A DNA stretch of 64,000 nucleotides from Deltaproteobacteria bacterium. GTDB lineage: Bacteria > Myxococcota_A > UBA9160 > UBA6930. A program made the position numbers and the translations under genes. The stretch is from the NCBI GenBank assembly GCA_016875395.1, contig VGRF01000001.1:1-64000 (forward strand), written 5' to 3'. Positions 1 through 64,000 of the stretch are shown piece after piece (position 1 is the first letter of the stretch; every line of letters begins with the position of its first letter). The notes under the pieces are model-generated. The model saw nothing but the letters and a program-made list of their open reading frames with translations. It did no database searches and was not told the DNA's origin.

Positions 1-56
1 TCCGCCTCGCGCAGAATCTTCACCATCTGCTCTTCCGTAAACCGACTCTTCTTCAT
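1..56 (-). CDS. IS3-family transposase OrfA, N-terminal fragment
   Basis: Only the first 18 codons are in the window; they read MKKSRFTEEQMVKILREA, which is the well-known N-terminus of IS3-family OrfA proteins (helix-turn-helix subunit made before the frameshifted OrfAB transposase). The ATG at 56-54 is preceded by a good purine-rich ribosome binding site. The rest of the gene lies left of the window. Family assignment rests on this short but distinctive start. Confidence 0.72.
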   Translation of the reverse strand, partial: MKKSRFTEEQMVKILREA

Positions 57-118
57 GGGGGCTTCCTTTCCGTCGGAAGCCATTCTCTCTCAAGAATCAG
101 TCGGTCCGAGAATCGGCC
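1..118 (-). mobile_element. End of an IS3-family insertion sequence (partial)
   Basis: The minus strand carries the start of an IS3-type orfA with a Shine-Dalgarno-like GGAAAGGAAG just before it, so the element runs out of the window to the left and this is its upstream end. A terminal repeat starting TGG near position 118 is plausible but I cannot pair it with the other end, so the boundary (about 90-125) is approximate. The neighbouring plus-strand frame stays open right through this end, which fits insertion into a pre-existing gene. Confidence 0.6.
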
Positions 119-152
119 AGCAGGTCACAATCGAGTTGGCAGAGCTTCGTTC

Positions 153-1964
153 ATGGTGCTTACAGCGCTTCCGGAGCATCGGCTTACGCCCGCCTCACTG
201 GCGCGGAAGTCGGAGCTGACAAGGAAGTTCGGCTCGCCGAGAACGTGCGTCATCAGCGGAAACGGGGACTCCGGGGGATGGGTACCGCCCCGGTTCCCAC
301 GATCCGCGCTGCCGAAGATGTCGGACAAGGCGTGGCTTCGCCTAATCACACGCGACGCGAATCGTTCGATTGGGAACCGCCGCGGGAGCGGAAGTGCCTT
401 CGATGAGCCCGTGCGATTCCACGACATCGCGATCGCATTGGACGAGGCCGCAAAGCGAGAGCCCGCACGATTCGGCCGGCTGATGCTCCAGCTTCCGCCC
501 GGAACACCCTCGAGAATTCTGGGCTCCATTCTTGCGGGCTTTGAACAAGAATCTCGACCTGAGGGCACCGACGCACCGACCAACTGGGAACCGGCGCCAG
601 CCGATCTTGTCGAAGAGGTTCTGGGTCGATTCGAAGTGATCGATGACGCCGAGGCGGCCCGTCGGTTCTGCTGGCTGATCGCGAAGTTCCCTGAGAACAG
701 ATGGTCAGACTCGGCTCTGAGCAAGCTGAGCCGATGTGCTCGCGAACATTCGGATCCAGATCCTCGAATCCTCCCGATTCACGAATCTGGCGAGACGATT
801 GACAACCCTTCGGCGCGCACGCTTGAGAATGGCGCGATCAATTGCGTGCGCGGTGTCGCCGCGCGGGCGATTGAGTCTGTCCTCTTCCAAGACCCCAGAC
901 GCTTCCCCGAGTTGGAGTCAGCGCTTCGGTCTCTGGTGGACGACCCATCCCCAGTCGTTCGATGTGCCGCGATTGGTGCATGCCGGGCCGTGCTGAACAT
1001 TGATCGTGCGCTCGCGATGGATCTGTTCCGAAGGGCGGTTTCGAACACAGTGCCATCAGTGCTTTGTGTTCGCGCGGCGGAGCTCTTCATGCGCTTCGCC
1101 GTCTTCAACCGGCTCCCACACGCGGCTTCATTGGCGCGACGAATGGTGCAATCCGAAGTCTCTGGCTTGTGCCGAGCAGGAACGAGGAGAGCTGTGGCGG
1201 AGGTACTCCTCCATCCGAGAAGCCCCAACGCGTTTTCTCGCCCTGGCCCAACAGACTGGTTCACGTCGGGCTCGCTCCGAGGAGTGGTGGCTCGAGCGCA
1301 GGCGTGGTTCGCCTCGTGCGTGGTGTCCTTCGGCGATAGGCGTCAGACGATCGCGACCGCACGGGAGTGGAAACACCCCGGCCGAGTCTTTGCCGCTGTG
1401 GACCTCTTGGCGCTGTACCACTCGGGAGTTTCCTCACCCTGGTCCTCCGAAGAGCGTCGAAACGGGGCTGCGGAGGTCGCATCGGGTTCTGCCAACGATC
1501 CCAAGTACTTCGACGAGTGCCTTGAGATCCTCCGAGTCGCATTGAACGACGGCTCAAAGGAAGTTCGTCGGACGGCACTCGGGGTGTTTCGCCTTGAGGG
1601 ACTACTCGAGATGCGGGAAGCGGCGGTCGCCTTCAACGCTGGCGTGCACTCTCGTGCCTTCCGAGATGACCCGTCGCCACTGCTTTGGGCACTCAGGGAG
1701 CACAAGGGCCCTCTGGCCCCGTTTGCGGACTCGGTGCTCGCTGTGTGCGACGTGTTCACCCAGGATCTCGCCGCCGAGTCGAGGGATCTGAGAACGTCCA
1801 TCTCCGGCGACGCGCACTTCGTCCCAGACCTTCTTCTGAGGCTTTATGCGGAAGCGGATGGAAGGCCCGAACTGCGGCGCGCATGTCTAGATCGGTGCGA
1901 TGCGATGCTTCGATCCCGAATGGGCAGACTGGGGGATGCCCTTGAGAAGGTCGACCAGCGTTGA
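153..1964 (+). CDS. C-terminal remnant of a large NACHT/STAND-type protein, truncated by an IS
   Basis: Product of 603 residues from the first ATG, but the frame is open leftwards to the window edge, through the IS end, so 153 is probably not the natural start. Residues 1-100 match what I recall of large STAND/NACHT NTPase proteins: a stretch ending in RKFG, then GGWVPP, then KMSDKAWLRLI and a block with ARFGRLMLQLPP. The remainder is helical and repeat-like (for example DDPSPVVRCAAIGACRAV around 270), as in HEAT/TPR sensor regions. No Walker motifs are present, so the ATPase part is missing. Base composition is clearly less GC-rich than the flanking chromosome, and an IS sits at its 5' side, so I infer a decayed, horizontally acquired (possibly anti-phage) gene. 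Family recognition is from memory and not confirmed by search. Confidence 0.6.
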   Translation: MVLTALPEHRLTPASLARKSELTRKFGSPRTCVISGNGDSGGWVPPRFPRSALPKMSDKAWLRLITRDANRSIGNRRGSGSAFDEPVRFHDIAIALDEAAKREPARFGRLMLQLPPGTPSRILGSILAGFEQESRPEGTDAPTNWEPAPADLVEEVLGRFEVIDDAEAARRFCWLIAKFPENRWSDSALSKLSRCAREHSDPDPRILPIHESGETIDNPSARTLENGAINCVRGVAARAIESVLFQDPRRFPELESALRSLVDDPSPVVRCAAIGACRAVLNIDRALAMDLFRRAVSNTVPSVLCVRAAELFMRFAVFNRLPHAASLARRMVQSEVSGLCRAGTRRAVAEVLLHPRSPNAFSRPGPTDWFTSGSLRGVVARAQAWFASCVVSFGDRRQTIATAREWKHPGRVFAAVDLLALYHSGVSSPWSSEERRNGAAEVASGSANDPKYFDECLEILRVALNDGSKEVRRTALGVFRLEGLLEMREAAVAFNAGVHSRAFRDDPSPLLWALREHKGPLAPFADSVLAVCDVFTQDLAAESRDLRTSISGDAHFVPDLLLRLYAEADGRPELRRACLDRCDAMLRSRMGRLGDALEKVDQR

Positions 1965-2046
1965 CGTGCGCGGTCCTGCTTCCCCGCCGCTTCCCCGCTC
2001 CCAGAACGCTGTCTCCGCGACGCGGCTAAGTGCCTGAAATCGCCGG

Positions 2047-2119
2047 AGCCGATGGCCGGATTCGAACCGGCGACCTGCTGATTACGAATCAGCTGCTCTA
2101 CCAGCTGAGCTACATCGGC
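2047..2119 (-). tRNA. tRNA-Thr (anticodon CGT)
   Basis: The minus strand folds as a complete cloverleaf: acceptor arms GCCGATG (2119-2113) and CATCGGC (2054-2048) pair perfectly, the D-arm carries AGCTCAGCTGGTAGAGC, the anticodon stem CTGAT/ATCAG encloses a loop with CGT, and the T-arm contains GGTTCGAATCC. Anticodon CGT reads ACG (threonine). CCA is not fully encoded. Its 3' end points to the low-GC patch at 1-1964, the usual side for tRNA-targeted integration. Confidence 0.95.
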
Positions 2120-2460
2120 TTGAGGTCGCGGAGACCGCGAAGGCCGCGCACCGTAGCCGCTGGGTTCCGCGGCAGCGAGGGCGCGTGGCCCGTTTCGGCG
2201 GGCAAGCGGCGAACCTGAGCGGATCGCCGCGGCGCCGCGGGAGTGAGCGGGGTCGCTGCGCGTCCCAACGCGCAGCCGGTACCCGCGAGATGCAGGGTCG
2301 GCCCCCGCCTCCCCGCCCCGACCCGGAACGCAGGTCTGCAAGTCCGCGCCTCGGCGGGGTCGCGCCGCCTGCCGAGGGACTCGGACCGCGGATCAACGCG
2401 CAAGCAGGCTCTCGGTGCCGCCCCGAACTGCTCCCGCGCTCGCCGCTACGTTGCGCCGCC
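2120..2460. other. 341-bp region without a supported gene
   Basis: Very GC-rich stretch between the tRNA and the aminotransferase. Open frames here are short arginine/proline-rich shadows with no recognisable family. I see no clear terminator, riboswitch or repeat. It presumably contains promoters for the leftward tRNA and the rightward aminotransferase, but I cannot place them. Confidence 0.5.
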
Positions 2461-3417
2461 ATGTCCTCCATCGCGGCGTCTTCTCCTGCGCGCACGATCT
2501 GGCTCGACGGCGCGCTCGTGCCTTGGGAGGCGGCGCGCGTGCACGTGCTCGCGCAGTCGCTCGCGCGCGGCTCGCTGATCTTCGACTACATGAGCGTGCA
2601 CGAGACGCCGCGCGGCGCGGCGATCTTCCGGCTCACGGACCACGTCGAGCGCTTCGTGACGAGCGCTCGGCTCGTGGGCTTGCCGCTCGCGCTAGGCGCG
2701 GCGGAGCTGCGCGAGGCGTGCAAGGCGGCGGTGCGCGCGAACCCCGGTGCGAAGGTGGTGAAGCTGAACGGGTATCTCGCCTCGGAAGAGGTGGACGTGG
2801 TGCCCGCGGACGAGCGGGTGAGCGTGGCGGCGCTCGCCTACGACCCATGGGCCGACGTGTTGTTACGGAAAGCGAATCCGCCCGCGCGCCCGCCGAAGGC
2901 GGTGCGGCTGTGGGTGGAGAAGGAGATTCGCCAGCGCCGTGCGGACATGCTGCATCCCCACGCGAAGGTCGCGGGCAACTACACCGCGGCGATGATCGCG
3001 AAGTGGCGCGCGCGCAAGGCTGGCTACGACGAGATCGTGCTGCTGAACGAGCGCGGCGAGCTCACGGAGACGCCCACCGCGAACTTCTTCCTGGTCGACG
3101 CCGCGGGCGTGCTGCGCACGGCGCCCGACACCGACGTGTTGTTGGGCGTGACGCGCCGCTCGGTCCTCGAGCTCGCGCGCGCCGAGGGCGTGAAGACGAG
3201 TCTCGAGCCGATCCCGGCCGCGGCGCTCGCGACGGCCTCCGAGGCGTTTCTCACCGGCACGAGCGCGGGCGTGTGGCCGGTGGAGAGCGCCGATGGGCGC
3301 GCGGTCGGGCGCGAGTGCCCCGGCCCCGTGACGCGCGCACTCCGCGAGCGCTTCGCGCGCGCCGCATCGGGCACGGATCCCGCCTTCGCGCACTGGCTCG
3401 AGCTCGTCGCGGAGTGA
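2461..3417 (+). CDS. Class IV PLP aminotransferase (branched-chain aminotransferase-like)
   Basis: 318 residues from ATG 2461. Fold-type IV PLP aminotransferase: the likely Schiff-base lysine is K169 in PHAKVAGNY, and the substrate-loop hallmark ELTETPTANFFLV and the cofactor segment GVTRRSVLELA follow. The family transfers amino groups between 2-oxoglutarate and branched-chain keto acids (IlvE) or acts on D-amino acids or aminodeoxychorismate (Dat, PabC); the sequence alone does not settle the substrate, although length and motifs are closest to IlvE-like enzymes. The stop overlaps the GTG of the next gene by 4 bp (GTGA), so the two are translationally coupled. An in-frame upstream extension to 2185 is low-complexity and was rejected. 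Confidence 0.85.
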   Translation: MSSIAASSPARTIWLDGALVPWEAARVHVLAQSLARGSLIFDYMSVHETPRGAAIFRLTDHVERFVTSARLVGLPLALGAAELREACKAAVRANPGAKVVKLNGYLASEEVDVVPADERVSVAALAYDPWADVLLRKANPPARPPKAVRLWVEKEIRQRRADMLHPHAKVAGNYTAAMIAKWRARKAGYDEIVLLNERGELTETPTANFFLVDAAGVLRTAPDTDVLLGVTRRSVLELARAEGVKTSLEPIPAAALATASEAFLTGTSAGVWPVESADGRAVGRECPGPVTRALRERFARAASGTDPAFAHWLELVAE

Positions 3418-3752
3418 GCGCGCGCCTGCGCGTGCTGTTCGTGTGCGGACGCGCTCGCTCCCGCAGCTTCACTGCGGCGCGCATCTTCGCGCGCGATCCG
3501 CGCATGCAGGTGCGTGCGGTCGGCGTGCACGCCAGCGCGGCGCGCGTGGTCTCCGCGAGCGACATCGCGTGTGCGAGCGCGATCTGTGTGATGGAGCGCT
3601 CGCAGCAGCGCGCACTCGAGGGGCGCTTCCGCGACGAGCTGCGCGGCAAGCGCGTCCACGTGCTCGAGATCGCCGACGACTACGCGCCGATGGAGCCCGA
3701 GCTCGTGGAGTTGTTACGGGAGAGTGTGCCGCCGCTGCTCGGTCTGGCCTGA
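3414..3752 (+). CDS. Small low-molecular-weight phosphotyrosine phosphatase-like protein
   Basis: 112 residues from GTG 3414, overlapping the aminotransferase stop. The N-terminus LRVLFVCGRARSRSFTA is a P-loop-like variant of the LMW-PTPase C-x5-R loop (CGRARSRS), and the tail with VHVLEIADDYAPMEPELVELL matches a short bacterial subfamily with an acidic DDY near the end. Likely a cytoplasmic phosphatase, but its substrate is unknown. TTGTTACGG, one of the copies of a word over-represented in this window, lies in its coding sequence at 3711-3719. Confidence 0.75.
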   Translation: MSARLRVLFVCGRARSRSFTAARIFARDPRMQVRAVGVHASAARVVSASDIACASAICVMERSQQRALEGRFRDELRGKRVHVLEIADDYAPMEPELVELLRESVPPLLGLA

Positions 3753-3763
3753 GCTCGCGCCGC

Positions 3764-4645
3764 TCAGCTCTGGAACGTGTCGCAAGCGTTCGGGTCGCCG
3801 CTCTGGTAGCCGCGCTGGAACCACTCCATGCGCTGCTCCGCAGAGCCGTGCGTGAACGCCTCGGGCCGCACTGCGCTGCCGGACATCTCCTGGATGCGGT
3901 CGTCGCCGACCGCCGCCGCAGCGCCGAGCCCTTCTTGCAGGTCGCCGCGCTCGAGGATGTCGCGCCGCGCGGTCGAGTGCGCCCACACGCCGGCGTAACA
4001 GTCGGCCTGTAGCTCGAGGCGCACGCTGAGCGCGTTCTCGTGCTCGGGGTTCGCGCGCTGGAGCTGGCGCACCTTGCGCTCGGTGCCCGTCACGTTCTGC
4101 ACGTGGTGCCCGATCTCGTGCGCGAGCACGTAAGCCTGCGCGAAGTCACCGGGCGCCCCGAAGCGGCGCGAGAGCTCGTCGAAGAAGCCGAGGTCGATGT
4201 AGACGCGCTCGTCGGCGGGGCAATAGAACGGACCCATCGCGGCCTGTGCGCCGCCGCAGCCAGAGTGCACGGCATCGCGGAACAGCACGAGTCTCGCGTC
4301 GCGGTAGTTAGGGAGCAGCCGCTGCCAGGCGGCCTGCGAGTCGTCGAGCACGAACGACATGAAGTCGGCGCGCTCGGCCTCTGCCGCGCTCTCCTGCACG
4401 GGAGCCATCGCGACCTCGGCGCTCGGATCCAGCGGCAGCTGCCCGCCGCCCGAGTCCATCGCGCCGAGCAGCGTGAGCGGGTTCTGGCCGGTGAAGTACG
4501 CGATCGCGAGCAGCAGCACGATGCCGCCGAGGCCCATGCGTCCGCCGCGTCCGCCCGGCAGCGGCAGCCTTCCGCCCCCGAGTCCTGCCCTTTGCCCGCG
4601 CCGGTCTTCGAGGTTCTCGCTGCGCTGGCCTCGGGTCCACTTCAT
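3764..4645 (-). CDS. Neutral zinc metallopeptidase, YpfJ-like
   Basis: 293 residues. MKWTRGQRSENLEDRRG start, one transmembrane helix (about residues 37-56), then a zinc-peptidase domain with HEIGHH at 176-181, the conserved LELQADCYAGVWAH, and the C-terminal HGSAEQRMEWFQRGY typical of the YpfJ/putative neutral zinc metallopeptidase family. The membrane helix suggests anchoring with the catalytic domain outside the cytoplasm. GGGAGG lies about 9 bases before the ATG at 4645, supporting this start over a longer open frame to 5578 that shadows trpS. It converges with the phosphatase gene (11-bp gap). The physiological substrate of the family is not well defined. Confidence 0.9.
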   Translation of the reverse strand: MKWTRGQRSENLEDRRGQRAGLGGGRLPLPGGRGGRMGLGGIVLLLAIAYFTGQNPLTLLGAMDSGGGQLPLDPSAEVAMAPVQESAAEAERADFMSFVLDDSQAAWQRLLPNYRDARLVLFRDAVHSGCGGAQAAMGPFYCPADERVYIDLGFFDELSRRFGAPGDFAQAYVLAHEIGHHVQNVTGTERKVRQLQRANPEHENALSVRLELQADCYAGVWAHSTARRDILERGDLQEGLGAAAAVGDDRIQEMSGSAVRPEAFTHGSAEQRMEWFQRGYQSGDPNACDTFQS

Positions 4646-4738
4646 GTCCGTGCCCTCCCACCGAACACCGTATTTCATCGCGGCGCGCACGCGTGCTCGC
4701 ATTGCGACGCTCGGACGCTGCGGCGATGCTGCCGCGCC

Positions 4739-5710
4739 ATGCGAGTTCTCAGCGGGATCCAGCCCTCCGGCACGCCGCACTTCGGCAACTACTTCGGCGC
4801 GATTCGCCAGCACGTCGCGCTGCAAGATCGCGGCGAGAGCATCTACTTCGTCGCGGACTACCACTCGATGACGTCGCTGCGCGACGCCGCGGCGCGCCGC
4901 AGCAACGTGAACGACTTGGTGCTCGATTACCTCGCGTGCGGCCTCGATCCGAAGCGCGCCGTCTTCTACCGGCAGTCGGACATGCCCGAGACGTGCGAGC
5001 TCACCTGGCTGCTCACGACCGTCACGCCGATGGGCCTGCTCGAGCGCGCCACGTCCTACAAGGACAAGACCGCGCAGGGCCTCGCGTCGGATCACGGGCT
5101 CTTCGCCTACCCGGTGCTGCAAGCGGCCGACATCCTGCAGTTCAACTCCGATCTCGTGCCGGTCGGCCAGGACCAGAAACAGCACATCGAGATGGCGCGC
5201 GACATCGCGACGAAGTTCAACAACAGCTACGGGCGCGAGGTGTTCAAGCTGCCGGACCCGATGATCGTCGAGGAAGTCGCGGTCGTGCCGGGCGTCGACG
5301 GGCGCAAGATGTCGAAGTCGTACGACAACGCGCTCTGCATGTTCTGGCCGGAGAAGCAGCTGCGGAAGGCGATCATGGGAATCGTTACGGACTCGTCGCC
5401 CGTGGAGGCGCCGAAGAACACCGCGCAGACGCTGTTCCAGCTGTGGTCGCTGTTCGCGACGAAGGAGGAGCGCGCGGCGCTGTTCGCGCGCGCGGCGGCG
5501 GGCGGCATGGGCTACGGCGAGGTGAAGAAGGATCTCGCCGACCGCGCGCTCGCGTACTTCGCGCCGATGCGCGAGCACCGCCTCGAGCTGGCGCAGCAGA
5601 AGGGCCTCGTCGAGGACGTGCTGGCCGACGGCGTGAAGCGCGCGCGCGTGCTTGCGGCGCCGGTGTTCGAAGCGGCGCGCGAAGCCGCGGGCGTGGGGCG
5701 CCCGAAGTAG
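4739..5710 (+). CDS. trpS: Tryptophanyl-tRNA synthetase
   Basis: 323 residues from ATG 4739. Class I aminoacyl-tRNA synthetase that charges tRNA-Trp. The HIGH-equivalent appears as GIQPSGTPHFGNYFG at 6-20, the tryptophan site region includes ATSYKDKTAQ, GQDQKQHIEMARDIA follows, and KMSKS is intact at 190-194. Length matches bacterial TrpS. The frame is open upstream to 4040, but that region is antisense to the zinc protease and has no family similarity. The stop lies 3 bases from the stop of the convergent kinase gene, leaving no room for a dedicated terminator. Confidence 0.97.
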   Translation: MRVLSGIQPSGTPHFGNYFGAIRQHVALQDRGESIYFVADYHSMTSLRDAAARRSNVNDLVLDYLACGLDPKRAVFYRQSDMPETCELTWLLTTVTPMGLLERATSYKDKTAQGLASDHGLFAYPVLQAADILQFNSDLVPVGQDQKQHIEMARDIATKFNNSYGREVFKLPDPMIVEEVAVVPGVDGRKMSKSYDNALCMFWPEKQLRKAIMGIVTDSSPVEAPKNTAQTLFQLWSLFATKEERAALFARAAAGGMGYGEVKKDLADRALAYFAPMREHRLELAQQKGLVEDVLADGVKRARVLAAPVFEAAREAAGVGRPK

Positions 5711-5713
5711 CCG

Positions 5714-8569
5714 CTACTTCTTCGCCGCGCCCGCGATCGCGCGCAGGCGCTGCGCGACTTGCTCCGCCGTTCCGGGCCGGTCGCTCGGCGACTTGGCCAT
5801 CATCTGCAGGATCAAGTTCGCCATCGCCTCGGGCACCTCGACGCCGAGGCTGCGCGGATCGGGCGCGGGTGTGTGCCTGTGGTGATAGGTGACGTCGCCG
5901 GTCTCGAACGGGCGGCGGCCCGTCACGAGCTCGAAGAGCGTGACGCCGAACGCGTAGATGTCGGCGCGGCCGTCGACTTGGTCGCCCGCGGCTTGCTCGG
6001 GCGCCATGTAGTAAGGCGTGCCGCCGATCACCGTCGTCGAGCGGCGCACTTCTTCGAGCATCTTCGCGAGGCCGAAGTCCATGATCTTCACGATGCGGTC
6101 TTCGGTGAGGAAGAGGTTCGAGGTCTTGATGTCGCGGTGCACGATGCGCTGGTTGTGCGCGTAGCCGAGGCCCGCCGCGACCTGCATGGCGATGCGCGCC
6201 GCGTCGCGCGCGGCGAGTCGGCCGTGCTGCTTCACCACCTGCGCGAGCGTGCGGCCGACCATCAGCTCCATCGTGATGAAGTAGATGCCCGCTTCTTCGT
6301 CGACATCGTGCAGCGTGACGATGTTCGGATGATTGAGCGCCGCCGCAGCCCGCGCCTCGCGCAAGAACAGGTCCACCGCCTTGGGGTGATCCTTCAAGTT
6401 GTCGGGGAGACGTTTCAGCGCGACGTCGCGGCCGAGGCGGCGGTCGTGCGCGCGCAGCACGATGCCCATGCCGCCTGCGCCGATCTCTTCGCGCAGCTCG
6501 TAGCGCGAGGTCTCGCCGAACGCGCTGCGGTAGGTCTGCGTCGCCGCCGAGCCTTCGCGCCGCGCGCTCGACAGCTCCTTGCGCAGCTCCTCGATCCGGG
6601 TCGTCAGGCCCGGATGCTCCGGCGCGCGCTGCTGGAGCTCCATCAGCACTTCGATCGCGCGCTCGATGCGGCCCGCCCGGGCGAGCAGGTTGCCGTACCA
6701 CACGTACGTCTCGGCGTCGGCCTCTTCGGGGCGCGAGAACGTCACGGCCTCCTCGGCCTTTTGCATCGCGAGCTCGTGCTTGCCCTGCTCGCTGTAGATG
6801 GCGGCGAGCTTGCGGCATGCCGTCAGATAGTTCGCGTTGCGGCTGTCGATCTGCTGGAGGTTGCGAATCGCACGGGTCGCCTCGCCGCGCTTCTGCGCGA
6901 TCTCGCCGGCCTCGAAGAAGTCGCCTTTCTTCTCGAGCGCGTCGAGCAGCTTCGCCTCGTCGCCCGCCTCGCGATAACAAACGCTCGCCGCCTCGTAGTC
7001 GCCCGCCTGCTCGTAGGCCCCGCCTGCGCGCGCGAGGTCGCCGCTGGCGTTGTACATCTCGGCGGCGCGCGCGAGATCGCCCGCGCGCTCGAACAGCGCG
7101 GCGGCCTTCGTGAGCTCGCCCGCTTCGGCGCGCAGCTCCGCCGCTTCGAGCCAGCGCCCCGCAGCTTCGAAGCGCTCGGCGGATTTCCCGACCGAGCGGC
7201 GGCTCTGGTAGAAGCGGCCCGCAAGCACGGCCGCGCGCTCGCGCTGTCCGACCTTTTCGAGCGCCGCAGCCGCGACCGAGAGGTCGCCGCGCAGGAACGG
7301 CTCGACCGCGGCTTCGCAGCCGTGGAAGGTGAGACCCGCGGCGTCGTCGAGGTCGACCTCGATCGCGAGCGGCGCGATGCGCTCGATCTTCAGGTTGCGC
7401 TCGGCGGCGCGGTCCTCGGCGCCGATCAGGATCGTGTGGGCGCCGATCGGCAATGAGAGGCGCAGTGCGCCCTCGCGCGCGCGCTTCAGCGAAGTCGGGT
7501 CGCCGCTAAGCGCGATGCGCGCGTTCGCAACGAGCGTGCCGCCGCGTACGACGCGCACGTCGACGGGGCTCGCCTCGGGGCGCAGGTCGAACTCCGCACG
7601 CGCTGCGCGGCCCTTCTCGACCACGACCTCGAGGTCGTCGCGCACGCCTTCTTTGGAGGCGCCGCTCTCGACCACGCCTTCGACCGTCACCCAATAACTG
7701 CCGGCCGGGATGCCGCGGAAGTGCGTCTCGCGCGCGACCATGTTGTGCTCGAAGCGGCTCGAGGCGCGCGCTGCGAGCTGCGCGTCCGCGCGCGGCGGCG
7801 GGCGCTGCCGCTCGCGCTCGCGCGCGAGGCGCACCGAGAGCGTGGCGCGCGCGCCTTCGGGCAGCTCGATCGCGACGGCAAGATCGCCATTGCCGCGCAG
7901 CACGCGCCGTAACAAGAGCGCGCCCGCAGCGAGAACGATCAGCGCGGCGCCAGCGAGCGCGTGGTTCAGCGTGAGAGCGGGCGGCTGCGGCGCGGCCTTC
8001 GGCGCAGGCGGCGCCGCTGCGCGCGCAGCGCGCGTGCGTTCGGCTTCGCGCGTCTCGTCGGTCGGAGAGAGCGGGGCGGGCAGCGCTTCGCTCGCGCTCG
8101 CCGCGCTCTCACTCGCAGCCTGGGCCGGCTCTGGCGTGGGACTCGGAGGCGTGGGCTTCCCGGTGGCGCGCTCCGCCGCGATCGCCTCCGAGAGCTCTGC
8201 GTAGAGCGCGCGGTCGTTCGGCATCAGGTCGACCGCGTCGCGCAGCGCTTTGCGCGCTGCGAAGAGCTGGCCCCGCTTGCGATACAAGCGCGCGGATGCG
8301 CGCAGCTCGCGCACCCAGTCGGGCCCCGGTACACGATCGGGATTCAGCACGCGCAGCGAGCCGAGCGCATCGCCCGCCGCGAGCAGCGCCTCGCCGTACG
8401 CGACGCGCGCCGCGTCGTCCTGCGGATTCGCCGCGAGCGCAGCTTCGAGGCGCGCGAGCTCGTCGGGCGTCGGGACTTGTTGTGCGAGCGCCGCACTCGC
8501 TGCGCACAGCAGCGCGCACGCGATCAGCAATCGCGCGGCGAAACGACGGAGCTCGCAGGCCGTCAGCAT
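5714..8569 (-). CDS. Ser/Thr protein kinase with TPR and PEGA-like extracytoplasmic region
   Basis: 951 residues from ATG 8569, chosen because it begins a clean signal sequence ending ALAQQ; a GTG at 8611 is an alternative. Order: signal peptide, short TPR segment, Pro/Ala/Glu-rich linker, one transmembrane helix (about 199-223), a beta-rich PEGA-like region, a long array of TPR-like helices (about 430-660), and a C-terminal Hanks-type kinase (about 676-945). The kinase has the glycine loop GAGGMG, VALKRLP lysine, HRDIKTSNLFL catalytic loop and DFGLAK, so it should be active. The kinase lies after the TM and TPRs, unlike common PknB layouts. With a signal peptide and a single TM the kinase part should be cytoplasmic only if the signal is uncleaved or the helix re-enters; topology is unresolved. 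Confidence 0.9.
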   Translation of the reverse strand: MLTACELRRFAARLLIACALLCAASAALAQQVPTPDELARLEAALAANPQDDAARVAYGEALLAAGDALGSLRVLNPDRVPGPDWVRELRASARLYRKRGQLFAARKALRDAVDLMPNDRALYAELSEAIAAERATGKPTPPSPTPEPAQAASESAASASEALPAPLSPTDETREAERTRAARAAAPPAPKAAPQPPALTLNHALAGAALIVLAAGALLLRRVLRGNGDLAVAIELPEGARATLSVRLARERERQRPPPRADAQLAARASSRFEHNMVARETHFRGIPAGSYWVTVEGVVESGASKEGVRDDLEVVVEKGRAARAEFDLRPEASPVDVRVVRGGTLVANARIALSGDPTSLKRAREGALRLSLPIGAHTILIGAEDRAAERNLKIERIAPLAIEVDLDDAAGLTFHGCEAAVEPFLRGDLSVAAAALEKVGQRERAAVLAGRFYQSRRSVGKSAERFEAAGRWLEAAELRAEAGELTKAAALFERAGDLARAAEMYNASGDLARAGGAYEQAGDYEAASVCYREAGDEAKLLDALEKKGDFFEAGEIAQKRGEATRAIRNLQQIDSRNANYLTACRKLAAIYSEQGKHELAMQKAEEAVTFSRPEEADAETYVWYGNLLARAGRIERAIEVLMELQQRAPEHPGLTTRIEELRKELSSARREGSAATQTYRSAFGETSRYELREEIGAGGMGIVLRAHDRRLGRDVALKRLPDNLKDHPKAVDLFLREARAAAALNHPNIVTLHDVDEEAGIYFITMELMVGRTLAQVVKQHGRLAARDAARIAMQVAAGLGYAHNQRIVHRDIKTSNLFLTEDRIVKIMDFGLAKMLEEVRRSTTVIGGTPYYMAPEQAAGDQVDGRADIYAFGVTLFELVTGRRPFETGDVTYHHRHTPAPDPRSLGVEVPEAMANLILQMMAKSPSDRPGTAEQVAQRLRAIAGAAKK

Positions 8570-8653
8570 CCACGCCGCATCGGCCAGGCGCGCGCGGCAA
8601 TTGAGGCGCACTTCGCCGCAGCTCCCGCGCAGCGGATCGGCAGCAGAGCGCTG

Positions 8654-9460
8654 CTAGAGCACCACGCCCAGCTGCCGCGAGTGAGCGAGCAGGCGCCCGT
8701 CGCGACTCCAGAGCTCGCCGTCTTCTTCGAGGAACCCGCCGCTGACCTCGCGCGTGCGGAACATCGCGAGCACGAAGTCGGCGGGCAGCGGCAGCGCGGC
8801 GCGGATGTGCACCGTGAGGTCCACGGTGGGCACGCCGCCGAGCGCCATTGGCAGCTCGGTCGATGCGAACACCGCCGGCGGCCACGCGTCCGCCAGCGCG
8901 GCGAGCAGCGTTCCGTCGATCGGGCGCTGGCCCTCGGCGAGGCGAATCCAGCCACCTGTTAGGGCCTCGCGCCCGCGCGCGCCTTCGAAGTAGCGCGGGC
9001 CGATCGCCCAGCGCTGCTCGTAGCGCTCGTGAATCGTGACCTTGGGATCGCGCCGCGGCTCGAGCGCCTCGGGCGGTGCCACCTCGGGCATCGCCGCGTG
9101 ACGCATCTCAGGCGTCGTGCGCGGCTTCGAGAACGCCGCGAGCGCGAGCGCCTGCAGCGAGTCGCCCTGCAGGAGCCGCGCGCTCAGCGTGGTGAGCGAG
9201 CCGCCCACGCGCTCGACGCGCGTCTCGACTCGCGCGGCGCCCTCCCGGGGCGGGCGGACATAATGGATCGTGACGGAGCGCAGCTGGCGCGCGGGATCGG
9301 CGACGGCCTGCTCCATCGCGCGCACGAGCAGCGCCGCGACGTAGCCGCCGTTCGGCCCGCGCGCGACCCACCAGCCGCGGTCGACGCGCGCGTCGTAGAC
9401 GCCGGGCGCCACGAGCGTGCAAGCGGTGTCGCGATCGAAGCGTGAGGGCTCGTGGCTCAT
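8654..9460 (-). CDS. Acyl-CoA thioesterase family protein (double hotdog)
   Basis: 268 residues. The N-terminal motif GWWVARGPNGGYVAALLVRAM and later SVTIHYVRPP are typical of TesB-like/DUF4442-type double-hotdog thioesterases, and the C-terminal half has a second hotdog with VDLTVHIRAALP and LWSRDGRLLAHSRQL. It likely hydrolyses acyl-CoA in the cytoplasm; chain length is unknown. The gene is on the same strand as the TPR-kinase but separated by 84 bp, and is divergent from the DMT transporter. A TGTTAGGG word lies in it on the opposite strand at 8958-8965. Confidence 0.85.
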   Translation of the reverse strand: MSHEPSRFDRDTACTLVAPGVYDARVDRGWWVARGPNGGYVAALLVRAMEQAVADPARQLRSVTIHYVRPPREGAARVETRVERVGGSLTTLSARLLQGDSLQALALAAFSKPRTTPEMRHAAMPEVAPPEALEPRRDPKVTIHERYEQRWAIGPRYFEGARGREALTGGWIRLAEGQRPIDGTLLAALADAWPPAVFASTELPMALGGVPTVDLTVHIRAALPLPADFVLAMFRTREVSGGFLEEDGELWSRDGRLLAHSRQLGVVL

Positions 9461-9546
9461 GGGGCCGCGCAGAGTAGGCGCACGCGGCGTGATTTCGAGT
9501 CGCGCGCGCCGGCGCGCACTTATGCTGCGCGCGTTCGGGAGGGCAC

Positions 9547-10443
9547 GTGACGGCGAGAACGCGCGCGGAGCTGGCGCTGCTCGGCGTCACGCTGAGCTGG
9601 GGCGGCTCGTTCCTGGTCGTGAAGGACACGCTCGCGACGCTCGGGCCGTTCACGCTGATCGCGCTGCGCTTCGCGCTCGCAGCCGCCGCACTCGCGCTCG
9701 TGTTCGGGCGCGCCGCGTTCGCGCTCGGGGCGGACGTGCGCGGGCGCTCGAACCTGCGCACGGCAGCCGCAATCGGTGGCTTGCTCTTCGCGGGCTTCGC
9801 ACTCCAGACCGCGGGCCTCACGACGACGACGCCCGCGCGCTCGGGCTTCATCACCGCGACCTACGTCGGCATGGTTCCGCTGCTCAGCCGCGTGCTGTTC
9901 GGGCGGCGCCTCGGTGCGCGAACGCTCGCGTCGATCGCCGGTGCGCTCGCGGGGTTGTTTCTGCTCACGGATCCGCGCGGGGCCGGCGTGAACGCCGGCG
10001 ACTGGCTCACGCTGCTGTCGGCCCTCGCCTTCGCCGCGCACCTGATCGCGATCGAGCGCTATGGCCTCGGCATCTCGGCGCGTGCGCTCTCGCTCGCACA
10101 AATGGCGACGGTCGCGCTCGCCGCTGCGCCGCTCGCCTTCGCGCTCGAAGGCGCCTCGCCCCAGCTGAGCGCGCGCTCGCTCGGAGCGATCGCGTACCTC
10201 GGGCTCGCGTGCAGCGCGCTCGGCTTCCTCGCACAGACGTGGGCGCAGCGGCACACCACGGCGACCCGCGCAGGGCTGATCTTCTCGCTCGAGTCGCTGT
10301 TCGCCGCGCTGCTCTCGGTCGCCGTCGGCGCCGAGTCCATAACAATCTGGCAATGGGCGGGCGGGCTCTTGTTGGTCGCGGGGGTGATCGTGGGAGAGAG
10401 CGAACCGCCCTCCCTGGAGCAGAATCGCGGCCTCGGCGTCTGA
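9547..10443 (+). CDS. DMT-superfamily (EamA) transporter
   Basis: 298 residues from GTG 9547, with about ten hydrophobic helices in two EamA repeats. The first repeat begins AELALLGVTLSWGGSFLVVKDTLATLGPF and contains the loop LQTAGLTTTTPARSGFIT typical of RhaT/YdcZ-like inner-membrane exporters; the second ends VGAESITIWQWAGGLLLVAGVIV. Substrates in this superfamily range from amino acids to nucleotide sugars and cannot be told here. It stands between a divergent thioesterase and a convergent RNA methyltransferase, so it is probably a single-gene unit. Confidence 0.9.
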   Translation: MTARTRAELALLGVTLSWGGSFLVVKDTLATLGPFTLIALRFALAAAALALVFGRAAFALGADVRGRSNLRTAAAIGGLLFAGFALQTAGLTTTTPARSGFITATYVGMVPLLSRVLFGRRLGARTLASIAGALAGLFLLTDPRGAGVNAGDWLTLLSALAFAAHLIAIERYGLGISARALSLAQMATVALAAAPLAFALEGASPQLSARSLGAIAYLGLACSALGFLAQTWAQRHTTATRAGLIFSLESLFAALLSVAVGAESITIWQWAGGLLLVAGVIVGESEPPSLEQNRGLGV

Positions 10444-10481
10444 CGCTCGCGTCGTGTGCGTTCCCGTGCGCTGATGTCCGC

Positions 10482-11231
10482 TCACGGTCGATCGCTTGCG
10501 CCGAGCTGGCGCAGACGTTCGCCGGCCACCATCGCCATTGCGGCTTGCAGGTTGTAGGAGGGGATGAAGCCGCGCATCGGGATGCGCAGCGCGCCATCGC
10601 AAGCGGCGACCACCTCGCTCGGAATGCCATCGCGCTCACCGCCGACGACCAAGAGCAAGCGCCCGGTCAGGTCTTCCTCCCACGGTGCGTGCGTGCCGAC
10701 GTCTTCGATCGCGAGCACGCGGCGGCCCGCAGCCTTCGCGAGCGCGACGACCTCGAGCGCGGGCAGCCAGTGCACGGGGAAGAAGCGATCCGCGCGCATC
10801 GAGGCGCGCAGCGCCTCGCGCTTGCCTTCGTGCGCGAAGCCCGAGTCGACGAATGCGCACGCGGCGCCCGAGACTTCGGCGAGGCGAATCGCGAAGCCGG
10901 TGTTGCCGGGGTATGCGACGCCGACGAGCAGCCACGCCACACCGCCGCCCGCGAGCGCCTCGGCGGGCCGCGCGTTCGGGTCGGGCCCGATCACGGCCAT
11001 CACCTCGGGTGCGGGCGAGCACTTGCCGAGGCGCCAGAGCGACTGCGCGCTCGTCTCGCGCAGCGCGATGCCCGCGGCGCGCACGCGCTCGAGCACCGCG
11101 CGCGTTTCGGGCAGCTGCGGCGTGGCGGCGTGCAGAACGAGGCGCACGGGCTCGCCCGCATCGAGCGCAGCGGCGAGCTCCGCCGCGCCCGCGACCTGCC
11201 TGCGAGCGGGCTCGCTCACGCGCGGCGCCAC
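10482..11231 (-). CDS. SpoU/TrmH-family RNA 2'-O-methyltransferase
   Basis: 249 residues from GTG 11231. The SPOUT trefoil-knot motifs are all visible: YPGNTGFAIRLAE (motif 1), LLVVGGERDGIP (motif 2) and IPMRGFIPSYNLQAAMAMV (motif 3). The family methylates ribose 2'-OH in tRNA or rRNA with S-adenosylmethionine. The N-terminal 90 residues act as a substrate-binding extension in relatives. Its start overlaps the 3' end of the Trm9-like gene by 16 bp, so the two are probably co-transcribed and may both act on tRNA. The exact target nucleotide cannot be inferred. Confidence 0.88.
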   Translation of the reverse strand: MAPRVSEPARRQVAGAAELAAALDAGEPVRLVLHAATPQLPETRAVLERVRAAGIALRETSAQSLWRLGKCSPAPEVMAVIGPDPNARPAEALAGGGVAWLLVGVAYPGNTGFAIRLAEVSGAACAFVDSGFAHEGKREALRASMRADRFFPVHWLPALEVVALAKAAGRRVLAIEDVGTHAPWEEDLTGRLLLVVGGERDGIPSEVVAACDGALRIPMRGFIPSYNLQAAMAMVAGERLRQLGASDRP

Positions 11232-11929
11232 GACAAGTACGCGTTCGAGATGCCGCCGGCGCCGTCGGAATCGAAGCGCTCGGCGAGCGGCAGGCCCGCT
11301 GCGTGCTCCAGCCGCGCGAGCTCGGCGTCGTCAGCGAAGTGCGAGAAGCGGAACACGGAGTCGTCCGTGTCGAAGCGCAACAGGCGATCGCCCGGCTCGA
11401 GCTCGCGCTCGTCGATCCCCGCGCGCGACCACGGGACGCGCCGTGCGGCGCTCTCGTCGCCGGTCGTGCGCCAGAACGCGACGCTGAGCGTGCCGCCCGG
11501 CGCGAGCCGCTCCGCGAGCGCGCGCACGAGCGCCGCGCGCGCCGCCTCGCCGGGCACGTGGTGGATCACGCCGAACATGCCGATCAGGTCGAACGGGCCG
11601 CGCGGAATGTCGTGAGGCGCCTCGATCACGTCCATGCGCGCGAACTGCGCGCCCTCGATCAGGTCGTTGCGAGTGCGCGCGAGCGCGATCAGCTCCGCGC
11701 TCGCGTCGACGCCCTGATAACTCGCTCGCGCGCCGCGCTCGCGCAGCAGCTGCGCGAAGCGCCCGTGCCCACAGCCCACGTCGAGGATCGCGCGCGGCGC
11801 CGGCACCGCGTCGAGCACGCGCCGCATCCCCGGCCACGGGCGGTCGCGCTTCGACGCGAAGAGTCGGGCGTGGCGCCGGTAGAATTCCTCGTTGATGCGG
11901 GCCAGAGCCCGCGCGGTCTCGGGAGTCAT
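11216..11929 (-). CDS. Trm9/ALKBH8-like SAM-dependent methyltransferase (candidate tRNA U34 methylase)
   Basis: 237 residues from ATG 11929. Class I methyltransferase with SAM loop ILDVGCGHGRF (50-58). Several features are those I know from eukaryotic Trm9, which esterifies the carboxymethyl group left by Elp3: an N-terminal YRRHARLFASKRDRPWP (17-33) matching Trm9's Y-x-x-x-A-x-x-F-x-x-x-R-x-x-PWP; FDLIGMFGVIHH (113-124) with the VxHH signature; a W followed later by VPW (165-167); and near the end FRFSHFADDAEL like Trm9's y-R-f-y-H-l-F-x-x-x-E-L. It lies head to head with elp3, the two ATGs overlapping in CATG (11927-11930), and overlaps the SpoU gene downstream. Plain small-molecule methylation remains possible. 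No Trm112-like partner is visible in the window. Confidence 0.72.
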   Translation of the reverse strand: MTPETARALARINEEFYRRHARLFASKRDRPWPGMRRVLDAVPAPRAILDVGCGHGRFAQLLRERGARASYQGVDASAELIALARTRNDLIEGAQFARMDVIEAPHDIPRGPFDLIGMFGVIHHVPGEAARAALVRALAERLAPGGTLSVAFWRTTGDESAARRVPWSRAGIDERELEPGDRLLRFDTDDSVFRFSHFADDAELARLEHAAGLPLAERFDSDGAGGISNAYLSWRRA

Positions 11930-13667
11930 GAGCGCGCGCAGCATACAAGCCACATCGGACGAGAAGCTGCGCGCGATCATCGCGGAGGCGATCGCCGCCG
12001 AGTCGCTCGGCGCGCGCGCGCTCGATCGCATCCTGCGCCGCCACCCCAAGGACGGGCGCGGCTTCTACACGAAGCGCGAGGTGCTCGCGGCGTTTCGCGC
12101 GAGCGCGAGCGAGTGGCCGCTCGCGGAGAGCGCGTTCGCGGAGAAGCTGCGCACGACGCCGACGCGGACGCTCTCCGGCGTCGCGCCGGTCGCGGTGCTG
12201 ACGAAGCCGTTTCCGTGCCCCGGCCGCTGCGTGTTCTGCCCGAGCGACGTGCGCATGCCCAAGAGCTACCTCGCGAACGAGCCCGGCTGTCAGCGCGCGC
12301 AGGCGAATCGCTTCGATCCCTATCTGCAAGCCTGGAATCGCCTCGCCGCGTTTCGCGCGATGGGCCACTCCACGGCCAAGGTCGAGCTGATCGTGCTCGG
12401 CGGAACGTGGTCGTTCTATCCCGAGAGTTATCAGGTGTGGTTCGCGACGCGCCTGTTCGACGCGCTGAACGATTTCGGCGCAGGCGTCGACCGCCGCGAC
12501 GAGATCGCAGCGTTCGCGCCGGACTTCGCGAGCTTGGCGCTCGGCTCGCGCGGCTACGACGCGACGGTTGCCGCGCATCTGCGCGCAGGCGACGGCGAGC
12601 TCGTGCCCGCGAGCGAGCGCGGCGAATGGTCCGCGCTCGCGGCCGCGCAGCGTGCGAACGAGCGCGCCGGCGCGCGCTGCGTCGGCCTCGCGCTCGAGAC
12701 GCGGCCCGACCACGTCACGCGCGACGAAGTGCTGCGCCTACGCCGCCTCGGTGCGACGAAGGTGCAGCTCGGCATCCAGTCGCTCGACGACGCCGTGCTC
12801 GCGGCGAACCAGCGCGGCCACGACATCGCCGCGACGCGCGAGGCGATCGCGCTGCTGCGCGGCGCCGGCTTCAAGGTCCACGCGCACTGGATGGCGAATC
12901 TGTTGGGTGCAACTCCGGCGAGCGACCGCGCCGACTTCGCGCGCCTCTTCGACGACCCCGCGATCCGCCCCGACGAGCTGAAGCTCTACCCGTGCAGCCT
13001 CGTCGAGACCGCCGAGCTCGTTCACCACCACGCCCGCGGCGAGTGGCGCGCATACACGCGCGAAGAGCTGCTGCCGCTCGTCGCCGACTGCCTCGCCGCG
13101 ATTCCGCGCTGGTGCCGCGCGACACGCGTCATTCGCGACATTCCCTCGCAAGACATCGTGACCGGGAGCAAGGAGACGAACCTGCGCGAAGCCGCCGAGG
13201 CGCTGCTGCGCGAGCGCGGCACGGCGCTGCAAGAGATCCGCGCGCGCGAAGTCCGCAACACCGCCCGCGACGACGCGCCGCTCACGCTGCGCGAGACCCG
13301 CTACGCGACGAGCATCGGCGACGAGATCTTCCTCGAGCTCACAACGACCGACGACCGCATCGCCGCCTTCGCGCGCGTGTCACACCCAAGGGCTGGTTCG
13401 ACGCAACACGCGCCGATCGCCGAGCTGCACGGAGCCGCGCTGCTCCGCGAGGTTCACGTCTACGGCGCCGCCGCCGGCTTCAACGAGCGAGCCGCGAACA
13501 AAGCGCAGCACGCCGGCCTCGGCGCAAAACTCGTGAAGCGCGCGGCGGCAATCGCTCGCGACACGGGCTTCGCGCGCCTCTCGGTCATCTCCGCCGTGGG
13601 CACGCGCGACTGGTACCGCCGCCAACACTTCACAGACGGCGACCTCTACCAACACCTCGCGCTCTGA
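11928..13667 (+). CDS. elp3: Elp3 family radical SAM/GNAT tRNA uridine-34 carboxymethyl synthase
   Basis: 579 residues from ATG 11928; an upstream ATG at 11892 is less likely because it would lie inside the divergent methyltransferase. Radical SAM domain with the iron-sulfur cysteines C97, C101, C104 (CPGRCVFC), then the Elp3-specific NEPGCQRAQANRFDPYLQAWNRL and KVELIVLGGTW, and a C-terminal GNAT acetyl-CoA domain containing HAGLGAKLVKRA and SVISAVGTRDWYRR. Elp3 adds a carboxymethyl group to wobble U34 of tRNA using acetyl-CoA. In bacteria Elp3 is sporadic. A strong hairpin follows the stop at 13709-13745. The divergent Trm9-like gene suggests the product is further methylated to mcm5U. Confidence 0.93.
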   Translation: MSARSIQATSDEKLRAIIAEAIAAESLGARALDRILRRHPKDGRGFYTKREVLAAFRASASEWPLAESAFAEKLRTTPTRTLSGVAPVAVLTKPFPCPGRCVFCPSDVRMPKSYLANEPGCQRAQANRFDPYLQAWNRLAAFRAMGHSTAKVELIVLGGTWSFYPESYQVWFATRLFDALNDFGAGVDRRDEIAAFAPDFASLALGSRGYDATVAAHLRAGDGELVPASERGEWSALAAAQRANERAGARCVGLALETRPDHVTRDEVLRLRRLGATKVQLGIQSLDDAVLAANQRGHDIAATREAIALLRGAGFKVHAHWMANLLGATPASDRADFARLFDDPAIRPDELKLYPCSLVETAELVHHHARGEWRAYTREELLPLVADCLAAIPRWCRATRVIRDIPSQDIVTGSKETNLREAAEALLRERGTALQEIRAREVRNTARDDAPLTLRETRYATSIGDEIFLELTTTDDRIAAFARVSHPRAGSTQHAPIAELHGAALLREVHVYGAAAGFNERAANKAQHAGLGAKLVKRAAAIARDTGFARLSVISAVGTRDWYRRQHFTDGDLYQHLAL

Positions 13668-13708
13668 GAGCGGCGAGTCTTCGACGCCGCTCCGTCTCGA
13701 CTCAGAAA

Positions 13709-13745
13709 GTCGGGAAAGCGCGCCTCGACGGCGCGCCTTCCCGAC
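13709..13745. terminator. Hairpin terminator between elp3 and clpB
   Basis: Near-perfect stem: GTCGGGAA-a-GCGCGCC, loop TCGAC, GGCGCGC-c-TTCCCGAC. It lies 42 bp after elp3. There is no U-run on the plus strand, but convergent genes on both sides and the stability of the stem make an intrinsic or bidirectional transcription barrier likely. Confidence 0.6.
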
Positions 13746-13807
13746 CCCACCTCCACAAGACGCACTTCGAGCCCTACGGCCTCGATCTGCGCCCGCCGGA
13801 GGCGGAG

Positions 13808-13859
13808 AGCGGCCCCAGGCCGAGGAGGAACAGATGGCCGCCGCAGGCCTGGGGCCGCT
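13808..13859. repeat. 14-bp perfect inverted repeat near the clpB 3' end
   Basis: AGCGGCCCCAGGCC (13808-13821) and GGCCTGGGGCCGCT (13846-13859) are exact inverted repeats separated by 24 bases. It could form a second hairpin in the clpB transcript tail or act as a protein site; no U-run is seen. Confidence 0.5.
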
Positions 13860-13920
13860 GGAGCCGCCGGCGGCCTCGGCGCCACGGCGCGTACGCAACC
13901 AACTCGCTCGTAACAACTCG

Positions 13921-16506
13921 CTAGCTCGGTCGCCGAAACTCCAGCGCCTCCCCGGAGAGCCGCGCATCCGCCACGATCTTCGCGCCCTCCGCGAACTCGC
14001 CCTCGAGGATCTTCATCGCGAGCGGGTCCTGCACCAGCCGCTGGATCACGCGCTTCAGCGGCCGCGCGCCGTAGTGCGGGTCGTATCCCTTCTCGGCGAG
14101 CAGCTGCTTCGCCTCCTCCGTCAGCTCCAGCTCGATGCGCCGGTCCGCGAGCATCTTGCGCACGCGCGCGAGCTGAATCTCGACGATGCGGTCGAGATGC
14201 TTGCGCTCGAGCTGGTGATAGATCACGACGTCGTCGACGCGGTTCAGGAACTCCGGCTTGAAGTGCGCGCGCAGCGCCTCCATCACGCGCGTCTCGATCT
14301 CCTCGTGCCTGCTCGCCTCCACGATGAACTGGCTGCCGATGTTCGAGGTCATGATCAGGACGACGTTCTTGAAGTCGACCGTGCGCCCTTGGCCATCCGT
14401 CAGGCGGCCGTCGTCGAGGATCTGCAGCAGCACGTTGAACACGTCGGGGTGCGCCTTCTCGATCTCGTCGAAGAGCACGACGCTGTACGGGCGCCGGCGC
14501 ACGGCTTCCGTCAGGTAGCCGCCCTCGTCGTAGCCGACGTAGCCGGGAGGCGCGCCGATCAAGCGGGACACGGAGTGCTTCTCCATGAACTCGCTCATGT
14601 CGATGCGCACCATCGCCTGCTCGTCGTCGAACAGGAACTCGGCGAGCGCGCGCGCCGTCTCGGTCTTTCCCACGCCCGTGGGCCCGAGGAAGATGAACGA
14701 GCCGATCGGGCGGTTGGGATCCTGCAGCCCCGCCCGCGCCCGGCGCACGGCATTGGCCACCAGCGAAAGCGGCTCGTCCTGGCCGACCACGCGGCGGCGC
14801 AGGTTGTCCTCCATGCGCAGCAGCTTCTCGTGCTCACCTTCGACCATCTTCGCGACCGGCACGCCGGTCCACTTCGAGACGATCTCGGCGATCTCCTCGG
14901 GCGTCACTTCCTCGGACAGCACCGAGCCTTGCTTCTGCAGCTCGGCGAGCTTCGCCTGCTCGGCATCGAGCTGCTTCTCGAGCTCCCGTAACAACCCGTA
15001 CTGGATCTCCGCCGCGCGCTCGAGGTTGCTCGCGCGCCTCGCGCGCTCCAGCTCGGCGGTGAGCGCCTCGCGCTTCTCCTTGATCTCGCGCACGCGCGCG
15101 ATCGCGCTCTTCTCGTTGTCCCAGCGCGCCTTCAGCGCCGCGCTCTCGCCCTGCAGCTCGGCGATCTCGCCGCCGATCTTCGAGAGCCGTTCGCGGCTCG
15201 CGGCGTCGCTCTCCTTCTTCAGCGCCTCGCGCTCGATCTCGAGCTGCGTGCGCTTGCGCTCGATCTGATCAAGCTCCTCGGGCATCGAGTCGATCTGCAC
15301 GCGCACGCGGCTCGCGGCCTCGTCCACGAGATCGATCGCCTTGTCGGGCAGGAAGCGCTCGGTGATGTACCGATTCGAGAGCGTCGCCGCGGCGACCAGC
15401 GCGGCGTCCGCGATGCGCACGCCGTGGTGCGTCTCGTAGCGATCCTTGAGCCCGCGCAGAATCGAGATCGTGTCCTCGACGCTCGGCTCTTCGACGAGCA
15501 CGGGCTGGAAGCGGCGCTCGAGCGCGGCGTCCTTCTCGAGCTTCTTGCGGTACTCGTCGAGCGTCGTCGCGCCGACGCAGCGCAGCTCGCCGCGTGCGAG
15601 CGCGGGCTTCAGCATGTTCGCGGCGTCGGCGGCGCCTTCTGCCGCGCCCGCGCCGACGATCGTGTGCAGCTCGTCGATGAACAGCACGATCTCGCCCTGC
15701 GACTCCGCGACTTCGCGCAGCACGGCCTTCAGGCGATCCTCGAACTCGCCGCGGTACTTCGCGCCGGCGATCAGCGCGCCGATGTCGAGCGAGATGACGC
15801 GCTTGTTCATCAGCGACTCGGGCACGTCGCCCGCGACGATCCGGCGCGCCAGGCCCTCGACGATCGCGGTCTTGCCCACGCCGGGCTCGCCGATCAGCAC
15901 GGGGTTGTTCTTCGTGCGGCGCGAGAGCACCTGCACCACGCGGCGGATCTCCTCGTCGCGGCCCACCACCGGATCGAGCTTTCCGGTGCGCGCGGCCTCG
16001 GTGAGATCGCGCCCGAACTTCGCGAGCGCCTGATACTTCGACTCGGGATCTTGGTCGGTGATGCGCGCGTTGCCGCGCACGCTCTCGAGCGCTTGCTCGA
16101 TCGCCGCGCGCGTCGCGCCGGCTTCGCGCAGCGCCTTCGCGGTGTCGTCGCTCTTGTCGTCCGCGAGCGCCAATAACAAGTGCTCGGTCGAGACGTACTC
16201 GTCCTTGCGCTTGTCGGCCTCCTTGAAGGCGCCGTCGAGCGCGCGCTGGAGCGCGGGCGAGATGGTCGGCTGCGAGCCGCCCGTGACCTTCGGCAGCGCC
16301 GCGAGGCGCTTCTCCGCGTCGCTCTGCACGCGCTCCACCGCGACGCCGATCTTCTGCAGGATCGGCACCGTGCTGCCTTCGGGCTGCGCGACGAGTGCGC
16401 GCAGCAGATGCGCAGGCGTGATCTGCGAGTGACCGCGCGAGGTGGCGAGGCTCTGCGCCTCACTCAGGGCTTCTTGACTCTTGAGCGTGAGCTTTTCGAA
16501 ACGCAT
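13921..16506 (-). CDS. clpB: ATP-dependent disaggregase ClpB
   Basis: 861 residues, full length for ClpB. Order: Clp N-domain ([18 protein letters not shown] start), AAA+ domain 1 with Walker [16 protein letters not shown] and [13 protein letters not shown], the long coiled-coil middle domain that sets ClpB apart from ClpA/ClpC, AAA+ domain 2 with [19 protein letters not shown] and the arginine-finger region, and a C-terminal small domain. It rescues aggregated proteins with DnaK. It is first in transcription terms after the divergent-free gap at 16507-16605 and lies next to two HtrA protease genes on the same strand. I looked for a CIRCE element or a clear heat-shock promoter upstream and found none. 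Confidence 0.97.
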
Positions 16507-16605
16507 GCCCGAGGCCTAATGACGACCTCGGCGCTGACAAGCTCGATTTGCGCTGACGGGCGGATTTGGCCGGCTGGCAGGGCGCGTGAGCTCCGCTGAC
16601 GCTCG

Positions 16606-18141
16606 TCAGCGCGTGTCGCGCTTCAGCGTGATGAAGACTTCCTGCCGGCCGCGGCGCACCAGCAGCAGCGCGCCCTTCGGGTTCTTCAGCACGGACGTGC
16701 GGAACGCGGCGCTCGTCGCAACCGGCTCCTGGTTCACTTCGAGGATGAGATCGCGCGCGCGCAGCGTCGCCTTCTCGGCGGGGCTGCCCGGACGCACGCG
16801 AGTCACGACGACGCCCTTCGTGCCCGCTTCGAACCCGAGCTCCTGCGCGAGCTGTGGCGTCACGGTCTGCACCGAGAGCCCGTACTCGCCGCTCGGCTCG
16901 GCTTCGTCTCCGCCAGGCCCGAGCTCAGCTTCGTCGTCGAGCGCCAGCGCGCTCACCACGATGTCCGCGCTCATGCGCTTGCCCTTGCGCACGAACGTCA
17001 CCTTCGAGCGCTGGCCCGGCGGCGTCGCGGCGACGAGCTGCGGCAGCTCGTCCATGTCTCTGATCTTCTTGCCGTTGAACTCGACGATCACGTCGCCGTG
17101 GCGGATACCCGCGCGCTCTGCCGGGCTGCCTTCCTCGACGTCGTTCACGAGCGCTCCGCTCGCGTCCGGCAGGCCCAACAGCTCGGCCGCATCCGCGTCG
17201 ACGGGCTGGATCGTCACGCCCAGCTTGCCGCGCGAGACGCGGCCCTTGTTGCGCAGCTGCGGCAGCACCTGCTTGGCCATGTTCACCGGGATCGCGAAGC
17301 CGATGCCGATGTTGCGGTCGCTGGCGATCATCGTGTTGATGCCGACCACCTCGCCCGCGAGGTTCAAGAGCGGCCCGCCGGAGTTGCCGGGATTGATCGC
17401 GGCGTCGGTCTGGATGAAGTCCGAGTAGCGCGGGCCTTCCTGCGCGCGCGTGCGGCGGTGCTTCGCGCTCACGATGCCGGCCGTGACGGTGTTCTCGAGG
17501 CCGAGCGGATTGCCGATCGCGACGACCCAGTCGCCGATGCGCGTCTTGTCCGAGTCGCCGAGGGGCAGCGAGGTGAGCGACTTCTTCGCCTCGACCTTGA
17601 GCAGCGCCACATCCGTCGCCGGGTCACGGCCGATCACTTTCGCCGGGAGGGTCGTGCCGTCGAGGAACACCACGTCGATCTTGTCGAAGTTGTCGACGAC
17701 GTGGTTGTTGGTGACGACGAAGCCGTCGGCGGAGATCACGAAGCCGCTGCCTTCTCCCGCGCGCGGCACGCCGCCGCCGAAGGGGAAGCCGAACATCTCC
17801 TCGATCGGGTTGCGCGGCCCGCGTCGCTCGTCGGCGGTGATCGTGCGCTCGGCCTGAATGCTCACGACGGCGGGCGCCACGCGCTCCGTCAGGTCGGCGA
17901 ACGTGATCGGCGCGCCGCGAGGCGCAGCGGTGGGCGCCGGGGGAGGGCTGCCGCCCTCGCGCCAGAACGGCGCCGACGCCTGTTTGGGCTTGGCAGCGGC
18001 CTCGTTCTCGAGCAGGCCCGCGGCCTGGGCCACGTTCCCGCGCAGGTCGATCCGCACGTCGACGATGCCGGTCGCAACCAGCACGAACGCCGCCACCGGC
18101 AGCGAGATCACCATCGGAAGCAGCCAACGCTTCGCCTGCAT
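16606..18141 (-). CDS. degP: DegP/HtrA-type periplasmic serine protease with two PDZ domains
   Basis: 511 residues. N-terminal hydrophobic helix (about 6-26) and an Ala/Pro-rich linker, then trypsin-like domain with catalytic His in VVTNNHVVDN, Asp in DPATDVALLK and Ser in INPGNSGGPLLN, then two PDZ domains (KLGVTIQPVDADAAELLGL and the C-terminal GSPAEKATLRARDLILEVN). This is the classic Do-family layout for periplasmic protein quality control. It lies between clpB and a second HtrA gene, all leftward, with gaps of about 100 bp each, so the three may be expressed independently or as a stress block. Confidence 0.94.
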   Translation of the reverse strand: MQAKRWLLPMVISLPVAAFVLVATGIVDVRIDLRGNVAQAAGLLENEAAAKPKQASAPFWREGGSPPPAPTAAPRGAPITFADLTERVAPAVVSIQAERTITADERRGPRNPIEEMFGFPFGGGVPRAGEGSGFVISADGFVVTNNHVVDNFDKIDVVFLDGTTLPAKVIGRDPATDVALLKVEAKKSLTSLPLGDSDKTRIGDWVVAIGNPLGLENTVTAGIVSAKHRRTRAQEGPRYSDFIQTDAAINPGNSGGPLLNLAGEVVGINTMIASDRNIGIGFAIPVNMAKQVLPQLRNKGRVSRGKLGVTIQPVDADAAELLGLPDASGALVNDVEEGSPAERAGIRHGDVIVEFNGKKIRDMDELPQLVAATPPGQRSKVTFVRKGKRMSADIVVSALALDDEAELGPGGDEAEPSGEYGLSVQTVTPQLAQELGFEAGTKGVVVTRVRPGSPAEKATLRARDLILEVNQEPVATSAAFRTSVLKNPKGALLLVRRGRQEVFITLKRDTR

Positions 18142-18246
18142 GCCCTTGCCCTCTCTTCACCCCGCGCGCCGGGTGTTCCCTAGACGCTGCGCGCCCGCCT
18201 CGGGTTCCGCGTCAGACGCGCTGCGAGCGCGACATCTTCGGCGCAA

Positions 18247-19557
18247 TCAGGAGAGAGGCAAGAGCACGTCTGCGAGACGGCGCCCGCGCTGCACGCGGAG
18301 ATAGGCGCGATCCCGGCCCTGGAGCCGCAGCACGGCGCGACGCAGGGACTGTTCGTTGCTGAGCGCCTGGCCATCGATGGCGCGGATGAAGTCGCCGGCT
18401 TGCAGCCCGATCTGCTCCGCCCCGCTACCGGGGCGAACTTCCGCGGCTCGGTAGACGCCGCGCTCCAGCACGAGCTTCATGCCGAGCCGCTCGTTCGCGA
18501 GGTCGGCGACGACGGCGGCCGGGATCTCCGTGGCGGTCGCGCGCAGCGTGAGCGGCTTGCCCGCGCGCAGCAGGTGCAGCTCGTGCACCTGGCCCGTGGT
18601 GCTGCTCTCCAGCACTTCGTACAGCTCGCGCGCCGCGCGGATCGGCAGCGTGTCGATCTTCATCAGCACGTCGCCGCGCAGAACGCCCGCCTTCGCGCCC
18701 GGGCCGCCCGCGCGCACGCGATTCACGATCGCGCCGCGCTGCCCGGCGGGCAGCTTCAGCAGCTCGAGCATCGCGGGCTCGAGGTCTTGCAGATCGATCC
18801 CGAGCCAGACCGGCGCGACCGATCCCTTGGTGACGAGCTCGTGCACGATGCGTTTCGCCACGTCGATCGGGATCGCGAAGCCGATGCCTTCGGCGCCCTC
18901 GATGATCGCGGTGTTGATTCCGATCAGCTCGCCCTCGGCGTTCATCAGCGGACCGCCGGAGTTTCCGGGATTGATCGAGGCGTCGGTCTGCAGGAAGCCG
19001 TGGAACGTGCGGTCGCCCGTCTTCAGCGAGCGGTCGACGGCCGACAGCACGCCCGTCGTCACCGTGTTCGAGAGACCGAATGGGTTCCCGATCGCGATCA
19101 CGGGCTCCCCGACGAGAAGCCCCGCGGAGGTTCCGGGCGTCACCCACGGCACCTCTTTCGCTTCGTCGAGCTGAAGCACCGCGAGATCGTTGTTCGGATC
19201 GCCGCCAACGAGGCGCGCACCCAGCTCGCGACCGTCGGCGAGCGTGATGCGAATCGTCTCGGCGCCGCGCACCACGTGCTCGTTCGTGAGCACGCGTCCC
19301 TTCGCGTCGATCACCACACCCGAGCCGAGACTCTGCACGGGACGCCGCATGCTCGGCTCGAAGAACAGGTCGAAGAACGGATTCGCGACGCGCCGCTGCT
19401 GCTGCTCCGTGGTGATGTTGACGACCGCGGGGCCGACCTTCTCCACCACGCGCACGGTGGCGGTGCGGCGCAGGAACGGGTCGTCAGCGCTCGCGGACGT
19501 TGCGGCAAGGACAGCGAGCGAGGCGGCGGCGGCCCACATGCGCGAGGGTGTGCTCAT
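18247..19557 (-). CDS. HtrA-like serine protease (divergent paralogue)
   Basis: 436 residues. Signal peptide ending ATSASADD, protease domain with TNEHVV (His), DPNNDLAVLQLDE (Asp) and SINPGNSGGPLMN (Ser), so the triad is intact, followed by two PDZ-like modules (GPGAKAGVLRGDVLMKIDTLPIRAARE and GSGAEQIGLQAGDFIRAIDG). It is shorter and quite different from the neighbouring DegP, with a soluble secreted N-terminus instead of an uncleaved helix; I infer an ancient tandem duplication followed by specialisation. The start ATG 19557 lies 26 bp from the divergent galK start, so the two promoters must overlap the coding ends. Confidence 0.92.
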   Translation of the reverse strand: MSTPSRMWAAAASLAVLAATSASADDPFLRRTATVRVVEKVGPAVVNITTEQQQRRVANPFFDLFFEPSMRRPVQSLGSGVVIDAKGRVLTNEHVVRGAETIRITLADGRELGARLVGGDPNNDLAVLQLDEAKEVPWVTPGTSAGLLVGEPVIAIGNPFGLSNTVTTGVLSAVDRSLKTGDRTFHGFLQTDASINPGNSGGPLMNAEGELIGINTAIIEGAEGIGFAIPIDVAKRIVHELVTKGSVAPVWLGIDLQDLEPAMLELLKLPAGQRGAIVNRVRAGGPGAKAGVLRGDVLMKIDTLPIRAARELYEVLESSTTGQVHELHLLRAGKPLTLRATATEIPAAVVADLANERLGMKLVLERGVYRAAEVRPGSGAEQIGLQAGDFIRAIDGQALSNEQSLRRAVLRLQGRDRAYLRVQRGRRLADVLLPLS

Positions 19558-19583
19558 GGGCGGGGCACCCTAGGCGCGGGGAA

Positions 19584-20759
19584 ATGGCCGAACAAGACCA
19601 CACGCAGGACCGCGCCGCCGCCGAGTTTTCGCGCCGCTTCGGCCGCGCACCGAGTCATGGAGCGCGCGCGCCCGGGCGCGTGAACCTGATCGGCGAGCAC
19701 ACCGACTACAACGATGGCCTGGTGCTGCCGTGCGCGATCGATCGCGCCACGGTCGTGCTCGCGGCGCCGCGCGACGACGCGCGCGTGCGCGTCGCGTCGG
19801 CGGATCTCGCCGCCGAGACCGAGTTCGCACTCGCCGAGCACGCGCGCGCGGGCGATTGGGCCGACTACGTGCGCGCCGTGGCGGCCGCGCTCGCGGAAGC
19901 CGGGCATCGCGTGCGCGGGGCGGACCTCGCGATCGCGAGCGACGTGCCGCTCGGCGCGGGGCTCTCGTCCTCGGCGGCGCTCGGCGTCGCGGCCACGTAC
20001 GCGCTCGCGCGCGTGTCCGGCATCGCGCTCGCTCCGCGCGCAGCTGCCGAGCTCGCGCACCGCGCCGAGAGCCACTTCGCGGGCATCGGCTGCGGGATCC
20101 TCGATCAGTTCGCGAGCGCGCTCGGCGCGCGCGATCGCGCGCTGCGCATCGATTGCCGCGCTCGAGACGTTACGGAGATCGCGCTGCCGCCGGGCGCGAC
20201 GTGGCTCGTCGCGGACTCGGGCGCGCACCGCGAGCTCGCGCGCGGCGGCTACCGCGAGCGCGTCGCGGAGTGCGCCGCTGCGCTCGCCGCCGCGAAGCGC
20301 GCGGGCAGCGCGGCGCCGAGTGCGAGCGCGCTGCGCGATCTCGGTGAGGACTCGCTGCATGCACTCGCGCGGGTGCTGCCCGAGGTGCTCCTGCGCCGTG
20401 CGCGCCACGTGATCCGCGAGAACGCGCGCGTCGACGCGTTCGCTCAGGCGCTCGCGGCGCACGATCTCGGCGCCGCCGGGGCACTCATGCGCGCGAGCCA
20501 CGCGAGCCTGCGCGACGACTACGCCGTCTCGACGCGCGAGCTCGACGCGCTGTGCGCGCTGGGCGACGCCGCGCCCGGCTGCCACGGCTCGCGCCTCACC
20601 GGCGCCGGCTTCGGCGGCTGCACGCTGCACCTCGTCGAGAGCGAAGCGGCGCCCGCCGTGGCGCGCTCTCTCGAGGCCGGCTTCACCGCCGCGTTCGGGC
20701 GCGCGCCGCGCGTGTGGGCCGTGCATGCGAGCGAGGGGGCGAGGGCGTTCGCGGTGTAG
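19584..20759 (+). CDS. galK: Galactokinase
   Basis: 391 residues from ATG 19584. GHMP kinase: N-terminal signature ARAPGRVNLIGEHTDYNDG, ATP-binding PLGAGLSSSAALGVA, and C-terminal GSRLTGAGFGGCTLHLV. It phosphorylates galactose at C1 for the Leloir pathway. No galT, galE or transporter gene is adjacent, so the rest of the pathway must lie elsewhere. The frame is open upstream to 19500 but that overlaps the divergent HtrA gene and lacks family similarity. Confidence 0.93.
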   Translation: MAEQDHTQDRAAAEFSRRFGRAPSHGARAPGRVNLIGEHTDYNDGLVLPCAIDRATVVLAAPRDDARVRVASADLAAETEFALAEHARAGDWADYVRAVAAALAEAGHRVRGADLAIASDVPLGAGLSSSAALGVAATYALARVSGIALAPRAAAELAHRAESHFAGIGCGILDQFASALGARDRALRIDCRARDVTEIALPPGATWLVADSGAHRELARGGYRERVAECAAALAAAKRAGSAAPSASALRDLGEDSLHALARVLPEVLLRRARHVIRENARVDAFAQALAAHDLGAAGALMRASHASLRDDYAVSTRELDALCALGDAAPGCHGSRLTGAGFGGCTLHLVESEAAPAVARSLEAGFTAAFGRAPRVWAVHASEGARAFAV

Positions 20760-20910
20760 GCGCGGCGGTGTCGCGGGCGGCGCATCCCGCGAGGCGAGCC
20801 AGAAATCGCTAACCCGGCGTCTGACGCCAGCTTTGCGATTCGCTCGCAACTTCGCGCGCATCCCCGCGATCTGGAGCGCCGGAGCAAGTTCGAGTCAGGC
20901 GCAAATCGCT

Positions 20911-21546
20911 TTAACCGCGATCCAGCGCGTCGCGCAGTTCCCTCGCCGCGCGTTCCGGGTCCGTCGCCGCGCACAGCTCGCCGGTCACGGCGACGCCCGC
21001 GGCCCCCGCGCGCACGCACTCGGCGGCGCGGCGCGCGTCGATGCCGCCCTGCGCAAGCACGGGGATGCCCGCGCGCGCGGCTTCACGCAGCGCGGCGAAG
21101 CCGAGCGGCTCGCGCGACGCGGGCTTCGAGTACGGCGCGAAGATCGGGGCGAGATGCGCGTAGCTCGCGCCCGCGCGCGCCGCGGCGGCGACTTCGTCCG
21201 CGCTGTGCGCCGAGGCGCCGAGCAGCGCGCCCGCGCCGAGCAGCGCGCGCGCCTCGGCGAGCGGCAGCGCGTCGAAGCCGAGGTGCGCGCCGTCCGCGCG
21301 CGCCGCGAGCGCGACGTCGACGCGGCGATTCACCAGCACGCGCGCGCTCGGGCTCGCCGCACGCACGGCCGCCATCACCTCGCGCACGAGCGCGAGCAGC
21401 GGCGCGCCGTCGAGGTCCTTCTCGCGCACCTGCACCCAGTCGGCGCCGCCGCGCACCGCCCCTGCGGCGATCTCCGGAATCGAGCCGCGCGCCGACTTGC
21501 GGTCGGTGACGAGGCAGAGGATGTGGCGAGCGAGCTCGTTCTTCAG
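20911..21546 (-). CDS. thiE: Thiamine-phosphate synthase, probable non-canonical start
   Basis: About 211 residues if translation begins at CTG 21546. ThiE couples HMP-PP and the thiazole phosphate to give thiamine phosphate. Family motifs: [10 protein letters not shown] at the N-terminus, [43 protein letters not shown] and PVLAQGGID. All of the family N-terminus is present, yet there is no ATG, GTG or TTG in frame between it and the thiG stop; the frame runs back into thiG. CTG at 21546-21544 overlaps the thiG TGA and would give translational coupling. A misread base is the alternative. It ends the thiS-thiG-thiE operon. Confidence 0.82.
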
Positions 21547-22316
21547 AACGTCGCGATCCCGTCCAGCGGGCTCGACGCGTTCGCGTAGAGCCGCCGCGCG
21601 ATGCGTCCGGCTTCGTACGAGAGCCGGCCCGCCTCGACGGCGAGCTTCATCGCGCGCGCCATCTTCACTGCGTCCTTTGCGCCCGCGATCGCGGTGTTCA
21701 TCAGCACCGCCGTCGCGCCGAGCTCCATCGCCTCCGCGGCGTCGCTCGCGCAGCCGACGCCCGCGTCGACCACGACCGGCGCCTCCACGGTCTCGAGGAT
21801 GATGCGCAGGTTCGCGGGATTGCGGATGCCGAGGCCGCTGCCGATCGGCGCCGCGAGCGGCATCACCGCGACGCAGCCGAGCGCGGCGAGGCGCTGGCAC
21901 GCGACGGGGTCGTCGCTGATGTACGGCAGCACCTCGAAGCCGTCCGCGACGAGGATGCGCGCGGCTTCGATCGTGGCGGCGACATCGGGGAACAGCGTGC
22001 GCTCGTCGCCGATCACTTCGAGCTTCACGAGCGCGTGGCCGAACAGCTCGCGCCCGAGCTGCGCGGTCGTGACGGCGTCGGCGACGTTGTAACAGCCGGC
22101 CGTGTTCGGGAGCACCGTGAGCCCCTTCGGGATCGCGCCGAGCACGCTCTGCTCGCGCGGCTTCGTCAGGTCCACGCGCCGCAGCGCGACGGTGATCATC
22201 TCCGCGCCGCTCGCCTCGGTCGCCGCAAGCTGCGTCTCGAGCGATGCGTACTTCCCGCTGCCCACGATCAGGCGCGAGCGGAATTCGTGTGAACCGAGCT
22301 TGTAGGTCTCCGACAT
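21543..22316 (-). CDS. thiG: Thiazole synthase
   Basis: 257 residues from ATG 22316, which overlaps the thiS stop (TGATG); a GTG one codon upstream is also possible. ThiG forms the thiazole ring of thiamine from deoxyxylulose phosphate, a glycine- or tyrosine-derived imine and ThiS-thiocarboxylate. It shows [11 protein letters not shown] at the start, the VKLEVIGD segment with the Schiff-base lysine, [16 protein letters not shown] and [21 protein letters not shown] for the phosphate site. Its TGA overlaps the likely thiE start. Confidence 0.95.
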
Positions 22317-22546
22317 CACCCGCCTCCTACGGCTTCGAGAATCTCGACGCGATCGCCCGCCGCGAGCGCGCGCGCGGCGTACTTCGTGCGCGGCACCACG
22401 TTGCGGTTGACGGCGATCGCGATCTTGCGCCCCGTGAGCCCGAGCGCTGCGACCAGCTCTACGAGGGTCGCGCCCGCGGCGATCTCCCGCGGCTCGCCAT
22501 TCACGGAGATGGAGAATGCGGCGTCGGTGCGATGGGTGGCTTCCAC
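22316..22546 (-). CDS. thiS: Sulfur carrier protein ThiS
   Basis: 76 residues from GTG 22546. Ubiquitin-like fold: [25 protein letters not shown], then [12 protein letters not shown] and the C-terminus [10 protein letters not shown] carrying the Gly-Gly tail that is adenylated and thiocarboxylated. The start is uncertain: GTG 22546 gives a small extension before the conserved core, while ATG 22585 would add 13 residues. Upstream I see no TPP riboswitch motifs (no CUGAGA or ACCUGAUC-like core). Confidence 0.87.
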
Positions 22547-22721
22547 GGCGGGCTCACGAAACGAGTGCGGCGCGCATGCAACCATCCAGTGCGCGCCGAG
22601 AGCAGCCGACACTATTCAGACGCGTGGGGGGTGTCAAACGAGTGGACGCGCTCGCTCCGACGAAAACCGCGCGGCCGTTCCGCAAACCGAGCCCGTGCGC
22701 GACTGTGAGGAAGTGAGCGAC

Positions 22722-23864
22722 GTGAAGTCCGGCCGACCGACGGTTGCATGCATCGACGAGAACGCGCTCGCGCACAACTTCAGCGAGGCGAAGCGGCTCG
22801 CCGGCTCGCGCGCGCTGATCGCGGTGGTGAAGGCGGACGCGTATGGGCACGGCGCCGCGCCGGTGGCGCGCAAGCTCGCGGCCTCGGGCTGCAAGCACTT
22901 CGCGGTCGCCACGGTGGAAGAGGCCGCGCAGCTGCGCGACGCCGGCATCGCGCACACGATTCTCGTGCTCGGCGGCGCGCACGACGCAGGCGAAGCCGAC
23001 GAAGCGGTCGCGCTCGGGCTCACGCCGGTCGTTCAGCACGCGGGCCACATCGCGCTGCTGCGCAAAGCCGCAGCCGAGCGCTCGCGCGCGATCGCCGTCC
23101 AAGTCGAGGTCGACACGGGCATGGCGCGCATGGGCATCTCGCCCGAGGACGCGCCCTCGATGATCGAGTCGATCGCGCGCGACCCGCGCTTCGGGCTCGA
23201 TGGCGTCTACACGCACCTCGCCTGCGCCGACGAGGCCGACCTCGCGCCCACGCACCGCCAGCTCGCGCTGTTCCGCGAAGTGCTCGCCGCGCTGCGCTCG
23301 CGCGCGATCGCGCCGGGCCAAGTGCACGTCGCGAACTCGGCGGCGCTCGTCGCGACTCCCGCCCTCGCGGAGGCGCTGCCCGCGGAAGTGAGCGCGGTGC
23401 GCCCGGGCCTGATGCTGTACGGCGTTGCGCCCGCGCCGCATCTCGCCGACGCCGCGCAGCTGAAGCCGGTGATGAGCGTGCGCACGCGCGTCGCGAACTT
23501 GCGCTGGGTGCGCCGCGGCGACCCCGTCGGCTACGGCGCCACGTTCCGCGCGAAGCAGCGGGGCCGCATCGCGACGCTGCCGATCGGCTACGCGGACGGG
23601 ATTCCCTGGTCGCTCGGCAATCGCGGCGCAGTGCTACTGCGCGGGAAGCGCGTGCCGATCGCGGGCCGCGTCTCGATGGACCTGATCACCCTCGACGTCG
23701 GCAATTCGCCCGTCGAGATCGGCGACCCGGTGTGCGTGTTCGGCGTGCCCGCCGGCGGCGGCGCCCCGCTGCGCGTCGAAGAAGTCGCCGAGGCCGCGGG
23801 CACGATCCCGTACGAGCTGCTCGTGCGCGTCGGCGCGCGCGTGACGCGGGTGCTGGGGAGCTGA
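22722..23864 (+). CDS. alr: Alanine racemase
   Basis: 380 residues from GTG 22722, chosen because GAGGAA lies about 10 bases upstream; GTG 22713 is in frame but too close to that site. Fold-type III PLP enzyme making D-alanine for peptidoglycan: PLP lysine K37 in AVVKADAYGHGA, the substrate-site segment EVDTGMARMGI, the conserved GYADG, and the C-terminal beta domain with RVSMDLITLDVG. The second catalytic residue, Tyr, is in VGYGATFRA. The gene lies head to head with thiS and 7 bp before the YcxB-like gene. Confidence 0.95.
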   Translation: MKSGRPTVACIDENALAHNFSEAKRLAGSRALIAVVKADAYGHGAAPVARKLAASGCKHFAVATVEEAAQLRDAGIAHTILVLGGAHDAGEADEAVALGLTPVVQHAGHIALLRKAAAERSRAIAVQVEVDTGMARMGISPEDAPSMIESIARDPRFGLDGVYTHLACADEADLAPTHRQLALFREVLAALRSRAIAPGQVHVANSAALVATPALAEALPAEVSAVRPGLMLYGVAPAPHLADAAQLKPVMSVRTRVANLRWVRRGDPVGYGATFRAKQRGRIATLPIGYADGIPWSLGNRGAVLLRGKRVPIAGRVSMDLITLDVGNSPVEIGDPVCVFGVPAGGGAPLRVEEVAEAAGTIPYELLVRVGARVTRVLGS

Positions 23865-23871
23865 GCCCCAC

Positions 23872-24369
23872 ATGCCCGACGACGCCGACGGCATCGTCCT
23901 CGCGTTTGAGTACGCGCCTGGCGAGTGGGTTCGCCTCACCCGGAGATTCCGTTTCCGGTTCTTGTCCGTGGCACGAGATCTGGTGGTCACCGTCCTGATG
24001 GTCGCGCTTACGCTCTTCGCCCCAGCCCAATGGCGTGTTGCACTGCTCGCGGCTTGCGCGGGGTACGCGGCGATCGCGTGCGCCTCCGTGCTCGTCTGGC
24101 CGGTTTGGTGGGAGCGACGGATCCCCTACTTGCGCGAGCGGTACCGCCTCGAGCTCGGCCACGATGCGCTCGCCTTCTCGACTGCGAGCGTGTCGTCGCG
24201 GCTGCCGTGGTCGTACTACAGGGGCTGGGCTCGGGATCGCCAAGCCCTCTACCTCTGGATGGGGCGCGGGCAGGCGACCGTCATCCGGTCTCGCGCGCTC
24301 GTTTCGAACGAGGCGGCTGTGCTTGACCGACTGCGCAGCAAGCTGGGCGAGCCGCGCTGGTCTGCCTAA
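23872..24369 (+). CDS. YcxB-like membrane protein
   Basis: 165 residues with two adjacent transmembrane helices (about 33-72) and a C-terminal part with LELGHDALAFSTASVSSRLPWSYYRGWARDRQALYLWM, which matches the YcxB-like C-terminal domain: an amphipathic pleckstrin-like region of unknown function, common in small bacterial membrane proteins. It starts 7 bp after alr and its base composition is a little lower in GC than its neighbours. Role unknown; it may simply be carried by alr read-through. Confidence 0.75.
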   Translation: MPDDADGIVLAFEYAPGEWVRLTRRFRFRFLSVARDLVVTVLMVALTLFAPAQWRVALLAACAGYAAIACASVLVWPVWWERRIPYLRERYRLELGHDALAFSTASVSSRLPWSYYRGWARDRQALYLWMGRGQATVIRSRALVSNEAAVLDRLRSKLGEPRWSA

Positions 24370-24381
24370 GGTGCGCGCGCT

Positions 24382-25170
24382 TTGACCGCCGCCACGCACA
24401 CTCCCGAGAAGCCGACGCGCATCGAGTACCACGCATCGCTGCATGACGTGTGGAAGGCGTTCGGCGAGCGCAGCGTCCTGGAAGGCGCGTCGCTCGACCT
24501 GCGGCCCGGCGAGATCACCGTCGTGATCGGCGGCAGCGGCTGCGGCAAGTCGACGCTGCTGCGCATTCTGCTCGGGCTCGAAAGCTACGAGCGCGGCTCG
24601 GTGCGCCTGTTCGGCCGCGAGGTGAGCGCGCTCAGCCGCAGCGAGCAGAGCGAGCTGATGATGCGGGTGGGGATGCTGTTTCAGTTCGGCGCGCTGTTCG
24701 ACTCGATGACGGTGGGCGAGAACGTCGGCTTCGCGCTGCGCTACGTGCAGCGGCGCCCCGAGGACGAGATCGCGCAGCGCGTGCGCGAGAACCTCGCGCT
24801 CGTGGGCCTGCGCGACGTCGAGGCGCTCTATCCCGCGCAGCTCTCGGGCGGCATGCGCAAGCGCGTCGCGCTCGCGCGCGCGATCGCGCACAAGCCGACG
24901 CTGCTGTGCGTCGACGAGCCGACGACCGGCCTCGACCCGATCATGTCCGACACGATCAACGAGCTGATCCTGCAGATGCGCGAGCGACTCGGCGTGACGG
25001 TGCTGTGCATCACGCACGATCTCACCGCCGCGTTCAAGATCGGGGATCGGATCGCCATGATGCACGACCGGCGGATTGCTGCTTTTGGGACGCCTGAGGA
25101 GGTGCGGGCGTCTTCGAATCCGGCGGTGAGGCAGTTTGTGGCTGGGAGTGCTTACGGACCTTTGTCTTAG
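24382..25170 (+). CDS. ABC transporter ATP-binding protein, MlaF-like
   Basis: 262 residues from TTG 24382. Complete ABC ATPase: Walker A GGSGCGKSTLL, Q-loop MLFQFGALFDSMTVGENVGFALR, signature LSGGMRKRVALARA, Walker B LLCVDEPTTGLDP and switch His in CITHDL. The Q-loop sequence with FDSMTVxENV and the GMRKR signature are characteristic of MlaF/Ttg2A, the ATPase that drives phospholipid transport between inner and outer membrane. No mlaE permease or Mce-domain gene follows, so it must pair with components encoded elsewhere. An imperfect terminator-like stem follows at 25222. Confidence 0.88.
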   Translation: MTAATHTPEKPTRIEYHASLHDVWKAFGERSVLEGASLDLRPGEITVVIGGSGCGKSTLLRILLGLESYERGSVRLFGREVSALSRSEQSELMMRVGMLFQFGALFDSMTVGENVGFALRYVQRRPEDEIAQRVRENLALVGLRDVEALYPAQLSGGMRKRVALARAIAHKPTLLCVDEPTTGLDPIMSDTINELILQMRERLGVTVLCITHDLTAAFKIGDRIAMMHDRRIAAFGTPEEVRASSNPAVRQFVAGSAYGPLS

Positions 25171-25221
25171 TCCGCGCATCTTGGTCCGGGGCGGGCGATC
25201 CGATCTTTTCTTGTTGACTTC

Positions 25222-25251
25222 GCAAACCGCGTCGAAGACTCCGCGGTTTGC
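25222..25251 (+). terminator. Stem-loop after the MlaF-like gene
   Basis: GCAAACCGCG and CGCGGTTTGC form a perfect 10-bp stem with a 10-base loop, 52 bp past the stop. No strong U-run follows. The bases directly after it (25251-25267) are a copy of a dispersed repeat (reverse complement of GCAAGCGAAGCGCGCAG). Confidence 0.5.
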
Positions 25252-25427
25252 TGCGCGCTTCGCTTGCAATCTCGGCCGACTTGCTGGGGAGTAGCGGTCG
25301 ACTTCGAGGTTGTTCCGGCGCTTAGCTGATGCGGCAATGCATCTCGCCGGGGCGTGCAGCGCGGCACGCGCGAGAGCGAGTCGGTACTTTGCGCGCTCGT
25401 TCTTCTCTCGGAGCGGGGCGCGACGCG

Positions 25428-26705
25428 ATGCGGGTTCTTGTCGTCGGAAGCGGTGGGCGTGAGCACGCGCTCGCTTGGAAGCTCGCGCAGAGCCCGCGCG
25501 TCGAGGCGGTGGTTGCGGCGCCGGGGAGTGATGGGATCGCGACCGTCGCGAGGTGCCTGCCGGGCGTCGCGGCGACGGATGCGCGGGGGCTGATCGAGGC
25601 GGCGCGGGCGGAGCGCGTCGGGCTCGTGGTGATCGGGCCCGAGGATCCGCTCGCGCTCGGCGTTGCGGATGCGCTGCGCGCGGCGGGGCTGGCGGTGTTC
25701 GGGCCTTCGGCGAAGGCGGCGCAGCTCGAGGCGAGCAAGGGGTTTGCGCGCGAGTTCATGGCGCGGCACGGGATTCCGCATCCGCGCTTCGCGCGCTGCA
25801 GCGATCTCGCGAGCGCGCAGCGGGAAGTGCGCGCGCGCGGCGGGAAGTGCGTGGTGAAGGCAGACGGGCTCGCGGCGGGGAAGGGCGTCGCGGTGTGCGC
25901 GAGCGAGCCGGATGCGCTCGCGGCCCTCGACGAGATGATGGGCGCGCAGCGCTTCGGCGCGGCGGGCGCGAGCGTCGTGATCGAGGACGTGCTCGCCGGC
26001 GAAGAGGCGAGCTACTTGGTCGTTACGGACGGCACGCGCGTCGTGCCGTTCGCGCCCGCGCAGGATCACAAGCGCGCGCTCGATGGCGACCGCGGCGAGA
26101 ACACGGGCGGCATGGGCACGTACACGCCGGCGCCACTCGTTACGGAGGCCGTCGAGAAGCGCGTGCTCGAGGAGATCGTGCACCCCACGCTGCGCGGCAT
26201 GCGCGCCGAGGGCAATCCGTTCAGCGGCGTGCTCTACGTCGGCCTGATGATCGACCCGAGCGGCGCGCCTTCGGTCGTCGAGTTCAATTGCCGCTTCGGC
26301 GACCCGGAGACGCAGGTCCTGATGGCGCAGATGGAGCACGACCTCTTGCCGCTGCTCGACGGCGCGGCGCGCGGGCAGCTCGACGACTCGCTCGTGGCGC
26401 GGGGCGACGGCGCGGCGGTGTGCGTCGTGCTCGCGTCGGGCGGTTACCCGCGCGAGTTCGAGAAGGGCAAAGCGATTCGCGGCCTCGACGCCGCCGCTCA
26501 GGTGCCGGGCGTCGTCGTGTTTCACGCCGGCTCGAAGCGCGTGGGCGACACGTTCGCGACGAACGGCGGGCGCGTGCTCGGCGTGACCGCGCGCGGCGCG
26601 AGCTTCGCCGAGGCGCGCGAGCGCGCGTACGCGGCGGCCGATCGCATCGCGTTCGACGGCATGCACATGCGCCGCGACATCGGCGCACGCGCACTCGCGC
26701 GATGA
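25428..26705 (+). CDS. purD: Phosphoribosylamine-glycine ligase
   Basis: 425 residues from ATG 25428. ATP-grasp enzyme for the second step of purine synthesis. N-terminus MRVLVVGSGGREHALAWKLAQSP is diagnostic; the central GKCVVKADGLAAGKGVAVC and ENTGGMGTYTPAPL and the metal-binding VVEFNCRFGDPETQVLM are all intact. It ends in ATGA shared with tsaC, and tsaC overlaps the DUF1015 gene, so purD, tsaC, DUF1015 and the DciA-like gene form a tightly packed operon. Two GTTACGG words lie in its coding sequence (26022 and 26139). Confidence 0.96.
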   Translation: MRVLVVGSGGREHALAWKLAQSPRVEAVVAAPGSDGIATVARCLPGVAATDARGLIEAARAERVGLVVIGPEDPLALGVADALRAAGLAVFGPSAKAAQLEASKGFAREFMARHGIPHPRFARCSDLASAQREVRARGGKCVVKADGLAAGKGVAVCASEPDALAALDEMMGAQRFGAAGASVVIEDVLAGEEASYLVVTDGTRVVPFAPAQDHKRALDGDRGENTGGMGTYTPAPLVTEAVEKRVLEEIVHPTLRGMRAEGNPFSGVLYVGLMIDPSGAPSVVEFNCRFGDPETQVLMAQMEHDLLPLLDGAARGQLDDSLVARGDGAAVCVVLASGGYPREFEKGKAIRGLDAAAQVPGVVVFHAGSKRVGDTFATNGGRVLGVTARGASFAEARERAYAAADRIAFDGMHMRRDIGARALAR

Positions 26706-27310
26706 CGACGCTGAGCCTCGCCGAAGCCGCCGCGCGCATTCGCCGCGGCGAGCTCGTCGCGTACCCGACCGAGACGGTGTGGGGCCTCGCGGCCGACGCG
26801 CGCAACGAAGCCGCGGTGCGGAAGCTGCGCGCCTGGAAGGGGCGCGACGCCGAGAAGCCGATGTCGGTGCTGGTGAGTGATTACGCTGCGCTCGAGACGC
26901 TCGGCGCGGAGACGACGCCACTCGCGGCGAGGCTCGCCGCGAAGTTCTGGCCGGGCCCGCTCACGCTCGTCGTGCGCTGCGAGCACGCCTTCGCGCGCGG
27001 CGTCGCGAGTGAGGACGGCGGCGTCGGCTTTCGCTGCTCGCCGCATCCCGTCGCGCGCGCGCTCGCGCGCGAGGCGGGAGTGATCACGGCGACGAGCTTC
27101 AACCGCTCGGGCGACGCCGCGTGCGCGACGCGCGCCGACGCGGAGGCGTGCGCCGACGCGCAGGTTGCACTCGTGGCGGGCGAAGACGCCTCGGGCGCGA
27201 CGCCGAGCAGCGTCGTCGACGCGAGCGGCGCGCGGCTGCGCGTGCTGCGCGAAGGTGCGATCCCGGCGCACGTTCTGGGAGCGGCGTCATCAGGAGAAAT
27301 GCGTGGCTGA
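26702..27310 (+). CDS. tsaC: L-threonylcarbamoyladenylate synthase (Sua5/YciO/YrdC family)
   Basis: 202 residues, ATG overlapping the purD stop by 4 bp. It makes threonylcarbamoyl-AMP from threonine, bicarbonate and ATP for the t6A37 modification of tRNA. Motifs: ELVAYPTETVWGLAADARNE near the N-terminus, RKGRDAEKP-like KLRAWKGRDAEKPMSVLV, KFWPGPLTLVVR and ITATSFNRSGD. Length is that of the short TsaC type without the Sua5 C-terminal domain. It overlaps the following DUF1015 gene by 8 bp. Confidence 0.92.
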   Translation: MTTLSLAEAAARIRRGELVAYPTETVWGLAADARNEAAVRKLRAWKGRDAEKPMSVLVSDYAALETLGAETTPLAARLAAKFWPGPLTLVVRCEHAFARGVASEDGGVGFRCSPHPVARALAREAGVITATSFNRSGDAACATRADAEACADAQVALVAGEDASGATPSSVVDASGARLRVLREGAIPAHVLGAASSGEMRG

Positions 27311-28607
27311 GATTCGCCCGTTTCGGGCGCTGCGATACGACCCTGCGCGCGTCGAGCTCGATCGCGTGCTCGCGCCCGTCTACGACGTGGTCACGCCCGA
27401 AGACCGCGTGCGCTTCTACGAGAAGGATCCGCACAACGCGATTCGCCTCGAGCTGACCAAGGAAGTCGCGCAGGAGGCGAGCACGGACTACTCCGAAGTC
27501 GCGCACACGCTCTCGGCGTGGCGCCGCGACGGCGTGCTGAAGCTCGACGCGCAGCCCGCGCTCTACGCGCTCCGCCAGCGCTTCAGCGCGCCCGACGGCC
27601 GCGCGCTCGCGCGCACGGGCTTCTTCTGCGCGCTTCGGCTCGAGGACTACGCGAAGCGCATCGTGCGTCCCCACGAGCGCACGCTCGCGGGGCCGAAGGC
27701 GGATCGCCTGAAGATCCTGCGCGCGTCGCGCACGAACCTCTCCGCGGTGTTCCTGCTCTACGAGGATCAAGACGGGAAGCTCGACGCACTGCTCGAGCAG
27801 GCGCTCGCCGCAAGCGAGCCGCAGCGCGCGCACGATGCGGGTGGCGTGACGCAAGAGCTCGTGGCGGTGACCGACGCGAACGCGATCGCCGAGGTGCAGC
27901 GCTTCCTCGCGTCGCGTCCGCTCGTGATCGCCGACGGCCATCATCGCTACGAGACGGGGCTCGCGTATCAGGCCGAGCGCCGCGCCTCCGCAAGCGAAGC
28001 GCGCAGCGAGGCGAAGCCGAGCGAAGTTGAACGCGGCAGCGACGCGAGTGCTGATTCCATCTTCGTGTACCTGGCGAACGCGTACTCCGCGGGCTCGCTG
28101 TTGTTGCCGATTCACCGGCTGCTCGTGAAGGCGCCCGCGCCGAGCGAGGCGCGCTGGAGCGAGCTCGCGCGCGCGGGCTGGCAGCACCGCAGCGTGGCGG
28201 CGAGCTCGCCCGCGCAGGTCGAGGCCGCACTGCGCGACGCACTGGCACAGCACACCGGTGCGCCGGCGTTCGCGGCGGACGACGGCAAGGGGCAACTGCG
28301 CGTGTTCTGGAAAGCGGCGAGCGCCGAGCTCTCGATCGAGGTCTTCCACCGCGAGATCGTGGTCGGGTTCTTCGGCCTCGACGAAGCCGCGGTCCGCGAT
28401 GGCGCGGTCGCGTTCCCGAAGGCGATCCAGGAGGCGGCGAAGGACGTGCGCGCGGGCCGCGGCTCGGTCGCGCTCTACCTGAATCCGCTGCGGCCGGACG
28501 ACGTGTTCCGCGTGACCGGCGCCGGCGCGACGCTCCCGCAGAAGTCGACGTTCTTCTACCCGAAGCTGCCGACCGGGCTCCTGTTCCGCTCGCTGGACGA
28601 AAGTTGA
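27303..28607 (+). CDS. DUF1015 family protein
   Basis: 434 residues from GTG 27303, with AGGAGA just upstream inside tsaC. DUF1015 hallmarks: IRPFRALRYDP at the start, APVYDVVTPEDR, DPHNAIRLELTKE, the HERTLAGPKADRLKILRA segment, and VIADGHHRYETGLAY. The family is uncharacterised but widely found near purine and serine genes. Around residue 230 the sequence SASEARSEAKPSEVERGSD is low-complexity, lacks family character and coincides with a dispersed repeat (27989-28025), so it looks like an in-frame insertion in a surface loop. Confidence 0.9.
   Translation: MAEIRPFRALRYDPARVELDRVLAPVYDVVTPEDRVRFYEKDPHNAIRLELTKEVAQEASTDYSEVAHTLSAWRRDGVLKLDAQPALYALRQRFSAPDGRALARTGFFCALRLEDYAKRIVRPHERTLAGPKADRLKILRASRTNLSAVFLLYEDQDGKLDALLEQALAASEPQRAHDAGGVTQELVAVTDANAIAEVQRFLASRPLVIADGHHRYETGLAYQAERRASASEARSEAKPSEVERGSDASADSIFVYLANAYSAGSLLLPIHRLLVKAPAPSEARWSELARAGWQHRSVAASSPAQVEAALRDALAQHTGAPAFAADDGKGQLRVFWKAASAELSIEVFHREIVVGFFGLDEAAVRDGAVAFPKAIQEAAKDVRAGRGSVALYLNPLRPDDVFRVTGAGATLPQKSTFFYPKLPTGLLFRSLDES
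27989..28025 (+). repeat. Dispersed repeat copy inserted in frame in the DUF1015 gene
   Basis: CGCAAGCGAAGCGCGCAGCG (27989-28008) is identical, as reverse complement, to 32148-32167, and its core recurs at 41918-41939 and 25251-25267. The following GAGGCGAAGCCGAGCGAA resembles segments at 38279-38304 and 42827-42852. Here it codes for an Ala/Ser/Glu-rich loop. Confidence 0.6.
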
Positions 28608-28921
28608 GCCGCCGCAGGACGCCGGTTCCGAAGGACCCCGCCCGTGTGGACGGGCGCCGCATCGACCGGGTGCTCGCCGAGCTCGGCTATGACCCGAACG
28701 CGCCGGCCCTCCGCCTGCTGAAGGTATGGGAGAGCGCGGTCGGCCCGGAGATCGCGAAGCACTGCGAGCCCACGGACTGGCAGGGCGGCACGCTCGAGCT
28801 GACGGTCGCGACCCCGGTGTGGGCGCAGCAGGTGGCGCTGCGCAAGCCGATCATCCTGGCCGGCCTCCGGAGCGCGCTCGGAAGCGACGCACCGACGGAC
28901 CTGCGCACGCGAGTCCGCTAA
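28604..28921 (+). CDS. DUF721/DciA-like protein
   Basis: 105 residues from TTG 28604, overlapping the DUF1015 stop by 4 bp. It has the DUF721 core: LLKVWESAVGPEIAKHCEP, then GTLELTVATPVWAQQVALRKP. In other bacteria DUF721 proteins include DciA, which loads the replicative helicase at oriC, while others are linked to RNA or DNA metabolism. The short length here (no long N-terminal tail) fits the minimal domain. Function is inferred from family only. Confidence 0.78.
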   Translation: MSRRRTPVPKDPARVDGRRIDRVLAELGYDPNAPALRLLKVWESAVGPEIAKHCEPTDWQGGTLELTVATPVWAQQVALRKPIILAGLRSALGSDAPTDLRTRVR

Positions 28922-28930
28922 AGAGTTCAC

Positions 28931-29140
28931 ATGCCGAAGCCCGAGAACGAAGTGCACGAGCCGCTCGCAGTCGGACACGCCGGGATCCGCTGCGATTTCT
29001 GCAATCAGATCGTCCCGAGCGTCCGCCGCGTCGCGCTCGACCGCGACTACGAGCGCCTGCTGACCCCGCACAAAGAGCGATACGCGTGCCCGAAGTGCTC
29101 GGCCGCGAAGGACAGCGAGCGGCGGGGCATCGCCCGGTAG
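28931..29140 (+). CDS. Small CxxC-CxxC zinc-ribbon-like protein
   Basis: 69 residues from ATG 28931. Two cysteine pairs, CDFC and CPKC, about 30 residues apart suggest a single zinc ribbon. I do not recognise the family. It follows the DciA-like gene by 9 bp, so it is probably the last gene of that operon. Zinc-binding is an inference from cysteine spacing. It precedes a cluster of zinc-free ribosomal proteins, which may be coincidence. Confidence 0.6.
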   Translation: MPKPENEVHEPLAVGHAGIRCDFCNQIVPSVRRVALDRDYERLLTPHKERYACPKCSAAKDSERRGIAR

Positions 29141-29300
29141 CTCGGTCGCGCGGGAAGGGCTGGCCCCGAGGGGCACGCGCTGAAAACTTCAGGCGCTGCC
29201 TAGCCTTCCCGAAACGTGTCGCCTACTGTGCCGCGCCTTCGCGCCGCCCGGTTCGAGCCCGAACAGGTCGCCGGTCGCGGGCGCAAGTGGAGTGATCTCG

Positions 29301-29606
29301 ATGGCCAAGCTTTCCCAGACGCTGCGCGACAACAAGCGCGCGCGCATGATGAAGAAGTACGCGGCGCGGCGCGCCGACCTGCGCAGCAAGCTGCAAGATC
29401 CGAACGCCTCGCTCGAGGAGAAGTTCGCGGCGCAGGAAGGCTTCGCGAAGCTGCCGCGCAACTCGTGCAAGACGCGCCAGTCGCGCCGCTGCCGCATCAC
29501 CGGCCGCTCGCACGCCGTGTACAGGAAGTTCGGCGTGTCGCGCATCATGCTGCGCGAGATGGCGCTGCGCGGTGAGCTGCCCGGCGTACGCAAGGCGAGC
29601 TGGTAG
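29301..29606 (+). CDS. rpsN: 30S ribosomal protein S14, zinc-independent (long) type
   Basis: 101 residues from ATG 29301. Long form of S14 with [25 protein letters not shown] at the start and [29 protein letters not shown] in the core; it has two cysteines but not the CxxC...CxxC zinc ribbon of the short form. It binds 16S rRNA in the small-subunit head. First of a three-gene unit with rpmE2 (5-bp gap) and rpmB (3-bp gap). In many bacteria such zinc-free versions are under Zur control, but I could not find a Zur box in 29141-29300. Confidence 0.93.
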
Positions 29607-29611
29607 CCGCC

Positions 29612-29860
29612 ATGAAGGAAGGCATTCACCCCGACTACCACGCGGTGCTGTTCATCGACAGCGCCACCGGCCGCGAGTGGCTCTCGCGCTCGACCCTGAA
29701 GTCGAGCGAGAAGCGCAAGATCGACGGCAACGACGTGCCGGTCGTGCACCTCGACATCTCTGCGGAGAGCCACCCGTTCTGGACGGGTCAGCAGCGCTCG
29801 CTCGACACGGAAGGCCGCGTCGACCGCTTCAAAAAGCGCTACGCGAAGAAGAAGGGCTGA
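29612..29860 (+). CDS. rpmE2: 50S ribosomal protein L31 type B
   Basis: 82 residues. MKEGIHPDYHAVLFIDSATG, then SRSTLKSSEKRKI and HPFWTGQQRSLDTEGRVDRF. This is the type B form: no CxxC zinc ribbon, longer basic tail. It substitutes for the zinc-containing L31 when zinc is scarce. Tightly packed between rpsN and rpmB. Confidence 0.94.
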   Translation: MKEGIHPDYHAVLFIDSATGREWLSRSTLKSSEKRKIDGNDVPVVHLDISAESHPFWTGQQRSLDTEGRVDRFKKRYAKKKG

Positions 29861-29863
29861 GCG

Positions 29864-30145
29864 ATGCCGCGCCGCTGCCATCTCACGGGGTCGAAGGTCC
29901 AGTCGGGCCAGAACGTCTCGCACTCGAACCGCAAGTCGAAGCGCACGTTCGAGCCGAACCTGCAGCGCGTTCACCTGATGAGCGACGCGCTCGGCCGCCA
30001 GGTGCACGTGCGCGTCTCGACGCGCGCGCTGCGCACCGTCACGAAGGTGGGGGGCCTCGACGCGTTCCTGCTCGGCACCGACGACACGAAGCTGCCGCCG
30101 GAGGGGCTGTCGCTGAAGCGCGACATCCAGCGCGCGCTGCGATAG
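29864..30145 (+). CDS. rpmB: 50S ribosomal protein L28
   Basis: 93 residues. N-terminal RRCHLTGSKVQSGQNVSHSNRKSKR is the L28 signature; one cysteine only, so the zinc-independent form. The C-terminus is somewhat longer than in E. coli L28. Third in the rpsN-rpmE2-rpmB unit; rpmG (L33), which often accompanies them, is absent here. Confidence 0.93.
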   Translation: MPRRCHLTGSKVQSGQNVSHSNRKSKRTFEPNLQRVHLMSDALGRQVHVRVSTRALRTVTKVGGLDAFLLGTDDTKLPPEGLSLKRDIQRALR

Positions 30146-30248
30146 CTGCGCACCGATTCGAGGGCGGCCTCGGTGCGTGAGCGCCGAGGCCGTTCGTGTT
30201 TTCGCGCTACGCGCTGAACTAGCGTCGCCGCTCTTCAGGAGGCCCGAA

Positions 30249-31079
30249 GTGAGCACGTACCAGTTCATCCTCGTCGACGATCCGCGCCCGAAGATCCGGC
30301 GCATCACGCTGAACCGCCCGGAGAAGCGGAACGCGCTGAACAACGGCATTCGCGGCGAGATCTTCGCGGCGCTGGAAGCCGCGGACCGCGATCCCGAGGT
30401 TCACGTCTCGATCATTCGCGGCGCGGGCTCGTGCTTCTCCGCCGGCTACGACCTCGGCAGTAACAACGGCGCGAATCAGCCGTTCTTCAGCGCGGGCGGC
30501 GACGGCAACTGGCCGCGCCACGTCGTCGACGGCGCGTTCAAGATCTGGGATCTCGCGAAGCCCGTGATCGCGCAGGTGCACGGCTACTGCCTCGCGGGCG
30601 GCAGCGAGCTGATGAGCGCGTGCGACCTCTGTTACGTGAGCGAGGACGCGAAGATCGGCTACCCGCCGGTGCGCCTGATGAGTCCGCCCGACAACCAGTT
30701 CCACGCCTGGCTCGCCGGAATGCGCAACGCGATGGAGCTGATGCTCACGGGCGACTCGGTCGACGGGCACGAGGCCGTGCGCATGGGCCTCGCGAACCGC
30801 TGCTTCAAGAACGAGGAGCTCGAGACGAAGGTGCTCGACCTGGCGGAGCGCATCGCGAAGATTCCGCCCGACCTGCAGCAGCTGAACAAGCGCTCGATCC
30901 ACCGCGCGATGGAGATCATGGGCATGCGCGCCGCGATCAAGGCGGGCACCGAGATCCAGGCGCTCGCGTTCCACCAGAAGTCGTCGCGCGAGTATCTGAA
31001 GGAGTTCGCGAAGGGCGTGAGTCAAGCGCTCAGCAAGCGCGACGCGCAGTTCGGCGACTATCGCGAGAGGCAGAAGTAG
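30249..31079 (+). CDS. Enoyl-CoA hydratase/isomerase (crotonase) family protein
   Basis: 276 residues from GTG 30249 with AGGAGG just upstream. Crotonase fold: ITLNRPEKRNALNNGIRGEIFAAL, oxyanion-hole segments GSCFSAGYDL and HGYCLAGGSELMSACDL, then YVSEDAKIGYPPVR. It acts on acyl-CoA thioesters in the cytoplasm; the exact reaction is open because the position of catalytic glutamates varies in this superfamily. The stop shares one base with the argC GTG, so the two are co-transcribed despite unrelated roles. Confidence 0.88.
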   Translation: MSTYQFILVDDPRPKIRRITLNRPEKRNALNNGIRGEIFAALEAADRDPEVHVSIIRGAGSCFSAGYDLGSNNGANQPFFSAGGDGNWPRHVVDGAFKIWDLAKPVIAQVHGYCLAGGSELMSACDLCYVSEDAKIGYPPVRLMSPPDNQFHAWLAGMRNAMELMLTGDSVDGHEAVRMGLANRCFKNEELETKVLDLAERIAKIPPDLQQLNKRSIHRAMEIMGMRAAIKAGTEIQALAFHQKSSREYLKEFAKGVSQALSKRDAQFGDYRERQK

Positions 31080-32086
31080 TGGCGGGCGACATCCGCGTCG
31101 GCATTGCGGGGATCAGCGGCTACGGCGGCACCGAGTTGTTACGGCTGTGCGGCGCGCACCCGCGCTTCCGCGTCGCGTACGCCGCGGGCGACAGCAGCGC
31201 GGGGCAGAAGCTCGCGCAGCGCTTCCCCGCGCTCGCGGGCTCGGCGACGGGCGAGGTCGTGATCGAGGCGTTCGATCCGGCGGCGCTCGCGAACGTGGAC
31301 GTGCTGTTCGCGTCGCTGCCCACGGGGAAGTCGCGCGAGCCGCTCGCTCGCGTCGATGCGCGCGTGCGCGTCGTCGACGTCGGCGGCGATCACCGCTTCG
31401 TGGATGGCTGGACGTATGGCCTCAGCGAGCTGCCCGGCCAGCGCGCGAAGATTCGCGGCGCAACGCGCCTCGCGAACCCCGGCTGCTACCCCGCGGCGTC
31501 GCTGCTCGCGCTCGCGCCGCTGCTCCACGCGGGCCTGGTCGAGAGCCAAGGCATCGTGATCGACGCGAAGAGCGGCGTCACCGGCGCGGGCCGCGGCGGC
31601 GCGAGCGACTTCGGCTACGCCGAGACGAACGAGGATGTGTTCGCGTACGGCCTCCACGCGCATGCCCACGTGCCGGAGATCGAGTCGGCGCTCGCGCAGG
31701 TCGCGGGCCGCGCCGCGACCGTCGCATTCACGCCGCACCTCGTGCCGATGTCGCGCGGCATCCTCGCGACTTGTTACGCCCGCCCGCGCGCGGCAGTCAC
31801 CGCGGCGCAGTGCAGCGAGGCGGCGCGCGCGCTCTACGCGAGCGAGCCGTTCGTGAAGGTGCGCGAGGTCGAGAAAGACGGGCGCAGCCCGCACACCGGC
31901 TGGGCGACCGCGACGAACCTGTGCTTCGTCAGCTACGCGGTCAACGCGCGCACCGGCCTCGTCGTCGCCACGGGCGCGATCGACAACCTCGGCAAAGGCG
32001 CCGCGGGCCAGGCCATCCAAAACGCGAACCTGATGTGCGGAATCCCCGAAGTTTCGGGGCTCGAGGGCCTGCCGGTTTGGCCTTGA
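31079..32086 (+). CDS. argC: N-acetyl-gamma-glutamyl-phosphate reductase
   Basis: 335 residues from GTG 31079. NADPH-dependent third step of arginine synthesis. N-terminal Rossmann IRVGIAGISGYGGTELLRL, catalytic Cys in LANPGCYPAAS, KSGVTGAGRGG, and the C-terminal HTGWATATNLCFVSY. It overlaps the crotonase stop by one base. A strong terminator follows at 32249-32285. No other arg gene is nearby. Confidence 0.95.
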   Translation: MAGDIRVGIAGISGYGGTELLRLCGAHPRFRVAYAAGDSSAGQKLAQRFPALAGSATGEVVIEAFDPAALANVDVLFASLPTGKSREPLARVDARVRVVDVGGDHRFVDGWTYGLSELPGQRAKIRGATRLANPGCYPAASLLALAPLLHAGLVESQGIVIDAKSGVTGAGRGGASDFGYAETNEDVFAYGLHAHAHVPEIESALAQVAGRAATVAFTPHLVPMSRGILATCYARPRAAVTAAQCSEAARALYASEPFVKVREVEKDGRSPHTGWATATNLCFVSYAVNARTGLVVATGAIDNLGKGAAGQAIQNANLMCGIPEVSGLEGLPVWP

Positions 32087-32147
32087 TCCCGTGACGGGTT
32101 CGCGCCCCTCCTGGTTTACTCCGCTCCGGCGGCCAAAGCGCCGCCTC

Positions 32148-32167
32148 CGCTGCGCGCTTCGCTTGCG
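32148..32167 (-). repeat. Dispersed 20-bp repeat copy
   Basis: Reverse complement is CGCAAGCGAAGCGCGCAGCG, identical to 27989-28008 in the DUF1015 gene. It lies between argC and its terminator, in non-coding DNA. Confidence 0.6.
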
Positions 32168-32248
32168 TGGGCGGTTGCGGAGATCCAGCTAGGGAACACC
32201 GAGGTCGTTCTGGCCCGCGAGCCGCACGTGAGGGCCCCGGGGACACGA

Positions 32249-32285
32249 ACGCCCCGGCGCTGTCAGGCGCCGGGGCGTCGTTGTT
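32249..32285 (+). terminator. Rho-independent terminator of argC
   Basis: ACGCCCCGGCGC, loop TGTCAG, GCGCCGGGGCGT: a perfect 12-bp GC stem followed by CGTTGTT on the plus strand. It lies between convergent argC and the MaoC gene and probably serves both. A TTGTTAGGG word (32281-32289) overlaps the tail. Confidence 0.85.
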
Positions 32286-32295
32286 AGGGCGAGGC

Positions 32296-32715
32296 TCATC
32301 CGTTGAGGCGGACGATCGCACTCCCCGGCGTCGTGTTCTGGCCCTGCTCGTTCTTCACGAACAGCTCGACTTCGGCCAGCTTCTTCCCGCCTTCTTCCCA
32401 CTTGCGCTTCACGGTGCCGCCGAGCGTCATCTCGAGGTCCGGCTTGTCCATGCCGCGGTACTGGCAGCTGATCTTCTGGATGCGGCCGCCGTGATCGAGC
32501 CAGTTCGACACGAGCTCGCCGAGCGCCGCGTACTTGAAGCGGCCGTGCACGATGATCGAGCCGAGCGCCTTCGACTGCGGGAAGTTGTAGTCGTGGTGCA
32601 GCGGATTGAAGTCGCCGCCGCCCGCCGCGTACTTCACGAGCTGCGTCACGCCGGGCTTCTTCTTCAGCACCGGCAGGGCATCGCCTTCCTTGAACGAGTC
32701 CCACTTGAGGGGCAT
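32296..32715 (-). CDS. MaoC-like hydratase, catalytic-type subunit
   Basis: 139 residues, single hotdog domain. The hydratase-2 motif is present as GGGDFNPLHHDYNFPQSKALGSIIVHG, with the Asp and His that hydrate 2-enoyl-CoA. It lies 91 bp downstream of a second small MaoC-like gene that carries the N-terminal type domain, so the two probably form a heterodimer like mycobacterial HadA/HadB or ChsH1/ChsH2. Substrate chain or ring system unknown. Convergent with argC across the terminator. Confidence 0.87.
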   Translation of the reverse strand: MPLKWDSFKEGDALPVLKKKPGVTQLVKYAAGGGDFNPLHHDYNFPQSKALGSIIVHGRFKYAALGELVSNWLDHGGRIQKISCQYRGMDKPDLEMTLGGTVKRKWEEGGKKLAEVELFVKNEQGQNTTPGSAIVRLNG

Positions 32716-32806
32716 CGCGTTTTCCTTTCGACTTGCCCGCGCCGATCCACTCTGAGGAGTGCCGCTTCAATGCGGAAGCGCGGGGGAGATTGAGATTGTT
32801 AGGGGC

Positions 32807-33295
32807 CTAGTAGAACAGACCCTGCGAGCGCTGCGTCGCGACCACGCGGCCGTGCTGGTTCTTCACGGTCGTGAGGTTCGTGACGATCAGCATCTCGCCC
32901 ATGGCCTTGGTCTCGCGCACGTCGAGGCCCGCGACCTGGCCGGTCACGGTGAGCGTGTCGCCCGCGCAGATGTCCTCGAAGTACTCGGTCTCGGCGCCGC
33001 CATCGAGCACGTTCCTGAGGCCGTGCTCGAGGCGCGGGCCCGGCAGCATCGGGCCGGAGAACGTGTCGTTGGACTTGCCGGGGATGAAGATCGCCGTGCC
33101 GAAGTAGGTCGCCGGCGCGGGCAGGCTGCGATAGCCGGCCTTCTTCGCGGCGGCTTCGTCGAAGTAGACCGGGTCCGTGTACCCGACGCCGCGCGCGAAG
33201 GCGCGCACGCTCGTGGTGGTGACTTCGTGCGTCCACGGCGGCGACTCGACGCCGACCACGGCGCGCATCGCAGGCGTGATCTCGATCTTGGCCAT
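32807..33295 (-). CDS. MaoC-like dehydratase, N-terminal-domain (non-catalytic) subunit
   Basis: 162 residues from ATG 33295, with AGGAGG about 10 bases upstream. It matches the FAS1-like/MaoC_dehydrat_N domain: ARGVGYTDPVYFDEAAAKKAGYRSLPAPATYFGTAIF and FEDICAGDTLTVTGQVAGLDVRETKAMGEMLIVTNLTTV. It lacks the D-x-N-P-x-H hydratase motif, so it probably gives the binding tunnel to the partner encoded by the next gene downstream. A palindromic repeat lies just upstream of its start (33363-33414). Confidence 0.85.
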   Translation of the reverse strand: MAKIEITPAMRAVVGVESPPWTHEVTTTSVRAFARGVGYTDPVYFDEAAAKKAGYRSLPAPATYFGTAIFIPGKSNDTFSGPMLPGPRLEHGLRNVLDGGAETEYFEDICAGDTLTVTGQVAGLDVRETKAMGEMLIVTNLTTVKNQHGRVVATQRSQGLFY

Positions 33296-33362
33296 GCGGG
33301 GGATCCTCCTGAGAAATGGGAAGCGCGCACCGTACACCAGCGTCGGGGCCGGGCGGGCGACC

Positions 33363-33414
33363 GGTCATTCCGGCCGGGCCGAAATGATCGCCCGGTCATT
33401 TCGGCCCGGCCTGA
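33363..33414. repeat. REP-like palindromic element, copy 1
   Basis: GGCCGGGCCGAAATGA (33372-33387) and TCATTTCGGCCCGGCC (33396-33411) are exact inverted repeats separated by 8 bases, each flanked by GGTCATT. The same TTTCGGCCCGGCC core with the same head-to-head layout recurs at 43564-43619. It sits between a crotonase gene end and the MaoC start. Confidence 0.7.
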
Positions 33415-33424
33415 ACGTTCGGCC

Positions 33425-34231
33425 CTACGTCCCGCGGTAGACCGGCGCGCGCTTCTCGGCGAACGCCCGCGGGCCCTCGAGCGCGTCGGCGCTGCGCATC
33501 ACGCCCGCGGAGTTGCGCGCCTCGATCGCGAACGCCTCGGCGAGCGCGACGCCGCTCGTCTCGAGCGCGGTGCGCTTGATCGCGCGCAGTGCGAGCGGCC
33601 CGTTGCGCGCGAGCCGCGCGGCGATCGCCTCCACCGCTGGCATCAGCTCGCTCGGCTCGACGAGGCGATTCACCAGGCCGAGCGCGAGCGCCTCGCTCGC
33701 CGGGATCGGGTCGCCCGTCAGCAGAATCTCCATCGCGCGCGCGAACGGGATCTGGCGCGCGAGGCGCACCATCGAGCCGCCGCCGGGCACGAGCGCGCGC
33801 TGCACCTCGGTCAGCCCGAAGCGCGCGTGCTTCACCGCAAAGCGGAGGTCGCAGGCGAGCATCAGCTCGAAGCCGCCCGCGAGCGCATCCCCGTTGATCG
33901 CGGCGATCAGCGGCTTGTCGAGCGCGAGCTCCTTCATCAGCGCGGCCTGCATCACGCTGGGCTCGGCCAGCACGCGCCGATCCCACTCGTCCTGCGGCTG
34001 CCGGCCGCCCGTCCAGAGCGGCAGCAGCTTCTTCAGGTCGCCGCCGGAGGTGAACATCTCGCTGCCTGCGCCGGTGAGGACGCCGAGGCGCAGTGTGTCG
34101 TCGTCGCGCAGCTCCGTGAGCGCGTCCGCGAGCCGGCAGATCGCCTCGGGGCTCAGCGCGTTCTTCACTGCCGGGCGGTTGAAGGTGATCCAGGCAACGC
34201 CGTCGCGTTTCTCGAAGAGCAGGTCGGCCAT
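33425..34231 (-). CDS. Enoyl-CoA hydratase/isomerase (crotonase) family protein
   Basis: 268 residues from ATG 34231. MADLLFEKRDGVAWITFNRPAVKNALS start, GSEMFTSGGDL and NGDALAGGFELMLACDLRFA for the oxyanion hole and active-site face, then FGLTEVQRALVPGGGSMVRLARQIP. A second crotonase in the neighbourhood, only distantly like the one at 30249. Probably transcribed with the MaoC pair, although the palindromic repeat lies between them. Precise reaction unknown. Confidence 0.9.
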   Translation of the reverse strand: MADLLFEKRDGVAWITFNRPAVKNALSPEAICRLADALTELRDDDTLRLGVLTGAGSEMFTSGGDLKKLLPLWTGGRQPQDEWDRRVLAEPSVMQAALMKELALDKPLIAAINGDALAGGFELMLACDLRFAVKHARFGLTEVQRALVPGGGSMVRLARQIPFARAMEILLTGDPIPASEALALGLVNRLVEPSELMPAVEAIAARLARNGPLALRAIKRTALETSGVALAEAFAIEARNSAGVMRSADALEGPRAFAEKRAPVYRGT

Positions 34232-34303
34232 GCGCGCACCGTAGGGCGATTCGCGCGCACGAGCCGCGCGTGACATACTCGCTGCGCGCCCGCGGAGCTC
34301 ACG

Positions 34304-34969
34304 ATGTCCACCGCCACCGAGATCACGCTGCTCTGGGCCGCCTTCACCGCGACGCACCTCGGCCTCGCGAGCGTGCGCGTCGAGCCGCGACTGCGCGCGA
34401 AGCTCGGCGATGTCGGGTTCCTCGGCCTCTACTCGCTCGTCGCGCTCGCGATCTTCATCCCGCTCGTGCGCCTCTACTTCGCGAACCGCCACGGCGGCGC
34501 GTGGCTGTGGGCGATCGAAGTGGGGACGCCTCTGCGCGCGGCGCTCTACGTCCTGATGACCCTCGGCGTCGTCATGACGGTCGGTTCGATCCTGCGCCCG
34601 AGCCCCGCCGCGCTCGCGCCCGGCGCGAGCAGCGAAGTCGCGGGCCTCTACCGCATCACGCGCCACCCGATGGTGATGGGCCTCGCGCTGCTCTTCGCGC
34701 TGCACCTCGTGCCCAACGCCAGCAGCGCCGACGCCGCGTTTTTCGGCGGCTTCGTCGCCTTCTCGCTCGCCGGCGCGTGGCACCAAGACGCCCGCAAGCT
34801 CCACGCGCCTCCGCCCGGCTTCCGCGAGTTCCACGCGCACACCGCCTTCATCCCCTTCACGCGCGCGGGCTGGCTCCAAGGCGTGAAGGAAATCCCCGCG
34901 CTCGTCTGGTTGTTAGGCATCGCAGCCTCCGCGCTCGCGAGATGGTTCCACCCGCGCGGGCTTTGGTAG
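34304..34969 (+). CDS. NnrU family membrane protein
   Basis: 221 residues with about six transmembrane helices. The loop GLYRITRHPMVMGLALLFALHL is characteristic of NnrU/isoprenylcysteine methyltransferase-like membrane proteins, and WLQGVKEIPALVWLLGIA ends it. NnrU was linked to nitric-oxide metabolism in denitrifiers, but no denitrification genes are near, so role here is open. Divergent from the crotonase. Confidence 0.82.
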   Translation: MSTATEITLLWAAFTATHLGLASVRVEPRLRAKLGDVGFLGLYSLVALAIFIPLVRLYFANRHGGAWLWAIEVGTPLRAALYVLMTLGVVMTVGSILRPSPAALAPGASSEVAGLYRITRHPMVMGLALLFALHLVPNASSADAAFFGGFVAFSLAGAWHQDARKLHAPPPGFREFHAHTAFIPFTRAGWLQGVKEIPALVWLLGIAASALARWFHPRGLW

Positions 34970-35029
34970 TCCGGCAGTCGTCGCGCGCGTTCCGCGACCG
35001 AGGCGCGCTCTGAGCCGTGCGCGCTGCCC

Positions 35030-35779
35030 TCAGCTCCGGGGCATCCAGGGCTCGCTGAAGAACCAATCGAGGGCATCGGGCTGAAAGTCCGATGGCGGCC
35101 AGTGTCGTCCCCCCTCGTCCACGACGAACGTGAGGTTGCACCCAAGCTCCTCGAGGTGCCGCTTCATCGGCAGCGCGACGTGCTCGAACGGGAACAGCTC
35201 GTCGTGGGTGCCGTAGGTCAGATAGACCGCGGGGCGCAGTGTGTCGGACTCGGCGGCGTCGGCTTCGAGGGCGAGGAAGCCGGCGGCCCAAGCCATCACC
35301 GCGCAGAACAGGCCGGGGTTCGAGAGGCCGACGCTGAGCGCGTAGCTCGCGCCGTCGGAGTAGCCGATCAGGGCCTGGCGCCCGCGATCGATCGGGTAGC
35401 GGCGGTAGACGAGGTCGTACGCGTACTCGAGGAAGTCGAGGTCAGGGCGCGGCGAGGGCTGATCGGGCTGGAGTGCGCCGCTGTCGTCGCGCATGCCGAG
35501 CGCGATCAGATCCCACGTCATGTGAAACGAGCGCGCCACCAGCACGAAGGCCTGCCGCTGCTGCGCCTCGAAGCGGTACGCGCGCATCAGCGCCTCGTCT
35601 TGGCGGCCGGCGCCGTGGAGCACGGTCAGCAGCGGGTACTTCTTCGCGGGGTCGATCTCGTCGGGCGTGAAGAGCGCGGCGCGCTGCGGGCCGCGCTCGA
35701 TCCAGACGAGGCCCGTCGGCACCTCGAAATCCACGGGCTCGGGCGGCTTGTGCGTGACGCGCAGCTTCAGGCTGTCCAT
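35030..35779 (-). CDS. Alpha/beta-hydrolase, phospholipase/carboxylesterase-like
   Basis: 249 residues. YPLLTVLHGAGRQDEALM (oxyanion hole region), nucleophile elbow IGYSDGASYALSVGL (G-x-S-x-G), acid likely in YGTHDELFPF, and terminal His in EGGRHWPPSDF. No signal peptide, so cytoplasmic. Close to the esterase/phospholipase family (DUF1749/PHB depolymerase-like). Substrate unknown. A 132-bp gap separates it from the following divergent lipoprotein gene. Confidence 0.82.
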   Translation of the reverse strand: MDSLKLRVTHKPPEPVDFEVPTGLVWIERGPQRAALFTPDEIDPAKKYPLLTVLHGAGRQDEALMRAYRFEAQQRQAFVLVARSFHMTWDLIALGMRDDSGALQPDQPSPRPDLDFLEYAYDLVYRRYPIDRGRQALIGYSDGASYALSVGLSNPGLFCAVMAWAAGFLALEADAAESDTLRPAVYLTYGTHDELFPFEHVALPMKRHLEELGCNLTFVVDEGGRHWPPSDFQPDALDWFFSEPWMPRS

Positions 35780-35911
35780 GCCGCGAATGCTGCCCCTTGC
35801 GCGCCCGATTCGCCGTAGCCGGGTTCACACCTGGGTGCGGCTCGCGAACCGCCCTTCGCCTACCGGCGCCCGGGCCAGTTCCTTAGGCTGCGCGCCTTTC
35901 CGGGGGTTCCC

Positions 35912-36912
35912 TTGCGACGACTGCTCCTCCTGGCGCTCGGCCTCGCGCTCGCGGCCTGCAGCAACTCGAAGCCCGTGAAGGCCCCGGCCCCGCCGACGCC
36001 CTCCACCCTGGACGTCGTGAACTTCTCCACCTACCTCGGGAACGACCTCGCCGACAGCGTGCGCGACATCGTGCTCGACACGGCTGCGAGCCCCAACCTC
36101 TACGTCACCGGCTCGGCGAAGTCCGCGAACCTGCTGCCCGGCAGCCCGGTCGCGGCATTCGGCGGAAACGAGGACGCCTTCGTCGCGAAGTTCGACGGCA
36201 ACGGAGCCTTGCTCTGGTGGACGTTCGTGGGCGGTCCGGGGCCCGACAGCGCGTATGCGATCGGGGTCGACGGCAACGGCGACGTCGTGATCGGCGGCGG
36301 CGCGGCCGCAGGCTTCCCGGTCACGGGCGGCGCGCTGCTGACACAGTTCCAGGGCGGCGCCGGCGCGTGCGATCCGACGCAGCTGCCGACGAACAACACC
36401 ACGGTGCCCAGCGGCGCCAGATGCGACCCGGACACCGCCAACCCCGCGCTCGATGGCTTCGTCGCAAAGCTCTCCGGTGCGAACGGCGCGCTCCAGTGGG
36501 CGACCTACTTCGGCAGCGGGCGATTCGACGTCAACGTCTACCGAGACGATCCGATGGAGCCTGCGAAGGCGTCGGGTCCGACTCCAACAACAACGTCTAC
36601 GTCACGGGCGGGACGTACTCTCCAAACCTTCCGACGACGACCGGCGCGTATCAGACGACGCGCAACGCCACGATCTCCGCGTTCGCGGCCGTGCTGAACC
36701 GCGACCTCAGCGCGCTGCGCTACGCGACCTACATCGGTGGTTCCGGCGACTCGACGGGCCGCACCGCAGCGGTGCGCGCCGAGGGTCGCTTCACGCTCGG
36801 CGGCATCTCCCAGAACGGCTGGCCGCTGCAGAACGCGACCGGCGGCGCAGTCAGCGCCGGCGACGACCACGGTGCGGTCGCCGATATCACCGTTCCGCTC
36901 GGCCCAGGCTGA
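35912..36912 (+). pseudogene. SBBP beta-propeller lipoprotein, interrupted by a frameshift
   Basis: Starts at TTG 35912 with a lipoprotein signal (LLLALGLALAAC). Frame 1 runs to about 36555 with repeats such as NLYVTGSAKSANL and ALLWWTFVGGPGPDSAYAIGVDGNGDVVIGGGA, which match the SBBP beta-propeller repeat (YVTG...FP...DAFVAK...GG). Between about 36545 and 36575 the family sequence moves to another frame, where it reads NNNVYVTGGTYSPNLPTTTGAYQTT and YATYIGGSGDSTG, ending at 36912. The original frame degenerates to an Arg-rich tail ending at 36697. So one base is missing or two are extra near GCGAAGGCG. Either a recent loss or a sequence error; a predicted secreted outer-surface protein otherwise. 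Confidence 0.75.
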
Positions 36913-37018
36913 TCGCTTCCTCGCCGCCCGCTTGTTAGGGAGAGCGCCGCCTCGGCGGCGCGTGGCGTGCGGTACGCGCAGTGGGGCAGGCTCTGCCTCG
37001 CGCGCGGGAGGCGCCGCC

Positions 37019-38332
37019 ATGAAGCTGCTCTGGTTCCATCTCATGCCCTACACGGATCTGCCGGACGACTTCCGCGAGAAGCACTCCTCGGTCTGGGTCG
37101 ACGTCGACCCCACGCTGTTCGACCCCGCCAAGGCGAACGGCATGTACAACGACTTCCTCGACGAGCTCGAGTTCGCCGCCGAAGTCGGCTTCGATGCGGT
37201 GTGCGTGAACGAGCACCACTCGAACGGCTACGGACTCATGCCGTCGCCGAACTTGATCGCCGCCACGCTCGCGCGCCGCACGCGGGACGCAGCGATCTGC
37301 GTGATGGGCAACTCGCTCGCGCTCTACAATCCGCCGACCCGCGTCGCGGAGGAGTTCGCGATGCTCGACGTGATCAGCGGCGGGCGGCTGATCGCGGGCT
37401 TCCCGGTCGGCACGCCGATGGACACTTGTTACGCCTACGGCATCAACCCGAGCCAGCTGCGCGAGCGTTACCACGAGGCGCACGACCTGGTCGTCAGGGC
37501 CTGGGCCGCCGAACAGGCGTTCACGTTTCACGGCCGATACAACCAGCTGCGCTACGTGAACCCGTGGCCGAAGCCGGTGCAGCGCCCGCACCCGCCGATC
37601 TGGATCCCGGGCGGCGCGTCGATCGAGACCTGGGATTGGTGCGGCGAGCGCGACTACGTCTACTCGTATCTCTCGTACTTCGGGTACAAGCAGGGCATCG
37701 CGACGATGCGCGGCTTCTGGGACGCGATGAAGCGCCTCGGCAAGGAGCCGAACCCGTTCCACGCCGCGTTCTTGCAGTTCGTCGGCGTGGCCGAGACGCG
37801 CGAAGAGGCGCTCGAGCTCTACGCCGAGCCCGCGCTCTACTTCTACGAGCGCTGCCTGCACGTCGACTCGCGCTGGTCGGCGCCGCCCGGCTACGCGAGC
37901 GAGGCTTCGCTGCGCGCGCGCATGAAGTCGCAGGTGGCGCTCGCCGCAGAGCGCGCGAGCGAGGGCGCGGCGAAGAAGTCGCGCACGACCTTCGAGGACA
38001 TCGTGCGCCGCGGCTACGTGATCATCGGCAGCCCCGACGAAGTGGCGGAGCAGCTGCGCGAGGTCGCGGTCGACCTGAACGTGGGCCAGCTCATGCTGCT
38101 GATGCAGTACGGCAACATGACCAAAGACCTCGCGTTCCATAACACCGAGCTGTTCGCGAAGAAGGTGGCGCCGCAGCTGCGCGGCCTGTTCGAGAACGAG
38201 TGGGAGAACCGGTGGTGGCCGCGACCGCTGCCGCTCGCTGCGCGTGCGACCGCGCGCGAGCTGCGGAGCGCGCAAGCGCCGCGCCGCGAGCCGAAGGCGA
38301 GTGAAACAAGCCCGGGAGGCGCACGCGCGTGA
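37019..38332 (+). CDS. LLM class flavin-dependent oxidoreductase
   Basis: 437 residues from ATG 37019. Bacterial luciferase-like TIM barrel: LEFAAEVGFDAVCVNEHHSNGYGLMPSPNLIAA, LALYNPPTRVAEEFAMLDVISGGRLIAGFPVGTP and PWPKPVQRPHPPIWIPGG. It uses FMN (or F420) to oxidise an unknown substrate. The tail after about residue 405 (ATARELRSAQAPRREPKASE) is low-complexity and overlaps a dispersed-repeat-like segment (38279-38304), suggesting a C-terminal extension by a repeat. GTGA overlap couples it to the next gene. Confidence 0.9.
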   Translation: MKLLWFHLMPYTDLPDDFREKHSSVWVDVDPTLFDPAKANGMYNDFLDELEFAAEVGFDAVCVNEHHSNGYGLMPSPNLIAATLARRTRDAAICVMGNSLALYNPPTRVAEEFAMLDVISGGRLIAGFPVGTPMDTCYAYGINPSQLRERYHEAHDLVVRAWAAEQAFTFHGRYNQLRYVNPWPKPVQRPHPPIWIPGGASIETWDWCGERDYVYSYLSYFGYKQGIATMRGFWDAMKRLGKEPNPFHAAFLQFVGVAETREEALELYAEPALYFYERCLHVDSRWSAPPGYASEASLRARMKSQVALAAERASEGAAKKSRTTFEDIVRRGYVIIGSPDEVAEQLREVAVDLNVGQLMLLMQYGNMTKDLAFHNTELFAKKVAPQLRGLFENEWENRWWPRPLPLAARATARELRSAQAPRREPKASETSPGGARA

Positions 38333-39114
38333 CCACGTTGCGCGAGCACAGCGTGCGGGTGAACGGCGAGAGCGTGCGCGTGTGGGAGAAGGGCGCGGGG
38401 CGAACGGTCGGCGTGCTCGCGGGCCTGCTCGGAGCGCCGCGCTGGACGCCATTTCTCGAGTCGCTCGCGCAGCGGCACCACGTGGTGGTGCCCTCGCTCC
38501 CCGGCCACGCGGGCGGCGGCGACTTCCGCAAGCTCGACGACATCGCCGACTGGGTGAGCGCCACGCTCGATTTGCTCGACGCCGCCGATCTCGAAGGCGC
38601 CGACCTCGTCGGCTTCGGACCCGGCGCGATGCTCGCGGCCGAGTGCGCCGCGTTCTCGCATCCCGTCGCAGGCAAGCTCGTGCTGTGCGCGCCGTTCGGC
38701 CTGTTCGACGCGAGCGAGCCGGTCACCGACTTCTGGGCGCGCCGCCCGAACCAGCGCGCGGCAACGTTCTCCGCGCAGCCAGCCGAGTTCGCGCGCGACG
38801 TGCTCGCGCCGCCCGCTGGCGCCGACGAGCTCGAGCACCAGATCGCGCAGACGCGCGCGCTCGAAGCCGCCGCGCGCTTGCTGTGGCCGAACTGCGACCG
38901 CGGCCTCGCGAAGCGCCTGCACCGCGTGCGCAACGACACGCTGCTCGTGTGGGGCGAGCGCGACGCGATCGTGCCCGCCAGCTACGCGAAGAAGTTTGCC
39001 GCGGGAATCACGGGCAACGCGCGGGTGCACGTCATCCCGGGCGCGGGGCACGTGCTCGATCACGACGCCCCCACGGAGCTCGCCGCGGCGATCGAGGAGT
39101 TCGTGGGCGAGTAG
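38329..39114 (+). CDS. Alpha/beta-hydrolase-fold protein lacking the usual nucleophile serine
   Basis: 261 residues from GTG 38329, overlapping the LLM gene by 4 bp. Typical fold: VPSLPGHAGGGDF, nucleophile-elbow LVGFGPGAMLAAECA, acid region LVWGERDAIVP and histidine region IPGAGHVLDHD. The elbow reads G-F-G-P-G (95-99), with Gly97 where the catalytic Ser should be. So it is probably not a classical hydrolase; some relatives act as lyases, cofactor-free oxygenases or binding proteins. Coupling to an LLM enzyme suggests a common substrate. Confidence 0.82.
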   Translation: MTTLREHSVRVNGESVRVWEKGAGRTVGVLAGLLGAPRWTPFLESLAQRHHVVVPSLPGHAGGGDFRKLDDIADWVSATLDLLDAADLEGADLVGFGPGAMLAAECAAFSHPVAGKLVLCAPFGLFDASEPVTDFWARRPNQRAATFSAQPAEFARDVLAPPAGADELEHQIAQTRALEAAARLLWPNCDRGLAKRLHRVRNDTLLVWGERDAIVPASYAKKFAAGITGNARVHVIPGAGHVLDHDAPTELAAAIEEFVGE

Positions 39115-39218
39115 CGCCGGCGTGCGTCTTTGTCCGCCTGGCTTCGTTGCTGCTCGCTCGCCGCTGCGCGCGCCTCGCCAGTCGGCCAAATCCGCGCACC
39201 GGGCGAAGCGGGCGGATC

Positions 39219-40043
39219 CTAAACGCTCAGCTCCCCGCGCAGCACCGTCACCGCGCGACCTAACAGGTGCACGCGCGCGCCGCGCGTGCGCACCCGCACG
39301 ACGCCCGTGCGCTGCGAGAGCTGCACGCCGGTGAGCTCGTCGCGCCCGAGGCGCGCGCACCAGAACGGCGCGAGCGAGCAGTGCGCCGACCCCGTGACCG
39401 GGTCTTCGTCGACGCCGGCCTTCGGTGCGAAGAAGCGTGAGGTGAAGTCGCACCCCGCGCGCTCGGCACGTGCCGTCGCGATCACGGCGTGGCCCGCCAC
39501 GTCGCGCAGCGCGCGAAAGTCCGGCTGCAGCGCGAGCAGCGCGGCCTCGCTCGGCAGCACGACGAGCCAGCTCGGTCCATCGCTCGCATTCGGGCGAGGT
39601 ACTTCGTGCACTGTCGCGTGTGCGAGACCGAGCGCCGCGAGCAGACCCGCGGGCGGCGCGCTCGATTCTGCGCGCGGTGGCAGCGCGGGGAAGTCGAGCT
39701 GGATCCACTCGCCTTCGTGCGCGGCCGTGAGCGTTCCCGAGAGGGTCGCGAAGGCGATCGGCGCGTCCGGCTTCGCGCGCCCCGTCTCCCACAGCACATG
39801 CGCGCTCGCGAGCGTCGCGTGGCCGCATAGCGGCACCTCGACTGCGGGCGTGAACCAGCGCAGGCGGAAGGCGTCGCCCTCGGGCCACAGGAACGCGGTC
39901 TCGGCGAGGTTCATCTCGGCGGCGACGGCCTGCATCCACGCGGCGTCGCGCGGCGCGCCAAGCAGGCAGACCGCCGCGGGGTTGCCGCGAAAGGGCGTGT
40001 CGGTGAACGCGTCCACTTGATGGAGAGGGATGAGCTGCGTCAT
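39219..40043 (-). CDS. PhzF family isomerase/epimerase
   Basis: 274 residues. QVDAFTDTPFRGNPAAVCLL at the start, the conserved catalytic Glu in NLAETAFL, VEVPLCGHATLASAHVL and the C-terminal GVDEDPVTGSAHCSLAPFW are all diagnostic of PhzF. The family catalyses proton-shift isomerisations; PhzF itself acts in phenazine synthesis, but no other phz gene is present, so this is likely a housekeeping or accessory member. Convergent with the hydrolase-fold gene. Confidence 0.92.
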   Translation of the reverse strand: MTQLIPLHQVDAFTDTPFRGNPAAVCLLGAPRDAAWMQAVAAEMNLAETAFLWPEGDAFRLRWFTPAVEVPLCGHATLASAHVLWETGRAKPDAPIAFATLSGTLTAAHEGEWIQLDFPALPPRAESSAPPAGLLAALGLAHATVHEVPRPNASDGPSWLVVLPSEAALLALQPDFRALRDVAGHAVIATARAERAGCDFTSRFFAPKAGVDEDPVTGSAHCSLAPFWCARLGRDELTGVQLSQRTGVVRVRTRGARVHLLGRAVTVLRGELSV

Positions 40044-40137
40044 GCCTACGAGCCTAATGCCTCGCGCGCGCGATGGGCTCGGACGCGTGGCGCAGAACGA
40101 GGCGCACTCGACCCGGACAAGCCGGGCTGCGGCCGGG

Positions 40138-40524
40138 TCACAGCCGCGCGAGCAGCTCCTTCACGCGCCGCTCGATCTCGTCGCGCACCTGGCGCACCCC
40201 CGCCTCGTCGAGATCGCGCGGGTCGCGCAGCGCCCAGTCGTCGCGGACGCGCGCGCGCACGTGCGGGCACGCATCGCCGCAGCCCATCGTGATCGCAGCG
40301 TCGAAGCTGAGATGCTCGACGGCGTCGAGGCCCTTCGACGCGTGCGCCGCGAGGTCGATGCCGCGCTCTCTCATCGCCGCGATCGCCTTCGGGTTCACGC
40401 GCCCCGCCGGCCGCGAGCCCGCGCTGTGCGCTTCGACTTCGCCGCCGCCGAGGGCGCGCGCGAACGCTTCCGCCATCTGGCTGCGATTCGAGTTCTCGAC
40501 GCACACGAACAGCACGCGCTTCAT
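40138..40524 (-). CDS. arsC: Arsenate reductase (thioredoxin-type) / LMW phosphatase family
   Basis: 128 residues from ATG 40524, with AGGTG upstream; GTG 40530 is alternative. P-loop VLFVCVENSNRSQMAEAFAR with the nucleophile Cys, SAGSRPAGRVNPKAI, and the redox cysteine region ITMGCGDACP, which carries the two additional cysteines used by the thioredoxin-coupled ArsC type. Reduces arsenate to arsenite. No arsenite efflux pump or ArsR gene is adjacent. Confidence 0.87.
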   Translation of the reverse strand: MKRVLFVCVENSNRSQMAEAFARALGGGEVEAHSAGSRPAGRVNPKAIAAMRERGIDLAAHASKGLDAVEHLSFDAAITMGCGDACPHVRARVRDDWALRDPRDLDEAGVRQVRDEIERRVKELLARL

Positions 40525-40583
40525 CTTCACCTCGCGAACGCGGCGATGTTACGGTGCCGCGCGGACGCGGAGGTGACGAGCGC

Positions 40584-40853
40584 ATGAAGCACGCGGGCCC
40601 CGCAGCGATCGCGCGCCTCGCGCCCTTGATCACGGAGCTGCGCAAGCTCGAAGCGCTGCGCGAGCCGAAGCCCGGCACGTTCTACCGCGGCTCGCAGGCG
40701 TTTCTGCACTTCCACGAGGATGCAGCGGGAGACTTCGCGGACCTGAAGGTGGCCGGCGAGTGGCAGCGCTCGCGCGCGACGACGCAGCGTGAGCGCGCGC
40801 AGTTGTTGCGGAGCGTGCGCGACGTGCTCGCTCAGAGCGAGAAGCGCTCTTAG
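40584..40853 (+). CDS. Conserved small protein of unknown function
   Basis: 89 residues from ATG 40584 (GGAGGTGACGAG upstream). It reads KHAGPAAIARLAPLITELRKL then PGTFYRGSQAFLHFHEDAAGDFADL. I recall similar short hypothetical proteins in deltaproteobacterial and actinobacterial genomes but no function. Divergent from arsC with a 59-bp spacer; soluble, no motifs for metal or nucleotide binding visible. Confidence 0.6.
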   Translation: MKHAGPAAIARLAPLITELRKLEALREPKPGTFYRGSQAFLHFHEDAAGDFADLKVAGEWQRSRATTQRERAQLLRSVRDVLAQSEKRS

Positions 40854-40943
40854 CGCAGCGCGCCGTCCGCGCCGTGAGTGAGGCCAGCGGCGCCTGCCCG
40901 CTGCTCTCGCAGCGGCGCACGAGCAAGGCGCTGCGCGCGCTAC

Positions 40944-41381
40944 TCAACCCCGAGTCTTCGCGTCCAGCAGCGCGACCAGCTTTTGCGTCGCAATCAGTCG
41001 ATAGGCCTGCTCGATCAGCCCCGCGACCACGCCCCAGTCGGGCTTCGTGTCGAGCACGATCCCGACCCAGCCGTTGTGTCCGACGTAGGGCGGGCGCCAG
41101 AAGCGCGCCGGGTCGCTCTCGATCAGCGCCTCCTGCAGGCCTGGCGGCGCCGGGATCCACACCGACGCATGCGGCGCGCCGTGGTGGTAGTTGTCGAACA
41201 TCGCGAACACCTTGCCCTTGCCCGCGAACCACGTGGGCTCGCCATGCGAGATCTTCTCCTGCGCTTCCGGCAGCGCGAGACAGAGCTTGCGCAGGCGCGC
41301 GAGCACCGGGCCGCTCGTGGTCTTCTTCTGAGCGTCAGTTGTTATGGCTGCACGCTTCGATTCGCGTTTGCGCGCCGTCAT
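40944..41381 (-). CDS. MmcQ/YjbR family DNA-binding-like protein
   Basis: 145 residues from ATG 41381. RLRKLCLALPEAQEKISHGEPTWFAGKGKVFAMFDNYHHGAPHASVWI and GHNGWVGIVLDTKPDWGVVAGLIEQAYRL match the YjbR fold (double-wing DNA-binding motif). The N-terminal 25 residues are basic. Function of the family is unclear. Stop overlaps nothing; convergent with the small gene before it. Confidence 0.83.
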   Translation of the reverse strand: MTARKRESKRAAITTDAQKKTTSGPVLARLRKLCLALPEAQEKISHGEPTWFAGKGKVFAMFDNYHHGAPHASVWIPAPPGLQEALIESDPARFWRPPYVGHNGWVGIVLDTKPDWGVVAGLIEQAYRLIATQKLVALLDAKTRG

Positions 41382-41502
41382 CGCGAGGGCTCCCGGTGCG
41401 GCCTCGTCCTCAGCGCTCGTGCCAGCTTCGGGCGCCGCTTGGCGCGAGCCTATCACCGCGAGAGCGCTCGCTGGGCTACCAAGGCCAGCGCGGAGGTGCG
41501 CG

Positions 41503-41913
41503 ATGAGTGGCGAACAGAGCGAGTCACTCGCGCGCGCATACTTCGCTGCGGTCGAGCGCGGCGATCGCGCAGCGCTGCTCGCGCTATTCGCGCCCGACCT
41601 CGTGTGGCGCGTGCCGAAGGGCGCGATCCCGCCCTACGGCGGCGAACACCGCGGCGCGCAGAAGATCGTCGAGATGATGCTCGGCGCGGTCGGCACCGCG
41701 TTCGTGCCGGGCACGCAGCGCATCGAGGTGAAGCTGCTGCTCGCGCGCGGCGACGTCGCGATGGCGGAGACGCGCATGACGGCGCAGCGCCCGAACGGCG
41801 CGCCTGGCTACGACAACGACTACGTGTTCGTGTTCGAGATGCGCGGCGGACGCATCGCCGAGATCCGCGAGCACGTCGACACGCGCTACGCCGCGAGCGT
41901 GTTCGGAGGCTGA
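41503..41913 (+). CDS. SnoaL-like / NTF2-fold protein
   Basis: 136 residues from ATG 41503. ARAYFAAVERGDRAALLALFAPDLVWRVPKG and GAPGYDNDYVFVFEMRGGRIAEIREHVDTRYAASVF are the N- and C-terminal halves of the SnoaL/limonene-epoxide-hydrolase-like cone fold. Such proteins isomerise, hydrolyse or bind small hydrophobic compounds. Its stop overlaps a short repeat-derived frame, followed by the SDR gene, so the two likely share a transcript. Confidence 0.85.
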   Translation: MSGEQSESLARAYFAAVERGDRAALLALFAPDLVWRVPKGAIPPYGGEHRGAQKIVEMMLGAVGTAFVPGTQRIEVKLLLARGDVAMAETRMTAQRPNGAPGYDNDYVFVFEMRGGRIAEIREHVDTRYAASVFGG

Positions 41914-41917
41914 TGGC

Positions 41918-41939
41918 GAGCGAAGCGCGCAGCGAGGCG
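41918..41939 (+). repeat. Dispersed repeat copy between SnoaL and SDR genes
   Basis: GAGCGAAGCGCGCAGCGAGG continues the core found at 27989. It sits in a 64-bp spacer that could itself be read as a 27-codon frame from ATG 41913 (beginning MASEARSEAAARRR), but I treat that as repeat-derived. Confidence 0.55.
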
Positions 41940-41977
41940 GCGGCGCGGCGGCGCTCGCGGGACATCGAGGAGAACGA

Positions 41978-42760
41978 GTGGCGCAGAGGTTGTTAGGAAG
42001 GGTCGCGATCGTGACGGGCGGCGCGCGCGGGCAGGGCGCGGCGGAGGCGCGGCTCTTCGTCGCCGAGGGAGCGCGCGTCGTGATCGGCGACGTGCTCGCG
42101 GCCCAAGGCGAAGCGCTCGCGAAGGAGCTCGGCGCGAGCGCCCGCTTCGTGCGCATGGACGTGAGCGAGTCCGCGGATTGGGAGGCGGCGCTCGCCGCCG
42201 CGCGCGAGCTCGGCGCGCTCACCACGCTCGTGAACAACGCGGCGATCCAGCACTACGCGCCGCTCACCGAGACGCGCACCGAGGACTACTTGCGCGTCGT
42301 ATCCGTGAACCAGCTCGGCTGCTTCCTCGGCATGCGCCACTGCGCGCCGGTGCTAGCGGCGAGCGGCGGCGGCTCGATCGTGAACGTGGCCTCGATGGAC
42401 GGCACGCGCGGCACGAACGGCATGGTCGCCTACGTGTCGAGCAAGTGGGCCGTGCGCGGGCTCACGAAGGTCGCGGCGATCGAGCTCGGGCCCGCGAAAA
42501 TTCGCGTCAACACGATCCTGCCCGGCTCGATCCTGACGCCGATGGGCAACCCGAACGACGAGGATCTCGCGACCTACAACCGCCACTTCGCCGGCTACCC
42601 GATCCCGCGCATCGGCCAGCCCGAAGAGATCGCGAAGCTCGCGCTGTTCCTCGCCTCGGACGACTCGTCGTATTGCACCGGCGCCGAGTTCCTCGCCGAC
42701 GGCGGCGCCACTGCGGGCGTGCACTACGAAGGCGTCGTCACGTCGTTTCCGCGGAGGTGA
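41978..42760 (+). CDS. Short-chain dehydrogenase/reductase (SDR)
   Basis: 260 residues from GTG 41978. Classical SDR: cofactor loop VTGGARGQGAAEARLF, VNNAAIQHY, IVNVASMDGTRG, catalytic YVSSK with the preceding Ser region, and VNTILPGSILTPM. NAD(P)-dependent alcohol or ketone oxidoreductase; relatives are often annotated as 3-alpha/20-beta-hydroxysteroid dehydrogenase-like. TTGTTAGGA lies at its 5' end (41990-41998). Followed by a 32-codon frame and an EthD gene on the same strand. Confidence 0.9.
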   Translation: MAQRLLGRVAIVTGGARGQGAAEARLFVAEGARVVIGDVLAAQGEALAKELGASARFVRMDVSESADWEAALAAARELGALTTLVNNAAIQHYAPLTETRTEDYLRVVSVNQLGCFLGMRHCAPVLAASGGGSIVNVASMDGTRGTNGMVAYVSSKWAVRGLTKVAAIELGPAKIRVNTILPGSILTPMGNPNDEDLATYNRHFAGYPIPRIGQPEEIAKLALFLASDDSSYCTGAEFLADGGATAGVHYEGVVTSFPRR

Positions 42761-42762
42761 CG

Positions 42763-42861
42763 ATGTCGCGATCGAACGCAGCTCGAGAAGCGCAGGTGAT
42801 TCAGCGCCGCGAAGCGGCGCAGATCGCGCGCAGTGAGCCGAAGGCGAACGGAGAGTCGTAG
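42763..42861 (+). CDS. Possible 32-residue peptide, probably repeat-derived
   Basis: ATG 42763 with an excellent GGAGGTGACG site right before it. The peptide (MSRSNAAREAQVIQRREAAQ...) is charged and low-complexity, and its second half overlaps a segment resembling the dispersed repeat family (42827-42852). It could keep ribosomes moving between the SDR and EthD genes. I cannot support a function. Confidence 0.25.
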   Translation: MSRSNAAREAQVIQRREAAQIARSEPKANGES

Positions 42862-42863
42862 AA

Positions 42864-43565
42864 ATGGAGAAGCTCGCGTACTTGCTGTGGAACCGAGAGG
42901 CGCAGGACGCCGACGAGCTCCGCGATCAGCTGTTAGGGAGCACCGCCGCCGAGCTGCTCGCGGCGGGAGCGCTGCGCTTGCAGGTGAACGTCGCGGACTC
43001 GGCGGTCGCGCCGGCGGCGCCGATGCGCATGATGAGCACGCGCCCGCTGCCGAGTGCGCTCGTCACGCTCGCGCTGCACACGCACCTCGATCGCAAGCCC
43101 GCGGAGAAGGCGCTCGCGAAGGTTGCGCCGCGCATCGCGGGCTACCTCGTGCTCGAGTCCGAGCCGATCGTGAACACGAAGCAGCGCGCGCGCGAGGGCG
43201 AGCGCACGCCGGGCTACTCGCAGCTCGCGCTGATCCAGCGCCCGCCGCGGCTCGACGCCGAGCATTGGCTCCAGATCTGGCAGGGCTCGCACACGACCGT
43301 CGCGAAGGAGACGCAGTCCACGTTTCGCTACGTGCAGAACCGCGTCGTGCAGACGCTCACGTACGCCGCGCCCCGCTTCGACGCGATCGTCGAGGAGTGC
43401 TTCCCCGCCGCCGCGATGACGAGCCAGCACGCGTTCTACGACGCCGTGGGCGACGACGCGAAGCTCGACGCGAATCGCAAGCGCATGCTGGAGAGCAGCG
43501 GCCGCTTCATCGACTTCGACCGCATCGACGTGATCCCGATGAGCGAGTACGTGATGCGAGGGTGA
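42864..43565 (+). CDS. EthD domain-containing protein
   Basis: 233 residues from ATG 42864. Two ferredoxin-like dimeric alpha-beta barrel halves; the second contains AEHWLQIWQGSHTTVAKETQSTFRYVQNRVVQTLT, the EthD hallmark (W-x-x-H then a Q-x-Y-x-Q-like strand). EthD proteins accompany degradative enzymes, such as the ether-cleaving P450 EthB, often without a known reaction. It lies in a run with SDR, SnoaL and phosphotransferase genes and near a P450. Confidence 0.8.
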   Translation: MEKLAYLLWNREAQDADELRDQLLGSTAAELLAAGALRLQVNVADSAVAPAAPMRMMSTRPLPSALVTLALHTHLDRKPAEKALAKVAPRIAGYLVLESEPIVNTKQRAREGERTPGYSQLALIQRPPRLDAEHWLQIWQGSHTTVAKETQSTFRYVQNRVVQTLTYAAPRFDAIVEECFPAAAMTSQHAFYDAVGDDAKLDANRKRMLESSGRFIDFDRIDVIPMSEYVMRG

Positions 43566-43619
43566 CGTTTCGGCCGGGCCGATTTGTCGCACGGTCGTTT
43601 CGGCCCGGCCGAAACGTCG
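43564..43619. repeat. REP-like palindromic element, copy 2
   Basis: GACGTTTCGGCCGGGCCGA (43564-43582) and TCGGCCCGGCCGAAACGTC (43600-43618) are exact 19-bp inverted repeats. The core is shared with 33363-33414. It occupies the whole spacer between the EthD and phosphotransferase genes. Confidence 0.7.
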
Positions 43620-43633
43620 CAGGGGCGAGCGCG

Positions 43634-45028
43634 ATGGACGCCGCCGCATTCCAGCGATTCACTGCTTGGGCCGAGCACGCGCTCGGCGGCAAGGTCGTGC
43701 GCGCGGAGCGGCAGGGCGAGCGGCGCTCGGGCGGGCGGCCGGCGTGGTTTCTCGACGTCGCGCGCGGCGGCGAGGTGCTCGCTTGTTATGCGCGCATGGA
43801 CCGCGGCGCGGAGCAGCTGATCTCGCGCGAGTTCACGCTCGAGCGCGAGCATCGCGTGCTGCGCGCGCTCGGCGAGGCGGGCGCGCGCGTGCCGCGCGTG
43901 TACGGCTTCTGCCGCGATCCCGCGGGCATCTTGATGGAGCGCGTGCGCGGCGACTTCGACTACACGCAGCTCGCGCCCGGGTCCGCGCGCGACGCGCTCG
44001 ACGACGACTTCCTGCGCGAGCTCGTGCGCGTCCACCAGCTCGACCCCGCGCGCTTCGTCGCCGCGGGCATCGAGTCGCCGGCGAGCGCCGAGCAGACCGC
44101 GCTGCACGATCTCGCGCTGTGGGAGCGCGCCTACCGCCGCGCCCTCGTGCGCCCGGTACCCGTCGTCGAGTTCGCGACGCGCTGGCTGCGACGAAATCTT
44201 CCCGCGCCGCCGCAGCGACTCTCGCTCGTGCAGGGCGACACGGGGCCAGGGCAGTTCCTGTTCGACATGGCCCCCGCGGACAGCGCTCGCGGCTTGCCGC
44301 GCGCCACCGCGATCATCGACTGGGAGTTCGCGCACCTCGGCGACCCGGTGCTCGACCTCGCGCAGATCCGCACGCGCGACTTCTACAACCCCGGCATCGA
44401 CCTCGCGCGCTGGCTCGTACGCTACGAGCAGTTATCAGGCTCGCGCGTCGATCGTCGCAAGCTCGCCTACTACACCGTGAAGTCGATGGCGATCACGCCG
44501 CTCGCGCTCGCGGGAATGGTGCAGCACATGCACCCGCGCACCGATCACGCCGAGTGGTTCGCGCAAGACGTGTGTTACAAGCGCGCCACCGCCGAAGCGC
44601 TGTGCGAAGCGATCGGCGCCCCGGCCACGCCACCCGAGCTTCCTGCCGAAGCTGTTACGGAGCGCAGCGCGATCTTCGACGTGCTCGAGGAGAATTTGCG
44701 CGACGAGCACAAGCCCGCCGCGCCCGATGACTACGCGCGCTATCGCCTCGATCTCGCGCGCCGCCTCGCGAGACACCTGCGCAACGCCGACGCGTTCGGC
44801 GCCGCGCTCGAAGCGGAAGAGCTGCAGGAGATCGCACGGCTCACGGGCGCGAAGTCGCGCACGCTCGCGGAGGGCGACGCCGCGCTCACCGCACTGATCG
44901 CCGCGAACGAAGGCGCGCGCGACTACGAGATCGCGGCGTATCTCTACCGCCGTGCCGTGCGCGACGAGGCGCTCTGGCGCGGCGCGCTAGGGGCGGGCGA
45001 GAAGGCGGTCTACCAGCGCCTCCGTTGA
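43634..45028 (+). CDS. APH-type phosphotransferase family protein
   Basis: 464 residues from ATG 43634. Aminoglycoside phosphotransferase/choline kinase fold: Brenner motif LVQGDTGPGQFLFD (HGD replaced by QGD), metal-binding IIDWEFAHLGDPVLDLA (DFG-like WE). The His of the usual HGDxxxxN is Gln and the Asn is replaced, as is common in this subgroup that lies near acyl-CoA and P450 genes. Substrate unknown; a small hydrophobic alcohol is plausible. It has a long C-terminal helical domain. A strong hairpin follows (45033-45067). Confidence 0.83.
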   Translation: MDAAAFQRFTAWAEHALGGKVVRAERQGERRSGGRPAWFLDVARGGEVLACYARMDRGAEQLISREFTLEREHRVLRALGEAGARVPRVYGFCRDPAGILMERVRGDFDYTQLAPGSARDALDDDFLRELVRVHQLDPARFVAAGIESPASAEQTALHDLALWERAYRRALVRPVPVVEFATRWLRRNLPAPPQRLSLVQGDTGPGQFLFDMAPADSARGLPRATAIIDWEFAHLGDPVLDLAQIRTRDFYNPGIDLARWLVRYEQLSGSRVDRRKLAYYTVKSMAITPLALAGMVQHMHPRTDHAEWFAQDVCYKRATAEALCEAIGAPATPPELPAEAVTERSAIFDVLEENLRDEHKPAAPDDYARYRLDLARRLARHLRNADAFGAALEAEELQEIARLTGAKSRTLAEGDAALTALIAANEGARDYEIAAYLYRRAVRDEALWRGALGAGEKAVYQRLR

Positions 45029-45032
45029 AGCA

Positions 45033-45067
45033 GAAGAGGCGAGGGGCTTGCGCCGCCTCGCCTCTTC
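45033..45067. terminator. Bidirectional hairpin terminator
   Basis: GAAGAGGCGAGG and CCTCGCCTCTTC form a perfect 12-bp stem with an 11-base loop, 4 bp after the phosphotransferase stop and 18 bp before the P450 stop on the other strand. CTTCGTT follows on the plus strand. A typical shared terminator of convergent genes. Confidence 0.82.
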
Positions 45068-45084
45068 GTTCGCCCCGCGCGCGC

Positions 45085-46356
45085 TCAGGCTCGCGGCGCG
45101 TCCTTCAGCTCCCAGCGCACGTACGCGCGCTTCACGCCGCCGACGAAGCTCGAGTTGATGCGCTCCACCGTGCGCGCGCGCTCGATCGAGACGAGGCGTT
45201 CGCGCAGCTGCGCGAACAGCGCGCGCAGCTCGAGCCGCGCGAGGTGCGCGCCGAGGCAGACGTGCTCGCCGCGCCCGAAGCCGATGTGGTTGTTGGGGTT
45301 TCGCGTGATGTCGAACTCGAACGGGCGCTCGAAGATCTCCTCGTCGCGGTTGCCCGAGGCGTAGAAGAGGCACACCGACTCGCCCTGCTTGATCGTGCGG
45401 CCGCGCACTTCGAGGTCGCGGGTCGCGGTGCGCGTGAACTGATTCACGGGCGTCACCCAGCGCACCGTCTCCTCGATCATCCCCTCGACGAGATCCGCGC
45501 GCTTCTGCAGCAGCGCGCACTGCGCCGGGTTGTCGATCAGCGCCTGCACGCCGCCGGTCATCGCGTTGCGCGTCGTCTCGTTGCCGGCGACGACGAGCAA
45601 GAAGTAATACGAGAGCAACTCGAAGACGGGCAGCGGCTCGCCGTTGATCTTGGCCTGCGCGACGACGGAGATGATGTCGTCCTGCGGGTTCTTGCGGCGC
45701 TCCTCCGACAGCGCGTGGAAGTACTTGAACAGCTCCATGCGCGCCTGATCGGCGGTCTCGCGCGTCGTGCGGCCCTGCTGAAACTCGGGCTCCTCGGGCG
45801 CGATCGTCTCGTTCGTCCACTTGAACAGCAGCGGCCAGTCCCGCTCCGGCACGCCGAGCATCAGCCCGATCACCGCGATCGTGATGGGCGCGGAGACCTC
45901 CATCACGAAGTCGAAGTCGCCGGTCTTGGCCTGCGCCTTGTCGAGAATCTGCTTCGTGATCAGGTGAACCTTCGGCTCCCACACCTTCACCGTGCGCGGC
46001 GTGAACCACTTCGACGAGAGCTGCCGATACTGCGCGTGCTCGGGCGGATCCATGTTCAGCAGATGCCGCGCTTGCAGCTCGCCCTCGACCGGCTCGAAGT
46101 TCTCGTCGAACACGGCGAGCCGCGGCTGGATGATGAAGTCCGCCGGGTTCTTCCCGATGTCGACGATGTCCGCGTGCTTCGTGATCGCCCAGAACGGCTT
46201 GAAGCGTTCGCTGCCCGCGTAGAAGCGAACCGGGTCGTTGTTACGGAGCCACGTCCACGCCTCGTGCGGGTAGCCGTGATCGCGATAGGTCTCGGGACCG
46301 ACGATGTCCTCGATTCCGGGCGCGCTGGTGAAGGTGAGCTGCGTGGCAGCGGCCAT
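45085..46356 (-). CDS. Cytochrome P450
   Basis: 423 residues from ATG 46356. Soluble bacterial P450: I-helix AGNETTRN (257-264), ExxR in EETVRW (about 295-299), and heme loop FGRGEHVCLGAHLAR with Cys367. The sequence RHLLNMDPPEHAQYRQL and the AGNETTR helix resemble the CYP124/125/142 group acting on sterol side chains and branched lipids, but this is only a family impression. Divergent from a phosphotransferase gene across a TetR-type palindrome. A TTGTTACGG word lies on the opposite strand at 46238. Confidence 0.93.
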   Translation of the reverse strand: MAAATQLTFTSAPGIEDIVGPETYRDHGYPHEAWTWLRNNDPVRFYAGSERFKPFWAITKHADIVDIGKNPADFIIQPRLAVFDENFEPVEGELQARHLLNMDPPEHAQYRQLSSKWFTPRTVKVWEPKVHLITKQILDKAQAKTGDFDFVMEVSAPITIAVIGLMLGVPERDWPLLFKWTNETIAPEEPEFQQGRTTRETADQARMELFKYFHALSEERRKNPQDDIISVVAQAKINGEPLPVFELLSYYFLLVVAGNETTRNAMTGGVQALIDNPAQCALLQKRADLVEGMIEETVRWVTPVNQFTRTATRDLEVRGRTIKQGESVCLFYASGNRDEEIFERPFEFDITRNPNNHIGFGRGEHVCLGAHLARLELRALFAQLRERLVSIERARTVERINSSFVGGVKRAYVRWELKDAPRA

Positions 46357-46396
46357 GGCGTCTCCATCCGGTAGTGGGCGGTGTCGCACGCTAGCT

Positions 46397-46418
46397 CACC
46401 CGACCGATCGGTCGAGTG
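46397..46418. promoter_or_regulatory. Candidate TetR-family operator
   Basis: CGACCGATCGGTCG (46401-46414) is a perfect 14-bp palindrome, extended by CAC/GTG on the outside. GACCGATCGGTC is a typical TetR/AcrR-type half-site pair. It lies 45 bp upstream of the P450 ATG and 102 bp upstream of the divergent phosphotransferase ATG, where it could control both. No tetR gene is in the window. Confidence 0.6.
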
Positions 46419-46519
46419 GCAACCGCAGCATTCTCGGGGCTTTTTGATCGGCCACGCCCGAGGCGTGCTGAGGAATTCCTCAGGGCCTGCGCCAAGCTCG
46501 GCGCCGCACGGAGGCCTCG

Positions 46520-47890
46520 ATGACGGACCCGACTCAGCTCGCGACACAGCTCGGTGTCGGCCCCGAGTGGGCGCGCGCGTTCGCGGAGGTGGAGCGGCTC
46601 GTCGGCGGGCGCATCGTGCGCGCCGAGAAGCAGCCGCGCTGGCGGCCCGCGTTCTTCCTCGACGTCGAGGTCGCGGGCGAGACGCGCGCGGTCTACCTGC
46701 GCGGCGATCGCGGCGAGCTGCAGCACGGCGTGTACGGGCTCGATCACGAGTACCGCGTGCTGTGCGCGCTCGAAGCCGAAGGCGTCCCGGTGCCGCACGT
46801 CTACGGCTTCGTCGAGGAGCCGCTCGCGATCGTGATGGCGCGCGCGCCGGGCCGCGTGAACCTCGCCACCGCGAAGGACGAGAGCGAGCGCCGTGCGGTG
46901 CTCGATCACTGGATCGCGATCCTCGCCGCGATGCATCGCCTGCCGCTGGCGCGCTTCGAGTCATTAGGGCTCGAGCGCCCGAAGAGCGCGGAGCAGCTCG
47001 GCCTCGGCGATTTCCCGCGCTGGGAGAAGTCGTGGCGCGAGCGGAAGAACCGACCCGATCCGCGCATCGAGTGGGTGATCGCGTGGCTGCACCGCAACGT
47101 GCCGAAGCACCGCACGCGGCCGGCGATGATCCAGGGCGACGCGGGCCAGTTCCTGTTCGAGCACGGCCGCGTGACCGCGATGATCGATCTCGAGCTCGCC
47201 TACATCGGCGATCCGCTCGCCGACCTCGCTGGCATGCTGAACCGCGACCTCTCCGAGCCGATGGGCGACCTGAACCGCGCCTTCCACCGCTACGCGGACC
47301 TCATGGGTGAGCCGCTCGACGTGAAGACCGTCTGGTATCACACGGCGCGCTTCGGCATCTGCACGCCGATCGCGTGTGCGCCGCTGCTCGCCGCGCCGCC
47401 CGCGCAGTTCAACCACCCCGTCTATCTCGGCTGGGACATCGTGTACGGGCGCATCGCGCTCGAAGCGATCGCGCGCTTCAGCGGGATCGCGCTGCGCGAG
47501 CCCGAGCTGCCGGAGCCCGCGCCCTCGCGCCATGCGCCCGGCTTCGAGCAGCTGCTCGCGACGCTCGCGGCGCTCCCGCGCGGCTACGAGGCCGACACCG
47601 CGTACCGCATCGCGCAGTGGGCGCGCGAGCTCGACGCGCGCGGCGCCGCGATCGAGCGCGACGACGCAGAGGAGGTGGCGCGCCTGACAGGCGCGCGGGT
47701 GTCGCCCGGGCTCGATGCCGACCGCGCGCTCGAAGCGTTCGTGACCAGCGCGGGCGCCGAGCGCGACGAGGAGATCCTGCAGCTGCTCTACCGCCGCACC
47801 AAGCGCCAGCAAGCGCTGATGCAGCCCGCGTTGCGCGAGCTCGAGCATGCGCGCCTGCACGAGATTCGCGAGGAGGCATCGTGGCGATAA
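46520..47890 (+). CDS. APH-type phosphotransferase family protein
   Basis: 456 residues from ATG 46520. Paralogue of the gene at 43634: MIQGDAGQFLFEHG for the catalytic loop, MIDLELAYIGDPLADLAGM for the metal site, plus the same helical C-terminal region. The catalytic Asp in QGDA is present. It shares the putative TetR operator region with the divergent P450, so the two are likely co-regulated. Its last 10 bases overlap the start of the SEFIR-type gene, a sign that something was inserted at its 3' end. Confidence 0.83.
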   Translation: MTDPTQLATQLGVGPEWARAFAEVERLVGGRIVRAEKQPRWRPAFFLDVEVAGETRAVYLRGDRGELQHGVYGLDHEYRVLCALEAEGVPVPHVYGFVEEPLAIVMARAPGRVNLATAKDESERRAVLDHWIAILAAMHRLPLARFESLGLERPKSAEQLGLGDFPRWEKSWRERKNRPDPRIEWVIAWLHRNVPKHRTRPAMIQGDAGQFLFEHGRVTAMIDLELAYIGDPLADLAGMLNRDLSEPMGDLNRAFHRYADLMGEPLDVKTVWYHTARFGICTPIACAPLLAAPPAQFNHPVYLGWDIVYGRIALEAIARFSGIALREPELPEPAPSRHAPGFEQLLATLAALPRGYEADTAYRIAQWARELDARGAAIERDDAEEVARLTGARVSPGLDADRALEAFVTSAGAERDEEILQLLYRRTKRQQALMQPALRELEHARLHEIREEASWR

Positions 47891-49359
47891 GGGCCTTCAT
47901 CTCGTACTCGCACGATTCCCCGGGCCACAAGCAATGGGTGGCCAAGCTCGCCACGGATCTCCGGATGAACGGAGTCGAGACGACGCTCGATCAGTGGGAT
48001 CTCCGCCCGGGAGACGATGTCGCTCGATTCATGGAGGAAGGTCTACGTGACGCTGAGCGAGTCGTCGTCGTCTGCTCCCGCGAGTACGTCGATCGAGCTA
48101 ACGCGGGCAAGGGCGGCGTGGGATACGAGAAGGCGATCGTCTCCGCAGAGATCGTCCGAGATTTGGGCACCCGGAAGTTCATTCCGATCGTGCGCGGTGC
48201 CTCCAATCCTCCTGTGCCCACCTTCCTCGGCTATCGCTTCTACCTCGACTTCGAAGACGACCAGAAGTACCAGAGTGCATTCGAAGCGTTGCTTCGAGAG
48301 ATCCTTGGGGTGCCAGATCCCGGGAAACCGCCGCTGGGAAGGAACCCGTTTGGAGCGGACGGACGTGGCTCGATCACATTCTCTTCAGTGGCCATCCAAC
48401 CCGTCGGGTTGACTTCGGTCGTGCCCGATATCGCGCCTGTCGTTCCCACTCAGAAGGGCATGGTCGAGGTGCGGCGGCAGGCGCGCGAACTCATCGCCGA
48501 GTCGGCTCACTTGATCCGATTAGACGAGTTCTCGACGCGAGTCCTCGAGGCGACCGCCAAGAGCATCAGGGAGTCTCAACTTGCGGATTTCTCCATCCAA
48601 CCGACTGCGCAGGTGTTCGCCGACCGAATCGCAATTGGAAACGACGCGACTGATCAGGCGTGCGCGCTGTTCGCCGAAGGTCTCCAGTGGGCGAACGAAG
48701 GACAGCTGACAGTGCTGTCTGCCGCCTTCTCTCGGCTGGGCACGTTCAGTCAGCCCACCGGGACGTTCTATCCCGCTTGGGTCGGGGTCGCTCGGTATCC
48801 GGCGCTCAGAATCGCCTACGCGGGAGGAATCCCCGCTGTCGCAAGGAAGTCGTTCCGAGCGCTAAAGGCATTGTGGATCGACGCGACCGGGCGAACCGAA
48901 CGTAGAACCGAAGCACTTTCTATGGTTACGGCCCTCCACGAGGAGTCTCCCTTTCACCAGGAAGTCTGGAGGTGGTTGCCTGGAAAGGAGCGGCACCACA
49001 CACCTGTGTCCGCGTATCTGCAAGAGAACTTGGCTCCACTCTTGATGGACTGCTTCCGCGACGAAGAGGCTTACAGCGAAGCGTTCGATGAGTTCGAACT
49101 CCTGCAAGCCATGGTCTATGCGGACGTCGATGCAAGAGGCGACCAGTTCGGATTTTGGGCTCCGCTGGGTGCATTCCTTTGGAGGCGGCGGCGACCCGAT
49201 GCGCTCGCCCGTGCAAAGGCACTGATTGAGAGCGAGAGAGAGCGATGGGAACCGCTTCGCGGGGGCCTCTTCGGAGGGATGCCGGACCGGGCACTCGTAG
49301 CGTTGCAAAAGGTTGAAGACCTCACAGGAAGGATCCGCGGCGCTAAGGGCATCTGGTAG
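47881..49359 (+). CDS. SEFIR/TIR-type domain protein with unknown C-terminal region
   Basis: 492 residues from GTG 47881. Residues 1-130 match a SEFIR/TIR-like fold: AFISYSHDSPGHKQWVAKL, then GVETTLDQWDLRPGDDVARFM and VVVVCSREYVDRA, with GTRKFIPIVRG. The remainder (150-492) is not recognised; it is helical with Trp-rich segments and no transmembrane helix. SEFIR/TIR proteins in bacteria often act in immunity, the TIR-like part making or consuming NAD-derived signals. The gene is clearly less GC-rich than its neighbours and uses codons such as GAT, TCG and CGA more evenly, so it looks horizontally acquired. It has no obvious partner gene. Overlaps the previous gene by 10 bp. Confidence 0.78.
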   Translation: MAIRAFISYSHDSPGHKQWVAKLATDLRMNGVETTLDQWDLRPGDDVARFMEEGLRDAERVVVVCSREYVDRANAGKGGVGYEKAIVSAEIVRDLGTRKFIPIVRGASNPPVPTFLGYRFYLDFEDDQKYQSAFEALLREILGVPDPGKPPLGRNPFGADGRGSITFSSVAIQPVGLTSVVPDIAPVVPTQKGMVEVRRQARELIAESAHLIRLDEFSTRVLEATAKSIRESQLADFSIQPTAQVFADRIAIGNDATDQACALFAEGLQWANEGQLTVLSAAFSRLGTFSQPTGTFYPAWVGVARYPALRIAYAGGIPAVARKSFRALKALWIDATGRTERRTEALSMVTALHEESPFHQEVWRWLPGKERHHTPVSAYLQENLAPLLMDCFRDEEAYSEAFDEFELLQAMVYADVDARGDQFGFWAPLGAFLWRRRRPDALARAKALIESERERWEPLRGGLFGGMPDRALVALQKVEDLTGRIRGAKGIW

Positions 49360-49367
49360 CGCCGACC

Positions 49368-51167
49368 CTACGGCGTGTACCAGATCGCGCTCGTGTAGGC
49401 GCGCTCCTGCAGCACCGCGGGCGGGTCCGCGGGATGGCCGAGCTTCAGCGCGAGTGCGTCGTAGAGCGTGTGGCGTGGCGTCGGGATCTGGAGCGCGCGC
49501 ACGTAGTAGAAGGCGCGCTGCGCGGGATCGAAGTCGGGGTCGCGCCACACGACAGCGAGCTGCGCGGCGCCGATCGTGTTCGCGAACTTGCCGGTCGCGA
49601 CATCGACCGAGCTGCCCACCGCCGGGAGCTTCCCGTCCGCGCCGGGCTTGCGGTCGCCCGACCACGCGATGTCGTAGACGCGCTCGCGCGCTTTGCCGTC
49701 CGCTCCGAGCCAGCCCTTCACGATCTGCACGCGATCGAGGTTGGCGCCGACGGGATCCTTCGCCACGTGTACGAGGAACGCGGGCGCCCGGCCGCGCGGC
49801 GCGCTCGTCAGGTCGCCGCCCATCGGCACGCCCTTCGCGTAGCCGACGCTCGCGACGTCCTTCGCGCGCGCATCGCTCGGCTTGAACCCGAAGCCGCCGA
49901 AGAAGCGCACCGCGATGCGCGGGCCAGTGGTCGCGTACACCTCCTTGCGGCGGAACGCGGCGAAGATCGCGTCGCGCGTGTTCGCCGCGGCCCACACGCC
50001 GGCGAGGCCCGAAGCGCTCATCCGCGAATAGGGCACGCTGCCGTTCTCGACGAACTTGCTCTCGGGGATCGAGTCGCGCGCGGTCTTGCCGTGGAAGTTG
50101 TCCTCGTCGGGCGACGACGCGCTCGTGTGCGCGTCGGTCGAGCCGATCACGCCGAACTTGTAGGGGTTGATGCCCGCGCGCGACTCGATCTCGAGGCCCC
50201 GCAACAACGCGGTGCGCGCGTAGGAGCCGGCCTTCGGCGGCGGCGCCGGAGGCAGCGCGCCATCCGGCTGTGCCTTCAGCAAGTAGTCGAAGATCTCGAA
50301 GCCGGCGAGCTCGTCGCTCGGCGAGAGCTCCGCGCGCGTCTCCGAGTCGCCCTTGATCTGCGTCACCTCGACGATCGGTTCCCAGCGCGCGCGCGTGCGC
50401 GCGTAGTCGGCGCTGATCGGGCGGCCTGCGCTGTCGACTTCGTCGAACATCATCCCGTCCGACAGGTTCGAGTTGTGCGGGATCGAGATGAAGTCGTTGC
50501 CCGCCGCCGCTTGCTGCTCGAACCAGCGCCAAAGGCCTTCGGGCTGATCGCTGTCGAAGTTGCTGAACGGGAGGAACTTCTGCGCCGCCGCCGCGCTCGC
50601 GGGCGTGAACACGACGCGATGCAGATTCCGGCCATCGGGCATCGAGGTCCACTCCCAGCCGACGAAGCTCGTGAACTTGCCGGGCTGGTTGTGGCTCTCC
50701 GTGATCGCCGTGCTCTCTTCCCAGATCGAGCGCGAGATGTCGCCGCCGAAGTCCGCGATCGGGACGTTGTCGTTCACCGCGCGCATGAACTCCTGGAACA
50801 CGCTCGTGATGTCGCCCGCACTCATGCGCTCGAGCCAGCGCTTCCCGGTATCCGTGGCGGCGAGCGCCGGGTCGCCGCCGAACAGCTTGTACGGAACGCC
50901 CAACATCTCGGCGTGATCGGAGACGACGAGGAAGTCGAGCGGGCGATCCAGCTGGATGCGCGCCTTGTGATAGGGGTGGACCATCGGCAGGCCCTTCGCG
51001 AAGCGGTAGGCATCGTCGGGGTTCGCGGTGCGGTTGCCGAAGACGTACGCGTCGGGAGAGAACGACGTGTGGAGGTGAGTGTCTCCCCATAACAGCTGCG
51101 TCTGCTGCGCCGAGCCAGCAGCGGCGAACGCGAGCACGGCGAGCGAGAGCGCGATGCGCTGAAGCAT
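49368..51167 (-). CDS. DUF3604 family secreted protein
   Basis: 599 residues from ATG 51167 with GGGAGG upstream. Signal peptide ending AAGSAQQ, then LLWGDTHLHTSFSPDAYVFG with a PHP-like HLHT metal site, FLVVSDHAEMLGVP, and FGVIGSTDAHTSA. DUF3604 proteins are PHP-related and of unknown role; the metal residues suggest a hydrolase or phosphatase-like activity in the periplasm. Forms an operon with the HupE-like and PPIase genes, an arrangement I recall in many environmental genomes. Confidence 0.9.
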   Translation of the reverse strand: MLQRIALSLAVLAFAAAGSAQQTQLLWGDTHLHTSFSPDAYVFGNRTANPDDAYRFAKGLPMVHPYHKARIQLDRPLDFLVVSDHAEMLGVPYKLFGGDPALAATDTGKRWLERMSAGDITSVFQEFMRAVNDNVPIADFGGDISRSIWEESTAITESHNQPGKFTSFVGWEWTSMPDGRNLHRVVFTPASAAAAQKFLPFSNFDSDQPEGLWRWFEQQAAAGNDFISIPHNSNLSDGMMFDEVDSAGRPISADYARTRARWEPIVEVTQIKGDSETRAELSPSDELAGFEIFDYLLKAQPDGALPPAPPPKAGSYARTALLRGLEIESRAGINPYKFGVIGSTDAHTSASSPDEDNFHGKTARDSIPESKFVENGSVPYSRMSASGLAGVWAAANTRDAIFAAFRRKEVYATTGPRIAVRFFGGFGFKPSDARAKDVASVGYAKGVPMGGDLTSAPRGRAPAFLVHVAKDPVGANLDRVQIVKGWLGADGKARERVYDIAWSGDRKPGADGKLPAVGSSVDVATGKFANTIGAAQLAVVWRDPDFDPAQRAFYYVRALQIPTPRHTLYDALALKLGHPADPPAVLQERAYTSAIWYTP

Positions 51168-51200
51168 GGTGAGCCTCCCGGCCGCGCACACTATTCGCGA

Positions 51201-52289
51201 TCAGCGCGCTGCGAAAGACGCGACGCGCTCCACCGTCCAGTACGCGGCGAGGCAGCCCACGCCGAAGGCGGCGGCGCGTTCGGCGCGTGGCAACAGCGCC
51301 GCGAGCTCAGCCCGCTCGCGCCACGCGCGCCGCGCGAGCGCTGCGAGCGCGAACGCAGCCGCCACGAACGCGAGCTGCCCGAGCTCGACCCCGGCGTTGA
51401 AGGCGAGCAGCGCCGTGGGAATCTCGGTCTGCGGAAGACCGATCTCGCGCAGCGCGCCCGCGAAGCCGAAGCCGTGCAGCAGCCCGAAGCTGCTCGACAC
51501 GGCGACAGGCGCGCGCCGCGTCAACGATGCGCGCGGCGCGCGCGCGAGCTCGCTCGCGACGAACACGACCGAGAGCGCGATCACGGTCTCCACCGGCGCG
51601 CTCGGGAGGCGCACCACGTCGAGCGCCGACGCCGCGAGCGTGACCGAGTGCGCGAGCGTGAAGCCCGTGACGGTGACGACGACGCGACGCGGCGTACGTG
51701 CCAATAACAACAGACACGCGAGGAACAGCAGGTGGTCCACGCCATCCGCGATGTGCCGCGCGCCGAGCGCCATGTACTGCGCCGCGACGCCCCGCTTCGT
51801 CGCGAGCGCGGGCGGGGTCCAGCGCGACTCCTCGGGCGAGAGCAGCGCGGTGTGCACCTCGCCGTTCGCGCGCGTGAAGCGAATCAGCGTCTGGATCGAC
51901 GGATTCGCGAGCGGGTAGCGCACCGCGAGTTCCGGGCTCGCACTTGTACAGCGAAAGCGCGCTGCGCGCAGGATCGCGTCGCCCGCGTGCTGCTCGGTGC
52001 GATCGCCGACGAGCATGCAGCCGCTGAGCTCGACGTCCGGCAGATCGAAGCGCGGCACGCTCGCCGGAATGCGCCACTGCGCCGCCAGCTCGCCGCGCGC
52101 GCTCTCGCGCACCTCGACATAGAGCGGGCGGGCTTCGTGTGCGCGCGCCGCAGACGCGAGGGCGAGCAGCGCGAGCGCGAACAGGAGCGCGCACCTGGGA
52201 CGTAAGTGCACCACGAGCCGGCGCGGACGATGTGCACGTACGTCCCAGGTGCGCGCTTGGGTGCACGTGCGTCCCAGGTGCGCGCTCAT
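51201..52289 (-). CDS. HupE/UreJ-like membrane protein
   Basis: 362 residues if started at ATG 52289, which overlaps the PPIase stop as ATGA; GTG 52214 would give 337 residues beginning just before the signal sequence LLFALALLALASAARAHEARPL. The C-terminal half has HIADGVDHLLFLACLLLLA, TGFTLAHSVTLAAS and further helices of the HupE/UreJ type, a family linked to nickel or to metal-dependent export. The long soluble N-terminal region is periplasmic. The first 35 codons are made of the 25-bp repeat described separately, which makes the upstream start suspicious. Confidence 0.8.
   Translation of the reverse strand: MSAHLGRTCTQARTWDVRAHRPRRLVVHLRPRCALLFALALLALASAARAHEARPLYVEVRESARGELAAQWRIPASVPRFDLPDVELSGCMLVGDRTEQHAGDAILRAARFRCTSASPELAVRYPLANPSIQTLIRFTRANGEVHTALLSPEESRWTPPALATKRGVAAQYMALGARHIADGVDHLLFLACLLLLARTPRRVVVTVTGFTLAHSVTLAASALDVVRLPSAPVETVIALSVVFVASELARAPRASLTRRAPVAVSSSFGLLHGFGFAGALREIGLPQTEIPTALLAFNAGVELGQLAFVAAAFALAALARRAWRERAELAALLPRAERAAAFGVGCLAAYWTVERVASFAAR
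52187..52285. repeat. Three copies of a 25-bp element at the HupE start
   Basis: GTGCACGTRCGTCCCAGGTG followed by CGCGC occurs at 52232-52256 and 52261-52285, and inverted at 52187-52211 (one or two mismatches). Two lie head to tail, the third faces them. They cover the 5' end of the HupE-like gene. Confidence 0.75.
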
Positions 52290-53152
52290 GGCGCCTCGCG
52301 CACTTCGTAGCGCGCGATCAGCTCGGCGACGGCGCTCGCGAGCGCGCGCTCTCCGGCTTCGCGCTGGGCGTCTTCGGCGACGCGCGCGCGAATCTCGGCG
52401 AGTTCGGGCGTGCGTGCGGGTGCGCGCGCGGACACGAGCACGAGGTGCGCGCCGTAGGGAGATGCGTACGGGCCGCGCCACTCCTCGCTCGGTGCGAGCG
52501 CGAACACGGCGTCGGCCAGCGCCGCGCCGAAGTGGCTCGCAACGAAGTCGTGCGTGCGCTCGACGTAGTTCACGTGGAACGCGAAGCGGTCGCCGTGCTG
52601 CGGGGCCTCGTCGAAGCGCACCCGCGCGCGGTTCAGCGCGGTGAGCTTCGCACGCGCGGCCGCGAGCGCGGCCTCGGCGCCGCGCTGCTCGGCGTCGAAG
52701 AACACGTGCGTGAAGGTGACGCTCGCCGGCTCCGCGTAGTCGGCGGCGTGCGCGGCGTAGAAAGACGCGAGCTCGGCGTAGCTGATCGGCGCGGGAGCGC
52801 TCGCTCCGCGCAGCGCGAACTCGAGCTTCTGCACGAGGCGCTGGCGGATCACGTAGTCGTCGCGCGCGAGGCCGAGCCGCATGGCCTCGCGGTGCAGCGC
52901 CTCTTCGCGCACGAAGTCGTCGCGCAGCGCCTGCCGCGCGGTGGGCGAGAGCCCGTCGTAGAGATGGGCCGCGGCGCCCGCGTCGAAGGCGCGCGAGCGG
53001 TACTGGACGAACTCGAGCAGCGCCGCGCGGTCGACCACGATCACGCGCTCGTCCGCGTCGCGCGGATCGCCCGCGATCGCGCGGTGCAGCGCGAACAGTG
53101 CGAGGCCCGCGAGGGCGAAGTGCAGCAGCGGTTCGCGGAGCAGGGCGCGCAT
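52286..53152 (-). CDS. Peptidyl-prolyl isomerase, parvulin-like, membrane anchored
   Basis: 288 residues from ATG 53152. N-terminal helix LLHFALAGLALFALHRAIA, then a helical chaperone domain with ALRDDFVREEALHREAMRLGL and VIRQRLVQKLEFAL typical of SurA/PpiD-like proteins, and a degenerate parvulin region with ASVTFTHVFFD and GEW-less GPYASPYGAHLVLV. Likely a periplasmic folding helper for the co-encoded HupE or DUF3604 proteins. Stop overlaps the HupE ATG by 4 bp. Confidence 0.82.
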   Translation of the reverse strand: MRALLREPLLHFALAGLALFALHRAIAGDPRDADERVIVVDRAALLEFVQYRSRAFDAGAAAHLYDGLSPTARQALRDDFVREEALHREAMRLGLARDDYVIRQRLVQKLEFALRGASAPAPISYAELASFYAAHAADYAEPASVTFTHVFFDAEQRGAEAALAAARAKLTALNRARVRFDEAPQHGDRFAFHVNYVERTHDFVASHFGAALADAVFALAPSEEWRGPYASPYGAHLVLVSARAPARTPELAEIRARVAEDAQREAGERALASAVAELIARYEVREAP

Positions 53153-53823
53153 CGCGCGAGTGGAACGCAGCGATCGCGCTGCGCGCAAGCGTCGCTTCGC
53201 GTCTCCTCAGCCGACTGGGACGATCTTGCCGAGCGCGTATCCGCCGAGCAGCGGGCGCCTTCGGCGCGCGAAGTCGCGGGCCTGTACTCGTTCGAAGGCG
53301 GGTGCGGCGGAAGCAGCGCCATCGCTTGATAGGCCTCGGCGACGAGCTCCGAACAGAAGAGGCTGTCGAGCCGCTCGCCACGCCACTTCCCGAACCAGCC
53401 CTTGAACGCGGAGCGCACGAGCTCGAGCTTGTCCTCTTCGTACGGGCGCCCTGATAACTCAGCGCGACGTTTCGTGAGCGCCGCCTCCATCTCTGCCGTG
53501 ATCGGCTTGTCGAGGGGCCGCAGCTTGAACTCGCCGTCGTACGTGGCGAGCCGCTCACTCAAGGGCACGAGCTGCACGCCGTGCTGCTTCCTTCCCGTTT
53601 CGATGTCCGCGAGATCGGCGAGCGTCGTCGACTCCCACAGCAGCACGCGATCCGGGAACTTCGGCGAGCGCACCACCACGCCCACGTGTGACCACTTCCC
53701 GCCGATCGCCCACTTGATCACGCTCGAGAAGAAGCTCGCACCCGAGAACAGCACGAGGTCGCCCGTCTTCAAGTCGCTGCGGACGTCGGCGTACTTCGGT
53801 CGTTCGCTCGCAGCTCCGGCCAT
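53041..53823 (-). CDS. YiiX/NlpC-P60-like cysteine hydrolase with a C-terminal frameshift
   Basis: The continuous frame gives 260 residues. The permuted papain-like fold is intact: KTGDLVLFSGASFFSSVIKW, catalytic His in KWSHVGVVVRSP and Cys in LDSLFCSELVAEAYQ. After NEYRP (about residue 183) the frame turns into a Cys/Arg/Ser-rich tail that overlaps the PPIase gene. In another frame the sequence continues as RDFARRRRPLLGGYALGKIV and ends at 53207, just what the family tail looks like. So a single base is missing near 53278-53283. Without that lesion the gene would be 53207-53823. Role: hydrolysis or amidation of peptides or lipids, unknown. Confidence 0.75.
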   Translation of the reverse strand: MAGAASERPKYADVRSDLKTGDLVLFSGASFFSSVIKWAIGGKWSHVGVVVRSPKFPDRVLLWESTTLADLADIETGRKQHGVQLVPLSERLATYDGEFKLRPLDKPITAEMEAALTKRRAELSGRPYEEDKLELVRSAFKGWFGKWRGERLDSLFCSELVAEAYQAMALLPPHPPSNEYRPATSRAEGARCSADTRSARSSQSAEETRSDACAQRDRCVPLARCAPCSANRCCTSPSRASHCSRCTARSRAIRATRTSA

Positions 53824-53836
53824 GTCGCCTCACTTC

Positions 53837-54730
53837 TCAGTTCGAGCTCACAGTCCCAGCGGCGCGCACGTCGAAGCGGCGCAGCTTGCTGCGCGAGTCG
53901 CCGTTCTCGTCCGTGCCCACGAGCAGCGTCGTGTCGTCGATCCACTCGATCGCCTCCAGGCCGCGCTTCGACGCCGGGATGAAGGCGCGCTTCGAAGCGA
54001 GCCAGTTGTCTCCCTGCGCGGGGCGATCGAACAGCCAGATGCCCGTCAGCGAGAGCAACGCGAGCCGCTTCCCGCTCGGCGAGAGCGCGGCGTCAGTCGC
54101 GGCCCAGATGTCCCGCGTGCTGCCGACGAGCGCCAACTCGCTCACCTCGTCCTTGCGTACGTCCGCGAGCTTCAGCCGGTAGAGCTTCGCGCCGTAGCCG
54201 AACTTGCTCTGCGACTCGCGGTGCTTCGTCACGAAGTAGAGCGCGCCGCGGTCGAAGAAGAGCGCCTCGCAGTCGAACTCGAGGCGCGTGGGCGGGAATG
54301 AGACTTGGTCGGGGTAGCGGACGCGGATGAAGCGCTTCGCGCGGACTTGCGCCGTGCCGGGCGTCGGCTCCGGGATCTCGTACACGCCGAGATCGCGGCG
54401 ATCGTTTGCGTTGTTCCCCATGTCCGCGACGTAGAGAACGCCGCCGCTGCGCGTGACGTCTTCCCAGTCTTCGTTCTCGGCGCCGGCGATTTCAGTCGGC
54501 GCGGCCGCGGCCCCGCCGTTCGCGCGAATCGCGAAGAGGCGCGCCGCGCCGTCGTCGTTGTGCGCCCAATGAGTCCCAGAATGCGCGCCGCTCGCGGCGA
54601 GGCCGCTGAGCTCGGTCAGCTTCTTCGGCTCCACCTTGCGCCACTCGCCGTCGGCGCACGCGGGCATGCTCGCGGCGAGCAGCGCAAGCACGAAGATTCC
54701 GCGCGCTCCGCGCTGTGCGACTCGTTTCAC
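53837..54730 (-). CDS. Secreted beta-propeller protein (SdiA-regulated/phytase-like)
   Basis: 297 residues from GTG 54730, with CGGGAG upstream. Signal peptide ending MPACADG, then LTELSGLAASGAHSGTHWAHNDDG, ENEDWEDVTRSGGVLYVADMGNNANDRR and LEFDCEALFFDRGALYFVTKHRE. These acidic, repeated D-x-N/E-D patterns resemble beta-propellers of the esterase-like phytase/SdiA-regulated type, with likely calcium sites. Probably periplasmic. 13 bp from the start of the NlpC/P60-like gene, which it precedes in transcription; it is divergent from the LLM gene. Confidence 0.75.
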   Translation of the reverse strand: MKRVAQRGARGIFVLALLAASMPACADGEWRKVEPKKLTELSGLAASGAHSGTHWAHNDDGAARLFAIRANGGAAAAPTEIAGAENEDWEDVTRSGGVLYVADMGNNANDRRDLGVYEIPEPTPGTAQVRAKRFIRVRYPDQVSFPPTRLEFDCEALFFDRGALYFVTKHRESQSKFGYGAKLYRLKLADVRKDEVSELALVGSTRDIWAATDAALSPSGKRLALLSLTGIWLFDRPAQGDNWLASKRAFIPASKRGLEAIEWIDDTTLLVGTDENGDSRSKLRRFDVRAAGTVSSN

Positions 54731-54785
54731 CGCGATGCTCCCGTGACTGCGCCGCACTACTGTCGCGCGCCTCGCAGGAGTTCAC

Positions 54786-55919
54786 ATGCAGTTCTCGATG
54801 ATCTTCGAAGCGCAGACCTCCGACCCGTCGCCGAATGGCGAGCAGCGCGTGATGCGCGAGTCGGTGGAGCAAGCGCTGCTCGCGGAGGAGATGGGCTTCG
54901 ACCGCGTGTGGGCCGTCGAGCACCACTGTCTCAAGTGGTACGCGCACATGAGCGCGCCGGAGACGTTTCTCGCCTACGTCGCAGGCAAGACGAGCCGAAT
55001 TCGCATCGGACATGGCGTGGTGTGCCTGCCGTATCGCATGAATCACCCGGTGAAGGTCGCCGAGCGCATCGGCATGCTCGACATCCTCTCGAACGGGCGC
55101 GTCGATTTCGGCGTCGGGAAGGGCGGTACGCAGCAAGAGAGCGGCGCGTTCCAAACGAACGTCGGCGACATCTCGCCGCAGCTCGAAGCGAGCGCGCGCA
55201 TGATTCCGCGCATGTGGCGTGAGGATATGTTCGAGCACAGCGGCGATGGCATGGAGATTCCGCGGCGCCCGATTCACCCGAAGCCGGTGCAGCAGCCGCA
55301 CCCGCCGATGTTTCTCGCGTGCACGCGCGAGGCGACGCTCAACCAAGCGGGCGAGTGGGGCGTGGGAGCGCTGTGCCTCGGCTTCGCGGGCCCCGAGGAC
55401 ATCGCGAAGAAGAACCGCATCTACCGCGCCGCGCTGAAGCGGCGCACGAGCGCGACGCAGGTGGGCGAATTCACGAACGAGCACCTCTCGGCGCTCTGCC
55501 CCGCGATCGTGTTAGGGGATCGCGACGCCGCGAAGAAGATCGGTCACCGCGGCCAGCGCTATTTCGCCGAAGCCATCAACCACTGGTACGACCCCACCGG
55601 CCAAGCCCCGCAGCCGCGCACGTTCGTCGACGGCGACGACGCGGACGTGCTGCTGCAAACCGGTCAGGCGATCGTCGCGCGGCTCAACGAGGAGAAGATC
55701 GAAGTCGGCACCGAGACGACGGGCATGTACAACCCGAACAACGCCTACGGGAACGTCGCCGACGCGATCGAGTACGTGGAGAGGCTGATCGCCGCCGGCG
55801 CCGACGAGATCATGTTCCTGCTGCAGATGGGCACCGTCCCGCAGGACGCGATCCTCGAGTCGATTCGGAACCTCGGGAAGCACGTGATCCCGAAGTATCG
55901 GAGCGCGCAGCGCGACTAA
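54786..55919 (+). CDS. LLM class flavin-dependent oxidoreductase
   Basis: 377 residues from ATG 54786 with AGGAG upstream. Luciferase-like barrel: QALLAEEMGFDRVWAVEHHCLKW, IGHGVVCLPYRMNHPVKVAERIGMLDILSNGRVDFGVGKG and HPKPVQQPHPPMFLA. Second LLM enzyme in the window, distinct from the one at 37019. FMN- or F420-linked monooxygenase-type role likely. Its stop overlaps the stop of the convergent small membrane gene by 4 bp. Confidence 0.9.
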   Translation: MQFSMIFEAQTSDPSPNGEQRVMRESVEQALLAEEMGFDRVWAVEHHCLKWYAHMSAPETFLAYVAGKTSRIRIGHGVVCLPYRMNHPVKVAERIGMLDILSNGRVDFGVGKGGTQQESGAFQTNVGDISPQLEASARMIPRMWREDMFEHSGDGMEIPRRPIHPKPVQQPHPPMFLACTREATLNQAGEWGVGALCLGFAGPEDIAKKNRIYRAALKRRTSATQVGEFTNEHLSALCPAIVLGDRDAAKKIGHRGQRYFAEAINHWYDPTGQAPQPRTFVDGDDADVLLQTGQAIVARLNEEKIEVGTETTGMYNPNNAYGNVADAIEYVERLIAAGADEIMFLLQMGTVPQDAILESIRNLGKHVIPKYRSAQRD

Positions 55920-56164
55920 AGGGTCGCGCTCGCGCGCTTCACGCGCGCCGCGATCCTCAGCGCCATCGCCCCTAACAACGCCGCCACGATGCCGACGTAC
56001 AGCACCTGGTGGCCCACGCCGAGGTTCTCGAACGCGTGAGGGATCGTGCCTGCGTTCGTCTGCGTGAACACGAACCAGATCCACCACGCACCCGCGGTGT
56101 GCAGCGTGTTCCAGGCGCGCGCGCCGATTGCGGCGCGGGCGGCGTCGCTCGAGGTGAGCGCCAT
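55916..56164 (-). CDS. C-terminal part of a ferric reductase-like membrane protein (split gene)
   Basis: 82 residues after ATG 56164, with helices and WNTLHTAGAWWIWFVFTQTNAG, which matches the second half of ferric reductase-like transmembrane domain proteins (heme His in the LHT motif). It is in the same frame as the preceding gene and separated from it only by TAG and two codons, so both are parts of one original gene of about 212 codons. Confidence 0.7.
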   Translation of the reverse strand: MALTSSDAARAAIGARAWNTLHTAGAWWIWFVFTQTNAGTIPHAFENLGVGHQVLYVGIVAALLGAMALRIAARVKRASATL

Positions 56165-56170
56165 CGCGAA

Positions 56171-56557
56171 CTAGAGCGCGAAGCCGAGGCCGCCGCCGAT
56201 CAGGCCGACGAGGTCGGGCTCGTAGCTCGCGAAGCGGCTGAACAGCAGGACCAGCGAGACGCCTTGTAGGAGCTGCGCGTAGGCGGCGGAGACGCCGAGG
56301 TAGCGGCGGTTCGCGAGCAGCCAGCGCGTGGCGTCGTTCTTCACGAACTGGCGAAGCGGGCGCGCGATGAAGGTGAGCAGGAACAGCGCGACCGAGGCGC
56401 GCGCGGTGGCGCGAACCCAGGCGCGCACGCTGTTTTCGCTCACGCCGCCGCCCGCGAACAGCGCGACCGACGCGACGCTGAGCACGAGCACGATGCGCAG
56501 CGTGAGGCCCCAGCCGCGCTGGGAGGTGGAGGTGTTAGGGGCGGCAGCGCTGGTCAT
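56171..56557 (-). CDS. N-terminal part of a ferric reductase-like membrane protein (split gene)
   Basis: 128 residues from ATG 56557. Three or four helices; SVALFLLTFIARPLRQF and RWLLANRRYLGVSAAYAQLLQGV match the first half of the family (R-R-Y-L-G motif). It ends GGGLGFAL then TAG at 56173-56171; translation in frame past the stop gives FAMALTSSDAARAA of the next entry. In intact relatives the two halves are continuous. Confidence 0.7.
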   Translation of the reverse strand: MTSAAAPNTSTSQRGWGLTLRIVLVLSVASVALFAGGGVSENSVRAWVRATARASVALFLLTFIARPLRQFVKNDATRWLLANRRYLGVSAAYAQLLQGVSLVLLFSRFASYEPDLVGLIGGGLGFAL

Positions 56558-56643
56558 GTCGGCTCCGTGGCGCGCGCAGGCTACCCGCCTCGATGCGGCG
56601 CGCGAGCTTGCGGATACTGCGCCGCGATCAGCGAGGAGCGGCC

Positions 56644-57681
56644 ATGGCGGAGGAAGTGCGCGGCATCGATCGAGAGCGCGTCTCGGGGTGGCTCGCGGAG
56701 AATCTTGCGGGCGCGAAGGCGCCGTTCGCGTTCGAGCTGATCGCCGCCGGCGGCTCCAATCTCACGTATCGCGTGAGCGACGCCGCGGGCGCGCGGTTCG
56801 CGCTGCGGCGCCCGCCCGTCGCCGCGCGCATCGCCACCGCGCACGACATGGCGCGCGAGTGGAAGATCATGGCGGCGCTCGCGAAGAGCGCGGTGCCGGT
56901 GCCGTCGATGCTCGCGTATTGCGCTGACGACGCGGTGAATGGCGCGCCCTTCTACGTGATGTCGTTCGTCGAGGGGCTGATCCTGCGCAACGCACAGCAG
57001 GCGGCCGTCCTCGATGCGCAGGAGAAAGAGCGCGCGACGTGCTCGCTGATCGCGGTACAGGCCGCGCTCCACACGCTCGACGTGGACGCGGTCGGCCTCG
57101 GCGATCTCGCGAAGCAGCGCGGCGGCTACGTGGAGCGGCAGCTCGCGCGCTGGCGCAAGCAGGCCGAGGCATCGACGATGCGCGCGATTCCGCACATGGC
57201 CGAGGTGCACGCCCGTCTCGCTCGCGCGATTCCGCGCGAAGTCGCGCGCCCCGCGCTCGCGCACGGCGACTATCGCTTCGACAACGTCGTGATGGACGCG
57301 GAGCAGCGCGTGATCGCCGTGCTCGACTGGGAGCTGTGCACGATCGGCGATCCCATCGCCGACTTCTGCTGGTCGCTCATGTACTGGGCGGCGCCGGGCG
57401 CGCAGAACACGTGGCTGCAGGATCCGCCCACGCAGGCGCCGGGCTTCTGCACCCGCGCCGAAGTGTGCGAGCGCTACGCGCGCGCGACGGGATTCGATCT
57501 CTCGAAGCTCGCTTATTACGAAGCCTTCTCGTGGTGGAAGATGGCGTGCCTCATCGAGGGCGTGTCGGCGCGCGTGAAGGCGGGCGCGACGGGCGGCATG
57601 CGCTCGGGCTCGTACGAGAGCGTGATCGAGCGCGCGGACGCGTACTTCGCGCGCGCGGAAGCGCTGTCGCGCGCGCTCTAG
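56644..57681 (+). CDS. APH-type phosphotransferase (ACAD10/11 N-terminal kinase-like)
   Basis: 345 residues from ATG 56644. AAGGSNLTYRVSDAAG (nucleotide loop), RPALAHGDYRFDNVVMD (HGD with N, intact catalytic loop) and VLDWELCTIGDPIADFCW (metal site). This form, with LTY near the start, is the type fused to acyl-CoA dehydrogenases in ACAD10/11, which phosphorylate 4-hydroxyacyl-CoA. Unlike the two other phosphotransferases here its catalytic residues are complete. The stop overlaps the P450 stop by 4 bp. Confidence 0.9.
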   Translation: MAEEVRGIDRERVSGWLAENLAGAKAPFAFELIAAGGSNLTYRVSDAAGARFALRRPPVAARIATAHDMAREWKIMAALAKSAVPVPSMLAYCADDAVNGAPFYVMSFVEGLILRNAQQAAVLDAQEKERATCSLIAVQAALHTLDVDAVGLGDLAKQRGGYVERQLARWRKQAEASTMRAIPHMAEVHARLARAIPREVARPALAHGDYRFDNVVMDAEQRVIAVLDWELCTIGDPIADFCWSLMYWAAPGAQNTWLQDPPTQAPGFCTRAEVCERYARATGFDLSKLAYYEAFSWWKMACLIEGVSARVKAGATGGMRSGSYESVIERADAYFARAEALSRAL

Positions 57682-58862
57682 AACGAGATCGGCAGCCGCT
57701 CGTAGCCCTGCACGAACTCGGTGTCGTGCCGCTTCGCGCGCGAGAGGTCGACGCTGTACTCGCGCGCGCGCGCGAGGATGGCTTCGAGGCAGAGGCGGCC
57801 CTCGAGCTTCGCGACGTGCTGGCCGAGGCAGGCATGTTGGCCCGCGCCGAACGAAGCGATGCGCAGCGGCTTGCGCGTCACGTCGAACACGTCGGGGTTC
57901 GCGAACTCGCGCTCGTCGCGATTGGCCGAGGGGTAGAGCATCAGCACGCCCTGCCCAGGTGTCAGGGACTGGCCGTGCAGCGAGAGCGGCTTCGTCACGG
58001 TGCGGCACAGGAACTGCGTGGGCATGTCGTAACGCACGACCTCGGTGAACGCGTCCGCGATGCCGCTCGGATCGCGCGCGAGCGCGGCGCGCTGCGCGGG
58101 GTGTTCCCACAGCCGCACCAGCGCGCTCGCGAGCACCTTCGGGAACGTCACGCTGCCGCCGACGATCAGCTCGCTCACGTGGGATGCGGCCTCTGCGTCG
58201 GGCATGCGCGCGCCGCCGAGCTCGATCGAGGCGAGCGCATCGAGCGCGCTGCCGCTGCGAGACGGCGCCGCGCGTTCCTCGCGCACGCGATCGAGGCAGT
58301 AGTCATTCAGCTCGCCCATCGCGGCCCAGCCGTCGGCGGAGATGCCTTGCTGCGAAGGGTCGTGCGTGAAGTATCGCTCCACGAGGCGACGCAGGTACTC
58401 ACCGTCCGCGAGCGGCAGCCCGATCGCGAGGCACGCCACCTTCGTCGAGAGCTTCGAGCCCACGTCCGCCACGATGTCGCAGCCGCCGCGCGCGAACGCG
58501 GGCGCGAGCAGTTCCGCGACGAGATCGCGCACGCGCGCCTCCATCTCGCGCAGCTGCTTCGGCAGGAACGCGGGGCGCACCGCGGCGCGCAGCACGGAGT
58601 GCACGGGCGGATCCGTGGAGTTGAGCATCGGCGTCACGGGCTGTTCGCGCGTCACGACCTGCGCCGACGCGGTGCCCTTCGAGACGGTGAAGCGCGCGGT
58701 GTCGCTCGAGATCGCCCACACGTCTTCGAAGCGCGAGATCGCCCAGCAGTCGTACTTCGGCAGATACAGCGCGGGCGCCTCGTCGCGCAGCTGCTTGTAG
58801 ATCGGATACGGGTCGCGCAGCACCGCCGACGAGAAAGGGTCGTAGTCGATCACGCGCGTCAC
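57678..58862 (-). CDS. Cytochrome P450 with an altered I-helix
   Basis: 394 residues from GTG 58862. Heme loop SFGAGQHACLGQHVAK with Cys345 and ExxR region EVVRY are normal. The I-helix reads GGSVTF (235-240), with Val238 where the catalytic Glu/Asp of the acid-alcohol pair should be; the tandem paralogue has GGSETF. Loss of this acid usually weakens oxygen activation and can shift the enzyme to peroxide use or other chemistry. Very similar to the gene at 58924, so a tandem duplication. Confidence 0.9.
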   Translation of the reverse strand: MTRVIDYDPFSSAVLRDPYPIYKQLRDEAPALYLPKYDCWAISRFEDVWAISSDTARFTVSKGTASAQVVTREQPVTPMLNSTDPPVHSVLRAAVRPAFLPKQLREMEARVRDLVAELLAPAFARGGCDIVADVGSKLSTKVACLAIGLPLADGEYLRRLVERYFTHDPSQQGISADGWAAMGELNDYCLDRVREERAAPSRSGSALDALASIELGGARMPDAEAASHVSELIVGGSVTFPKVLASALVRLWEHPAQRAALARDPSGIADAFTEVVRYDMPTQFLCRTVTKPLSLHGQSLTPGQGVLMLYPSANRDEREFANPDVFDVTRKPLRIASFGAGQHACLGQHVAKLEGRLCLEAILARAREYSVDLSRAKRHDTEFVQGYERLPISF

Positions 58863-58923
58863 TCCAGCTCGGTAGGCGGGCGCGCATCGTGCCCGAGCGC
58901 GCGCGGCGCCGCCAGCGAATTTC

Positions 58924-60099
58924 TCAGAATGCGATCGGGAGCCTCGCGTAGCCCTGCACGAACTCCGTGTTGAAGCGCTCGGCCTGCGCGAGGTCGACCG
59001 AGTAGTTAGGGGCTGCGGCGAGGATCGCTTCGAGGCACAGCTTGCCTTCGAGCCGCGCGACGTGCGTGCCAAGGCACGCGTGCTGGCCCGCACCGAACGA
59101 CGCGATGCGCTGCGGCTTGCGGTTCACGTCGAACACGTCGGGGTTCGCGAACTCGCGCTCGTCGCGATTCGCCGAGGGGTAGAGCATCAGCACGCCCTGA
59201 TCGGGCCTCAGCGTCTCGCCGTGCAGCACGATCTCGCGCTTCACCGTGCGGCACAGGAACTGCGTCGGCATGTCGAAGCGCAGGATCTCGTCGTACGCGT
59301 CGGGGATCCCGCTCGGGTCGCGCACGAGCTGCGCGCGCTGATCGGGGTGCTGCCACAAGCGCACGAGTCCGTTCGCGAGCGTCTTCGGGAACGTCTCGCT
59401 GCCGCCCACGATCAGCAGCGTGAGGTGTGACGCGATCTCCTCGTCCGTGAGCTTGCGGCCGTCGAGCTCGGCGCCGCACAGCGCGGGCAGCGCCTGCGGC
59501 TCACCGCGGGGCGCGCGCCGCTCGTCGCGCACGCGCGCGAGCGAGTAGTCCGTCATCTCCGTCATCGCGGCCCAGCCGTCCGCGGAGATGCCCTGCTGCG
59601 CCGGATCGTGCTGGAAGAAGCGCTGCACGAGGCGGTGCAAGTACTCCCCGTCCGCAGCGGGCAGACCGATCGCCATGCACGCGACCTTGATCGAGAGCCG
59701 CGCGGCGACGTCGCACACGATGTCGCAGCCGCCGCTCGCGACCTGCGGCGCGAGCAGATCGGCGAGCATCGCGCGCACCGCGGGCTCGACCTCGCGCAGA
59801 TGCTTCGGCAAGAAGCACTGCCGCACGACGGCGCGCAGCTTCGAGTGCGCGGGCGGGTCCATCGAGTTGAGCATGGGCGTGACGGGCTGATCCTTCGTAA
59901 CGACCTGCGCCGAAGCCGTGCCCTTCGTGGCGGTGAAGTGCTGCGTGTCGCTCGACACGCTCCAGATGTCGTCGAAGCGCGAGAGCGCCCAGCAGTCGTA
60001 CTTCGCCAGGTAGTACGCGGGCGCCTCGTCGCGCAGACGCTTGTAGAACGGGTAGGGATCGCGAATCACGTCGGGCGAGAACGGGTCGTAGGAAAGCAT
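58924..60099 (-). CDS. Cytochrome P450
   Basis: 391 residues from ATG 60099. I-helix GGSETF (about 232-237) with Glu235, heme loop SFGAGQHACLGTHVARLEG with Cys about 342, ExxR in EILRFDM. Close relative of the next gene downstream; both begin DYDPFS or SYDPFS and share most of the N-terminal 100 residues (PVTPMLNS, DPPxHS). The 61-bp spacing means they are likely co-transcribed. Substrate unknown; divergent from an amidohydrolase across about 200 bp with an inverted repeat. Confidence 0.93.
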   Translation of the reverse strand: MLSYDPFSPDVIRDPYPFYKRLRDEAPAYYLAKYDCWALSRFDDIWSVSSDTQHFTATKGTASAQVVTKDQPVTPMLNSMDPPAHSKLRAVVRQCFLPKHLREVEPAVRAMLADLLAPQVASGGCDIVCDVAARLSIKVACMAIGLPAADGEYLHRLVQRFFQHDPAQQGISADGWAAMTEMTDYSLARVRDERRAPRGEPQALPALCGAELDGRKLTDEEIASHLTLLIVGGSETFPKTLANGLVRLWQHPDQRAQLVRDPSGIPDAYDEILRFDMPTQFLCRTVKREIVLHGETLRPDQGVLMLYPSANRDEREFANPDVFDVNRKPQRIASFGAGQHACLGTHVARLEGKLCLEAILAAAPNYSVDLAQAERFNTEFVQGYARLPIAF

Positions 60100-60213
60100 G
60101 CGGGGAGCTCCGGCAACACGGCGCTGCGCTGCAAGCGCCGTTCCCCGCACACCGCGCCAAGAAGCGCGCGTGTGAGGCTCTTCGGTGGCGCGCCGCGCCG
60201 CATCCGAGGAGCA

Positions 60214-60234
60214 CGCGTGGCGTGCGGCCACGCG
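60214..60234. promoter_or_regulatory. Inverted repeat between P450 and amidohydrolase genes
   Basis: CGCGTGGC (60214-60221) and GCCACGCG (60227-60234) are perfect inverted half-sites with a 5-base spacer, 115 bp from the P450 start and 72 bp from the amidohydrolase start. It could be an operator for a dimeric regulator. Nothing else supports this. Confidence 0.3.
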
Positions 60235-60305
60235 GATCGGCCCCGCGAGCCGCGCCGGCAGCGGCACGCGCACTGCAATCGCCGGTGCGCGGTGGAGGTG
60301 CTCGT

Positions 60306-61541
60306 GTGCGCACGATTCTTCGCAGCGTGAACCTGCTCGACGGCGCGAGCCCGCTGCGCACGAACGTCTCGCTGGTGATCGACGGCGAGCGCATCGCGGC
60401 GATCGGAACGAACGGCGCAGTCGAGACGCGCCCCGGCGACGTGGTGTTCTCGCTGACCGGCAAGACCGTGATGCCCGGCATGGTGAGCGGCCACTTCCAC
60501 GCCACGTTCGACGGCGCGACGCTCGACATCTTTCCCCTCGGCGTCGATCAGCCGCCCGGCGTGCTGATGCTGCGCGCCGCCAAGAACGCGCGCCTCGCGC
60601 TCGACTGCGGCTTCACGAGCGTGGTCGGCGCCGGCGGCGGCGACGACATCGACGCGCAGCTCGCGCTCGGCATCGCGCAAGGCCTGACGGCTGGGCCGCG
60701 CATCGTGCCGTGCAGCCGCAACCTCGGCACGACCGGCGGCTACATCGATCTCGCGCCGTGGTGGTACGAGATGCGGAACATCGGGGCGTGCAAGCTCGGC
60801 GACGGGCCCGACGCCTTCCGCGCGATCGTGCGCGACGAGATCCGCCGCGGCGCGCGCATGATCAAGGTGTTCGTGACGGGCGGTCACGGCAACGTGAACA
60901 CCGCGCAGCGCGAGCTCTCGCGCGCCGAGCTCGCGGCGATCGTCGACGCCGCGCACGAGCGCGGGGCGCGCGTGCGCGCGCATTGCGCGTGGAAGGAGCG
61001 CATCCTCGAGTGCGTGGAGCTCGGCGTCGACGTGATCGACCACGGCGACGAGATCGACGCCGAGTGCATCGACGCGATGGCGCGCGCGGGCACGTTCTGG
61101 GATCCCAGCGCGCTCTACCTGCAGAAGCTGCTCGAGCTGCCGGCGCTGCAGGGCCCCGAGACCGCCGCGCTGCGCGACGCGACCACGCGCGAGCTCGACA
61201 ACATCGCGCGCTGGCTCGGGCCCGCGCAGCGCGCGGGCGTGCGCATCGTGCTCGGCGACGACTACGGAACCGCGTTCCTGCCGCACGGCAGCTACGCCGA
61301 GGAGCTCACTCATTATGTGAAGCGCCTGGGCGTGGCGCCGCTCGACGCGCTCGCGTGGGCGACGAAGAACGGCGGCGCGCTCGTGGGACTGCCAGATCTC
61401 GGCACGCTCGAGGTCGGCAAGCTCGCCGACCTGCTCGTCGTCGACGGCGACCCGAGCGCCGACATCGCGCTGCTCAGCGATCGCAGCAAGCTCCGCGGCG
61501 TGATGAAGAACGGGGAGTGGCAGCGCGCGCCGAGCGCATAG
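60306..61541 (+). CDS. Amidohydrolase family protein
   Basis: 411 residues from GTG 60306 with GGAGGT five bases upstream. Metal-dependent TIM-barrel hydrolase: GHFHATFDG (HxH), the bridging Lys in ARMIKVFVTGG, His in RAHCAWKER and in VIDHGDEID, and Asp in VLGDDYG. Resembles imidazolonepropionase or prolidase-type amidohydrolases (DUF-like members with GHGNVNT). Cyclic amide or ester substrate likely; cytoplasmic. Divergent from the tandem P450s, perhaps in the same pathway. Confidence 0.87.
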   Translation: MRTILRSVNLLDGASPLRTNVSLVIDGERIAAIGTNGAVETRPGDVVFSLTGKTVMPGMVSGHFHATFDGATLDIFPLGVDQPPGVLMLRAAKNARLALDCGFTSVVGAGGGDDIDAQLALGIAQGLTAGPRIVPCSRNLGTTGGYIDLAPWWYEMRNIGACKLGDGPDAFRAIVRDEIRRGARMIKVFVTGGHGNVNTAQRELSRAELAAIVDAAHERGARVRAHCAWKERILECVELGVDVIDHGDEIDAECIDAMARAGTFWDPSALYLQKLLELPALQGPETAALRDATTRELDNIARWLGPAQRAGVRIVLGDDYGTAFLPHGSYAEELTHYVKRLGVAPLDALAWATKNGGALVGLPDLGTLEVGKLADLLVVDGDPSADIALLSDRSKLRGVMKNGEWQRAPSA

Positions 61542-61563
61542 ATCTGCCGATTCTCGCAGTGCC

Positions 61564-61580
61564 CTGCCGAGTTCGGCAGA
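61564..61580 (+). terminator. Weak hairpin after the amidohydrolase gene
   Basis: CTGCCGA, GT, TCGGCAG form a 7-bp stem; TCTGCCGA at 61543-61550 could pair alternatively. A partly AT-rich tail follows. Weak candidate. Confidence 0.3.
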
Positions 61581-61693
61581 CGCTATTCGCCGTTCTCGCG
61601 CGAGCGCGCTCGCCGCACGCGGCACCGGCGTTGCAATGCGCGCCTCGCATCGAGCGCGCGGAATCTCCCGCGCGCTCGCACGACGAGGTCGCC

Positions 61694-62716
61694 ATGCTCG
61701 AATCCAGCTCCATCCGCAAGATCGCGCGCGCGTCCGCGCTCGCAGCACTCTCACTCGCGCCCGGCGCTGCGCTCGCAGGCTACTGCTCGGACACCGCGGA
61801 TCTGCAAGAGCTCTCCTGTGAGCACGAGGCGCGCGACGACTACTACAAGGCGCGCGCGATCTGCTTGAACATCGGCGACTCCTCCGAGCGCGCTGCGTGC
61901 GACGCCGACGCGACGGACGGCCGGCGCGAGGCGCTGCTCCGCTGCGACGAACAGTCCGACGCGCGCGAAGATCTGTGCGCGATGATCGGCGAGGCGCGTT
62001 ACGACCCAGACTTCTCGCCCGCGAATTTTCAGAACCCGCGCCAGCCCACGCGCACGAACGCTTACTTCCCGCTGCGTGTCGGCAACACCAAGGCCTTCTC
62101 GGACGGAACGGAAACCGTGGACATCACGGTGCGCAACGAGACGAAGCTGATCGAAGGCGTGCAGTGCATCGTCGTGAACGACGTCGTGCGCGACCAGGGC
62201 GAGCTCATCGAGGACACCGATGACTGGTTCGCGCTGCGCAGTGACGGCTCGATCTTCTACTGCGGCGAGGAAGTGAAGGACTTCGAGACCTTCCCCGGCG
62301 ATTCGCCGCCGATTCCGGAGCTCGTCGACATCGGCGGCTCGTTCAAGACCGGTCGTGACGGCGACAAGCCCGGCATCCTCTTTCCCGCGCGCCCGGTGGT
62401 CGGTCAGGTCTACGGGCAGGAGTGGTCGGCGAGCAACGCGGAAGACGCCGCGATGGTGCTCACCACGACCTACAGGTACGGCCGCGACGCCGTGCTCGAC
62501 GCGCTGATGCCGCCCGCGCTCGCGCAGCGCTTCTGCTCGGCGGGCGATTGCGTGGTGACCGCCGACTTCACGCCGATGGAGCCCGGCGTGGTCGAGCACA
62601 AGTACTACGCGCGCGGCGTCGGCCGCATCCTCGAGACGAAGCCGAGCACCGGCAAGGCCGTGCAGCTCGTGGGGTGCAACTTCGACTCGCGCTGCGCAGG
62701 CCTGCCGCAGCCCTGA
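61694..62716 (+). CDS. Secreted protein of unknown function
   Basis: 340 residues from ATG 61694. Signal peptide ending PGAALAG, then a Cys-rich section (YCSDTADLQELSCEHEARDDYYKARAICLNIG, with further Cys), a beta-rich part with YFPLRVGNTKAFSDGTETVDITV and VGQVYGQEWSASN, and VVEHKYYARGVGRILETKP near the end. The last part resembles secreted proteins found beside amidohydrolases and esterases, but I cannot name a family. Probably disulfide-bonded and periplasmic. Confidence 0.65.
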   Translation: MLESSSIRKIARASALAALSLAPGAALAGYCSDTADLQELSCEHEARDDYYKARAICLNIGDSSERAACDADATDGRREALLRCDEQSDAREDLCAMIGEARYDPDFSPANFQNPRQPTRTNAYFPLRVGNTKAFSDGTETVDITVRNETKLIEGVQCIVVNDVVRDQGELIEDTDDWFALRSDGSIFYCGEEVKDFETFPGDSPPIPELVDIGGSFKTGRDGDKPGILFPARPVVGQVYGQEWSASNAEDAAMVLTTTYRYGRDAVLDALMPPALAQRFCSAGDCVVTADFTPMEPGVVEHKYYARGVGRILETKPSTGKAVQLVGCNFDSRCAGLPQP

Positions 62717-62848
62717 TGAGCCGCAGCGCTGCTCCCTCGCGCCGCGGCGCGCGCTCACCAGGGGAATCGAGGCGAGTGCCTCGAGCCGGGCGCGGGCCGC
62801 GGCGCTCGTACGCTCGACCGTCACGCCGCAGCAGACGCGTGCGGATGC

Positions 62849-63730
62849 TCAGTCAGCGCGCGCCGAGGAGCGGCCGCGCCGCCCTCGGTTGCGCGCTGCG
62901 ACGCGGCCACGCGCGCGGCTCGGCGCAGTCTCCGCGAGCCCCTTCGCGCGCACACGAAACAGAGTGATCGGGTCGGGCAAGCCCGGCAGCCGGTGCGCGC
63001 CGATGCTCGAGAGGCGAACGCTCGCGGGCCGGACTCCCGCGAGTTGATCGCGCACGTCCTTCGAGACGAGCACTTCGCCGCCACTCCCCACTCGGCAGAT
63101 ACGCGCGACCGCGTGGACCGACAGATCCACGTAACCCTCCTCAGTCAGCGCGGGTTCGCCCAAATGGAGCCCCATGCGCACGCGCACGAGCCCTTCTCGC
63201 CAAGCGCGCCGCTCGCCGAGCCGGCGCTGAATCGCGACTGCAGCCTCGATGGCCGCCGCCGGTTGCTCGAAGCTCGCGAAGTACTCGTCGGCGCGCGCAT
63301 CGACCTCGTGGCCGCCCGCTGCGCGCACTTCGCGGCGATGAATCCTGCGCACCTCGCTGAGCAAGCTCGAGTACGCGCTGCCGAGCGACCGAAGCAACCG
63401 CGTCGAGCCCTCGATGTCGCTCATCAAGAACGTCACGACGCCGCGCGGAAGACTCGCCGTGGCGGACGCACGCGCGGCCTTCTCGGTTCGCAACTGTCCG
63501 GCGATGAACCCGACCGGCATGAGCTTGAACTTCTTGGCCGCCGTGAGCAGCCGCTTGCGCGCTCGCTCGCGCGAAGCGTCGTCTTCGAAAGCCACTCGCT
63601 CGAAGCGCGCGAGTGCGTTGCGGACGTGTGCTTCGTCGTGGATCGGCAAGCGCCGGCGACCCTTCGCATCCACGTAGGCGAATGCTCTGTCGGGGAGCTT
63701 CGCGCGTTGTGAGGCGGTCAATCGCGCCAT
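62849..63730 (-). CDS. Class III adenylate/guanylate cyclase with an N-terminal DUF6582-like domain
   Basis: 293 residues. Residues 1-80 (RLTASQRAKLPDRAFAYVDAKGRRRLPIHDEAHVRNALARF) match a small DUF6582-like domain common in phages and mobile DNA. Then a cyclase homology domain: VVTFLMSDIEGSTRLL with metal Asp, GGHEVDARADEYFASFEQP with second Asp, and YVDLSVHAVARICRVGSGGEVLVSKDV. Single-domain class III cyclases make cAMP or cGMP. The substrate-specifying Lys/Asp pair cannot be placed with confidence. No response-regulator or GAF partner is adjacent. Confidence 0.83.
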   Translation of the reverse strand: MARLTASQRAKLPDRAFAYVDAKGRRRLPIHDEAHVRNALARFERVAFEDDASRERARKRLLTAAKKFKLMPVGFIAGQLRTEKAARASATASLPRGVVTFLMSDIEGSTRLLRSLGSAYSSLLSEVRRIHRREVRAAGGHEVDARADEYFASFEQPAAAIEAAVAIQRRLGERRAWREGLVRVRMGLHLGEPALTEEGYVDLSVHAVARICRVGSGGEVLVSKDVRDQLAGVRPASVRLSSIGAHRLPGLPDPITLFRVRAKGLAETAPSRARGRVAARNRGRRGRSSARAD

Positions 63731-63769
63731 GCGCCGACGATAAGCGTGCCCGAGCCGGACGCGAAGCCG

Positions 63770-64000
63770 TTAGGCCGCCGCGCTCCCGGGCTCGGCCATC
63801 ACCGTCACCGGCATCCCCTCCGGCTCGAGGCCCATGATAATCAGGGCCTTCGAGAGCCCGTGGAAGAGCGTGAGGCCCGTCGCGAGCTCGGCGAGCTGCG
63901 CGTCGCTGTAGTGCTTGCGCAGCTCGGCGACGTCATCGGGCGCGAGCGCGTGCGGCGTCGTGACGATCGCGTCGGCGAGCTTCAGAGCGGCGCGCTCGTG
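63770..64000 (-). CDS. Carboxymuconolactone decarboxylase-like protein, C-terminal part
   Basis: Runs off the window; the last 76 codons are seen, ending TAA 63772-63770. They read HERAALKLADAIVTTPHALAP then ELRKHYSDAQLAELATGLTLFHGLSKALIIMGLEPEGMP. The helix pattern is that of the AhpD/carboxymuconolactone decarboxylase family. The CxxC redox pair, if any, lies outside the window. GTTAGG is at 63769. Confidence 0.7.
   Translation of the reverse strand, partial: HERAALKLADAIVTTPHALAPDDVAELRKHYSDAQLAELATGLTLFHGLSKALIIMGLEPEGMPVTVMAEPGSAAA

Follow-up and report, generated by a model that had tools for sequence, protein, structure and literature searches.

In the 64,000-nucleotide stretch of DNA analysed here (the window), we identified a bacterial elp3 gene that is paired with a gene encoding a relative of Trm9. 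The two encoded proteins probably form a two-enzyme wobble-uridine pathway that yields mcm5U34 and acts as a stand-in for MnmE and MnmG (MnmEG), a chemistry that we infer without biochemical or nucleoside data. Computation places both proteins in their families and finds their active-site residues conserved, their genes strictly linked, and MnmE and MnmG absent.

In the predicted pathway, Elp3 would use acetyl-CoA and radical SAM chemistry to add a carboxymethyl group to C5 of U34 (cm5U34), and the Trm9-like enzyme would use SAM to methylate the cm5U34 carboxylate, giving mcm5U34. The tRNA substrates and the methyl-ester product are both inferred, as would be any later thiolation. The pathway may run without need for other Elongator subunits, and probably without Trm112. 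An archaeal Elp3 is able to produce cm5U in vitro on its own (PMC13315578; PMC5372719).

Organization of the locus

The elp3 gene (11928..13667, plus strand, 579 amino acids) encodes a radical SAM/KAT enzyme, the predicted maker of cm5U34, with matches to TIGR01211 and to solved Elp3 chains. Divergent from it and head to head lies the gene for the Trm9-like SAM methyltransferase (11216..11929, minus strand, 237 amino acids plus stop), predicted to esterify cm5U34 to mcm5U34. The start codons of the two genes share the tetranucleotide CATG at 11927-11930. This shared CATG, like both open reading frames and their coordinates, had been correctly described in the first-pass annotation, which also proposed a 16-bp overlap between the end of the methyltransferase gene and a SpoU-family RNA 2'-O-methyltransferase gene (10482..11231, minus strand; PF00588, 1.5e-21); the overlap holds if the GTG start of the SpoU gene is right.

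The target of the SpoU protein is unknown, and its similarity to RlmB and TrmL is weak, far under the NCBIfam cutoffs. All 10 family-level loci have the gene next to the pair, as does a minority of the remaining loci. It appears to be an optional neighbour, and we rejected the idea that it is an essential third member of the system, since most of the more distant loci do without it.

A possible -10 hexamer of the methyltransferase gene, TATGCT (11940..11945, minus strand), is located 10 nt ahead of the ATG, within the elp3 coding sequence. If it is real, the methyltransferase transcript would be leaderless. Of 32 Myxococcota-type loci, 15 show the pattern TANNNT at position -16; the count at other positions is 0-5. 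As these 32 loci are related, the assignment of this hexamer from sequence is merely suggestive.

Elp3

The Elp3 encoded in the window is a full-length member of TIGR01211 (4.5e-128; 428 bits versus a cutoff of 350), and among solved structures it comes closest to the Elp3 of Dehalococcoides (2.2e-89) and of Methanocaldococcus. The CX3CX2C iron-sulfur motif that had been reported for it is present as C97-x3-C101-x2-C104. The GNAT domain reported with it is under the Pfam cutoff when taken alone, but the alignment of the protein with solved Elp3 chains extends through their KAT domain. Residues K77, K193 and E386 of Dehalococcoides mccartyi (Dmc) Elp3 have kept equivalents in K151, K316 and E508, and the equivalent of Dmc Y441 is W562 in the Elp3 family of the host, while most of the other pair loci have Y there; the roles of these four Dmc residues (acetyl-CoA pocket) have been described (PMC6367351). 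We predict that the host Elp3 makes cm5U on tRNA, an activity that remains inferred.

Linkage of elp3 and the methyltransferase gene

In the set of 61 genomes from the host order, 42 carry the methyltransferase, and 40 of these also carry Elp3 (some as contig-end fragments). The two genomes with the methyltransferase but without Elp3 have partial methyltransferase matches and less complete assemblies. Elp3 without the methyltransferase was found in none of the 61 order genomes. At the loci of the order, elp3 lies upstream and on the opposite strand in 29 of 30 cases, the exception being cut by a contig end; at two loci, the genes are separated by about 1.2 kb.

A cross-phylum scan with the methyltransferase alone as query covered 84,980 species genomes, from which 80 loci were kept. 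Judged by record title, these belong to Deltaproteobacteria/Myxococcota, Chloroflexi, Patescibacteria (including Dojkabacteria and WWE3), Acidobacteria, Eisenbacteria, Fermentibacteria and Ignavibacteriales. An elp3 match was detected in 53 of the 80 locus stretches; it is upstream and divergent in 52, and about 1 kb away or less in 50 of these. Because elp3 is upstream on the opposite strand in these proportions both in the order and across phyla, the pairing is not due to chance. Elp3 is present in 48 of 50 scan genomes across phyla, a choice that took in nearly all of the non-adjacent cases.

The same pattern was found in a phylum set of 189 genomes, of which 33 have both genes (counting Elp3 fragments in two genomes) and none has one gene alone (Fisher p 1e-37, assuming independent genomes, which they are not). 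Within the phylum, the pair occurs in the host order, in one further family of its class, and in three more families elsewhere. Protein distances of Elp3 and the methyltransferase at 46 shared loci are strongly correlated (Mantel r = 0.86; null maximum of 0.25 in 2000 permutations), and the two trees contain the same three large clades, with phyla mixed in each. Clustering of the flanking ORFs revealed no third gene that is retained beside the pair from phylum to phylum. With matching trees and unconserved flanks, the two genes behave as a single unit of inheritance, which is probably transferable. The adjacency that the first-pass annotation had described at a single locus thus extends, across several phyla, to linkage in presence, position and phylogeny.

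The lack of a third gene also bears on the final product. It is possible, if unlikely, that the methyl ester is made but that mcm5U is not the sole final product, being processed wholly or in part to, for example, ncm5U or cnm5U, or by thiolation to mcm5s2U. In yeast, ncm5U and mcm5s2U are downstream of the same step (PMC5372719; PMC6367351), and Elp3-bearing archaea contain cnm5U and mchm5U-type nucleosides (PMC7668247); against such further processing, nothing beyond elp3 and the methyltransferase gene travels with the pair across phyla. We retain mcm5U34 as the predicted product.

The methyltransferase is a relative of Trm9

The top PDB sequence match of the host methyltransferase is Yarrowia Trm9 (5cm2_Z, 9.2e-11), which covers residues 25-222; nearly all other PDB matches are limited to the SAM-binding core. 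A profile built from 27 relatives again ranked Trm9 first among PDB sequences (2.9e-14). The first-pass annotation had recognised features of eukaryotic Trm9 and ALKBH8 in this protein, and by both sequence and profile its best solved match is indeed Trm9 rather than a ubiquinone/quinone or mycolic-acid enzyme. In the reverse search with Trm9, the methyltransferase gene was the only place in the host genome below 0.001 (1.1e-10). In some other genomes, the best Trm9 match is a different methyltransferase.

Divergent homologues, mostly from Patescibacteria, are paired likewise with elp3 or come from genomes that possess it. This Patescibacterial clade is unambiguously the closest to Trm9, which comes first in the single-sequence PDB search (2.5e-16, the next match at 1.6e-9) and is the top PDB match of the clade profile (9.8e-27). 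Comparison of structures supported the kinship with Trm9 only in part. For a Patescibacterial member, Trm9 is at rank 1 of the fold search (2.4e-17 versus 4.2e-13; TM-score of 0.85 on the target). For the host protein (AlphaFold model, pLDDT 94), the fold search is non-specific, with 5cm2_Z at rank 18 and structural neighbours that are mostly small-molecule enzymes.

Closer inspection of the host methyltransferase located all of the motifs F24xxxR28xxPWP, DVGCGHG, VIHH and FRFSHFADDAEL that had been read as Trm9-like. A further motif, W...VPW, exists inasmuch as VPW occupies residues 164-166, but it is not the homologue of Trm9 QDVMVPW, which aligns with D181...F186 of the host protein (GDHLLPW in relatives). 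The yeast Trm9 mutants R29A, H115A, R241A, Y243A and N271A suffer losses in both tRNA affinity and activity (PMC5372719). Four of these five key residues are kept, R29, H115, R241 and N271 corresponding to host R28, H123, R194 and N229. R29 and H115 were placed by alignment to Yarrowia Trm9; the placement of R241, Y243 and N271 also draws on motif order and the yeast numbering, and is in part our assumption. In 96 homologues, R28 (99%), H123 (92%), W153 (100%), D181 (98%), R194 (98%) and N229 (84%), together with Y195 and H197, are kept at 84-100% (at 195, F was scored separately from Y). At the position of Trm9 Y243, the host clade has S, A or C, and most members of the Patescibacterial clade have Y (RYYH). 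The two-stranded lid region is conserved.

These residues and the fold comparisons also bear on the substrate. The methyltransferase might be linked to Elp3 and yet have another target, such as a different tRNA position, Elp3 itself or some other protein: class I methyltransferase folds are promiscuous, the structural neighbours of the host protein are for the most part small-molecule enzymes, and the Y243 position is unconserved in its clade. We consider this improbable given that the Trm9-specific R28, H123, R194 and N229 and the lid region are kept, and that the Patescibacterial clade is so clearly nearest to Trm9. Methylation of the cm5U34 carboxyl group is the activity that we infer.

Searched against Pfam and NCBIfam, the methyltransferase gave broad methyltransferase matches only, none above an equivalog cutoff; its placement therefore rests on the PDB profiles, the reciprocal search and the linkage. 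A UbiG/quinone methyltransferase identity was rejected (37.3 bits versus an NCBIfam equivalog cutoff of 102.95). While such generic matches would suit a metabolic methyltransferase that happens to lie next to elp3, coincidental adjacency is in practice refuted by the cross-phylum linkage (from a scan in which elp3 played no part), the matching trees, the all-or-none co-occurrence and the flanks that change while the pair stays. A CmoM-like enzyme that methylates cmo5U34, unrelated to cm5U, is very unlikely: CmoM does methylate a carboxylate at U34 and is among the weak matches, but at 33.6 bits versus an NCBIfam equivalog cutoff of 366, and the methyltransferase co-occurs with Elp3, which produces cm5U.

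Absence of MnmE and MnmG, and the distribution of Trm112

Neither MnmG nor MnmE, the standard U34-modifying enzymes of bacteria, was found above cutoff in any of the 61 order genomes, and control genomes gave the expected outcome in these searches. The order genomes do contain MnmG-like matches of 30-65 bits, which we did not count as MnmG, as they are short stretches far under the 525-bit cutoff; they are probably relatives such as TrmFO, an identity that is unconfirmed. In the phylum set, MnmG is present in 0 of 33 pair genomes versus 99 of 156 others (p = 5e-13 under independence). Across phyla, it was detected in one of 50 pair-type genomes, an Ignavibacteriales genome that has both the pair and MnmG.

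Eukaryotic Trm9 requires Trm112. No Trm112 had been visible in the window, and this is borne out beyond it, for the whole host genome assembly, in which Trm112 (PF03966) has no match. PF03966 was identified in 20 of the 42 order genomes with the methyltransferase and in 13 of the 19 without it, and in the absence of a positive co-occurrence we rejected Trm112 as a hidden partner. The simplest reading is therefore an enzyme that does not need Trm112; we infer that the methyltransferase is probably independent of it.

Implications

A modified U34 is regarded as almost universal, and many bacterial genomes are nevertheless without MnmE and MnmG. For a large group of these bacteria, the pair would be a concrete answer to how U34 is modified, and it leads to the sharp prediction that mcm5U occurs in bacteria. 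If free of Trm112, the methyltransferase would be a simple single-chain model of ALKBH8/Trm9 chemistry. Co-inheritance of the two genes is also relevant to the origin of the eukaryotic pathway. We lean towards the view that mcm5U34 is present in several phyla (Myxococcota-type Deltaproteobacteria, Chloroflexi, Patescibacteria, Acidobacteria and others) by means of a mobile, Trm112-independent two-gene Elp3-Trm9 module that replaces MnmEG.

Bacterial Elp3 has been called rare and limited to one clade or to Dehalococcoides, with no direct evidence of cm5U derivatives in bacteria (PMC7663514; PMC6367351). Contrary to this description, our results show that bacterial Elp3 is widespread. In the open-access literature, we found neither a bacterial Trm9 nor bacterial mcm5U described (subscription papers and preprints were outside our scope). 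As far as that literature shows, a bacterial variant of the known Elp3-Trm9 pathway is new, and the original prediction that the pair makes mcm5U stands and is strengthened.

Comparison with known systems

MnmE-MnmG likewise acts on C5 of U34 in the same tRNA class; its chemistry and enzymes are unrelated to those of the pair, and it is absent wherever the pair is found, bar the one genome. Dehalococcoides mccartyi Elp3, the closest solved chain to the host Elp3, is also a stand-alone bacterial Elp3, and no partner methyltransferase has been reported for it in the literature examined. It has a CxCxxC zinc motif, whereas the host Elp3 and its clade do not.

With the eukaryotic Elongator (Elp1-6) and Trm9-Trm112 or ALKBH8-TRMT112, the bacterial system shares the Fe-S and acetyl-CoA residues of Elp3, and its class I methyltransferase has the FxxxR-x-PWP start, the HH motif, the W, the lid RYxH and the C-terminal N of Trm9/ALKBH8. 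It differs in that Elp3 is the only Elongator subunit at the locus and that the two genes are head to head. Unlike in Trm9-Trm112 and ALKBH8-TRMT112, Trm112 is missing from the host genome and shows no correlation elsewhere. The bacterial methyltransferase also lacks the RRM or AlkB domain, and its equivalent of Y243 is unconserved in the host clade.

The archaeal Elp3-Trm9 systems (Haloferax HVO_2888 with a Trm9 homologue, and Sulfolobus solfataricus) likewise have Elp3 without the other Elongator subunits. In contrast to the bacterial pair, archaea usually have Trm112, or Trm112 fused to the methyltransferase (PMC5372719). The genes for Elp3 and the Trm9 homologue are clustered in S. solfataricus, as was pointed out for Sulfolobus in 2008 in a study that listed mcm5U as typical of eukaryotes (PMC2584109).

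Distribution of the Elp3 pair and MnmG

Neither MnmG, one of the usual bacterial U34 enzymes, nor the Elp3 pair (head-to-head elp3 and Trm9-like methyltransferase genes, predicted to form an mcm5U34 pathway) was found in about 57 of the 189 genomes of the phylum set. These genomes include several nearly complete assemblies of the host order, the families concerned being f6, f8, f10 and f11. One Ignavibacteriales genome (G109, locus L103 of the cross-phylum methyltransferase scan) encodes a full MnmG together with the Elp3 pair; the two systems may truly coexist there, or the assembly may be mixed. In the same scan, the Elp3 and methyltransferase of locus L108, from a 0.7 Mb genome (G110) whose record is titled Lysobacteraceae, group with Patescibacteria; the Lysobacteraceae label is probably wrong.

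Gene neighborhood and sequence features

The SpoU-family 2'-O-methyltransferase gene (10482-11231, minus strand) is co-directional with the Trm9-like methyltransferase gene in the host family, and among the weak relatives of the window protein is TrmL, an enzyme whose target is nucleotide 34. On the far side of elp3, we read from the sequence genes for a ClpB-like protein (13921-16506, minus strand) and a Deg/HtrA-like protein (16606-18141, minus strand), and several order-level loci likewise have relatives of both close to the pair.

About half of the Myxococcota-type loci have a TANNNT hexamer exactly 10 nt ahead of the methyltransferase ATG (11940-11945 on the minus strand in the window), which suggests a leaderless methyltransferase transcript that starts inside elp3.

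Comparison of the pair loci separated two types of bacterial Elp3 adjoining a Trm9-like methyltransferase, one with and one without the CxCxxC zinc motif (the corresponding region of the window Elp3 is residues 430-445). Compared in sequence with the Dehalococcoides Elp3, its closest solved chain, the window Elp3 is longer by about 50 residues inside the radical SAM domain (residues 184-236, encoded at 12477-12635 on the plus strand).
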